36,694 bases of DNA from Lachnospiraceae bacterium (GTDB lineage: Bacteria; Bacillota; Clostridia; Lachnospirales; Lachnospiraceae): positions 1 through 36,694 of the forward strand of contig JAFUXG010000058.1 of NCBI GenBank assembly GCA_017470935.1, in the 5' to 3' direction. Each line of letters starts with the position of its first letter. Position 1 is the stretch's first letter. Positions 1-36,694 of the stretch are shown piece after piece. The translations under genes were made by a program, and so were the position numbers. Under the pieces are notes generated by a model. The model saw nothing but the letters and a program-made list of their open reading frames with translations, ran no database searches and was not told where the DNA came from.

Positions 1-149
1 CGGTATTATTGCGACAGCAGTTCTTTTGTGTGCTGTCAAGGGTGGCGTCCGGCTTCATCAGCCTAAAATATCTGCAATTATAAGGTTCGTTTGAGCCTAT
101 TATTTTCACTCTGTTTTTTCATAACTCACTTGACACTACCAAGATACTG
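1..149. other. left-edge non-coding stretch, nothing firm
   Basis: No gene could be supported here. A 7-bp hairpin (GACAGCA/TGCTGTC, positions 13-37) is visible but has no U-tract on either strand. A plus-strand frame is open from the left edge to about position 93, without recognisable motifs. The stretch could be the remnant of an insertion sequence next to the AT-rich island, but no transposase motif or defined terminal repeat was seen. Confidence 0.3.
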
Positions 150-596
150 CTAGCATAACTTTCTATTTTTCAAGTCATCTATAATAAATCCCATCTTACT
201 CATAATTGCTTCAGCTTTATAATTAACATCATAAAATGTTAAATTAGGTAAGAACTTAACCCAATAGTAATCCTTTTCACACGCACCACTATTATATCTA
301 AATATTTCATACTGATCGTATTCAGAAAATCCCATTTCCTGTAATAGTTCATTACAATTCATTCTTGCTTTTGGCATTACTCTATGTTCTATGAAAAATC
401 TAACACCTTTATCATCAATTATATTATTCTTTTGTAACACAAACAATTTATCATAAAACCCATTACTATTAGATAAATCTGTGTCTAGAATTACTTTAAA
501 GGACCTACCACATACACCATGATCCACATAGAAATCACCTATTTTCTCCGTAGCACACATAAAATCATATTTCTCAATATAGCAGTTGTTTTCCAT
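150..596 (-). CDS. small partner protein of a HipA-like kinase, unknown function
   Basis: The product is 149 aa starting MENNCYIEKYDF. An upstream in-frame start at 665 would add 23 residues, but the ATG at 596 has an AGAGG site about 12 nt before it and reduces the overlap with the kinase gene from 92 to 23 bp, so it is preferred. The protein is rich in aromatic and acidic residues and has a segment reading RMNCNELLQEMGFSEYDQYE near residues 78-97. No membrane segment, signal peptide or known domain was recognised. It lies directly downstream of and overlaps the HipA-like kinase gene, so the two are probably translationally coupled and may act together, either as a regulator of the kinase or as its substrate. 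That role is inferred from position only. Confidence 0.6.
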   Translation of the reverse strand: MENNCYIEKYDFMCATEKIGDFYVDHGVCGRSFKVILDTDLSNSNGFYDKLFVLQKNNIIDDKGVRFFIEHRVMPKARMNCNELLQEMGFSEYDQYEIFRYNSGACEKDYYWVKFLPNLTFYDVNYKAEAIMSKMGFIIDDLKNRKLC

Positions 597-1386
597 AACG
601 ATCACCGACCTCTTTAAGATTATTATAGAGTAACTTGATAACACTTCTTGCTCTATTTTTTTCAAAATATCTATACACTATTCTTCCAATTTCCTCTTTA
701 CTAATACTATTTAAGTTACATTCATTTACTAAGGTAAGTTGTTCTCCAACAGTATTATAAAATGGTTTACAATTCTGATAAGCAAAAGAGGTTCTATTAG
801 TAAATTTCAAACCTTTTGAAGGTATCTTACCAAATAATGAAGCTCCATTATCAAATAAAGGTATATATTGATTTTTTCCTGTATTAATAATAGCTAAATT
901 ATTTAAATGTCTGTCATCATTATATATTATTGCATCAAATAGCAAAATATTATTAATCTGAGATTGTAAAAAATTATTATAACCAACAACAAGTTCATAT
1001 TTTTCCTTACCATAATATTTTGATATATCAGGAAGTAATTCAACATAAGTGTTAAAATTATACTCTCCAATAAAATTTTTGCTAACACAAACCTTATATT
1101 TTGTAGTACCTATAGTCAGCACATCCATATCATACTCTACAATATTAGATAGACCCAGTATTTTTGCTAATCTACATGCAACACATTCACTTTCACATTC
1201 ATATAGTTCTTCACCATCAAGGAATTTAGAGCACCCTTTCAAGTAATAAGTTACCTCTCCCTTTTTAACAATCCACTTTATCAAATCACCGTCTGATGAT
1301 GATGCACCAATTCTATCAATAAATTCTACATTACCTAACAAATCTGAATGAATATTTGACTTACCAAACAAATTCATGTCCTCCAT
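574..1386 (-). CDS. HipA-like / PI3-4-kinase-like Ser/Thr kinase
   Basis: The product is 270 aa. The sequence IIYNDDRHLNNLAII (about residues 153-167) matches the catalytic loop of HipA/CtkA-type kinases, with D157/D158, H160 and N163. DNG at 179-181 fits the metal-binding DFG equivalent, and K50 in YYLKG fits the ATP-binding lysine. It is shorter than E. coli HipA (about 440 aa) and lacks the N-terminal HipA subdomain, so it resembles the compact CtkA-like group. The start at 1386 is preceded by AAAGGTGG at good spacing; a second ATG three codons later is too close to a GGAGG. No HipB-like helix-turn-helix gene is adjacent; the only neighbour is the small protein that overlaps its 3' end. 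Base use is strongly AT-rich compared with the genes beyond 4.4 kb, which suggests acquired DNA. Kinase fold is likely; substrate is unknown. Confidence 0.7.
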   Translation of the reverse strand: MEDMNLFGKSNIHSDLLGNVEFIDRIGASSSDGDLIKWIVKKGEVTYYLKGCSKFLDGEELYECESECVACRLAKILGLSNIVEYDMDVLTIGTTKYKVCVSKNFIGEYNFNTYVELLPDISKYYGKEKYELVVGYNNFLQSQINNILLFDAIIYNDDRHLNNLAIINTGKNQYIPLFDNGASLFGKIPSKGLKFTNRTSFAYQNCKPFYNTVGEQLTLVNECNLNSISKEEIGRIVYRYFEKNRARSVIKLLYNNLKEVGDRYGKQLLY

Positions 1387-1426
1387 TCAAGCACCACCTT
1401 TAGCGCTATTATACTATTTTAACATC

Positions 1427-1457
1427 AAAAAGGGAATACTCTTTTACAAGTATTCCC
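1427..1457 (-). terminator. Rho-independent terminator after the CAP gene
   Basis: A perfect 9-bp stem (GGGAATACT/AGTATTCCC, 1432-1440 with 1449-1457) and an 8-nt loop are followed on the minus strand by a run of five T. It sits 15 bp beyond the stop of the CAP gene, so it should end that transcript before the kinase gene. Confidence 0.85.
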
Positions 1458-1471
1458 CTTAACATTATACA

Positions 1472-2974
1472 TTATTTCTTAATCTTCTTAACTGCTGACC
1501 AAGAACTCTTCTTTGTTCCATTGATAGCTCTTACTCTAACATACATAGTCTTTTTAGTCCAAGAAGCTTTAACCTTTATAGTTTTCTTAAAAGCTGAAGT
1601 CTTAACAGACTTAGCAGACTTGAACTTCTTAGATGTAGAGATCTGAATCTCATAACTTGTTGCCTTGTAAACGCTACCATACTTAACAGTAACTTTCTTG
1701 CCCTTCTTAGAAGCCTTAACCTTTAAAGGAGCTGCTGGCTTGTAGTTATCCTGCTTAACAGTAGTCTTCTTAGTCTCTGTAGTCTTCTTTGTTTCAGTTT
1801 TCTTTGCCTGTGTTGTGGCCTGCTCTGTTGTTGTCTCTGCAGAAGTTAAAGAAGTAATAGTCTCTTCCTCAATTATTGTAGTTGTAGGCTGTACTACTGG
1901 TGTTGTTTCTTCTTTGTCTTCCACAAACTTAGGAATCATAACAGTTCCTCTCATAGGAACTGTGTCTTCTTCATACTCAATACCACCTGCAAGAACTTCA
2001 ACTGAGTAATCAACTGAATCCATTGTAAACTCTTTGAAAGAAACACCATCTTGAGGCTTAAGAGTAACACGAACTGTAGCTGTACCGGCTTTCTTACCCT
2101 GCATAACACCATTCTCATCAATTGTAAGAATATCTGTATTGAGTGACTCAAATGTTACGTTTGAGGGTGAGATATAACGAGCTGTCGGTGTTTGATAGGA
2201 CTTGCCCTGGTACTGATAACTTAAATTCCAATCATCATTATTACCTATCTGATCAGTAGATAAAATAGCTGGTATAAACTGTTTTGTAGACTTTGTGTAA
2301 GCCTTAAAATTACTTGTTACATTCGAGTCATCTGCTACATATTCATCTTGAAGTGCAAGACCCCAAAACCAACTAGTATTAATATCTACACCAGAATAAT
2401 CATAACTATCTACTGAAAAGTGTTTATAATCATAACCCTCTGCATCTGTCAAAACAGCTAATCTGAAATTACCATCTGAATCTCTATAAGCACCGATACC
2501 ACACTTAGTTGCTGTAGAATTCATTAAGCTATTATAATGTGCACCATTATCACCAATATTATTTTCAGCCTGTTCCTTCAGGGACTTTAATAATTCACTT
2601 CCAGAACCCGCAAAAAGATCCTCTGAAGTAGCTGCTTCATCAAATCCAGGTCTTTTATGATTATAATAAACATTAGCCTCTTCAGCTCGTTTCTGTGCTG
2701 CTATTGCAAGATCATTATCCCAAGTTAATACAGCATCCTTACCTAATTTTGCAACTCTATAGTCATTAATAGCCTTAAAGGTTGCCTCAGCAGCTTCCTT
2801 ATCGAAACTACCGTCAAGAATTACATTATAATTAGAAGCAGATGTATCAAACTTATAACTATTTGAAGATACAACTTCAGGCATCTTTCTACTACTAGAC
2901 ATTTCAGCCTTAGCTTCAAAACCCATACCCATAACACTTGCAACTATTGTTAATCCTAAAAATAATTTTTTCAT
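1472..2974 (-). CDS. secreted CAP-domain protein with Ig-like and FN3-like domains
   Basis: The product is 500 aa. Residues 1-23 form a typical signal peptide ending AKA. Residues about 50-190 resemble a CAP/SCP domain, with VYYNHKRPGF matching the HxRP motif and GAHYNSLMNSTATKCGIGAY matching the second conserved block. Residues about 265-330 look like a bacterial Ig-like (Big_2) domain (ILTIDENGVMQGKKAGTATV). A Thr-rich linker with repeated TTET/KKTTETKKTT follows (about 350-410), and the last 85 residues form a very basic fibronectin type III-like domain ending in SWSAVKKIKK. There is no LPXTG motif; the basic C-terminus may hold it to the cell wall. The domain set is typical of extracellular proteins of gut Clostridia. 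The gene has its own extended -10 promoter and leader (see 2971-3060) and an AGGAGG ribosome site. Its biological target is unknown. Confidence 0.8.
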   Translation of the reverse strand: MKKLFLGLTIVASVMGMGFEAKAEMSSSRKMPEVVSSNSYKFDTSASNYNVILDGSFDKEAAEATFKAINDYRVAKLGKDAVLTWDNDLAIAAQKRAEEANVYYNHKRPGFDEAATSEDLFAGSGSELLKSLKEQAENNIGDNGAHYNSLMNSTATKCGIGAYRDSDGNFRLAVLTDAEGYDYKHFSVDSYDYSGVDINTSWFWGLALQDEYVADDSNVTSNFKAYTKSTKQFIPAILSTDQIGNNDDWNLSYQYQGKSYQTPTARYISPSNVTFESLNTDILTIDENGVMQGKKAGTATVRVTLKPQDGVSFKEFTMDSVDYSVEVLAGGIEYEEDTVPMRGTVMIPKFVEDKEETTPVVQPTTTIIEEETITSLTSAETTTEQATTQAKKTETKKTTETKKTTVKQDNYKPAAPLKVKASKKGKKVTVKYGSVYKATSYEIQISTSKKFKSAKSVKTSAFKKTIKVKASWTKKTMYVRVRAINGTKKSSWSAVKKIKK

Positions 2975-3060
2975 AATGAAAACCTCCTATAAATTATTCA
3001 TTTTCTCATTTTTTAGTTACTATGTAAGTATAACAACTCTACGATTGATAAATGGTTTTC
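2971..3060 (-). repeat. duplicated promoter/leader, copy 1 (CAP gene)
   Basis: This segment, including the start codon of the CAP gene, is nearly identical to 4035-4123: about 75 bp match with a single 1-bp difference in a T run, then a short divergent patch, then a shared GGTTTTC. It carries an AGGAGG ribosome site. The copy begins only 8 bp after the stop of the upstream protease gene. Confidence 0.9.
3027..3035 (-). promoter_or_regulatory. extended -10 promoter of the CAP gene
   Basis: On the minus strand TGTTATACT reads as an extended -10 element (TGn followed by TATACT). It lies about 55 nt before the start codon and is preserved in the second leader copy. No good -35 box is present. 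A small palindrome TTACATAGTAA (TTAC-ATA-GTAA) lies immediately downstream and could be an operator at the transcription start. Confidence 0.5.
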
Positions 3061-3068
3061 AGAATCAA

Positions 3069-3677
3069 TTATTTCTTAGATTTTATGCCAAGATTCATAT
3101 TTTGCAATGGAGAGTTATCTATACAATCTTGTGTCAAGTTAAGAGAATGATTAATATTATCTTCATCTAAAAGCATTATACTACGTGGTGAATAGTAACC
3201 TAGGTTTTCTCTATGAGTCCTACACTTATTTAAGCTCTCCTCATAGTTGTTGATCCAAAATGTACCTTTGATTTGATTTGGTTCCTTTAAATACTGAAAA
3301 TCAAATAAACTGAGCAAATCCATACCAATAATAGCTTTACGATTCATCATATTTGTTATGTATATTTCGATTTTATCAAATAATATATCTTCAGTAAATT
3401 GAAAATTTGTAACAATCAATTTTTGCAAATTTAGTGTGTTACCTGAGGCATCTTCAACTACAACATTAAATTGGGGATCAATATCTATTAAGTCTAGTTG
3501 CTCTATGTTAGGCATATTGGAACTAATAACTGTAAATGAACTGCCAGTATCTACTTTAAAAATCATATCTTCAATGTGCTCACCTTTTATATCAAAAGAG
3601 ATACCAGTATAGTATTCAAGTCGACTATTGCCACCAGTAAAAGGGCTTGGAACTCTATTGATTATAGATTTACTCAT
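3069..3677 (-). CDS. retropepsin-like aspartic protease
   Basis: The product is 202 aa. Residues 41-51 (KVDTGSSFTVI) contain the catalytic DTGS motif at D43-S46, preceded by a hydrophobic strand, and residues 115-122 (AIIGMDLL) match the second conserved hydrophobic-hydrophobic-Gly element of retropepsin-fold proteases. The domain covers about residues 20-130; the remaining C-terminus is unassigned. There is no signal peptide or membrane segment, so the protein is predicted cytosolic. A single DTG implies action as a homodimer, as known for retroviral proteases. No reverse transcriptase or integrase is nearby. The start overlaps the end of the upstream 122-aa gene by 8 bp and uses an AGGAGG site inside that gene, indicating translational coupling. 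The substrate is unknown; the upstream gene product is one candidate. Confidence 0.7.
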   Translation of the reverse strand: MSKSIINRVPSPFTGGNSRLEYYTGISFDIKGEHIEDMIFKVDTGSSFTVISSNMPNIEQLDLIDIDPQFNVVVEDASGNTLNLQKLIVTNFQFTEDILFDKIEIYITNMMNRKAIIGMDLLSLFDFQYLKEPNQIKGTFWINNYEESLNKCRTHRENLGYYSPRSIMLLDEDNINHSLNLTQDCIDNSPLQNMNLGIKSKK

Positions 3678-4038
3678 GAACCCCTCCTAACTCGTCAACA
3701 CTCCAAATGGTATCTATACTACTTATCTGTGTAGGTGAATGCCTTAAATCGGATATAAAAGCACTACCATATAATCCTGCTGCTCGATCTTTTAGTTCAT
3801 AGGCTTTTGCTCTATTGTTGAAATTAATTAAAATATAATACACATTAGCCATCTTATAACTAACGCCATCTTCAATATCCCAACCTTTACGATTTGAGAT
3901 AATTAAGATACAAGACCCTAATTCAACCTTTAGTTTATCAATATTAATAACTTTATCAGTGTTAATAACTTTGTAAATTTGTGATTCTATTGATTCAACT
4001 TGCAATCCATATTTATTTAAAATATTAGGTATACTCAT
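3670..4038 (-). CDS. unknown protein, first gene of protease operon
   Basis: The product is 122 aa with no recognised domain, signal peptide or membrane helix. It has a hydrophobic middle segment (VYYILINFNN) and a C-terminal part reading SSIDTIWSVDELGG. The gene begins inside the second copy of the duplicated leader, with an AGGAGG site, and overlaps the protease gene by 8 bp. The tight coupling suggests that it is the partner or substrate of the retropepsin-like protein. It may be an adaptor; this is inference from position only. Confidence 0.6.
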   Translation of the reverse strand: MSIPNILNKYGLQVESIESQIYKVINTDKVINIDKLKVELGSCILIISNRKGWDIEDGVSYKMANVYYILINFNNRAKAYELKDRAAGLYGSAFISDLRHSPTQISSIDTIWSVDELGGVHE

Positions 4039-4123
4039 AATGAAAACCTCCTATAAATTATTCATTTTCTCATTTTTAGTTACTATGTAAGTATAACAAC
4101 TCTACGATTGTTGTTTGGTTTTC
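4035..4123 (-). repeat. duplicated promoter/leader, copy 2 (protease operon)
   Basis: This is the second copy of the leader at 2971-3060. It has the same extended -10 element TGTTATACT (4090-4098), the same small palindrome and the same AGGAGG site. The two copies probably give the CAP gene and the protease operon the same control. Confidence 0.9.
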
Positions 4124-4344
4124 TATTTTACAATTTATAAAGTATAGGCAAAAATATAAAATTTCTTTATGTTTCATTTAATTATAATAGCACATTTTGT
4201 GTTTTACGGTTTTTGAAGCCAAGGCTTTCTTTGAAAAAACATGCCATTTATATAATAAAAAATCGTTTTATTTCACGTACGATTTTAACAAATATCATTT
4301 TATTTCACAAGAAAAAATTATTGGATTCTTTATAACAATCAGAT
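4124..4344. other. AT-rich intergenic stretch
   Basis: No gene was seen. A minus-strand hairpin AAAATCGT/ACGATTTT (4259-4266 with 4279-4286) followed by T residues could be a second terminator behind the RDD gene. The rest is AT-rich and marks the border between the AT-rich genes on the left and the more GC-rich genes on the right. Confidence 0.4.
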
Positions 4345-4396
4345 TAAAAAACAACCCATGATAAATGATACAATATGTATCACACCATGGATTGTT
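4345..4396 (-). terminator. terminator of the sppA-RDD operon
   Basis: An outer stem of about 11 bp (AACAACCCATG with CATGGATTGTT, one mismatch) encloses an inner stem GATACA/TGTATC. On the minus strand it is followed by a run of T. It lies 13 bp past the stop codon of the RDD gene. Confidence 0.8.
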
Positions 4397-4408
4397 CTAA
4401 ATTTTTCA

Positions 4409-5065
4409 TCACTCTGACTTCTCTGCCACAGCGCCCTCTGTCATATTGATACGATCTTCACCAACCACATATTCCTCTGGCACATTCATACTGCCTTCGC
4501 CTGCCACAGCGCCCTCTGCCACATCCATGCCATCCTTCACATCCACAAAGGTTTCTGTCGCACCCATCTCCACCGATGGTCCTCCTGCCACCGCCAGCTT
4601 ATCAGGAGCCGGAACACGCTGCATATTCTTATATACCACATAGGTATCACACAGCATATCATGAAAGCCCTGGTGCCTGGAGCTTATGAGCACTGCCAGA
4701 TATCCGATGCACATGATACCGGAAAGAAATCTTCCCACAGTTTCCCTGTATAATATATTGAGAAATGTCCACTCATCTCTTTCTGTGACTACTTCCAGAT
4801 TAAGCAGCATTTTACCCAGGGTGGTGTGTGTGAAATAGGTTATGAGAATAAAGTATGCAGCCATTCCCACATATCCTATCACATCAATAAATGAATACTG
4901 GAATATAAAATTTGATCTGAGTGCAGTAAGCCCTGCTCCCGCTGCCAGCCCAAATGGTATCTTGATTATCCCTGCTGCAATGAACGCCACCAGGCTGTCA
5001 ATAATGAAAGCCACCCATCTGACGAAGAAGCCGGCGTACACTCTACTCTCCATACGGTCTTGCAT
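4409..5065 (-). CDS. RDD family membrane protein
   Basis: The product is 218 aa. The N-terminus GFFVRWVAFIIDSLV carries the R..A..ID pattern of RDD domains. Hydrophobic segments at about 12-40, 58-80 and 112-130 fit three membrane helices, and HQGFHDMLCDTYVV matches the conserved RDD ending. Beyond about residue 150 the protein has an acidic, repeat-like cytosolic tail (VAEGAVAGEGSM, then ITEGAVAE-type repeats). The gene overlaps the 3' end of the SppA gene by 23 bp, so the two form one translation unit. Start is either the ATG at 5065 or at 5053; neither has a strong ribosome site, as expected for coupled translation. RDD proteins are poorly understood; some act in ion transport. A role in supporting the peptidase is only inferred. 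Confidence 0.8.
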   Translation of the reverse strand: MQDRMESRVYAGFFVRWVAFIIDSLVAFIAAGIIKIPFGLAAGAGLTALRSNFIFQYSFIDVIGYVGMAAYFILITYFTHTTLGKMLLNLEVVTERDEWTFLNILYRETVGRFLSGIMCIGYLAVLISSRHQGFHDMLCDTYVVYKNMQRVPAPDKLAVAGGPSVEMGATETFVDVKDGMDVAEGAVAGEGSMNVPEEYVVGEDRINMTEGAVAEKSE

Positions 5066-6080
5066 AATACATCGGCACCCCGCTTCCTATTCTATCAATA
5101 AGCTCAACAAGTATCTCTGACTCGGATTTTTGCTTTACATTGTTCACAGAGCCAAATATCTGGGAAAGATATCCCGCACCGCTCTTCGGCTCATAGAATT
5201 TGCTGACACCGCTCTGCTCCTTAACATAGTCATCAAATTCCTCTTCCGTCTTGATTCCATCTATAAGTCCATTATCAAGGGCCTGGGAAGCAGTATAAAT
5301 GCGTCCGTCAGCCAAGGTCTTCACATCATCCACCGACATGTTGCGGCCTGCTGCCACGATACCTACGAACTGCTCATACGCCTCATCCACTATCGCCTGA
5401 TATATAGCCTTCTGCTCAGCAGTCATAGGCTTGCCCATGGACCCCATATCCTTATTCTTGGCTGACACTATGTTAGCCTCCTTAATCCCCAGCTTCTCAT
5501 ATAGCCCTGACAGGTCATAGCTTGAAATGATAACTCCAATAGACCCTGTTGTTGTATTGCGGTTGGCATACTGCTCATCCGCAGAGCTTGCAATGTATAC
5601 TCCACCGGAGCAGCAGGTGCTCTCCATGTACGCCCATACAGGCCTGCCGGTCTTTTCCTTATACTCCATAAGCTTGAGATACAGCTCATCTGCCTCATAT
5701 ACCGTTCCCCCAGGAGTATCCATACGCAAAATGATTCCCTTATTATTCTTCGAATCAATAAGCTTATCCACATATTTCATCAACAGGTCATGATCATAGC
5801 CTGTGGCCTGTGCATACAAGCCGTTAGTCCCTGAGGATGCCTGAATCGTTCCCTCAACCGGTACTACGGCGATAAAATCCTCTGCCTGTGGCATATCAGA
5901 TAACGCAAGGCTGTCACTGCCATAAAGCTGGTCCATAAATGAGTTAAGGCTGTTTGCTGCATTTTCTTCGCTCTTCTTATTAAGCTTTGAAGCCAATGCA
6001 TTGGTAAGTACGCTGATCACTCCCGCCACAACAAATATTATTGCAGCCACGATCAGTCCATTTGTCTGCTTCTTTGTCAT
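5043..6080 (-). CDS. sppA: SppA-type signal peptide peptidase (S49)
   Basis: The product is 345 aa. One N-terminal membrane helix (about residues 7-28) anchors an extracytoplasmic S49 domain. S158 in STCCSGGVYIAS is the nucleophile and K210 in AKNKD the general base; their 52-residue spacing is the same as S147-K199 of Bacillus subtilis SppA. DTPGG, before the active serine, is the usual oxyanion-region motif. The family cleaves leftover signal peptides and membrane fragments and forms oligomeric domes. The start at 6080 is chosen because AAGGAG lies 6 nt before it; a start 12 codons upstream (6116) has no ribosome site. It overlaps the RDD gene downstream. The cysteine pair just before the nucleophile is less common but does not disturb the motif. 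Confidence 0.9.
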   Translation of the reverse strand: MTKKQTNGLIVAAIIFVVAGVISVLTNALASKLNKKSEENAANSLNSFMDQLYGSDSLALSDMPQAEDFIAVVPVEGTIQASSGTNGLYAQATGYDHDLLMKYVDKLIDSKNNKGIILRMDTPGGTVYEADELYLKLMEYKEKTGRPVWAYMESTCCSGGVYIASSADEQYANRNTTTGSIGVIISSYDLSGLYEKLGIKEANIVSAKNKDMGSMGKPMTAEQKAIYQAIVDEAYEQFVGIVAAGRNMSVDDVKTLADGRIYTASQALDNGLIDGIKTEEEFDDYVKEQSGVSKFYEPKSGAGYLSQIFGSVNNVKQKSESEILVELIDRIGSGVPMYYARPYGE

Positions 6081-6111
6081 TTTCTTCTCCTTCTTGCTTA
6101 TATATTTATTA

Positions 6112-6175
6112 GGCAATTGCTAAGCTCATTAACAGTTTTTTGTGTTGTGAACATTTGAGTTTCGCAATTACATAT
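6112..6175. repeat. dispersed imperfect palindrome, copy A
   Basis: The segment has complementary ends (AATTGCTAAGCTC and GAGTTTCGCAATT) and a central GTTGTGAACATT. A related sequence lies at 10302-10369. Both copies sit just upstream of a minus-strand gene (sppA and the response regulator). Confidence 0.6.
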
Positions 6176-6303
6176 AACAACCACCTATTATATTCATTGT
6201 ACCTATCTGTCATTCGTAAATGCTATTGCATAGTAAATAATATTCCAACGCATCATTCAACAGATTCTTTTAATATACGATATAATTATACCCAATATAA
6301 CAC

Positions 6304-6340
6304 AAAAAGAAAAGAAGCAGTTTTACGTTCACGCTTCTTT
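6304..6340 (-). terminator. candidate terminator of the two-component operon
   Basis: On the minus strand AAAGAAGC/GCTTCTTT (8 bp, 6311-6318 with 6333-6340) is followed by TTTTCTTTTT. It lies about 218 nt beyond the kinase stop codon. Confidence 0.55.
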
Positions 6341-6397
6341 CACAAAACAAATATATTTTGTTCACCTTTTTTTCACAATTGTATTCTATATTTTTTA

Positions 6398-6490
6398 CTG
6401 TAAGAACTTTTCATACGGGTACATTAATTTGTATCCGAATTCTCCCCCCTCATTGAGAAAGCGAAGGTTTCCCCCTTCGCTTTCGTTTTT
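6398..6490 (+). ncRNA. candidate small RNA with C-rich motifs
   Basis: On the plus strand two hairpins follow each other: CGGGTACA/TGTATCCG (one G-U pair), then an unpaired TCTCCCCCCTC, then a perfect 11-bp stem GAAAGCGAAGG/CCTTCGCTTTC (6457-6467 with 6474-6484) with loop TTTCCC and a GTTTTT tail. No plus-strand gene lies upstream to need this terminator. The UUUCCC loop is the conserved motif of the RsaE/RoxS small RNA family, which pairs with ribosome binding sites. The 5' end is a guess from weak promoter-like sequence near 6359-6388. It could instead be a stray two-way terminator. Confidence 0.4.
6457..6490 (+). terminator. strong plus-strand intrinsic terminator
   Basis: A perfect 11-bp stem with a 6-nt loop is followed by GTTTTT on the plus strand. 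On the minus strand the hairpin is followed by no T run, so the intended direction is plus. Confidence 0.75.
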
Positions 6491-6557
6491 CATAGCTATT
6501 CAGTATGATTTTCCAGAAGCTAACTAACTATTGATCAATATCCTTGCTTTTATTATA

Positions 6558-9548
6558 TTACCAGCCTTCCTTTGTTCTATCCCCACCAGAGCCTTCTGCC
6601 ATATTGTATTCAGGAAGCACGATCATCACCTTGAACAGATCCCCGTCAAGCTCCAATGAAAAGTCACCGTTCATGAGCTTTGTCAGATCCCCTGCTATGG
6701 AAAGACCAAGTCCGCTGCCCTCTGTAGTCCTTGAGGAATCACCCCTTGTAAATCTCTCCATAAGCTCATCAGCATTTATATTAAGCTGCGCCCTTGAGAT
6801 ATTCTTCATGGTGAAGCTCACCCTTCCATTCTCATTTACCAGATCGATATAAATGCGTGTGCCCTCCATAGCATATTTATAAGCATTTTGAAGCACATTA
6901 TCAAGGACTCTGAAAAGTCTTCGTCCATCTGCCATGACCATAGCAGCACCCTCAGATATTCTCTCTGCTTCACTCTGTTCCAACGCCTCTCTGTTCTCAG
7001 TATTTGCAGCATTTTTATCAGAAGCCGTATGTGCTCCACTCTTTCTAGCCGGATAGCTTGCCACCACCGTCAGATTCTTCTCTGCAAATTTATCCTCAAA
7101 CTCCCCAAGAGCCTGCTTCACCAGCTCCTCAAAGGACAGGGGCATCATGTTAAGCTCTATATTGCCGGATGTAGCCTTGGCTGCTTCCACCAAGTCCTCT
7201 GTAAGCTGCTGCAGCCTGTGTGCCTTGGAATCTAATACCTCCACATAATGAGCCGCTTCGGGGGTAGGCATCTTCTCCCGCTTTAGCAGATTGATATAAT
7301 TGATAATAGATGTGAGTGGTGTCTTAAGATCATGTGACACATTCGTAATAAGCTCCGTCTTCATGCGCTCGTCCTTAATGGAGGTCTCTACCGCAGTTTT
7401 CAAGCCATCCCCAATGTGACTGACTCCCCTTGCAAGCTCTCTGAAAATAGATGTCCGGCTGTTGATCTCCACCTTTGTATCAAGGTCTCCTTCGGTAATC
7501 CTATGAACACCCTCCTCAAGCTTTTTGATATCAGAGGATATTCTATGCATGGCAGCAATCGTGACCACCCACATGACAGCAAATAATATCTCGCCAAGAA
7601 GCACTGATTCGACCTCTCCCTGTGCTCCTCTATAGCATCGCATAGCTATATATGCAACAAGCCAGATCTCTATTAATATATATGCCGCCGTATAGATCAT
7701 CAGTCTGTCAGCGCTCTTCTTACTCTTAACCCACAGCGTCAGCCTCCTGTAAAGCTTGCGCACATAAATTCTGCTCCTTAGATTATGCGCCTTGATCCTT
7801 CTGGCAAAGCTCAAGGTAAGCTGCATGAATACAAAACCAAAAATGATGGAAGAAAGCACTCCTATCAGAACTGTCCTAAGCTCACCCATACTGCTTATGT
7901 AGCTTAATGCTGTCCTGCCGTTATAATCGTACTCTGTCTGCATGGCAATCCAGACAAACAGCGCTGATGCCCCTATGGAAAGCACATATATAAGAAACCA
8001 CAGCTCTGTGGGAAGCTTATCAAAGCTCCTTAGAACAACCTTTCCAGCAAGCTTATCCTCCCTGCTTTCCCGGCCCGTGGTCATTATAAGATACGCCGCC
8101 TGTATGATCAGCAGCACAAAGCATATAACAGCCCCTGCAATAATATATCTTATATATTCTCCAACAGCCTCATATCCAAGCAGATAGGATGCTGATAAGC
8201 TATGATCTGCAGGGGACAGCTTCGACCTGTCGATCCCAAAATACATCACATGGTCTGTACTGAGCTCATTTAGTTTTGTTTTGATATACTCCGCACCGTG
8301 CAATTCATCGAAGGGCTTTGGATGGGATATCTCATCCTCGTTATCGCCCCATGCGTCATAAGCTATGCCACCGTCGTAATCATCACCCCATTCTACATAG
8401 GATATATCATTCTTAAATTCCACAATCTCCTGTGCACTATTAACATTGGAATAAATGGTCTTATTCTCCCCGCCAATCTCAATGTAATACACAAAGGCAC
8501 TATCCTGCCGTATTTCCAGTTCCCTGCTTGCTTCTTCAGTATCCACATAGGAAGCTGATACATCCTCCCATACATCAGACAGGTTCCTGCTCCACAAAAG
8601 AGGGAAAATTATGCTGCCCACATCCTCACCAATGTCTGAATGTGAATCAATCTCAGACTTAACCTCATCAACATCATACATATAATAATCGTAAGGGGAG
8701 AAATAATCATCCCAGGTGGAATAGAACACATTTGTCTCCGGATCGTACACCGCATACTTAAGTGTTGACAGATTAGGAAGACCCTCTGCATTCAGAATAA
8801 TGTTGATAGCTGAAGCATCATCACTTATGTCCAGATCATAATTAATGGAAGATCCCTCATCCCCATTTATCTTCAAATATCCCGAATTATCATCCTTTGT
8901 ACCATTATTCTTTTTGGTCCCATTTAATGCCTTCATCACATCCGAATCCATGTAAATGAAATAGGCAGACTCAGAGAACTTATCTGAAAACCGAAGGTCT
9001 GTATTCTTTATGCCGTTTTGCGTAAAAATGCGGATAAATGCCTCACTGTCAAAATACAGATAACAGCTGCTGTCACCAGAAAGCTTCTCAATATAATCGG
9101 AGATATATTCGTAATCATATACGCTGCCAAGCAAATCCTTTCCTGAGGTCACATAGTCCTTAATATCCATGGTATTATCGATATAATCAATACCATTCCG
9201 TCTCATAACCTCTATATCGTAGCTGTTGATAACGCCCTTTCCCGCATCGATTATCTGAAACTCCTGTCTGCTGCTGTTCTTCTCCACATCCCTGACGCAG
9301 CCTGCGATCTCTGCCGCCTCATCACCGATCTTATTCAGAAGCTTACTAGAGCTATAGAAATCATAATCCTTGTCAGTAAGTATCCTTGCTCCAAATTCCT
9401 CAAACACATACCCCGCAAGGCCTAAAAACAGCATAAAAAGCATGAATGTGAGCATACAAAGAATGCCTCTCACCCATTTCCCGGCTCTCGTGTATGCCCA
9501 CTGTCCCTTTACCTTTACTGTATTTTCCTCCTCAACGCCTTTTCCCAT
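6558..9548 (-). CDS. large multi-pass sensor histidine kinase
   Basis: The product is 996 aa. A membrane helix at about 27-48 is followed by a 415-residue extracellular domain with no recognised fold, rich in Asp, Ser and Tyr. Five further helices follow (about 466-488, 513-535, 556-580, 613-635, 646-668), then a HAMP-like linker, a HisKA domain with the phosphorylated H739 in NVSHDLKTPL, and an ATPase domain with the N box NVLQNAYKYA and G box GSGLGLSIA. A hydrophilic insertion of about 35 residues (near 850-885) precedes the N box. It lies 31 bp downstream of the OmpR-type regulator, so the two form one operon. The kinase core resembles VanS-type kinases; the membrane part is far larger, suggesting sensing at the cell envelope. 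Ligand unknown. Confidence 0.9.
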   Translation of the reverse strand: MGKGVEEENTVKVKGQWAYTRAGKWVRGILCMLTFMLFMLFLGLAGYVFEEFGARILTDKDYDFYSSSKLLNKIGDEAAEIAGCVRDVEKNSSRQEFQIIDAGKGVINSYDIEVMRRNGIDYIDNTMDIKDYVTSGKDLLGSVYDYEYISDYIEKLSGDSSCYLYFDSEAFIRIFTQNGIKNTDLRFSDKFSESAYFIYMDSDVMKALNGTKKNNGTKDDNSGYLKINGDEGSSINYDLDISDDASAINIILNAEGLPNLSTLKYAVYDPETNVFYSTWDDYFSPYDYYMYDVDEVKSEIDSHSDIGEDVGSIIFPLLWSRNLSDVWEDVSASYVDTEEASRELEIRQDSAFVYYIEIGGENKTIYSNVNSAQEIVEFKNDISYVEWGDDYDGGIAYDAWGDNEDEISHPKPFDELHGAEYIKTKLNELSTDHVMYFGIDRSKLSPADHSLSASYLLGYEAVGEYIRYIIAGAVICFVLLIIQAAYLIMTTGRESREDKLAGKVVLRSFDKLPTELWFLIYVLSIGASALFVWIAMQTEYDYNGRTALSYISSMGELRTVLIGVLSSIIFGFVFMQLTLSFARRIKAHNLRSRIYVRKLYRRLTLWVKSKKSADRLMIYTAAYILIEIWLVAYIAMRCYRGAQGEVESVLLGEILFAVMWVVTIAAMHRISSDIKKLEEGVHRITEGDLDTKVEINSRTSIFRELARGVSHIGDGLKTAVETSIKDERMKTELITNVSHDLKTPLTSIINYINLLKREKMPTPEAAHYVEVLDSKAHRLQQLTEDLVEAAKATSGNIELNMMPLSFEELVKQALGEFEDKFAEKNLTVVASYPARKSGAHTASDKNAANTENREALEQSEAERISEGAAMVMADGRRLFRVLDNVLQNAYKYAMEGTRIYIDLVNENGRVSFTMKNISRAQLNINADELMERFTRGDSSRTTEGSGLGLSIAGDLTKLMNGDFSLELDGDLFKVMIVLPEYNMAEGSGGDRTKEGW

Positions 9549-9579
9549 GCTTTCCTCCTATTCCAGTCCCGCATCTTTC

Positions 9580-10269
9580 CTACTTCTTCTCCATGTGGTA
9601 GCCCACGCCCCACATAACCTTGATGTAGTCCGGATTTTTTGGATTGATCTCGATCTTCTCCCTGATCCTTCTTATATGTACCGAAACGATATTATCTGTG
9701 GCATAAGCGTCCTCTCCCCAGATTCTTTCATAAATCTCACCGGAGGAGAACACCTTCCCCGGATTCTCCATAAAAAGCTTAAGTATATTATACTCTGTAG
9801 GTGTAAGCTTCACCGGCTCACCCTCCACCGTCACCAGCTTCTTATCCTTGTCCATTTCTATGGCACCATTTACAAGCACATCCTCATCCTCCTTGTCGAT
9901 ACCGCCAAGGGAGGTATATCTTCTAAGCTGGGACTTGACCCTCGCCACCAGCTCCAGAGGATTAAAGGGCTTTGTCATGTAATCGTCAGCACCCACATTA
10001 AGCCCCAGGATCTTGTCCGTATCCTCAGACTTTGCAGACAGCAGAATTACGGGGATAGAGCTTTTCTCCCTCAGCTCATACAGGGCATGAATACCGTCAA
10101 GCTCCGGCATCATTATATCCAGTATGATCAAATGGATCTCCTCACTCTTCATTATATCAAGTGCCTGGCGCCCGTTATAAGCAGGGATTATTGTGTACCC
10201 CTCCTGCTTCAGATATATGGTAATAGCCTCCACGATTTCCTTATCATCATCGCATACTAAAATGTTCAT
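9580..10269 (-). CDS. OmpR/PhoB-family response regulator
   Basis: The product is 229 aa. The receiver domain (1-115) has the acidic pocket CDDD at 6-9, the phospho-acceptor D51 in LIILDIMMP, the switch residue S78 and the conserved K100 in MTKPFNP. Residues about 130-228 form a winged-helix DNA-binding domain, with KLTPTEYNILKLFMENPGKV and the recognition region TDNIVSVHIRRIREKI. It is closest in style to VanR-like regulators of Firmicutes. It is the first gene of the operon with the sensor kinase 31 bp downstream. An AAAGGGGAG ribosome site precedes the ATG. Its upstream region carries copy B of a dispersed palindrome that may contain the promoter or a control site. Confidence 0.93.
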   Translation of the reverse strand: MNILVCDDDKEIVEAITIYLKQEGYTIIPAYNGRQALDIMKSEEIHLIILDIMMPELDGIHALYELREKSSIPVILLSAKSEDTDKILGLNVGADDYMTKPFNPLELVARVKSQLRRYTSLGGIDKEDEDVLVNGAIEMDKDKKLVTVEGEPVKLTPTEYNILKLFMENPGKVFSSGEIYERIWGEDAYATDNIVSVHIRRIREKIEINPKNPDYIKVMWGVGYHMEKK

Positions 10270-10301
10270 GCTTTTCTCCCCTTTATGTGTATATTATACT
10301 G

Positions 10302-10369
10302 GGTAATTGCGAAGCTCAAATAAACTCTTTAATAGTTGTGAACATTGTTAATAAGTTTCACAATCACCT
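10302..10369. repeat. dispersed imperfect palindrome, copy B
   Basis: It has ends GTAATTGCGAAGCT and AGTTTCACAATCAC and a core AGTTGTGAACATT. It resembles 6112-6175 in order of elements and sequence, but with a longer arm in the middle. Confidence 0.6.
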
Positions 10370-10465
10370 ATATATTATGCTTATTTTTTTTCACTCATAT
10401 AGTATAGCAGACATTTCTTAAGAAAAAAGGCTCTAAATCATTAAGAAAAAATGAAGATTAGAAAA

Positions 10466-10523
10466 CCACCTTATACCAATGATATATACTCAGCTTCAAG
10501 TATATATCATTGCGGTAAGGTGG
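10466..10523 (-). terminator. long hairpin, possible terminator
   Basis: CCACCTTA and AATGATATATAC pair perfectly with GTATATATCATT and TAAGGTGG across a small internal loop, giving about 22 paired bases and a 10-nt loop. On the minus strand it is followed by TTTTC. It lies about 130 nt beyond the coiled-coil gene and may end that transcript; it could also be a miniature element. Confidence 0.5.
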
Positions 10524-10604
10524 CTTCCAATATCATATCCCTGCTATGCCTATTTCTATATTAAATACTTATAATTATCCAATGTCTTTAAGTCAATAAT
10601 ACTA

Positions 10605-10640
10605 TCTATATAATAATCTATATAATAATCTATATATTAA
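10605..10640. repeat. 12-bp tandem repeat, three copies
   Basis: The unit TCTATATAATAA is present three times (the third copy has one change). It lies between the long hairpin and the stop of the coiled-coil gene. The unit has no spacers, so it is not CRISPR. Confidence 0.85.
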
Positions 10641-10651
10641 TCAATCCAACA

Positions 10652-11473
10652 TCAATTCCCGAATTTTGCAGCAGCCTCCGCCATAGCAGCGTCAAGCTCT
10701 GCCTGTTTTGCCGCTTCATCCTCGGCAGCCTCCCGCTGCAGGCGCTCAAAGATCTCCTGGGCCCTTCTCATCTCCTCTGCCTCTTTATCCCCTTGGCTTC
10801 CTGCACCATCGCCGCCAGACTCACCTGCTGCCGAAGCATTGTTATCTCCACCTGCTGCACCAGCCTGCTCCGCAGCCTTTCTCTTTGCCTCTTCAATCTC
10901 CGCCTGCTTCGCTGCTTCATCAGCAGCTGCCTCACTGTTAAGTCTGTCAATTATCTCCTGGGCCCTCTTAAGCTCCTCTGCTTCCTTTGCCTCCTGGGCT
11001 GCGTTCTTTCCCTGTGCAATAAATGAATCCACATCAACCTTGTTTGCGTTCATGATGGAAGCAAGCCTTGCCTCCTCCTCAGCCTTACGCTTTGCAGCCT
11101 CAGCTTCCTTACGGGCCTTTTCCACCTCGTCAAAATGCTTGCCCTCTCTATCGTTGTTAATTCTGTCAAGCACCGCCTGTGCATCCCCTGATGCTACCGG
11201 GCCCTTCTTATTCATCCCCGGCATTGTAACCGTCTTGCCGCTTGAAGTGCCGCCGCCTGAAGCAGTCTTGCTGCCTTCTGAAGCTTCAGCATCTGCTTCA
11301 CCTGAAACAGCCCCATCAGCAGCCGGTGTCTCCGGCTCCTCTCCTTCTGTATGAAACCTCTGCTTACTGCCACTATTATCAATATGAAATACCGGCAGCA
11401 GTACTGTCTGGTACCATTTTACAATGTGATTTTTAAAGTTCATGAAAAAATTATTTTCACGCCAAAAACTCAT
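10652..11473 (-). CDS. Ala/Glu-rich coiled-coil repeat protein, unknown function
   Basis: The product is 273 aa from the ATG at 11473, which has GGGGTGG 5 nt before it; a GTG three codons upstream overlaps that site and is rejected. Residues 1-35 are more hydrophobic and may be an amphipathic or membrane-near segment (NHIVKWYQTVLLPVFHI). A Gly/Ser/Thr-rich linker follows (about 45-100). The rest is predicted helical, built from repeats: two units of about 33 residues share RAQEI-x-x-RL and DEAAKQAE, and a shorter related unit (AQAVLDRINNDREG) comes first. A Gly-rich spacer separates the two long units. There is no known domain. The composition resembles scaffold or surface proteins; the role is unknown. 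Confidence 0.65.
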   Translation of the reverse strand: MSFWRENNFFMNFKNHIVKWYQTVLLPVFHIDNSGSKQRFHTEGEEPETPAADGAVSGEADAEASEGSKTASGGGTSSGKTVTMPGMNKKGPVASGDAQAVLDRINNDREGKHFDEVEKARKEAEAAKRKAEEEARLASIMNANKVDVDSFIAQGKNAAQEAKEAEELKRAQEIIDRLNSEAAADEAAKQAEIEEAKRKAAEQAGAAGGDNNASAAGESGGDGAGSQGDKEAEEMRRAQEIFERLQREAAEDEAAKQAELDAAMAEAAAKFGN

Positions 11474-11597
11474 ATGCACCACCCCAAAACATACTTAATA
11501 TATCTCCGATTTTATCACAAAAGGATTGTTTTTGCCACAACATCTTCCTTTACATATATTGGCTTTTCTATTTGTTTTTACTAATCCACACACAAAC

Positions 11598-13202
11598 TTA
11601 CGCCAGCTGCTTTTCAACCCTCTCAATCACACAGCTATGGCTTTTTGTCTTATCATCATAATTAATTCCCACAAGAACGATCTCCCCGCCATAATCCTCT
11701 AACACAGCAGGATAGTTCTTCTCTTTTATCTGCGATATGGCGGCATCTTCTGATTTATTCCATTTAAGCTCTACAAGGATTGCAGGATCAGGCCTGTTCC
11801 TCTTTGGGATATATACAACATCTGCTATTCCGGTTCCTGACGGAAGCTCCTCCACCTTCATATATCTATCAACACAGACAATATAAGCAAACTTAATAAC
11901 ATAGCGGAGCGCCTGTTCATTGTTGTAAAATGTCGGTGCGTAGTTGGATTGTCGGATACGTTCTATCGCTTCCGTAACTGCATCTGAATTACCGGACAGG
12001 GTATCATTTAGCAACTTTTCCGATGACTTGATCAAATCTGCCAGTGTCGTCAATTCTGCATTACCAACCAGTTTAACAAATTCACTTTGTACCTCAGCAT
12101 TAGGAATTCTGGCCTGTCCTGTCATGCTGTCATATGTCAGATACCCCAAGTGTATCATCAGTGTCAACACATCATCTTTTTTACGAAAGGACACAAAATC
12201 ATTTTTGAATTCATCTGTACTAACGTCAATCTCTTCACCGGAAATCAATCTTAACACCGTTTCCTTTAGGCCATCAAAATTCATGTTAATATAAGTTTCC
12301 AAAGCATCTGCAGCAGATGTATATTTCCAATATGATTTATACTTCTTTGCATCCATTGCCTGCATCAAGGAATACGGATTATATATAGATGTCTCCCTGC
12401 CCATTGTATATCCGTCATACCATCTTCTTGCCTCGACAAAATCCATATCATTTTCCATACAAAGCTTTCTAACATCATTTTGGTTGAAGCCCGTATATTT
12501 ATCAAAGCTTCTAGGATCAAGTACCGAATACTCCCGAAAATCTGATATGGCAGACTGGGATCCATCCTTCTTAATCGGAAGAATACCCGTCATATAGCAC
12601 GCCGCCACCGCATATGGTGTAAAATCCCTATTCTTAAACAGACCGCGAAGAAAACTCAAATAACGCTCCTGTGTCTCCTTGTCTTCCTTCGCCTCACGAA
12701 TCAAGGCATCCCACTCATCAATTACAAATACAAACTTACGCCCAGACCTCTCTTCATACTGTTTTAAACATTCCGGCAAACTTGTTATATCTTGAATATC
12801 CGGGTATATCTTTACAATATCCTTTTTAATAGCTTCCCTAATCATATCTGGCACATCAGAAATCTCTTTATTCATAGCCTTATTACTTTTTACCTCAGAT
12901 ATAAAGCCGGTAATGTCCATTGCAATTACATTATATTTATTTAAATGCTCTTCATAGCTTTGATATTTACTTATTTGATAATTATCAAACAGCTTGTGAG
13001 AATCGCAGCTACAATCATAATAAGCGACAAGCATACTTGCAGCAATTGATTTTCCGAATCGTCTCGGTCTGCTTATACAAGTAAGCTTATTAAGAGTGTT
13101 AATTGTTCCATTTACAACATCTATCAATCCTGTCTTATCAACATAATCACTACATATCACTTCAGCAAATGCTTCATTTCCCGGATTTAAATGTACTCCC
13201 AT
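11598..13202 (-). CDS. AAA-ATPase-like protein with PD-(D/E)XK nuclease fold
   Basis: The product is 534 aa. The first part belongs to the AAA-ATPase-like family: Walker A is RPRRFGKS near residue 50 and Walker B is KFVFVIDEWDALI near residue 155. The C-terminal part (about 420-530) resembles the PD-(D/E)XK superfamily 9 domain (formerly DUF1703), with GIADVVYIP and ILVELKWNKS giving the D...E-x-K pattern. The start at 13202 is chosen because AAGGAAGG lies just before it; the ATG six codons upstream has no ribosome site. Such genes occur in many copies in gut anaerobes, often as accessory genes, and their role is not known. A possible promoter (TTGTGT-16-TATATT) lies at 13227-13254 on the minus strand. 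Confidence 0.8.
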   Translation of the reverse strand: MGVHLNPGNEAFAEVICSDYVDKTGLIDVVNGTINTLNKLTCISRPRRFGKSIAASMLVAYYDCSCDSHKLFDNYQISKYQSYEEHLNKYNVIAMDITGFISEVKSNKAMNKEISDVPDMIREAIKKDIVKIYPDIQDITSLPECLKQYEERSGRKFVFVIDEWDALIREAKEDKETQERYLSFLRGLFKNRDFTPYAVAACYMTGILPIKKDGSQSAISDFREYSVLDPRSFDKYTGFNQNDVRKLCMENDMDFVEARRWYDGYTMGRETSIYNPYSLMQAMDAKKYKSYWKYTSAADALETYINMNFDGLKETVLRLISGEEIDVSTDEFKNDFVSFRKKDDVLTLMIHLGYLTYDSMTGQARIPNAEVQSEFVKLVGNAELTTLADLIKSSEKLLNDTLSGNSDAVTEAIERIRQSNYAPTFYNNEQALRYVIKFAYIVCVDRYMKVEELPSGTGIADVVYIPKRNRPDPAILVELKWNKSEDAAISQIKEKNYPAVLEDYGGEIVLVGINYDDKTKSHSCVIERVEKQLA

Positions 13203-13226
13203 ACTTGCACCTTCCTTCATTTATTC

Positions 13227-13254
13227 AATATAATTACATACCTTTATTACACAA
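13227..13254 (-). promoter_or_regulatory. candidate promoter of the AAA-ATPase-like gene
   Basis: On the minus strand TTGTGT and TATATT are separated by 16 bp, about 25 nt before the start codon. The match to consensus is moderate. Confidence 0.35.
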
Positions 13255-13392
13255 AAAATGAACAAATAAATTATTTATTTCAATTATTGTAATTATACCC
13301 AATTCTATATCTATGTGCAATGGAAAAAGCTTAATTGGAAAGCCAAAGAAATCATCTCGATTTTTTGTGCGTATAATTCCTAATAATAATTT

Positions 13393-13422
13393 AAGGGCAG
13401 CCACATCAATACAGCTGCCCTT
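13393..13422 (-). terminator. candidate terminator of the atp operon
   Basis: AAGGGCAGC pairs with GCTGCCCTT (9 bp, 12-nt loop) 13 bp past the epsilon stop codon. The minus-strand tail is AAATTATTATT, so the U-tract is imperfect; the plus-strand side has TTTT. Confidence 0.6.
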
Positions 13423-13434
13423 TTGCTATTTCAT

Positions 13435-13830
13435 TTACCCTTTCAGGCTAAGACGTACCAACGCTCGCTTAAGCGCCAGCTCAGCACGATTCATATCTAT
13501 TCCGGAGCCTTCCTCGATTCGACGTCTTGCACGAATCTCTGCCTCCTTGGCACGATTGGCATCAATCTCATCCGGCCATTCACAACTCTCAGCAAGTATT
13601 GTAACACCATCCTGAAGAATCTGTATGAATCCGGACATCAATGTTGCTTCCTTCACTGTGTCATCCTCATGAATACGAAGAACACCAGGCGCAACTATCG
13701 CTGTAAGAGGAATGTGCTTTGGATAGACACCCATGTCACCCTCGGTTGTTGTAAACTCCACAAAGGTTATATCACCCTCATAGAATATACGCTCAGGAGC
13801 GACAATCTTAAGTTTCATTGTATCTGCCAT
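13435..13830 (-). CDS. atpC: F-type ATP synthase epsilon subunit
   Basis: The product is 131 aa, the usual length. The N-terminal beta-sandwich (KLKIVAPERIFYEGDITFVE, GDMGVYPKHIPLTA) and the C-terminal helical hairpin (ANRAKEAEIRARRRIEE) are both present. It couples the rotor to the catalytic head and can inhibit ATP hydrolysis. It is the last gene of the atp operon, 82 bp after atpD. Confidence 0.95.
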   Translation of the reverse strand: MADTMKLKIVAPERIFYEGDITFVEFTTTEGDMGVYPKHIPLTAIVAPGVLRIHEDDTVKEATLMSGFIQILQDGVTILAESCEWPDEIDANRAKEAEIRARRRIEEGSGIDMNRAELALKRALVRLSLKG

Positions 13831-13912
13831 AGAATTTCTCCTTTTCGGTGAATTCTTACGATCGCATTTCTTTGAAACAATGCAATCTAATATACACGTT
13901 CACTCTCAACAA

Positions 13913-15316
<1,404 letters not shown>

Positions 15317-15342
15317 TTAATTTAATATCTTTCCTTTTAAGA

Positions 15343-15493
15343 GCAATTTCTTAATTATCTATTTTTATTAACAGCGCGAGTTATTATATATCTTTTTAAA
15401 AGGGCATTCCCTCTGTGTACCTTTGAACCAGCCTCACTTCGTTCGGCAAGGTCTCAGGCATGCAACCGCATCAAAAACCAATTAAGAAATTGC
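15343..15493. repeat. spacer bounded by a perfect 14-bp inverted repeat
   Basis: GCAATTTCTTAATT (15343-15356) is the exact inverse of AATTAAGAAATTGC (15480-15493). The right arm contains the last codons and stop of atpG. The 123 bp between include a GC-richer part with CACTTCGTTCGGCAAGG. This suggests a small inserted element or an end-duplication between atpG and atpD. Confidence 0.8.
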
Positions 15494-16339
15494 CTCCGCA
15501 CCCGCAATAATCTCTGTAAGCTCCTGTGTAATGGAGCCCTGACGGGCACGATTGTATTTCAAGGTCAAATCAGCAATCATTTCATCTGCATTCTTTGTAG
15601 CAGAATCCATTGCCTGCATACGGGCACCATTTTCACTGGCTACTGCCTCAATAAATGCACCGTAGATAATGTTGTTAATATACTTTGGAATGATCATATC
15701 CAGAGCTTCCTCTTCCTCCGGCTCATAGTTCATAAGCGTCAGACGGTCAATCTCCGCATCCTGCATAATCTCATCCACATCAATGGGCAAAAGCTTTACA
15801 AGTCTTGTCTCATGTACCACCGTATTCTTAAAATAGGTGTATGCAAGATATATCTCTCCCACATTTCCCTGCTCATAAGACGATAATACATTCTTGCCAA
15901 TCTGGATCGCATCGGCATAGAGGGGCTCATTCATAACCTCGGAATAATCCTCCACTATATTAAAGCCCTTTCTTGAAAGTCCCTCAAGACCCTTCTTACC
16001 CACTGCATATATATCCGTATTTTCCGGCGTAAATGCTGCCGCAATCTCCTTCACAATATTGTTATTGTATCCTCCCGCAAGTCCTCTGTTAGAGGTAAGG
16101 GCGATAACTGCTTTTCTGTCAGACTCGCTCTCCTTGAGATAACGGTGGTTGACCGTTCCTGTTCTTGCCAAAATGGAACACATTGTATCATATAACATTG
16201 TGAAGTACGGCTTATTGCTCTCTGCCCTGGCTTTGGCCTTCTGAAGCTTTACCGTAGATACCAGCTTCATCGCTTTCGTGATCTGGCCGGTACTGGCAAC
16301 GCTTTCCTTACGCCGCTTAATATCTCTCATGGATGCCAA
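15482..16339 (-). CDS. atpG: F-type ATP synthase gamma subunit
   Basis: The product is 285 aa. The N-terminal MASMRDIKRRKESV and the C-terminal YNRARQGSITQELTEIIAGA are the conserved helices of the rotor shaft. The start is TTG at 16339: it has AGAGGTG about 7 nt before it and gives the usual MASM-(R/K)-(D/E)-IK beginning, while the ATG three codons later is too far from the site. The use of TTG may lower the yield of gamma, of which one is needed per complex. Confidence 0.95.
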   Translation of the reverse strand: MASMRDIKRRKESVASTGQITKAMKLVSTVKLQKAKARAESNKPYFTMLYDTMCSILARTGTVNHRYLKESESDRKAVIALTSNRGLAGGYNNNIVKEIAAAFTPENTDIYAVGKKGLEGLSRKGFNIVEDYSEVMNEPLYADAIQIGKNVLSSYEQGNVGEIYLAYTYFKNTVVHETRLVKLLPIDVDEIMQDAEIDRLTLMNYEPEEEEALDMIIPKYINNIIYGAFIEAVASENGARMQAMDSATKNADEMIADLTLKYNRARQGSITQELTEIIAGAEAIS

Positions 16340-16466
16340 GACATATCACCTCTTTCTAATATTTGTTAAAGCAATGTTATTATTTAACCCGTAACGGCAT
16401 ACATCCTTGAATTATCCTATCCCCGTTTTGAAAGGGACAGGTCATTCTCAGCGTACGCAGGTCACA

Positions 16467-17969
16467 TTAGCGTTGCTCCTTATAAGAGGTAATAGCCTCG
16501 TTTAACATGTTCTCAATTTCCTCATTAAGCTTCTTCTCTTCACGGATCTTGTTAAAGAGCTCAGGATACTGTGCATCCACATAATCGAAAAGTCCAGCCT
16601 CGAAGTCAAGTATCTCATCTACCGGCACATCAAGAAGATATCTCTTTGTAGCTGCGTAAATGATAACCACCTGTCTTTCAACCGGCATTGGTTTATACTG
16701 TGGCTGCTTAAGCATTTCCTTAATTCTTTCACCCTGTGCAAGACGCTCCTTTGTATCTGCATCAAGCTCTGAACCAAACTGGGAGAAAGCTGCAAGCTCT
16801 CTGTACTGTGCAAGCTCTGTACGGATAGGAGAAGCAATCTTCTTCATGGCACCGATCTGCGCCGCACCACCAACTCGGGATACTGAAAGACCTGCGTTGA
16901 TAGCAGGACGGAAGCCTGAGTTGAACATCTCTGTCTCTAAGTATATCTGACCGTCAGTAATTGAAATTACGTTAGTCGGAATGTAGGCAGACACGTCACC
17001 TGCCTGTGTCTCGATGATAGGAAGTGCGGTAAGTGATCCGCCGCCTAATTCATCATTTAACTTAGCTGCACGCTCAAGTAATCTTGAATGCAGGTAGAAT
17101 ACATCACCTGGGTAAGCCTCACGTCCGGGCGGTCTACGAAGCAGTAAGGAAAGTGTACGATAAGCGGTAGCATGCTTTGAAAGGTCATCATAGATAACAA
17201 GCACGTCCTTGCCCTCCTCCATCCATTCCTCACCGATAGCACATCCTGCATATGGTGCGATATACTGTAACGGTGCAAGCTCTGAAGCTGTGGAAGCAAC
17301 CACTGTTGTATAATCCATAGCACCATACTCTGTAAGGGATTTCACGATATTGGCAACTGTTGAAGCCTTCTGTCCGATGGCAACATAGATACAGTTAACA
17401 CCCTGTCCCTTCTGATTGATTATTGTATCAATGGCAATCGCTGTCTTTCCTGTCTGACGGTCACCAATGATAAGCTCTCTCTGGCCTCTTCCGATAGGAA
17501 CCATGGCATCGATAGCCTTGATACCTGTCTGAAGCGGTGTATCCACTGACTTACGTGAGATAACACCTGAAGCCACTCTTTCGATCGGTCTTGACTTGTC
17601 TGTCTTAATAGGTCCCTTGCCGTCGATAGGCTGTCCAAGTGCATTGACAACACGTCCAAGCATGGCATCACCAACGGGAACCTCTACGACACGACCGGTC
17701 GTCTTAACGGTATCTCCTTCGCTGATATTCTTATTAGCAGAAAGTAAAACCGCACCCACATTGTCTTCCTCAAGGTTCATGACCATTCCGAACACTTCAC
17801 CCGGGAATTCAAGGAGCTCGCCCTGCATAGCCTTCTCTAGTCCATGCACACGGGCAATACCATCTGCCACCTGTATAACTGTACCAACTTCGGAGGTTTC
17901 TAATTCCTTAGAATAATTCTTAATCTGCTCCTTGATAACGGAGCTGATCTCTTCTGGTTTTAAATTCAT
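16467..17969 (-). CDS. atpA: F-type ATP synthase alpha subunit
   Basis: The product is 500 aa, full length. The P-loop GDRQTGKT, the LYVAIGQK-like stretch [11 protein letters not shown], the family pattern [20 protein letters not shown] and the [10 protein letters not shown] motif with the arginine finger are present. It forms the non-catalytic sites of F1. AGAAGGAG precedes the ATG. It is separated by 137 bp from atpH and 127 bp from atpG. Confidence 0.98.
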
Positions 17970-18106
17970 AGGAAATTGTCTCCTTCTTATTTTTGTTCTA
18001 CAATTATTGTTTAATTTAACTGCGGTTAAATTCTGTTAATGCTTCTGCTTCACGTCATACAAAAACATTAACATCAATTCTGCATATATTAATATGCTTT
18101 ATATAT
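17970..18106. other. atpH-atpA spacer with several small palindromes
   Basis: Three small inverted repeats are visible: TTTAAC/GTTAAA, GTTAATG/CATTAAC (18034-18072) and GCATAT/ATATGC (18082-18097). They could form structure in the mRNA before atpA. No gene is present. Confidence 0.4.
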
Positions 18107-18640
18107 CTACAGCAATGTCTTTGACAGATTATTGATCTGCGTCTTAAGACTGCTGTCCACAACGGTGTCGGAAATCCTGATAACAAGTCCGCCGATAAGA
18201 CTCTTGTCAATGCTGTAATTTCCCTCTATCTCTTTGTAGTCCGTTGTTTCTAACAGCTTCTGCTCAATCTTAGATCTCTGCTCCTTTGAAAGCTCTACCG
18301 CAGAGGAAATGTTGGCAATGCCAATTCCCTTCTCCTCCTTGATAGCTGCTATCACATAGTCAAGAACGGAGATGATCTCTCTCTGGTGTCCCTTTGTGAT
18401 AAGCATTGTAAGAAGTCCTGTGATCTCATCAGAAATCTTACCCTTATATACGCTCTCAACAACAGATATCTTTGCTTCCTTCTCAATGTTAGGATGGAGC
18501 AAAAGCTTCATTAAATCTTCGTTTTCAAGAAACGACTGCTTTACGAAAGTTACCTCCTCTAAGGTGGAATCTAAAGTATTCGTTTCCATAGCTACCTCGA
18601 AAAGAGCACTTCCGTAGGTTGTGTTTACTTGCCTAGCCAT
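18107..18640 (-). CDS. atpH: F-type ATP synthase delta subunit
   Basis: The product is 177 aa. The N-terminal VNTTYGSALFEVA and the C-terminal SLIGGLVIRISDTVVDSSLK are the conserved OSCP/delta motifs. It joins the peripheral stalk to F1. The gene overlaps atpF by 16 bp, so translation is coupled. Confidence 0.95.
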   Translation of the reverse strand: MARQVNTTYGSALFEVAMETNTLDSTLEEVTFVKQSFLENEDLMKLLLHPNIEKEAKISVVESVYKGKISDEITGLLTMLITKGHQREIISVLDYVIAAIKEEKGIGIANISSAVELSKEQRSKIEQKLLETTDYKEIEGNYSIDKSLIGGLVIRISDTVVDSSLKTQINNLSKTLL

Positions 18641-19197
18641 GTACTACCACCCATTTCCTTCAAAGTATCCTCGATTAAAGCATCCTGCTTACTCTCGTCT
18701 ATTTGCTGCTCAATGATCTTGGCCGCCATAGCTGTTGCCACACGTACGATTTCCTTACGCATATCATCGGAAACCTTCTCTTTTTCAAGCTTGATCTCCT
18801 GATTGGCACGCTCTATGATTCTTGCGGCTTCGGCATTTGCCTCTTCAACAATCTGTGCTTCCTTCTTGCGTCCGCGTTCTCTGGCACTTGATAAAATCTC
18901 TTCCTTTTCCTTGTCAATAGACTTCATCTTCTCGTCGTACTCTGCCTTTAACGCTGCTGCGTCTGCCTTATCCTTTGTGGCAGACTCGATATCATTCTTG
19001 ATCCTCTCAGTACGATTCTCAAGTACCTTCTTAACGGGATCAAACAATATCTTAGAAAGCAGGAAGAAGAGGATAAATATTGATATGCCCTGAATGATGA
19101 CATCGCTGATCAGCTGTGGAGAAAGCTCCAATATGTGATCGCCATATTCTGTCAGCACCATTGATCCTGAGCATCCAAGTCCTGATAATATATTCAT
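18625..19197 (-). CDS. atpF: F-type ATP synthase b subunit
   Basis: The product is 190 aa from the ATG at 19197. A membrane helix lies at about 31-50 (VIIQGISIFILFFLLSKILF), followed by a long charged coiled coil, as expected for the peripheral stalk. AGGAGG lies 11 nt before the ATG; a TTG one codon upstream is also possible. The N-terminal extension of about 25 residues before the helix is somewhat longer than in many b subunits. It overlaps atpH downstream. Confidence 0.95.
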   Translation of the reverse strand: MNILSGLGCSGSMVLTEYGDHILELSPQLISDVIIQGISIFILFFLLSKILFDPVKKVLENRTERIKNDIESATKDKADAAALKAEYDEKMKSIDKEKEEILSSARERGRKKEAQIVEEANAEAARIIERANQEIKLEKEKVSDDMRKEIVRVATAMAAKIIEQQIDESKQDALIEDTLKEMGGSTWLGK

Positions 19198-19246
19198 CAA
19201 GAAATAATCCTCCTACTATAATATTTGTATATGTTGTATCAGATGA

Positions 19247-19549
<303 letters not shown>

Positions 19550-19614
19550 CTAGTTAGATTTTCATTTGCTTCATAAAGTATCATGTCTACTTACAAAGCT
19601 TTTGCAAAGTATAT

Positions 19615-19773
19615 CTTTGCTCACTCCCCAACGTCGCCTTTCGGCTCCGTTGAGCACCGGGTCTCCGCTCCGCTCCGGTCGGTGCAGAGCAGATGTCCAC
19701 CGGACATCTTGCACCGCAAAATGTCTGCTTTTGTACGCAAGCGTCCAACGCAGCCGCTTTGCTCACTCCCCAA
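19615..19773. repeat. GC-rich palindromic element between atpB and atpE
   Basis: A 17-bp direct repeat CTTTGCTCACTCCCCAA bounds the element (19615-19631 and 19757-19773). The right copy contains the last two codons and stop of atpB. Inside, CGGTGCA-gagc-AGATGTCC pairs with GGACATCT-TGCACCG (19680-19716), and GCACCG at 19654 can pair with CGGTGC at 19680. The insert is much richer in GC than the adjoining spacers. It resembles a mobile REP-like element inserted at the end of atpB. Confidence 0.75.
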
Positions 19774-20488
19774 TCTTATCTGACACAAATACCATGGTCA
19801 GCATGGAGAATACGTACGCCTGAATCGCTCCCGAAAAGAGATCGAAATAGGTGTGTAGTGCTGCCGGAATACCTATCTTTACAAAGATGGGCAGTAATCC
19901 GTAAAAAAGTGCCATCATAACCGTACCAGACATTACGTTACCAAAAAGACGCAACGACATGGAAATTGGTGTGGCAAACTCTCCGATCAAGTTGATCGGG
20001 AACAGGAATGGTAATGGCTGAAACAATCCTGTTATGGCGCCGAACTTATTACATTTAAAGTTGTTGTACTGGATCATACAGAATGTAATAATGGCCAGTG
20101 AAAATGTTGTGCCGTAGTCAGCTGTGGGTGGTCTAAGACCAAACAGGCCGGATATATTGGATAAAAGAACGAACAAAAACAGCGTTCCAATATAGTTGAT
20201 ATACTTGCCTGCATGGCTTCCCATAGTGGATCCCACAAAGCCCTGAAGTGTTTCTACCGCAAATTCCACAACATTCTGAAGTCCCGTAGGCACTTCATCT
20301 GCATGCATGATCTTCTTACGCGCTATCAATGCAAAGATGATGATCGTAAGCATTATCAGCAGCATACACACATGGGATGTGGTTATATAGACGGTAGTAC
20401 CCATGAACTGATATGGTATCAAATGGTGGATGGAAAAATCCACCTCTCCATCCGATGCCAGTAACATCGGCAACGTTCCGTATCCCAT
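19763..20488 (-). CDS. atpB: F-type ATP synthase a subunit
   Basis: The product is 241 aa, with five to six membrane helices. R180 in SMSLRLFGNVMSG is the essential arginine of the ion channel, and VPTGLQNVVEFAVE is the conserved first-helix region. It forms the stator ion channel. GGAAGGTGAAGGA lies before the ATG. Its stop codon lies within the right copy of the 17-bp direct repeat described at 19615-19773. Confidence 0.96.
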   Translation of the reverse strand: MGYGTLPMLLASDGEVDFSIHHLIPYQFMGTTVYITTSHVCMLLIMLTIIIFALIARKKIMHADEVPTGLQNVVEFAVETLQGFVGSTMGSHAGKYINYIGTLFLFVLLSNISGLFGLRPPTADYGTTFSLAIITFCMIQYNNFKCNKFGAITGLFQPLPFLFPINLIGEFATPISMSLRLFGNVMSGTVMMALFYGLLPIFVKIGIPAALHTYFDLFSGAIQAYVFSMLTMVFVSDKIGE

Positions 20489-20753
20489 TCCTTCACCTTC
20501 CTTTCTGTAAAATTTTCTTGTGATCCCCCTTATGCTATATTCAAATACAGCAATGAAATCACCGCATATACTTTATTGATATAAATAATTTATCAACAGG
20601 AAGTCAAACCTCTGAAGAAATACAGCAGAAGACATAACCATCAGAAGCTTGAATTCCCGTTGATATATAAAGTATCATTGTTATCCTCCAGTAAATAAAC
20701 ATTCTATTAAATAATGAACCGAAAGCTCAAAACCAATTGATAATTGTTAATCC
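20489..20753. other. 265-bp spacer between the atpI-like gene and atpB
   Basis: No gene was seen. Between 20551 and 20680 the ends are partly complementary: CAATGA, ATACTTTAT and ATCAAC on the left recur in inverse order on the right, with gaps. It may fold as a long irregular hairpin. Confidence 0.4.
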
Positions 20754-21266
20754 CTAATCATCTGCCGATGTATCATATCTAACATCATCCAGCATATCAT
20801 TCCCGGGATCCTCCTGTGCATTATCATCATCCTCTTCATCCGGCAAAACCACAGACAAGGTTTCCTCATCAGTGACAAAATGTTCAGGGAAAAGCCGTCT
20901 TAAGAAAAACGGTGCTGCGAGTGCGCCTATCTTAAGTCCCAGCAGCCCAAGTATTAAGGACACAAGTCTGATCCGTGGCACCACCAGACCCGGTATCATA
21001 ACTATTATCATCAGCAGCAGTCTCAAAAAGGTCTGCTTGCGCACATACTTAGTTGCACCAGCCTCCGGATAATCAAAGGCCCGGTTAAGGGTCCATGCCA
21101 TGTGGGCAAATATAAGGATTGCAGCAACCACTCCTATTAGCAGTCCCAGGGAATATGCCAATATATCACCGGAGAAAAATATCCCAATAATCTCCACAAA
21201 CACCGCATATACTGACAGCCCCAATAAAAAGCCGATAAATGTTTCCTTAACCAGTTCCATTACCAA
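20754..21266 (-). CDS. atpI: ATP synthase subunit I-like membrane protein
   Basis: The product is 170 aa. Four hydrophobic segments (about 9-32, 36-56, 83-98, 102-120) are followed by an acidic tail (PDEEDDDNAQEDPG). Position directly before atpB and the four-helix layout fit the AtpI/Atp synt I group, which helps assemble the c ring; the long acidic tail is not typical. The start could be TTG at 21266, with AAGGA 7 nt before it, or ATG at 21260, for which the spacing (13 nt) is poor. Sequence similarity to known AtpI is weak, so the name rests largely on context. A TATAAT box lies at 21313-21318 on the minus strand without a clear -35. Confidence 0.65.
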   Translation of the reverse strand: MVMELVKETFIGFLLGLSVYAVFVEIIGIFFSGDILAYSLGLLIGVVAAILIFAHMAWTLNRAFDYPEAGATKYVRKQTFLRLLLMIIVMIPGLVVPRIRLVSLILGLLGLKIGALAAPFFLRRLFPEHFVTDEETLSVVLPDEEDDDNAQEDPGNDMLDDVRYDTSADD

Positions 21267-21428
21267 TTACCAATCCTTAAGCTTCCACATCTGCATTTAT
21301 ATCTGGACATATATTATAATACTATTGCATGTAAATGCACACTCACTTATTCTACCAATTTTTGCACAAAATGTCCACGAAAATACCAATTTTTTTATAT
21401 AATTTTATTGCCATATTCTATTCTGCAC

Positions 21429-21457
21429 TTGAAATGAAGCTTAAAACAAGCTAGAAT
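21429..21457 (+). promoter_or_regulatory. promoter of the phosphoribosyltransferase-like gene
   Basis: TTGAAA (21429-21434) and TAGAAT (21452-21457) are separated by 17 bp, a good sigma-A match. The start of transcription would be near 21464, leaving an 80-nt leader. Confidence 0.6.
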
Positions 21458-21475
21458 ATATATATTATTTCGAAC

Positions 21476-21526
21476 ATGAAGGTAACACTCACTCTTGCTC
21501 TTATAGATTAGTACGTTAACCTTCAT
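21476..21526 (+). promoter_or_regulatory. leader hairpin before the phosphoribosyltransferase-like gene
   Basis: ATGAAGGTAAC (21476-21486) pairs with GTTAACCTTCAT (21515-21526), with one bulged base and a 28-nt loop. It ends 3 nt before the AAAGGAGGGG ribosome site, so it could control translation or bind a regulator. Confidence 0.45.
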
Positions 21527-21543
21527 AGTAAAGGAGGGGTATT

Positions 21544-22191
21544 ATGTCATTTGAAAACCAGGCAATCAAGATTAACTCACATCACAATAATGTTGTGCAG
21601 ATCAAGGTAATTCCCGGACATTTCGCCACTAACCACTCTCATATCACACATTACATTGATATGACTACATTGAAGACCCGTCAGACAATGGCAAGGGCTG
21701 CTGCTAAGTCAATTGCCAGTGAATATGTGGGAACAACAGTTGTAGATACAATTATATGTATGGATGGAACAGAGGTTATCGGAGGCTTTCTTGCGGAAGA
21801 GCTTACGGACTCAGGAATCATGTCCATGAACCAGCACCACGCAATGTATGTGGTAACACCGGAGTTCAACTCTGTTGGGCAGATGATATTCCGTGATAAT
21901 CTCCAGCCCATGATCAAGGGAAAGCATGTACTGTTCCTGTTAGCTTCTGCCACAACAGGCCGTACCATAGAGAGAAGTCTTGAGTGCTTATCATATTATG
22001 GGGGAATCGTAGCAGGAATTTCTGCTATCTTCTCTGCAAGTGAGGTCATTGCAGGACAAAAGATCAACACATTGTTTAAGATCGAGGATATTCCTGATTA
22101 CAAGACCTATCCTCATAATCAATGTCCATTCTGCCAGAGCGGACAGAAGATAGAGGCTATCGTTAACAGCTATGGTTACTCAAAGTTGTAA
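21544..22191 (+). CDS. orotate phosphoribosyltransferase-like protein
   Basis: The product is 215 aa. Residues 129-141 (VLFLLASATTGRT) align with the PRPP loop of type I phosphoribosyltransferases (usually V-x-x-V-D-D-x-x-T-T-G-x-T), and the strands before it fit the fold. The two acidic residues that normally begin the loop are replaced by Leu-Ala, so PRPP binding may be altered. A CPFC pair (C194, C197) near the C-terminus may bind a metal. True orotate enzymes sit with pyr genes; here the neighbour is rubredoxin. The start has AAAGGAGGGG before it. It is safest to call it a phosphoribosyltransferase-like protein with unproven activity. Confidence 0.65.
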   Translation: MSFENQAIKINSHHNNVVQIKVIPGHFATNHSHITHYIDMTTLKTRQTMARAAAKSIASEYVGTTVVDTIICMDGTEVIGGFLAEELTDSGIMSMNQHHAMYVVTPEFNSVGQMIFRDNLQPMIKGKHVLFLLASATTGRTIERSLECLSYYGGIVAGISAIFSASEVIAGQKINTLFKIEDIPDYKTYPHNQCPFCQSGQKIEAIVNSYGYSKL

Positions 22192-22208
22192 TCATTTATA
22201 TATTTTCT

Positions 22209-22247
22209 ATGCTGCTTAATGAATTAATAGCTGTATTCAAGCAGCAT
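22209..22247. other. hairpin between the phosphoribosyltransferase-like gene and rubredoxin
   Basis: ATGCTGCTT (22209-22217) pairs perfectly with AAGCAGCAT (22239-22247). No T run follows on either strand, so it is more likely an mRNA processing or stability element than a terminator. It suggests that the two plus-strand genes share a transcript. Confidence 0.4.
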
Positions 22248-22282
22248 TAAAATCAAATAACATACGAAGGGAGGATACAAGA

Positions 22283-22444
22283 ATGGATAAATATTTCTGC
22301 AACCCATGCGGTTACACATATGATCCTGAAAAGGGCGATCCGGAGCATGGCATCGCACCCGGAACAGCTTTCGAAGACATTCCGGACGATTGGCATTGTC
22401 CTATCTGTGGCGTATCTAAGGATATGTTCCAGAAGGTAATCTGA
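22283..22444 (+). CDS. rubredoxin
   Basis: The product is 53 aa: it begins [20 protein letters not shown] and ends [10 protein letters not shown]. The two iron-binding pairs C6-x-x-C9-G and C39-x-x-C42-G, the aromatic YTYDP and the DDWHCPICG block are all as in classical rubredoxins, and length is normal. It holds one Fe(SCys)4 centre and transfers electrons in the cytosol, often to rubrerythrin or other oxygen-defence enzymes in anaerobes. GGGAGGATACAAGA precedes the ATG. It probably shares the transcript of the gene upstream, 91 bp away. Confidence 0.97.
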
Positions 22445-22520
22445 TTGCAAACCATTTTCATTATGGTGTGGAACCCATCGCCTTATATATAGTGTTTGGT
22501 AATGGAAGACCACAAAAAAT

Positions 22521-22560
22521 AAAGAGGATGACATCCGCAAATTGCTCTGTCATCCTCTTT
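22521..22560. terminator. two-way terminator between converging genes
   Basis: AAAGAGGATGACA (22521-22533) pairs perfectly with TGTCATCCTCTTT (22548-22560). T residues follow on the plus side and an A/T-rich tract on the minus side, so it can end both the rubredoxin transcript and the minus-strand transcript coming from the right. Confidence 0.85.
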
Positions 22561-22602
22561 TAATTGCACTGCCCGACACTTAGGCAAAGAAGCCATACTC
22601 TA

Positions 22603-22803
22603 TTATATCTGGTGTCTTACCACCTTATATTCATCACCATCCCGGTAATAAGGACATCCCCTAAATCCATTGGACATCAATCTTCCATAGTCATCCTCAT
22701 CCATATTGATATCACACACATACTCTTCATAATCCTCATCATATACAAGATACGCACAGCTATCACATGAGCCGGTATATACTTTATCCTTTTTTGCAGA
22801 CAT
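22603..22803 (-). CDS. DUF6472-like small cysteine protein
   Basis: The product is 66 aa with four cysteines (C13, C16, C30, C50) in the order CDSC...YVC...GCPYYRDGDEY. This matches small Lachnospiraceae proteins annotated DUF6472, which may bind a metal; function is unknown. It follows the dual-receiver gene by 72 bp without an obvious terminator between them, so it may be the last gene of that transcript. AGAGGAA lies before the ATG. Confidence 0.7.
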   Translation of the reverse strand: MSAKKDKVYTGSCDSCAYLVYDEDYEEYVCDINMDEDDYGRLMSNGFRGCPYYRDGDEYKVVRHQI

Positions 22804-22875
22804 TACAAATTCCTCTTTACCATTCCCATAGAAAAATTCCTGATTTCTTCTTCATCTCGTCATTCTAAATCATAC

Positions 22876-23640
22876 TTATTTAAGTGTCTTTCTGGATATA
22901 AAAAATTTGTCAAGCTCATCCAAAAGTGCGTCCTTACCGCTTGCCTTAAGCAGATATCCCTGGGGCTTCAACTCCATTACCTTACGCACACTGCCAAGAT
23001 CACTCTTGCCTGTAAGTATAAATACCGGAATACTGTCTGTGCCCGTCTCGCTCTTTAACATCTCCAAAATACTCGGTCCGTCAGCCACCGGCATTTCATA
23101 GTCTAACAAAACCACATCTGCCTTATTCTTGGCAAGCCATGTAATCGCCTGCATACCCGAATTAACAATGGACACTCTGTACTTATCCTTAAGCCATGTA
23201 TATGCCATCTTAAGAAATGTTACATCATCATCCACAATAAGCACTCGCTTCTTACGATTTTCGATCTCCTGCTTATCGGTAAGCTCTCTCATTTTATCCA
23301 TGAACTGGCGCATATCAAGAGGTCTCGTAAAGGAAGCAGCCATATTCTCATAGGGAAGGATCTTGGTGGCCTCCTTAAATTCATCAGGAGATCCAATAAG
23401 AATTACCATTGTGTCCTCCTCGATACTCATATCCTTAAGATACACCACTGTATCCATGTCAACAGCACTGCCCTCATCCATATAGTACAAATATATGTTT
23501 ACCTGGTCTCTAAGCTCACTTATCTTCTGTACATCAGGCGCAGAAAAATATACTCCAAAGCCTGCATTCTTCAAATTTTTCTGAAGTGTCATAGCAATAA
23601 ATGTTTCCTTCTGGCTTATGACCAAAACGTTATTCTCCAT
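22876..23640 (-). CDS. response regulator with receiver-like and receiver domains
   Basis: The product is 254 aa from the ATG at 23640, with GAGGAG 8 nt before it. Residues about 1-118 have a receiver-like fold pattern, but lack the DD pair and the phospho-acceptor motif. Residues about 131-250 are a complete receiver: VDDD, LLDYEMPVADG with the acceptor Asp, ILTGKS with the switch residue, and YLLKAS with the lysine. There is no output domain. It is the last signalling gene of the four-gene operon, 27 bp after the EAL paralogue. A single-receiver output protein may act by protein contact, as in CheY-like systems. Phosphate could come from the HPt domain of the hybrid kinase two genes upstream (inference). 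Confidence 0.8.
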   Translation of the reverse strand: MENNVLVISQKETFIAMTLQKNLKNAGFGVYFSAPDVQKISELRDQVNIYLYYMDEGSAVDMDTVVYLKDMSIEEDTMVILIGSPDEFKEATKILPYENMAASFTRPLDMRQFMDKMRELTDKQEIENRKKRVLIVDDDVTFLKMAYTWLKDKYRVSIVNSGMQAITWLAKNKADVVLLDYEMPVADGPSILEMLKSETGTDSIPVFILTGKSDLGSVRKVMELKPQGYLLKASGKDALLDELDKFFISRKTLK

Positions 23641-23667
23641 AATCAAATCTCCTCATTTAAAATACTT

Positions 23668-25572
23668 TTATCCAAGCGCCCCCTGGGGCTTAGGCTCTGA
23701 CATATAAAAGCCCTGTATATATTCCACATCAAGCATTTTAAGCTTCTCTAACTGCTGCTTTGTCTCAACACCAACTGCAACAACCGGTTTTCTCATTTCA
23801 TGTACCATACGGATACTATTCTCTAATATAATCCTGCCCTGCTCATCAACATCTGAATCCCATAATAATGTCTTATCAAGCTTTATCTCATCAAAATCAA
23901 GGGAGAATACGGAATAAATGTTAGAATACCCCGAACCATAGCCCTCCATTGAGAACTTAAATCCAAATGCCTTACATTCCTCCATTACCATGGACAGATA
24001 TCTATAATCCTCCGCTGCAACTGACTCTGTTATCTCAAGGCTTATCAATGATGGAGAAACACCCTCCTCATTTACAATGCTTTTCACCCTCTCCACAAAA
24101 TGTGGTTGCATACATTGTAACACAGATAGATTCACATTGATATATCTCATTCCCATTTTTTCAGGAATTCCACCCTTGATAAAGCGGCATACATCCCTAA
24201 GCACAAACTCACCCAGTACATCTATCATACCATTTCTCTCCGCCGCCGGTATGAACACCTTAGGCAGCAGCTCACCAAGCTTTGGATCTCTTAATCTTAG
24301 CAGCGCCTCAGCAGAATGTACCTCTTCGCTTTTGGTATTATACACCATTTGATAGAAAACTTCAAAATTATGTTCTGAAAGACCGTCCCGTATAGCCCTT
24401 TCTATACCTGCCCTGTCATAAAATTCGTACAGAGCATCGCCCTTCATGACTTTGCCGCTCTCAAGTCTTTTGAATTCCATTTCGCAAAGAAGCAATAACT
24501 CACGGACTGATGAAATATCCTCGGATGCGTCTACCTCCATAACAACTCCGGCAATACGTTCATCCTTTTGGGGAAGATTGAGGCCATCATTATACAACGC
24601 ATTTACCTTGGCTGCAAGATTATCTACATAAGCCGTGTCCCGGTTAATGGCAAGAACAACAAAGCAGGATGGAGTTACCCTATAGGAAGTAAATCTAAGA
24701 GGCACTGACTTGATTCCTGCTGCTAACGACCTTACCACATCGTTAATATCATATGCATCCGGCATTTTCTGATAGGTCTCATAATTTGTAAGCTTTAAGA
24801 TCACTGCATGAAAACGGCTGTGTGTATCATAATAATAATTGGTATCCTGTATAAATGCATTTCGGTTAAACAGTCTTGTCACCGGATCTACCCTGTCATC
24901 CTCGTATTCCACTGAAAGCATCACTCCAAGGAAGTTAAGAGCCTCAAAGAAAAGCTCCACCTCTAATTTGGGCAGCAGGTATTGAAGCAGAACGCCCAAT
25001 AAAGACATACCAAAGGAAACAATTATCAATATCTTTCTCTTTCTTGTTGCGGCATACCACCTGAATAGAAGATAATACAGTGCAATGAAATAATACATTA
25101 TGCCTACTACATACAGCACCGTTTCGGCAGAACCTCTCTGAAAATGAAATGAGGCATCATAGCTCCATGTCCAGTGATTAATAGGATTTGTCAGCACAAA
25201 CACCTCAGAAATCATCCAGGGAATAAGATAAAGGATCTGCTTAATATGTCCCATCCTTGCAAAGGACTGTGTGGCAAAAAAAGCATAGTAACACAGAAAC
25301 ATGGGCATCATGTTATGAAAAGTAAAATATATATAATTGGACATATAAAGTGAGCGCCTTGCAGAAATAAATTCAACAGCATATGGCTCCGAATATACAT
25401 ATACCATTTCACTCACGGCAGTTATTACATTGACCCACAATGCAAGAAGATATATTTTGGTCTGGGGCTTTTCAAAATTTTTCTGTATTCCTGTATAGAT
25501 AAGACAGGACAAGGATACAAAAATCGCACCCAGATAAAACGCCGAACGATTAATAAATTCTATTATCTCCAT
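23668..25572 (-). CDS. 7TM protein with degenerate GGDEF and EAL domains
   Basis: The product is 634 aa. Seven hydrophobic helices cover about residues 10-220; they are followed by a linker EYEDDRVDPVTRLFNRNAF and a GGDEF-like domain without the GGDEF signature (about 230-370). The EAL domain (about 385-630) keeps AEALLRLRD, NVNLSV, LEITES, IKLDK and GVETKQQ. The metal-binding DDFGTG is changed to MEGYGSG (M542-E543), so hydrolysis of cyclic-di-GMP is probably lost and the domain may bind the nucleotide or a protein. The N-terminal half is a clear paralogue of the hybrid kinase immediately upstream, 12 bp away. AGGAGG precedes the ATG. Confidence 0.85.
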   Translation of the reverse strand: MEIIEFINRSAFYLGAIFVSLSCLIYTGIQKNFEKPQTKIYLLALWVNVITAVSEMVYVYSEPYAVEFISARRSLYMSNYIYFTFHNMMPMFLCYYAFFATQSFARMGHIKQILYLIPWMISEVFVLTNPINHWTWSYDASFHFQRGSAETVLYVVGIMYYFIALYYLLFRWYAATRKRKILIIVSFGMSLLGVLLQYLLPKLEVELFFEALNFLGVMLSVEYEDDRVDPVTRLFNRNAFIQDTNYYYDTHSRFHAVILKLTNYETYQKMPDAYDINDVVRSLAAGIKSVPLRFTSYRVTPSCFVVLAINRDTAYVDNLAAKVNALYNDGLNLPQKDERIAGVVMEVDASEDISSVRELLLLCEMEFKRLESGKVMKGDALYEFYDRAGIERAIRDGLSEHNFEVFYQMVYNTKSEEVHSAEALLRLRDPKLGELLPKVFIPAAERNGMIDVLGEFVLRDVCRFIKGGIPEKMGMRYINVNLSVLQCMQPHFVERVKSIVNEEGVSPSLISLEITESVAAEDYRYLSMVMEECKAFGFKFSMEGYGSGYSNIYSVFSLDFDEIKLDKTLLWDSDVDEQGRIILENSIRMVHEMRKPVVAVGVETKQQLEKLKMLDVEYIQGFYMSEPKPQGALG

Positions 25573-25584
25573 CTCATCCTCCTA

Positions 25585-28500
25585 TTATAGTTCCGCAAGG
25601 CATGCATTTACCGTATCCCAGTCAAGAGCTTCCACAGCTGCATGGATTCTTTCCAATCGTTCCTTTTCCTCATTAGAAACTCTATATTGCTTCAACTCAT
25701 TAAGAACAAAAACCGCATCCTCATAATCCATCATTGCCGCAAACTGTGAAAGAGTATTATATGCATCCCTTAACATATCATCACTTATATCTGAAAGCTC
25801 CTCCTCCGAAGGCTCATCACCATTATCAGAAAAGAGACCTTTAAGCCTTCCTCCAAGCTCTCTGAAATCCTTCAATAATCCCTCAGTATTTGCCTTAATA
25901 AGCTCCACATTCTTCTCATTACCTGCCTTCTCCAGCTCCATGGCTCTCTCAGATATATCCATGGCACCTACAAGCTTTGATGTACTCTTTAATGAATGAA
26001 CCTGAATAGTATAATTCTCATAATCCTCTTCATTATAAAATTGTTCAATATCATCAGCCTTCTGATCCACAGACTCTGTGTAGATTTCAAGAACCTCAAG
26101 GTAGCCGTCAACAGACCCGCAAAAGCCTACACCCTGCTCCACATCAAGCCCTGCCTTCTCTTTTATCTCACCAAGCCTTTCATCCGCGCCATCCTCCTGC
26201 TCCTCCTCATCCTCAGAAAAAGAGCCTAACATGATGACCTCCTCCTGGAGAATAACCTTATCATCAGGAAGATACTTGACAAGCATTTCCTCCAGCTTAC
26301 TGCCATCCACAGGCTTAGTCATATAGTCATCAAAGCCCTCTGCCATGAACTGCTCTCTGGCGCCAGAAAGAGCATTGGCAGTCAGCAGTATTATAGGCGT
26401 ATTCATATTGGGGTGCTCGCTCATGCTGTGCATTATCTTAAGGGTAGTAACGCCATCCATCTCCGGCATTCTGTAATCCAGGAAAATAATGTCATAAGCA
26501 TTAACCGCCGCCAGCTCAAGACATTCCTGGCCGCTTAACGCCGTATCGATCTGAATCCTGGTCTGCTTCAAAAGACTCTTGATAACAGTAAGATTCATCT
26601 CAGTGTCATCCACAATGAGAATATGAGCTCTCGGCGCTATGAACTTCTCGTGATACTGAGGACGGTTCTCCATGCTTTCCTTATACCGCTCCCTTATATC
26701 TCCAATAGGCTTCAGATCTATGGCAGTCTGGGGAATCATTGCAGTAAATGTGGAGCCCTTGCCATATTCACTGCTGACCTGGATTGTGCCGTCCATCAGA
26801 CTAAGCAGATTATTGGTAATGGCAAGTCCAAGACCTGTGCCCTCTACTGCTTTATTCTTCTGCATATCCAGTCCTTTAAATGAGGCGAAGAGCTTATCCT
26901 GATCCTCCTTCTTAATACCCCTTCCTGTATCGGACACCTTGAAAACAAGTCCCACACTGTGGTCAGAGGAGAAGGAGCCCCGAACGGAAAACGTCACAGC
27001 TCCCTTATCCGTATATTTCACTGCGTTATTGAGAATGTTGAGCACCACCTGCCTGATACGAAGCTCATCTCCAAAAAGGCGCTCCGGCAGCTCTTCATCT
27101 ATATCAATTTCAAAATCAAGTCCCTTCTGCTCTGCCTTAATCCTCATCATGTTAATAATGTCATTAAGCATGGAGCTTAAATCATATTCTATGGGAACGA
27201 TCTCCATATTACCCGCTTCAATCTTTGAGAAATCCAGAATATCATTAATAAGTGCAAGCAGGCTCTTGCTGGCGCTCTCTATATCCTTCGCGTAGGAGAG
27301 CACTGCATCATTCCTGCTTTCACGAAGTATCATTTCATTCATTCCCAGTATTGCATTGATAGGGGTCCTGATCTCATGGGACATATTTGCAAGGAAATTA
27401 CTCTTTGCCTCACTGCCGGCCCTTGCCCGCTGCTCGTCCTGCCTTGCAATCTCAGTAACACGAAGTATGGATATAAGCTCATTTTGCGTTACCACCTTAG
27501 AGTAATAATCGGTCTGAAGGTAGTTCACATCAGTATGCTCGATCCACTCCACCTGCTGCCTTGTGGCGGCATTCTTGATAAGTATCTGGAAATGCATATC
27601 CCTTATCATCCTAATGCTGTTTTTAAGAATAGATTTTCCAATCTCTGAAAGCTCCTGCTCTCCAAGCATTCCAGCATCGATATTGACCACGTCAAACCCA
27701 AGATTAGAGAAGGACTGCATATTGGTATAACCTGTGCCAAAGCCTTCAAGGGAAAGCATGAAGCCTCTGTTCCTTAACTCCCTCATAACACCTGAGAGCA
27801 TGTTATACTGCCCGGAATCAGCAGGCTCCGGTATCTCAAAATTAATAGCTGAAGGAGATATCTTATATTTCTCCACAAGCCTGTCCATCATACCGATGAA
27901 ATAGGGCTGGATACACTGCTTTACCGACAGCCCCACACTTATATGTAATACACCAAGCTCCATGGGAATTCCGCTTCCTAAGAACATACACACCTCATCC
28001 AACAGCATATTGGCTATGATCAGATCTATCCCATGCCTTTCCGCCAGAGGAAGGATCTGCTTCTCATCAATAATTCCAAGCTCAGGATCATTCAGACTTA
28101 TCTGCGCCTCTGCTCCGTATATTGACTTATCAAGCATATTATAAATGGGCTGGTACTGCACCTCATAATTATGCTCGGAAATCCCACGGTGAAGGGCATG
28201 CTCTAATGCCACATTATACATGAACTTTGCCAGATCCCTGCCCTCTAAAACCCGTTCCTCCTTGGTCTCAATGAAACGGCTGTCTATGAGCTTAAGAATC
28301 TCAGCCTCACTGTTAAGCTCCTCAGGAACTGCCGCAAGCAGCACCATGGTCTTAAGTCTCACATCAACCCCGCTGCAGTTAAAGCTCTCGTTAAATCTTT
28401 CATATATGACCGTTGCAAGCTCTTCTGCCTCCTGCTTGGTACTGTCATGATATACCAGCACAAAGGAGTTTTCATTTACCCTGTAAATCTCATACCTTGA

Positions 28501-29373
28501 ATGCACCTCACGAAGATATGAAACCACCTCACGAAGAAGACTGTCGTCATCAAAGGAGCCTGTGAGACGCTGCAGTATGTCCCCATTTAAAATGCGCAGA
28601 TATATCATGTTAAAATGTCTGTTCATACGGAAGATATTACGGATGTCCGACTCAAAGGCACTGCGGTTGTAGGTACTTGTGGACTGGTCCAGCCTGTCAT
28701 CCTCCCTCTCCACAACAAGCATGATGACAACAAGCCCCATAGCCTCTGCCACCAGCTCTACAGAAAGATTAATTGCCGCAAGCTGGGTAATGATTCCCGA
28801 CAGGGTGATAATAAAGCTGTATAGAAGCGCCCATCGTCTTCTGTGGTTAACAGCATGCCAGTAAAAGAGCATATTGAAAATTGACAGGGCAAAATAGAAT
28901 ACCGCAACAATATAATTGAAAATCTCTCCCCAATTGCGGTAGAAATTATACTGCTCATCAAAATAGTAGATCCACCCTATTAATGGGTTAAGCACCACCA
29001 TGATCTCCGCAATAATGACCGGAACCATATATGCAATCCTTCTGTTACGGGAGGCTTTATGAATGGCACCTGTCACATTCTGAACATATATGAAGAACAG
29101 AGGCGCCAGCAGCGTATGTGCAAAGAAATCAAGAAATTGAAATGTAAGCATGATAAATGCAAGCAGGCGGTTTCCAACTGCATAGGGCATCATAAGCTTG
29201 TAAACTATTCCACCAACAGCACTTACTATGACATCAAACAAAAGCATAACAAACACCTTTGTCTGGCGTCTGTCCATCCTGTTTTCAACCAGCACAAAGA
29301 TAAGGGTAGCAAAACATATTACTGCCGCAACCATATAAAATGTAGTTTTGTAGATCAACTGATAATCTGCCAT
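25585..29373 (-). CDS. hybrid sensor kinase with pseudo-GGDEF, pseudo-EAL, REC and HPt
   Basis: The product is 1262 aa from the ATG at 29373, which has GGAG 9 nt before it; a TTG five codons upstream is rejected. Domains in order: 7TM (about 1-225), degenerate GGDEF (about 230-370), degenerate EAL (about 380-630), HisKA with H666 in NMSHEIRTP, HATPase with GTGLGLAI, REC with D966 in IFLDYRMPEMDG, and HPt with H1126 in VHSLKSTSK. In the EAL domain the motif EAL is EAQ, the DDFG pair is L542-E543-G, and the late Glu motif is altered, so it cannot be an active phosphodiesterase. All phosphorelay residues are intact. The N-terminal 620 residues are paralogous to the next gene. It is the second gene of the operon. 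It probably senses a membrane or nucleotide signal and passes phosphate to a separate receiver. Confidence 0.9.
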   Translation of the reverse strand: MADYQLIYKTTFYMVAAVICFATLIFVLVENRMDRRQTKVFVMLLFDVIVSAVGGIVYKLMMPYAVGNRLLAFIMLTFQFLDFFAHTLLAPLFFIYVQNVTGAIHKASRNRRIAYMVPVIIAEIMVVLNPLIGWIYYFDEQYNFYRNWGEIFNYIVAVFYFALSIFNMLFYWHAVNHRRRWALLYSFIITLSGIITQLAAINLSVELVAEAMGLVVIMLVVEREDDRLDQSTSTYNRSAFESDIRNIFRMNRHFNMIYLRILNGDILQRLTGSFDDDSLLREVVSYLREVHSRYEIYRVNENSFVLVYHDSTKQEAEELATVIYERFNESFNCSGVDVRLKTMVLLAAVPEELNSEAEILKLIDSRFIETKEERVLEGRDLAKFMYNVALEHALHRGISEHNYEVQYQPIYNMLDKSIYGAEAQISLNDPELGIIDEKQILPLAERHGIDLIIANMLLDEVCMFLGSGIPMELGVLHISVGLSVKQCIQPYFIGMMDRLVEKYKISPSAINFEIPEPADSGQYNMLSGVMRELRNRGFMLSLEGFGTGYTNMQSFSNLGFDVVNIDAGMLGEQELSEIGKSILKNSIRMIRDMHFQILIKNAATRQQVEWIEHTDVNYLQTDYYSKVVTQNELISILRVTEIARQDEQRARAGSEAKSNFLANMSHEIRTPINAILGMNEMILRESRNDAVLSYAKDIESASKSLLALINDILDFSKIEAGNMEIVPIEYDLSSMLNDIINMMRIKAEQKGLDFEIDIDEELPERLFGDELRIRQVVLNILNNAVKYTDKGAVTFSVRGSFSSDHSVGLVFKVSDTGRGIKKEDQDKLFASFKGLDMQKNKAVEGTGLGLAITNNLLSLMDGTIQVSSEYGKGSTFTAMIPQTAIDLKPIGDIRERYKESMENRPQYHEKFIAPRAHILIVDDTEMNLTVIKSLLKQTRIQIDTALSGQECLELAAVNAYDIIFLDYRMPEMDGVTTLKIMHSMSEHPNMNTPIILLTANALSGAREQFMAEGFDDYMTKPVDGSKLEEMLVKYLPDDKVILQEEVIMLGSFSEDEEEQEDGADERLGEIKEKAGLDVEQGVGFCGSVDGYLEVLEIYTESVDQKADDIEQFYNEEDYENYTIQVHSLKSTSKLVGAMDISERAMELEKAGNEKNVELIKANTEGLLKDFRELGGRLKGLFSDNGDEPSEEELSDISDDMLRDAYNTLSQFAAMMDYEDAVFVLNELKQYRVSNEEKERLERIHAAVEALDWDTVNACLAEL

Positions 29374-29394
29374 TACAATTGTCTCCAAATTATA

Positions 29395-31287
29395 TTAGTT
29401 ATAAATGGGTGATTCAAGCCTCTTCTCAAATTCCTCCCTGGGAAGCGGTTTATCAAATAGATACCCCTGTACTATATTACAATCAGTATTCTTTAAAAAC
29501 TCTACCTGCTTCTCAGTCTCAACGCCCTCACATATGACGATACGGTCAAGATCCTTGATCATATGGATAACATTGCCAACAAGATTCTCACTGTGTCCTC
29601 CGTCCTCCAGCTTATCAAAGAAGGACTTGTCAATCTTCACCACATCTACATTAATATCCTTGAGCATGGAAAGGGATGAGTACCCCGTTCCAAAATCATC
29701 TATGGACGTATATATTCCTGCATCATCCATATCATGCACAAATTTCTCTAAAGAATCAAAATCCGAATAACCCGAGGATTCTGTAAGCTCAATTTCAACA
29801 TAGTCAGTATTAATGGCATACCTATTGATTATCTCAAGCACATCCTCTGACAGATGCGGGTTCTTCAGATGAAGCTTAGAGAAGTTCGATGATATCCTCA
29901 CCGGCTGCAAGCCCTCTGACATCCATTTACAAATATCCTTACAAACCTGCTCAAATACAAAGAAATCAAGGTCAATTATCCTTCCCTCACTTTCAAGTAC
30001 AGGTATGAACTCTCCGGGAGAAACCATCTTGCCGTCCCTTATCCATCTCACAAGGGCTTCTGCACCACACAATTTCTTGGTATCTATATTAACCTTAGGC
30101 TGATAATAAACCTTAAATTCACCGTTTTCCAAAGCCTGCTTGAAGCTCTCAAGTATCTTCTTCTCCTCCACCATGTTCTCTACCATGGATTTCTCGTACC
30201 ATGCATAATCTCCGCTCTCAACATTTCTTGTACTGTTAATAGCAAGACTGCAGCAATTCATAACTGCACTTAGGTTATCCTCTTCCATAATGGAATACAT
30301 TCCGCATCTTGAATACATGCGCATAACCTTAAGCTCCTCACCAACATAAAGCTTCAGCTCTAAGGGAGACAGCACCTTGAGTATATAATCCTCCCTCCCC
30401 TTCTTCACAAGCATAAGAAAATTATCGTTGCCTGTCCTTGCCACATACTCATTACGCTCTATAAGCTTGTAAAGATACTGGGCATATTCTCTAAGAAGCT
30501 CGTCGGCTCTGTTATATCCGATCTGCTGGTTAATATACTTGAAATCCTTGATATTCACAAGCATTCCTGTATAATCCTTAAGCCTTCCCCTCTTCTTAAG
30601 CCTTGCCGCCACCTGCTTGATCTTGTCGTCATTGGCTATTTCCGTAAGCTGATCCCTATGCAGCATGTCTCTTGCAATGAGAATAAGGGCGCAGAGGCAC
30701 AGTAAGGCAAATACCGTTATAAGAACAATTATCACATTACGCAGTTCATGAAGCCGTTCCGCAATATCAGAGGTCATAATATCACAGCCCACGATTCCAA
30801 CCACTTCATTATCAGAATTATATATAGGTGCATAAGCGCTGAAAAAATTGCCCCATTTATCCCTTGTAAGGTTGCGGTCACAGCTCACCTGTCCGTTAAA
30901 TGCGGTCTCAATATCAGGCAGCATATCATACTCCTCGCCGCATGCCGCCGGCTCCTTGGGATCTGCATCCACCACAAAGGTGAGCCTGCCGTTCTCCAAA
31001 CGCATGGTATATATGTATTCCAGCATGTGATAATCAGTGTATTTTATAAGCTGTTCAAGCACTGTAAAATATGCGTCATCCGTATTGGATCTGATGGTCT
31101 CAAACATGTCTCCATCGATTTCATTTGCCGCAATCACCGCCAGTCCCATGGCATTATTCTTGCTCTGGTCTATCATCATATTACCCACATTTTGGTAAAT
31201 GACCGCACCCAGCAGAATAAATGAGAGCAGGCTTGCCAATATGATATAAAGGGAATGCCTTTGCTTTAAACGAAATAGGTTATTCAT
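29395..31287 (-). CDS. membrane c-di-GMP phosphodiesterase (Cache-like, degenerate GGDEF, EAL)
   Basis: The product is 630 aa from the ATG at 31287, with GGAGG 8 nt before it; an upstream ATG eight codons earlier is rejected. Two membrane helices flank an extracellular Cache-like sensor (about 40-180) that ends with NEVVGIVGCDI, typical of these domains. The GGDEF-like domain has TGNDNF in place of GGDEF, so it should not make cyclic-di-GMP. The EAL domain (about 370-625) is intact: AEALVRW, SSNFS, IELTES, D530-D531 in IDDFGTGYS, VKIDKSF and CEGVET. It is therefore predicted to hydrolyse cyclic-di-GMP. It is the first gene of the operon, 21 bp before the hybrid kinase. Confidence 0.9.
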   Translation of the reverse strand: MNNLFRLKQRHSLYIILASLLSFILLGAVIYQNVGNMMIDQSKNNAMGLAVIAANEIDGDMFETIRSNTDDAYFTVLEQLIKYTDYHMLEYIYTMRLENGRLTFVVDADPKEPAACGEEYDMLPDIETAFNGQVSCDRNLTRDKWGNFFSAYAPIYNSDNEVVGIVGCDIMTSDIAERLHELRNVIIVLITVFALLCLCALILIARDMLHRDQLTEIANDDKIKQVAARLKKRGRLKDYTGMLVNIKDFKYINQQIGYNRADELLREYAQYLYKLIERNEYVARTGNDNFLMLVKKGREDYILKVLSPLELKLYVGEELKVMRMYSRCGMYSIMEEDNLSAVMNCCSLAINSTRNVESGDYAWYEKSMVENMVEEKKILESFKQALENGEFKVYYQPKVNIDTKKLCGAEALVRWIRDGKMVSPGEFIPVLESEGRIIDLDFFVFEQVCKDICKWMSEGLQPVRISSNFSKLHLKNPHLSEDVLEIINRYAINTDYVEIELTESSGYSDFDSLEKFVHDMDDAGIYTSIDDFGTGYSSLSMLKDINVDVVKIDKSFFDKLEDGGHSENLVGNVIHMIKDLDRIVICEGVETEKQVEFLKNTDCNIVQGYLFDKPLPREEFEKRLESPIYN

Positions 31288-31347
31288 TTGGACATCCTCC
31301 TTTTCCTGCATGATTGCACTTTTTATGCGTATAAAAATACATTTTAT

Positions 31348-31376
31348 ATTATAAACTATGCAGGTGGATATTACAA
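31348..31376 (-). promoter_or_regulatory. promoter of the signalling operon
   Basis: On the minus strand TTGTAA and a perfect TATAAT are separated by 17 bp, followed by a leader of about 54 nt before the ATG at 31287. It sits right behind the metG terminator, so it should drive the four signalling genes. Confidence 0.75.
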
Positions 31377-31385
31377 ATAGAATTT

Positions 31386-31427
31386 AAAAAGCGGATGAAT
31401 ATATGCAGAATGCATATATTCATCCGC
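31386..31427 (-). terminator. terminator of metG
   Basis: A perfect 17-bp stem (GCGGATGAATATATGCA, 31391-31407, with 31411-31427) has a 3-nt loop and is followed on the minus strand by TTTTT. It is 21 bp past the metG stop codon. Confidence 0.92.
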
Positions 31428-31448
31428 CGGCATATCATGCGTCCTATA

Positions 31449-33410
31449 CTAGCGTATCTCTGCTCCGTGGGGCACAGGTGTCTCTGTCGTTACGATAGAC
31501 AGCTTGCCCTCCGCATCCTCTGCACAGAGGATCATTCCTTGGGACTCAACTCCTGCAAGCTTGGCAGGCTTTAGGTTGGTCACAACAACCACCTTCTTGC
31601 CGACCATATCCTCCGGAGAGAACTGGGCTTTGATTCCTGATACAATCTGGCGTACCTCGCTGCCAATCTTCACCTTAGAGCAAAGGAGCTTCTTGGAGTT
31701 CTTGACCTCCTCACAGGCGATGACCTCACCCACCTGAAGCTGTACCTTGTCAAAATCCTCTATTGTGATCTCAGGCTTCTTCTCCGCTATATCAATACCA
31801 GGATTATCATCCACCGGCTCTGATTCAGGCTCCGGCGCTGGTGTCATCTCCTCAACCTTCTTCATTACCTCTTCAAGGTCAAGCCTTGCAAAAAGAATCT
31901 CCGGCGAATCCGTAACCTTGGTTCCTGACTTATATCCGCCAAAACGCACCAGATCATTCACCTTTCTCTTAGGTGCATTTAACTGTGCAAGGATCTTCTC
32001 TGAGGTTTCTGGCATATACGGCTCAAGCAGTGTTGCACCGATAACGATACTCTCAACAAGGTTGTAGAGCACTGTTGCCAGCCTGTCCTTCTTGTCCTCC
32101 TCCTTTGCAAGAGACCAGGGCATTGTCTCATCTATATATTTGTTACATCTCTTAAAGAGGTTGAATATCTCTGTAATTGCATCAGCAACTCTTAGCTTAT
32201 CCATTGCCTGAGAAACGCGGATTCTTGTATCAAGTGCATACTCGATAAGCTCATTATCCACATCCTCGTTAACCTTCTTGTTGTTAACCTCACCCTCGAA
32301 ATACTTGTTGGACATTGATACGGTACGGTTAACAAGGTTACCAAGTGTATTGGCAAGATCTGAATTAAGACGCTCCACCATAAGCTCCCATGAGATCACA
32401 CCATCATTGTCAAATGGCATCTCATGAAGCACAAAATATCTTACTGCATCAACGCCAAAAAGCTCCACAAGATCATCTGCATATATAACATTGCCTCTGG
32501 ACTTGCTCATTTTCCCATCACTCTGAATAAGCCATGGATGTCCGAATACCTGCTTAGGAAGCTCTACGCCAAGTGCCATCAGCATTATAGGCCAGTATAT
32601 GGTATGGAAGCGCAATATATCCTTTCCAATTAAATGAAGATCTGCAGGCCAGTACTTGTCATATAATCTGTCATTTTTTCCATCAACATCATATCCCAGA
32701 CCTGTGATATAGTTAGACAGTGCATCAATCCATACATAAACCACATGGTTAGGATCAAAATCAACAGGGATTCCCCATTTAAATGAGGTACGTGATACAC
32801 AAAGATCCTGAAGTCCCGGCTTTAGGAAATTGTTCATCATCTCATTCTTACGGGACTCAGGCTGAATGAATTCAGGATTATTCTCAATATGTCTGATCAG
32901 CCTGTCCTGATACTTGCTCATCTTGAAGAAGTATGCTTCCTCCTTCGCAGGAGAAACCTCTCTTCCGCAGTCCGGGCATTTACCGTCAACTAACTGGGAC
33001 TCGGTGAAAAATGATTCACATGGTGTACAGTAAAGTCCCTCATACTCGCCCTTGTAAATGTCGCCCTTGTCATACAGCTTCTTGAAAATCTTCTGTACCT
33101 GTCTCTCATGGTCCTCGTCTGTGGTACGGATGAACTTATCATATGAGGTGTTCATCAGATCCCAGATTCTCTGGATCTCCCCTGCAGTCTTGTCCACAAA
33201 CTCCTTAGGTGTAACTCCTGCCTCAGCTGCTTTCTGCTCAATCTTTTGTCCATGCTCGTCAGTTCCTGTCTGGAATCTGACATCAAAGCCTACGAATCTC
33301 TTATAGCGGGCGATACTGTCCGCAAGAACAATCTCGTAGGTGTTACCAATATGCGGTTTCCCTGATGTATAGGCAATCGCAGTGGTAATGTAGTACGGTT
33401 TCTTTGCCAT
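31449..33410 (-). CDS. metG: methionyl-tRNA synthetase
   Basis: The product is 653 aa. The signature PHIGN (19-23) and KMSKS (300-304) mark a class I synthetase. Zinc ligands C128, C131, C145 and C148 form one knuckle. The anticodon-binding helical domain follows, and residues about 550-653 are a C-terminal tRNA-binding (EMAP/Trbp111) domain with VQLQVGEVIACEEVKNSKKL. A linker rich in Pro and Glu (about 520-545) joins the two. It charges tRNA-Met. GGAGGAGAGGAA lies before the ATG. No T-box or S-box leader was found in the 200 bp upstream. Confidence 0.97.
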   Translation of the reverse strand: MAKKPYYITTAIAYTSGKPHIGNTYEIVLADSIARYKRFVGFDVRFQTGTDEHGQKIEQKAAEAGVTPKEFVDKTAGEIQRIWDLMNTSYDKFIRTTDEDHERQVQKIFKKLYDKGDIYKGEYEGLYCTPCESFFTESQLVDGKCPDCGREVSPAKEEAYFFKMSKYQDRLIRHIENNPEFIQPESRKNEMMNNFLKPGLQDLCVSRTSFKWGIPVDFDPNHVVYVWIDALSNYITGLGYDVDGKNDRLYDKYWPADLHLIGKDILRFHTIYWPIMLMALGVELPKQVFGHPWLIQSDGKMSKSRGNVIYADDLVELFGVDAVRYFVLHEMPFDNDGVISWELMVERLNSDLANTLGNLVNRTVSMSNKYFEGEVNNKKVNEDVDNELIEYALDTRIRVSQAMDKLRVADAITEIFNLFKRCNKYIDETMPWSLAKEEDKKDRLATVLYNLVESIVIGATLLEPYMPETSEKILAQLNAPKRKVNDLVRFGGYKSGTKVTDSPEILFARLDLEEVMKKVEEMTPAPEPESEPVDDNPGIDIAEKKPEITIEDFDKVQLQVGEVIACEEVKNSKKLLCSKVKIGSEVRQIVSGIKAQFSPEDMVGKKVVVVTNLKPAKLAGVESQGMILCAEDAEGKLSIVTTETPVPHGAEIR

Positions 33411-33543
33411 TTCCTCTCCTCCTTATGATCCGAATGAAAGATTTCGGAGTTATAATATTTTCTTTGTGCTCAGATAAAACGACCTGTTTCCCGGCACGCC
33501 ATACCTATTAAATGATATAGGTACAGATAGATATATCATACGC

Positions 33544-33581
33544 AAAAAGACAGCCTGTGTCAAGGAGAAACGGACTGTCTT
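33544..33581 (-). terminator. terminator of the DUF4143 ATPase gene
   Basis: AAGACAG pairs with CTGTCTT (33547-33553 with 33575-33581), followed on the minus strand by TTTTT. It lies about 30 bp past the stop codon, between the ATPase gene and metG. Confidence 0.7.
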
Positions 33582-33612
33582 CCATGCTGTCTTATATTTC
33601 GTTTCATACATA

Positions 33613-34905
33613 TCATAGATATTCCGCAAAAGCATATAGTGGCAGGTTCGTAAGCCATTCCTGCTCACGATAGTCGGACATAGATATTCTAACCGCATTA
33701 TCCACTTTATACTTCAGGGCAAACGCCTTGAGACTTTTTGCCTGAAGATTCTCATTAGCCTTTACTTCGATCGGAATTATTTCATTATTTTTTTGTATAA
33801 GAAAATCTATCTCACCCTTTGAATTATCAGCCGAGTAATAATACGGTTTGTAATGGGACACTGATATCATTTGCTGCAACACATATTGTTCAGTTAAAGC
33901 GCCTTTGAATTCGGTAAAAAGAACATTAGCATCCACGAAAGAAGTAACCGGCAATTCTCCAAGTGCTGCCAATAATCCTATATCATTAAAATATATTTTA
34001 AATGCATTCAATTGTTCATATGTTTTCAATGGAATACCGGGCTTTTTAACTCTATGAACAAGATGAATCAAACCGCAGTCAGAAAGCCATTGTATTGCCA
34101 ATTCAAAATCCTTTGCCCTTGCTCCGGGCACAACCTGCCCATATATATATTTTCTGTTTTCCTTAGATAATTGTGCAGGAATAGAATCCCATACCTGATT
34201 AAGTCTTGGAACAAGTGATATGGGAGCATGTTTTGAAAAATCCTGTCTGTAATAGTCCAAAAGGCGCTCCTGAACTTGCCTAACAGAATTGATATCTTTA
34301 TCTTTAACATAGGAAACAACTACTTCGGGCATACCGCCAACAATATAATAAGTTTTCAATTCTTCAATCAAAATACTCTTCATTGATGTAATCAACGAAG
34401 CATCCTTTCCTTTGATAATATCCACAAGCTCTTCTTTACCGCATGCCATCAAATATTCATTAAAATTAAGAGGATATAACTCAAGAGAGTCAACTTTGCC
34501 TACCGGAAACGAAGTCCCCTCATGAAGTGCTACCCCTAAGAGTGAACCGGCCGAAACAATAGCATACTCCGGCTTCTCCTCGCAAAAATACTTAAGTGCG
34601 GACAACGCCCTTGGTTCCTCCTGAATCTCATCCATAATTATTAAGGTTTTTTCCGGAATTATCTTTTCACCTGAAAGTGCACCAAATGCTGTAATCAATC
34701 TTGCCGGATCAAGTCCTCCATCTAATACATCATGTAATCTATGTTCTCTGTCAAAATTGATATAAACCATATTGTCGAAATAAAGTCTCCCAAACTCTTT
34801 CATTATCCAGGTCTTTCCCACCTGTCTTGCCCCTCTAATTGTCAATGGCTTCCTATTTTTAGATTCTTTCCATTTAACCAAATCTTTCATTAAATCACGA
34901 TACAA
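33613..34905 (-). CDS. AAA ATPase with DUF4143 domain
   Basis: The product is 430 aa. Residues 22-31 (TIRGARQVGK) hold the Walker A and LIIMDEIQEE (about 88-97) the Walker B of the AAA_14 family. The C-terminal DUF4143 (about 210-400) includes a restriction-enzyme-like fold with KGEIDFLIQ and IIPIEVKANEN. The start is TTG at 34905, with GGGGG 7 nt before it; the first ATG, at 34890, is 22 nt from the site. Such genes are common accessory genes in gut anaerobes; their function is unknown and they are often placed near mobile DNA. It has its own promoter and terminator. Confidence 0.85.
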   Translation of the reverse strand: MYRDLMKDLVKWKESKNRKPLTIRGARQVGKTWIMKEFGRLYFDNMVYINFDREHRLHDVLDGGLDPARLITAFGALSGEKIIPEKTLIIMDEIQEEPRALSALKYFCEEKPEYAIVSAGSLLGVALHEGTSFPVGKVDSLELYPLNFNEYLMACGKEELVDIIKGKDASLITSMKSILIEELKTYYIVGGMPEVVVSYVKDKDINSVRQVQERLLDYYRQDFSKHAPISLVPRLNQVWDSIPAQLSKENRKYIYGQVVPGARAKDFELAIQWLSDCGLIHLVHRVKKPGIPLKTYEQLNAFKIYFNDIGLLAALGELPVTSFVDANVLFTEFKGALTEQYVLQQMISVSHYKPYYYSADNSKGEIDFLIQKNNEIIPIEVKANENLQAKSLKAFALKYKVDNAVRISMSDYREQEWLTNLPLYAFAEYL

Positions 34906-34980
34906 AAAATCGCCCCCAATCCGTGAAAAATTAAAAACATTACAATTAATATGATATTAATTATATTACATTTACAATAT

Positions 34981-35008
34981 AGTATACCATATAACTGTAT
35001 TAATTCAA
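34981..35008 (-). promoter_or_regulatory. promoter of the DUF4143 ATPase gene
   Basis: On the minus strand TTGAAT and TATACT are separated by 16 bp. The -35 box lies within one copy of the 33-bp tandem repeat. The leader before the TTG start is about 70 nt and very AT-rich. Confidence 0.5.
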
Positions 35009-35061
35009 CACTTTTAAGGACGACTTTTTGTATTAATTTAACACTTTTAAGGACAACTTTT
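34996..35061. repeat. 33-bp tandem repeat, two copies
   Basis: Two adjacent 33-bp copies (34996-35028, 35029-35061) differ at only two positions. Each contains TGTATTAATT and CACTTTTAAGGAC. They lie directly upstream of and overlap the promoter of the ATPase gene, so they could be operator sites. Confidence 0.9.
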
Positions 35062-35069
35062 TGTTATAT

Positions 35070-36533
35070 TTATTTTCCGAACAGTTCTTCATCCAGAACA
35101 GACTTAAGTTCAACCTGCTCTTCATCATCGGTACTATCCTCTGCTCCAACGCCTGCATCCTCAATATCAACTGCTTCAGCGCCAACTGGTTCGGCATCCT
35201 CTCTTTCATTATCATCTACTTTAACTTCAACTGCTTCAGCGCCATCCACTTCAACATACTCTGCTTCAGCTCCGTCTTCTTCAAAACCATCTTCTTCAAC
35301 AGCCTCTTCAAAAGAATCGCCCTTTGCCAGCTCCTCCTCTTCTGCCATCCTCTTCTCATAAGCTTTCCATATCCGGCGCTCATGTTCCTTCTCAATCTCC
35401 TCAAGAATAAGACCCTTGATAGTCCAGGTCTTCAGCTCCCAAAGACCATAGATAAGCCATATGAAGCTTATAATAGGACAGATAAGAAGTACGCCTCTCA
35501 CGATCAGCAGTATCATCTGTGTCTCATCCTGGACCCTGGCAATGTTTTCCCAGAAGGGGTAACCCACTGATGAAGCACGCATGCTTCTAAGCCTCCACTG
35601 CTTTAATCTTGTGATAAGCTCCATTGTTTCAAATCGTTTTGTATTCTCGATAGCCTCCACATCATCAAAGGACAGTGGATTTTCCTTCTTGTTGAGCTGC
35701 TCGTCATTTTCATCTGCAAGACCAAATGCGGTCTTCAGTGCATTTAATGCGTAATTACTTATAGGATTGGGATAGACTGCCTCATAGCATGTGACAGGCA
35801 GGGCTTCCTCCTGGCTCTTTAGCTCATTATAACACATGTAAACCCTGTTTCCATTGCCGTATGCCATCTGGGAAATGTTATCCTGAGGCGGTCTCACTAC
35901 GCCTGACACAAAGTATATCTTATCTCCATACCACACCTGCATGCCCACAATATCATTTGAGCCAAACATTGCCCAGGCAAAGCTTTCATCCACAACAATC
36001 CTGTCATGGTTTAAGTCACTATCTGATATATAGCTTCCAGAAAGCAGCGTCATTGGATGGAATTGAAAGAATTCACCACCCACTCCCACTGCCGTAACAG
36101 AAAGGGTATTCCTGTCCTTGCGAAGCTCTATCTTTTTCTCGCAGCTATAGGCATCAATCCATACACGCCCCCCGGTCTGGGACTCCCCATAAGAATCCTT
36201 CGCAAGGGTGGACTGCAAGGAGCTCCTCACACCATTCAAGGCATCTGTATCTACGCCTCTTCCGGGTGATATAAATGCGCTGACCTGGGCATAGGGCATT
36301 TTCTTCTGTCCCACCAGGCCTGCAAGCTTCCTTTTGCCATTTTTGTTATTCTCCGAGGAGGACTGCTTTTCAGTCACCTTAACGATATCGTCATTCTCCC
36401 AGCGCGCCGCCTCCTGCTGTGAGTACAATGACGCCGCCATATTATGTGCCGCAAACGTTACTATCGCATATATGATCAAGAGCACAATGTCAACTGCCAA
36501 TATTAATTTATGTTGCATAACATACATTTTCAT
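35070..36533 (-). CDS. membrane protein with MacB-like core and acidic tail
   Basis: The product is 487 aa. A membrane helix at about 9-30 is followed by an extracytoplasmic domain (about 35-335) that resembles the MacB periplasmic core: TAVGVGGEFFQF, the LLSGSYISDSDL block, RIVVDESFAWAMFGSNDIVG and YFVSGVVRPP. A second membrane helix lies at about 345-370. The three further helices of a FtsX permease are absent, so it is not a complete ABC permease. The C-terminal 100 residues are very acidic with repeats of DGAEA/VEVD. GGAG lies 8 nt before the ATG at 36533. A permease or ATPase partner could lie beyond the right edge. Function unknown. Confidence 0.7.
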   Translation of the reverse strand: MKMYVMQHKLILAVDIVLLIIYAIVTFAAHNMAASLYSQQEAARWENDDIVKVTEKQSSSENNKNGKRKLAGLVGQKKMPYAQVSAFISPGRGVDTDALNGVRSSLQSTLAKDSYGESQTGGRVWIDAYSCEKKIELRKDRNTLSVTAVGVGGEFFQFHPMTLLSGSYISDSDLNHDRIVVDESFAWAMFGSNDIVGMQVWYGDKIYFVSGVVRPPQDNISQMAYGNGNRVYMCYNELKSQEEALPVTCYEAVYPNPISNYALNALKTAFGLADENDEQLNKKENPLSFDDVEAIENTKRFETMELITRLKQWRLRSMRASSVGYPFWENIARVQDETQMILLIVRGVLLICPIISFIWLIYGLWELKTWTIKGLILEEIEKEHERRIWKAYEKRMAEEEELAKGDSFEEAVEEDGFEEDGAEAEYVEVDGAEAVEVKVDDNEREDAEPVGAEAVDIEDAGVGAEDSTDDEEQVELKSVLDEELFGK

Positions 36534-36618
36534 TTAAGTTTCTCCATATACATATTACTGTTTAGTGAATTTTTGTTTTTGTATCACGTACGCAGGTAAA
36601 CTGACAGCATGGTGCGTT

Positions 36619-36694
36619 TTATATGACTTTCTGTACGGTGATAAGAGTTTCTAAGTATCCCGTATAAGCTTTGATGACGTCCGCGGCAAGGTGC
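36619..36694 (-). CDS. possible 3' end of a gene at the right edge
   Basis: One minus-strand frame is open from the edge to a TAA at 36619-36621 and would end in GYLETLITVQKVI. Its composition is protein-like and its distance to the next gene (85 bp) is normal. Another frame is also open here, so this is only a weak call. It could be the partner of the MacB-like protein. Confidence 0.25.
   Translation of the reverse strand, partial: HLAADVIKAYTGYLETLITVQKVI

Follow-up and report, generated by a model that had tools for sequence, protein, structure and literature searches.

A kinase-less paralogue beside a degenerate GGDEF-EAL hybrid histidine kinase in Lachnospiraceae: a possible divided receptor for cyclic di-GMP

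Genes and features of the locus

The window analysed in this study is the whole of a 36,694-base contig from a Lachnospiraceae genome assembled into 75 contigs (3.06 Mb, 78% complete). Between metG and a gene of the DUF6472 family it carries four minus-strand genes, coding for a phosphodiesterase (gene 1), a hybrid histidine kinase (HK), a kinase-less paralogue of the latter (hereafter the twin) and a protein with a putative pseudo-receiver and a receiver (RR), with intergenic gaps of 21, 12 and 27 bp (Table 1). One strong promoter ahead of the four genes is plausible; promoter-like sites numbered 44 in the 12 kb scanned, as compared with 33.6 +/- 5.8 in shuffled sequences. The DUF6472 gene downstream had no place in the original prediction for this DNA. 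No downstream gene common to operons of the window's type was seen, the neighbours searched against Pfam being DUF6472 in the window and EamA and AI-2E family transporters at locus L097.

Table 1. Positions of the operon, its domains and its flanking features in the window
Feature	Position	Strand	Basis or remark
metG	31449-33410	-	upstream neighbour of the operon
Terminator-like hairpin, 18 pairs	31390..31428	-	between metG and the operon
Promoter-like site TTGTAA-17-TATAAT	31348..31376	-	10/12 match; such matches common in the region
Gene 1, GGDEF'-EAL phosphodiesterase	29395..31287	-	Pfam GGDEF + EAL
HK, 7TM-GGDEF'-EAL'-HisKA-HATPase-REC-HPt hybrid histidine kinase	25585..29373	-	EAL pocket residues lost
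HK seven-helix membrane region	28708..29367	-	model helices within residues 3-222; seven hydropathy peaks
HK degenerate GGDEF	28255..28692	-	NENSF replacing GGDEF
HK degenerate EAL	27496..28197	-	EAQIS, SVGLS, LEGFG, NIDAG, IKNAAT
HK HisKA phosphoacceptor domain	27211..27408	-	Pfam + sequence; H-box HEIRTP
HK HATPase_c	26725..27072	-	Pfam
HK receiver	26281..26622	-	Pfam + sequence; LDYRMPEMDG
HK HPt	25897..26097	-	Pfam + sequence; HSLKS
Twin, kinase-less paralogue, 7TM-GGDEF'-EAL'	23668..25572	-	Pfam, residue check, fold model
Twin EAL, pocket kept	23692..24399	-	EALLR, NVNLS, ITE, KLDK, QG; D295 D296 -> EG; E352 -> V
RR, putative pseudo-receiver + receiver	22876..23640	-	one REC above Pfam cut-off (second half)
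RR true receiver	22912..23244	-	VDDD, LLDYEMP, LTGK, LLK
DUF6472 gene, possibly co-transcribed	22603..22803	-	same strand, 72 bp past RR

Gene 1 starts at an ATG behind AAGGAGG, with an in-frame ATG at 31311 also open. Its EAL catalytic set is complete (QP, EALVR, N, ELTE, DDFG, K, EGVE and QG, all residues checked being present), and its GGDEF domain, on which the original prediction was silent, is degenerate too, reading GNDNF. HK likewise starts at an ATG, the listed open reading frame beginning at a TTG at 29388. The GGDEF, EAL, HisKA, HATPase_c, REC and Hpt domains of HK all score above the Pfam cut-off, and the motifs of its kinase, receiver and HPt parts are intact; its EAL domain lacks E352 and D296 (RocR numbering), leaving the catalytic set incomplete. 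For HisKA_7TM (PF16927), the scores are 16.0 bits in the window HK and 26.0 bits in the HK of L074, with a gathering cut-off of 28.6.

The twin has the N-terminal plan of HK, and its chain ends after the EAL domain. AlphaFold models of the N-terminal parts of the twin and HK (mean pLDDT 85.9 and 85.3, built from 22 and 21 sequences, respectively) both place about seven long helices ahead of the GGDEF-EAL part, where hydropathy peaks number seven in HK and six in the twin. Both models resemble GGDEF-EAL structures already solved, and their EAL part agrees with that of MucR with bound cyclic di-GMP (c-di-GMP) at 2.1-2.2 A. Pfam detects EAL only in the twin, with no GGDEF match, while the fold model fits GGDEF-EAL tandem structures; both folds are present and both are catalytically degenerate, as in receptors of the LapD/FimX type. 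Against the NCBIfam LapD model the twin scores 61 bits (cut-off 1020), and it has no HAMP match, a helical membrane region being found instead.

In RR, where no output domain was found with Pfam, a normal receiver fills the second half. The first half gave no Pfam receiver match and is a candidate pseudo-receiver: in an alignment of 11 RRs it has no aspartate pair past the first strand, carries arginine for lysine in 11/11 and retains one invariant aspartate (D57). The original description of the locus was sound. The open reading frames return the same four genes with the same coordinates, order and 12-27 bp spacing, the EAL domain of gene 1 is intact at every residue checked, and the hybrid kinase with pseudo-GGDEF, pseudo-EAL, REC and HPt domains, the paralogue ending after the pseudo-EAL and the REC-like/REC protein are all as described, with no error found on re-checking the motif readings.

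Gene arrangements and spread among relatives

Relatives were sought in 26 genomes of the genus and through a scan for RR, in which the best 80 of at least 434 relatives were kept and their neighbours surveyed. These best 80 of at least 434 come mostly from ruminant-gut Lachnospiraceae and Butyrivibrio, with one each from Clostridiales and Clostridia. Counting a kinase if it lay no more than three genes before RR or two after it, 35 of these 80 loci (best 80 of at least 434) have a kinase of the present architecture, 33 have another kinase and 12 have none in the span, six of the 12 having less than 2 kb before RR. Of the 35, 29 have a kinase-less paralogue next to the kinase; among the six that do not, the contigs of L139 and L158 end right after RR. 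The architecture had been thought unusual; with 35 of the best 80 of at least 434 RR loci sharing it, and the paralogue alongside in 29/35, it is not unique.

Four arrangements were distinguished. Type I, i.e. HK-twin-RR, comprises the window, L069-L073 and L096-L098, together with L085, in which HK and twin have no adjoining RR. It occurs in 6/26 genomes of the genus (in L069 the contig ends inside RR) and additionally in L096, L097 and L098, so that the proposed conservation of gene order stands for this three-gene core. It does not extend to gene 1, which lies upstream of the kinase in 2/10 related operons, those of the window and L069. A conserved four-gene operon was rejected, gene 1 being missing from 8/10, and gene 1 is an accessory to the operon that is not conserved in it.

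Type II, HK-RR-twin, was found at 21 loci among those surveyed, all of them in Butyrivibrio. Type III, HK'-twin-HK-RR, is represented by L108, L115 and L126. Type IV is a kinase with no twin in sight (n=14), nine beside an RR and five not. Four of the 14 are at, or shortly ahead of, the end of their contig (L076, L080, L139 and L158), so a downstream twin could be missed there, and five are in genomes with a window-type twin elsewhere (L078, L079, L080 and the second kinases of L070 and L073, the latter two having it in the next operon). Furthermore, L086 has a type II-like kinase that has lost Q161, N233, K316 and E352 and has no adjoining twin; no close twin was found elsewhere in its genome (83% complete). 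A search with one twin covered G112, G002, G205, G167 and G169, which carry twinless kinases, along with G260 and G331, leaving aside the genomes of L113, L139, L158 and L164. Of the close matches, those placed on the tree (a part of them all) fell outside the twin clade, bar the known G331 twin.

For the wide searches, the best 3 or 4 candidates per genome were scored. Among 398 genomes sampled across the phylum (E <= 1e-55, three candidates per genome), matches in frames longer than 1000 aa occurred only in the window's family (G000 and G205), the matching frames outside it spanning 646-703 aa with no room for a kinase. Of 397 genomes of the family, 11 have, among their best candidates, a match to the N-terminal part at E <= 1e-100, in six genomes within a frame longer than 1000 aa; more distant fused frames of about 1270 aa, 27-29% identical to the twin, are present in G936 and G1008. 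Within the samples searched, the fused architecture turned up in Lachnospiraceae alone.

EAL pocket residues and history of the pair

The residues of each EAL domain were scored by alignment to gene 1. E268, K316 and Q372, in RocR numbering, are counted among the residues with a role in the EAL site. Numbering and roles otherwise follow PMC7911125 and PMC12943098, which, like all papers cited here, are drawn on for excerpts: Q161 and R179 are substrate-binding residues (PMC7911125), and changing the first glutamate of ExxE (E352 in RocR) to alanine abolished activity in another EAL protein (PMC12943098). LapD binds c-di-GMP via a degenerate EAL domain reading KVL, with an arginine just downstream as the centre of the site (PMC3032553).

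Window-type twins, on average 46% identical in pairwise comparison, keep Q161, E175, R179, N233, E265, E268, K316 and Q372 in 10/10 each, D295 in 1/10, and D296 and E352 in 0/10. With eight pocket residues kept and D296 and E352 lost, the twin has the appearance of a binding but non-cleaving receptor, and its EAL domain is predicted as likely to bind c-di-GMP. The type I kinases, i.e. the partners of these twins, retain N233, K316, D296 and E352 in 0/10 each and R179 in 1/10, next to Q161 in 9/10, E175 and E265 in 10/10 and D295 in 8/10. With N233 and K316 lost, and R179 in 9/10, HK appears incapable of binding in the ordinary manner. Their H-box, G1 and receiver motifs are present in 10/10, G2 in 9, the N-box in 8 and HPt in 9/10, L085 ending before the HPt. 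The idea that both pseudoenzymes bind c-di-GMP as equivalents is not supported, the pocket residues being kept in the twin alone. The juxtaposition of a pocket-less kinase and a pocket-bearing twin suggests, at the level of residues, that sensing and signalling may be divided between the partners. An intact motif is present at 16/30 GGDEF places in the window's genome, and c-di-GMP is probably made in this organism.

The twin might instead retain some phosphodiesterase activity, or cleave or bind another cyclic nucleotide, in an operon that mainly lowers c-di-GMP with gene 1. This would accord with the complete EAL site of gene 1 and with the intact EAL fold in the model of the twin, but the loss of E352 and D296 from 10/10 twins and of D295 from 9/10, together with the absence of gene 1 from 8/10 operons, makes it very improbable.

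Residues were also compared across the other arrangements. The type IV kinases form the sister group to the window's type and keep the binding residues in 14/14, E352 being lost in 14/14 and D295 in 2/14. In type III, the EAL site of the RR-linked HK is complete in 3/3, and the twins read KAL (KVL in LapD, PMC3032553) and keep R179, N233, K316 and E352; here the twin stands beside a complete kinase, so the division of functions is not general. All seven free-standing members of the nearest clade have complete EAL sites, and the same holds for 10 more distant rows (one sequence occurring twice); the free-standing relatives in the RR loci L141 and L159 are degenerate.

In type II the pocket is lost in both partners. 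The kinases keep Q161 and R179 in 0/21 and K316 in 18/21, and the twins, of which 20 were scored, keep R179 in 2/20, N233 in 1/20 and K316 in 0/20. The persistence of the pair in 21 loci despite this loss, with the kinase motifs intact in 21/21, speaks for a reading in which no ligand is needed: below a 7TM sensor, the degenerate GGDEF-EAL part would act as a body for dimerisation and signal transmission, and the twin, lacking a kinase, would be a regulatory subunit, either competing for HK dimers or supplying a 7TM signal of its own. A division between partners covers types I and IV and leaves type II unexplained, and the transmission body accounts for type II better. A purely structural use, in turn, leaves unexplained why eight pocket residues are unchanged in 10/10 window-type twins at 46% mean identity, and why the pocket is kept in 14/14 sister-group kinases. 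We regard the ligand-free reading as doubtful, though a serious candidate.

Trees were built from 104 rows, with a careful tree of 66 of those 104. L093, L094, L109 and L153, which are second copies of L073, L071, L074 and L087, were omitted, as were proteins shorter than 600 aa or with fewer than 550 matched residues (including the truncated L127 twin) and L084, which is cut off by the end of its contig. L089 and L183 are one sequence. Type I and type III twins group together (99/94), which led us to reject a recent duplication of the HK in the same operon as the source of the window-type twin, and type II twins are sister to type II kinases (100/100), a twin that is possibly a copy of HK made in the Butyrivibrio line. 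A single origin of all twins was rejected: placing 21 twins in one clade lowered the log-likelihood by 152.8 (AU p = 3.3e-21, in a test made with the tree already known and open to effects of long branches and gene conversion). As the twins are not one clade, a partner lacking the kinase was gained on two or more occasions, barring a misleading signal from gene conversion. On this tree, twin presence and pocket loss offer two independent contrasts (p = 1), so their association carries no statistical weight.

Distances among HKs and among twins are closely matched (r 0.96, n = 10, and 0.92, n = 20; 0/5000 permutations each), which indicates inheritance as a unit and nothing further, since any operon passed on vertically should show such a match. 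The end of the HK gene overlaps the start of the twin gene by 4 bp in L085, L096, L097 and L098 and lies 1 bp from it in L069, L071 and L072, as against 12 bp in the window and longer distances in L070 and L073; the overlapping or 1-bp junctions (7/10) fit coupled translation. These observations bear on a further alternative, in which the twin would be a c-di-GMP receptor with a target of its own, sharing a transcript with HK without touching it. LapD offers a precedent, its target being a protease rather than a kinase (PMC3032553). The tight or overlapping junctions in 7/10 and the repeated bringing together of twin and kinase count against this alternative, which we consider unlikely.

A proposed divided receptor and its relation to known systems

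We tentatively propose that the HK-twin-RR core is a membrane phosphorelay with a divided receptor, in which the twin would bind c-di-GMP and HK would signal, through a heteromer, to a stand-alone receiver. What we infer here comprises the ligand, the heteromer, the direction of phosphate flow and the output. The EAL domain of the twin would bind c-di-GMP, or a close relative of it, without cleaving it. The twin and HK, the latter with an EAL domain that would no longer bind, may form a heteromer through their shared 7TM-GGDEF-EAL parts, by which the twin would set HK activity. HK would then phosphorylate its own receiver, and the phosphate would travel by way of the HPt to the true receiver in RR, putatively a stand-alone adaptor. 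Gene 1, where present, would lower c-di-GMP as an accessory input.

A wider form of the proposal, which remains rather questionable in our estimation, is that the kinase reads c-di-GMP only via its pocket-bearing kinase-less partner, that the functions reside in one chain in relatives, that the partner was gained more than once in Lachnospiraceae and that the Butyrivibrio pair has lost the pocket. The natural series from kinases with no twin in sight, through a binding twin, to pairs with both pockets lost makes the divided receptor directly testable.

By titles and abstract starts, no 7TM-GGDEF-EAL-kinase architecture was recognised among the best matches in the open-licence literature, and no paper among 5.39 million open-licence papers combined Butyrivibrio, EAL domain, GGDEF and histidine kinase. 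Among systems described elsewhere, ShkA is a hybrid kinase. RetS and GacS form a heterodimer, with kinase domains in both partners and genes that are not in one operon; to our knowledge, neither has a cyclic-nucleotide domain. With RetS-GacS (PMC4866733) the present pair would share the control of one sensor kinase by another, related protein.

Both c-di-GMP receptor kinases, i.e. SgmT (PMC3509222), ShkA (PMC7010744) and RavS (PMC6707612), and degenerate GGDEF-EAL receptors, i.e. LapD (PMC3032553) and FimX (PMC3527489), are established. SgmT-DigR of Myxococcus xanthus resembles the present system in having a hybrid kinase, whose GGDEF domain works as a c-di-GMP receptor; in contrast, SgmT consists of GAF, kinase, receiver and C-terminal GGDEF, with no EAL domain, 7TM region or kinase-less twin in the part of its description drawn on here, and DigR binds DNA (PMC3509222). 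In the ShkA-TacA system of Caulobacter, c-di-GMP likewise sets a kinase through a pseudo-domain, but it is bound at a pseudo-receiver inside the kinase, and the excerpted description contains no EAL domain or twin (PMC7010744). RavS-RavR of Xanthomonas joins the action of c-di-GMP on a histidine kinase with an EAL protein in the same pathway; unlike here, RavS binds c-di-GMP at the kinase catalytic region and the EAL domain sits in the response regulator RavR (PMC6707612). The likeness to LapD and FimX lies in the degenerate GGDEF and EAL domains, the EAL domain of LapD binding without catalysis as predicted for the twin (PMC3032553, PMC3527489), whereas LapD carries HAMP along with an output domain in the periplasm, and no histidine kinase partner figures in the portion of its description used (PMC3032553).

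The receptor kinases and the degenerate GGDEF-EAL receptors, known apart, are here fused in one chain. Beside the kinase stands a kinase-less partner as well, and the residue pattern tells which of the two should bind. If the divided receptor were true, it would constitute a bacterial receptor heteromer made of a binding subunit and a signalling subunit. It points to possible second-messenger phosphorelays in ruminant-gut bacteria, on which little seems to be in print.

A protein of about 407 aa is encoded upstream in 19/21 type II operons. The first half of the L128 copy, the one searched, aligns weakly to EAL (probability 2.6%), so we do not call it EAL-HDOD; the protein itself is an HDOD match.

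A receiver protein shared among kinases

The pseudo-REC/REC protein is a general kinase partner in these bacteria, as judged from the window copy and the best 80 of at least 434 relatives. At 68 of these 80 loci a kinase is encoded nearby, and 33 of the 68 neighbouring kinases are devoid of the 7TM-GGDEF-EAL part.

Operons with a second kinase

In two related loci with the paired order of the window (kinase, kinase-less twin, pseudo-REC/REC gene), L070 and L073, a second kinase of the 7TM-GGDEF-EAL architecture lies convergent to the operon, immediately past its pseudo-REC/REC gene, so that paired and unpaired kinases coexist in a single genome. Both second kinases retain the residues of the predicted c-di-GMP pocket and are too short to accommodate an HPt domain. 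In L108, L115 and L126, where a further kinase precedes the twin, this upstream kinase is shorter, carries serine at D296 (RocR numbering) and yielded no receiver motif in a pattern search; the twins read KAL, and the kinase linked to the pseudo-REC/REC gene is complete.

Neighbouring genes

Features of the window and of two related loci
Feature	Locus	Position
Pseudo-REC/REC gene (minus strand)	window	22876-23640
DUF6472 gene, after the operon	window	22603-22803
Rubredoxin gene, facing the DUF6472 gene	window	22283-22444
AAA_14/DUF4143 ATPase gene, 5' of metG	window	33613-34905
Second two-component pair: HisKA kinase and regulator with Trans_reg_C domain	window	6558-10269
Second kinase	L070	8534-11674
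Second kinase	L073	13525-16710

Directly 5' of the kinase in 19 of the 21 Butyrivibrio-type loci (L102, L112, L116, L118, L124, L127, L128, L131 and others) lies a gene whose product is a related polypeptide some 407-424 aa long; the single copy searched, that of L128, contains an HDOD domain.
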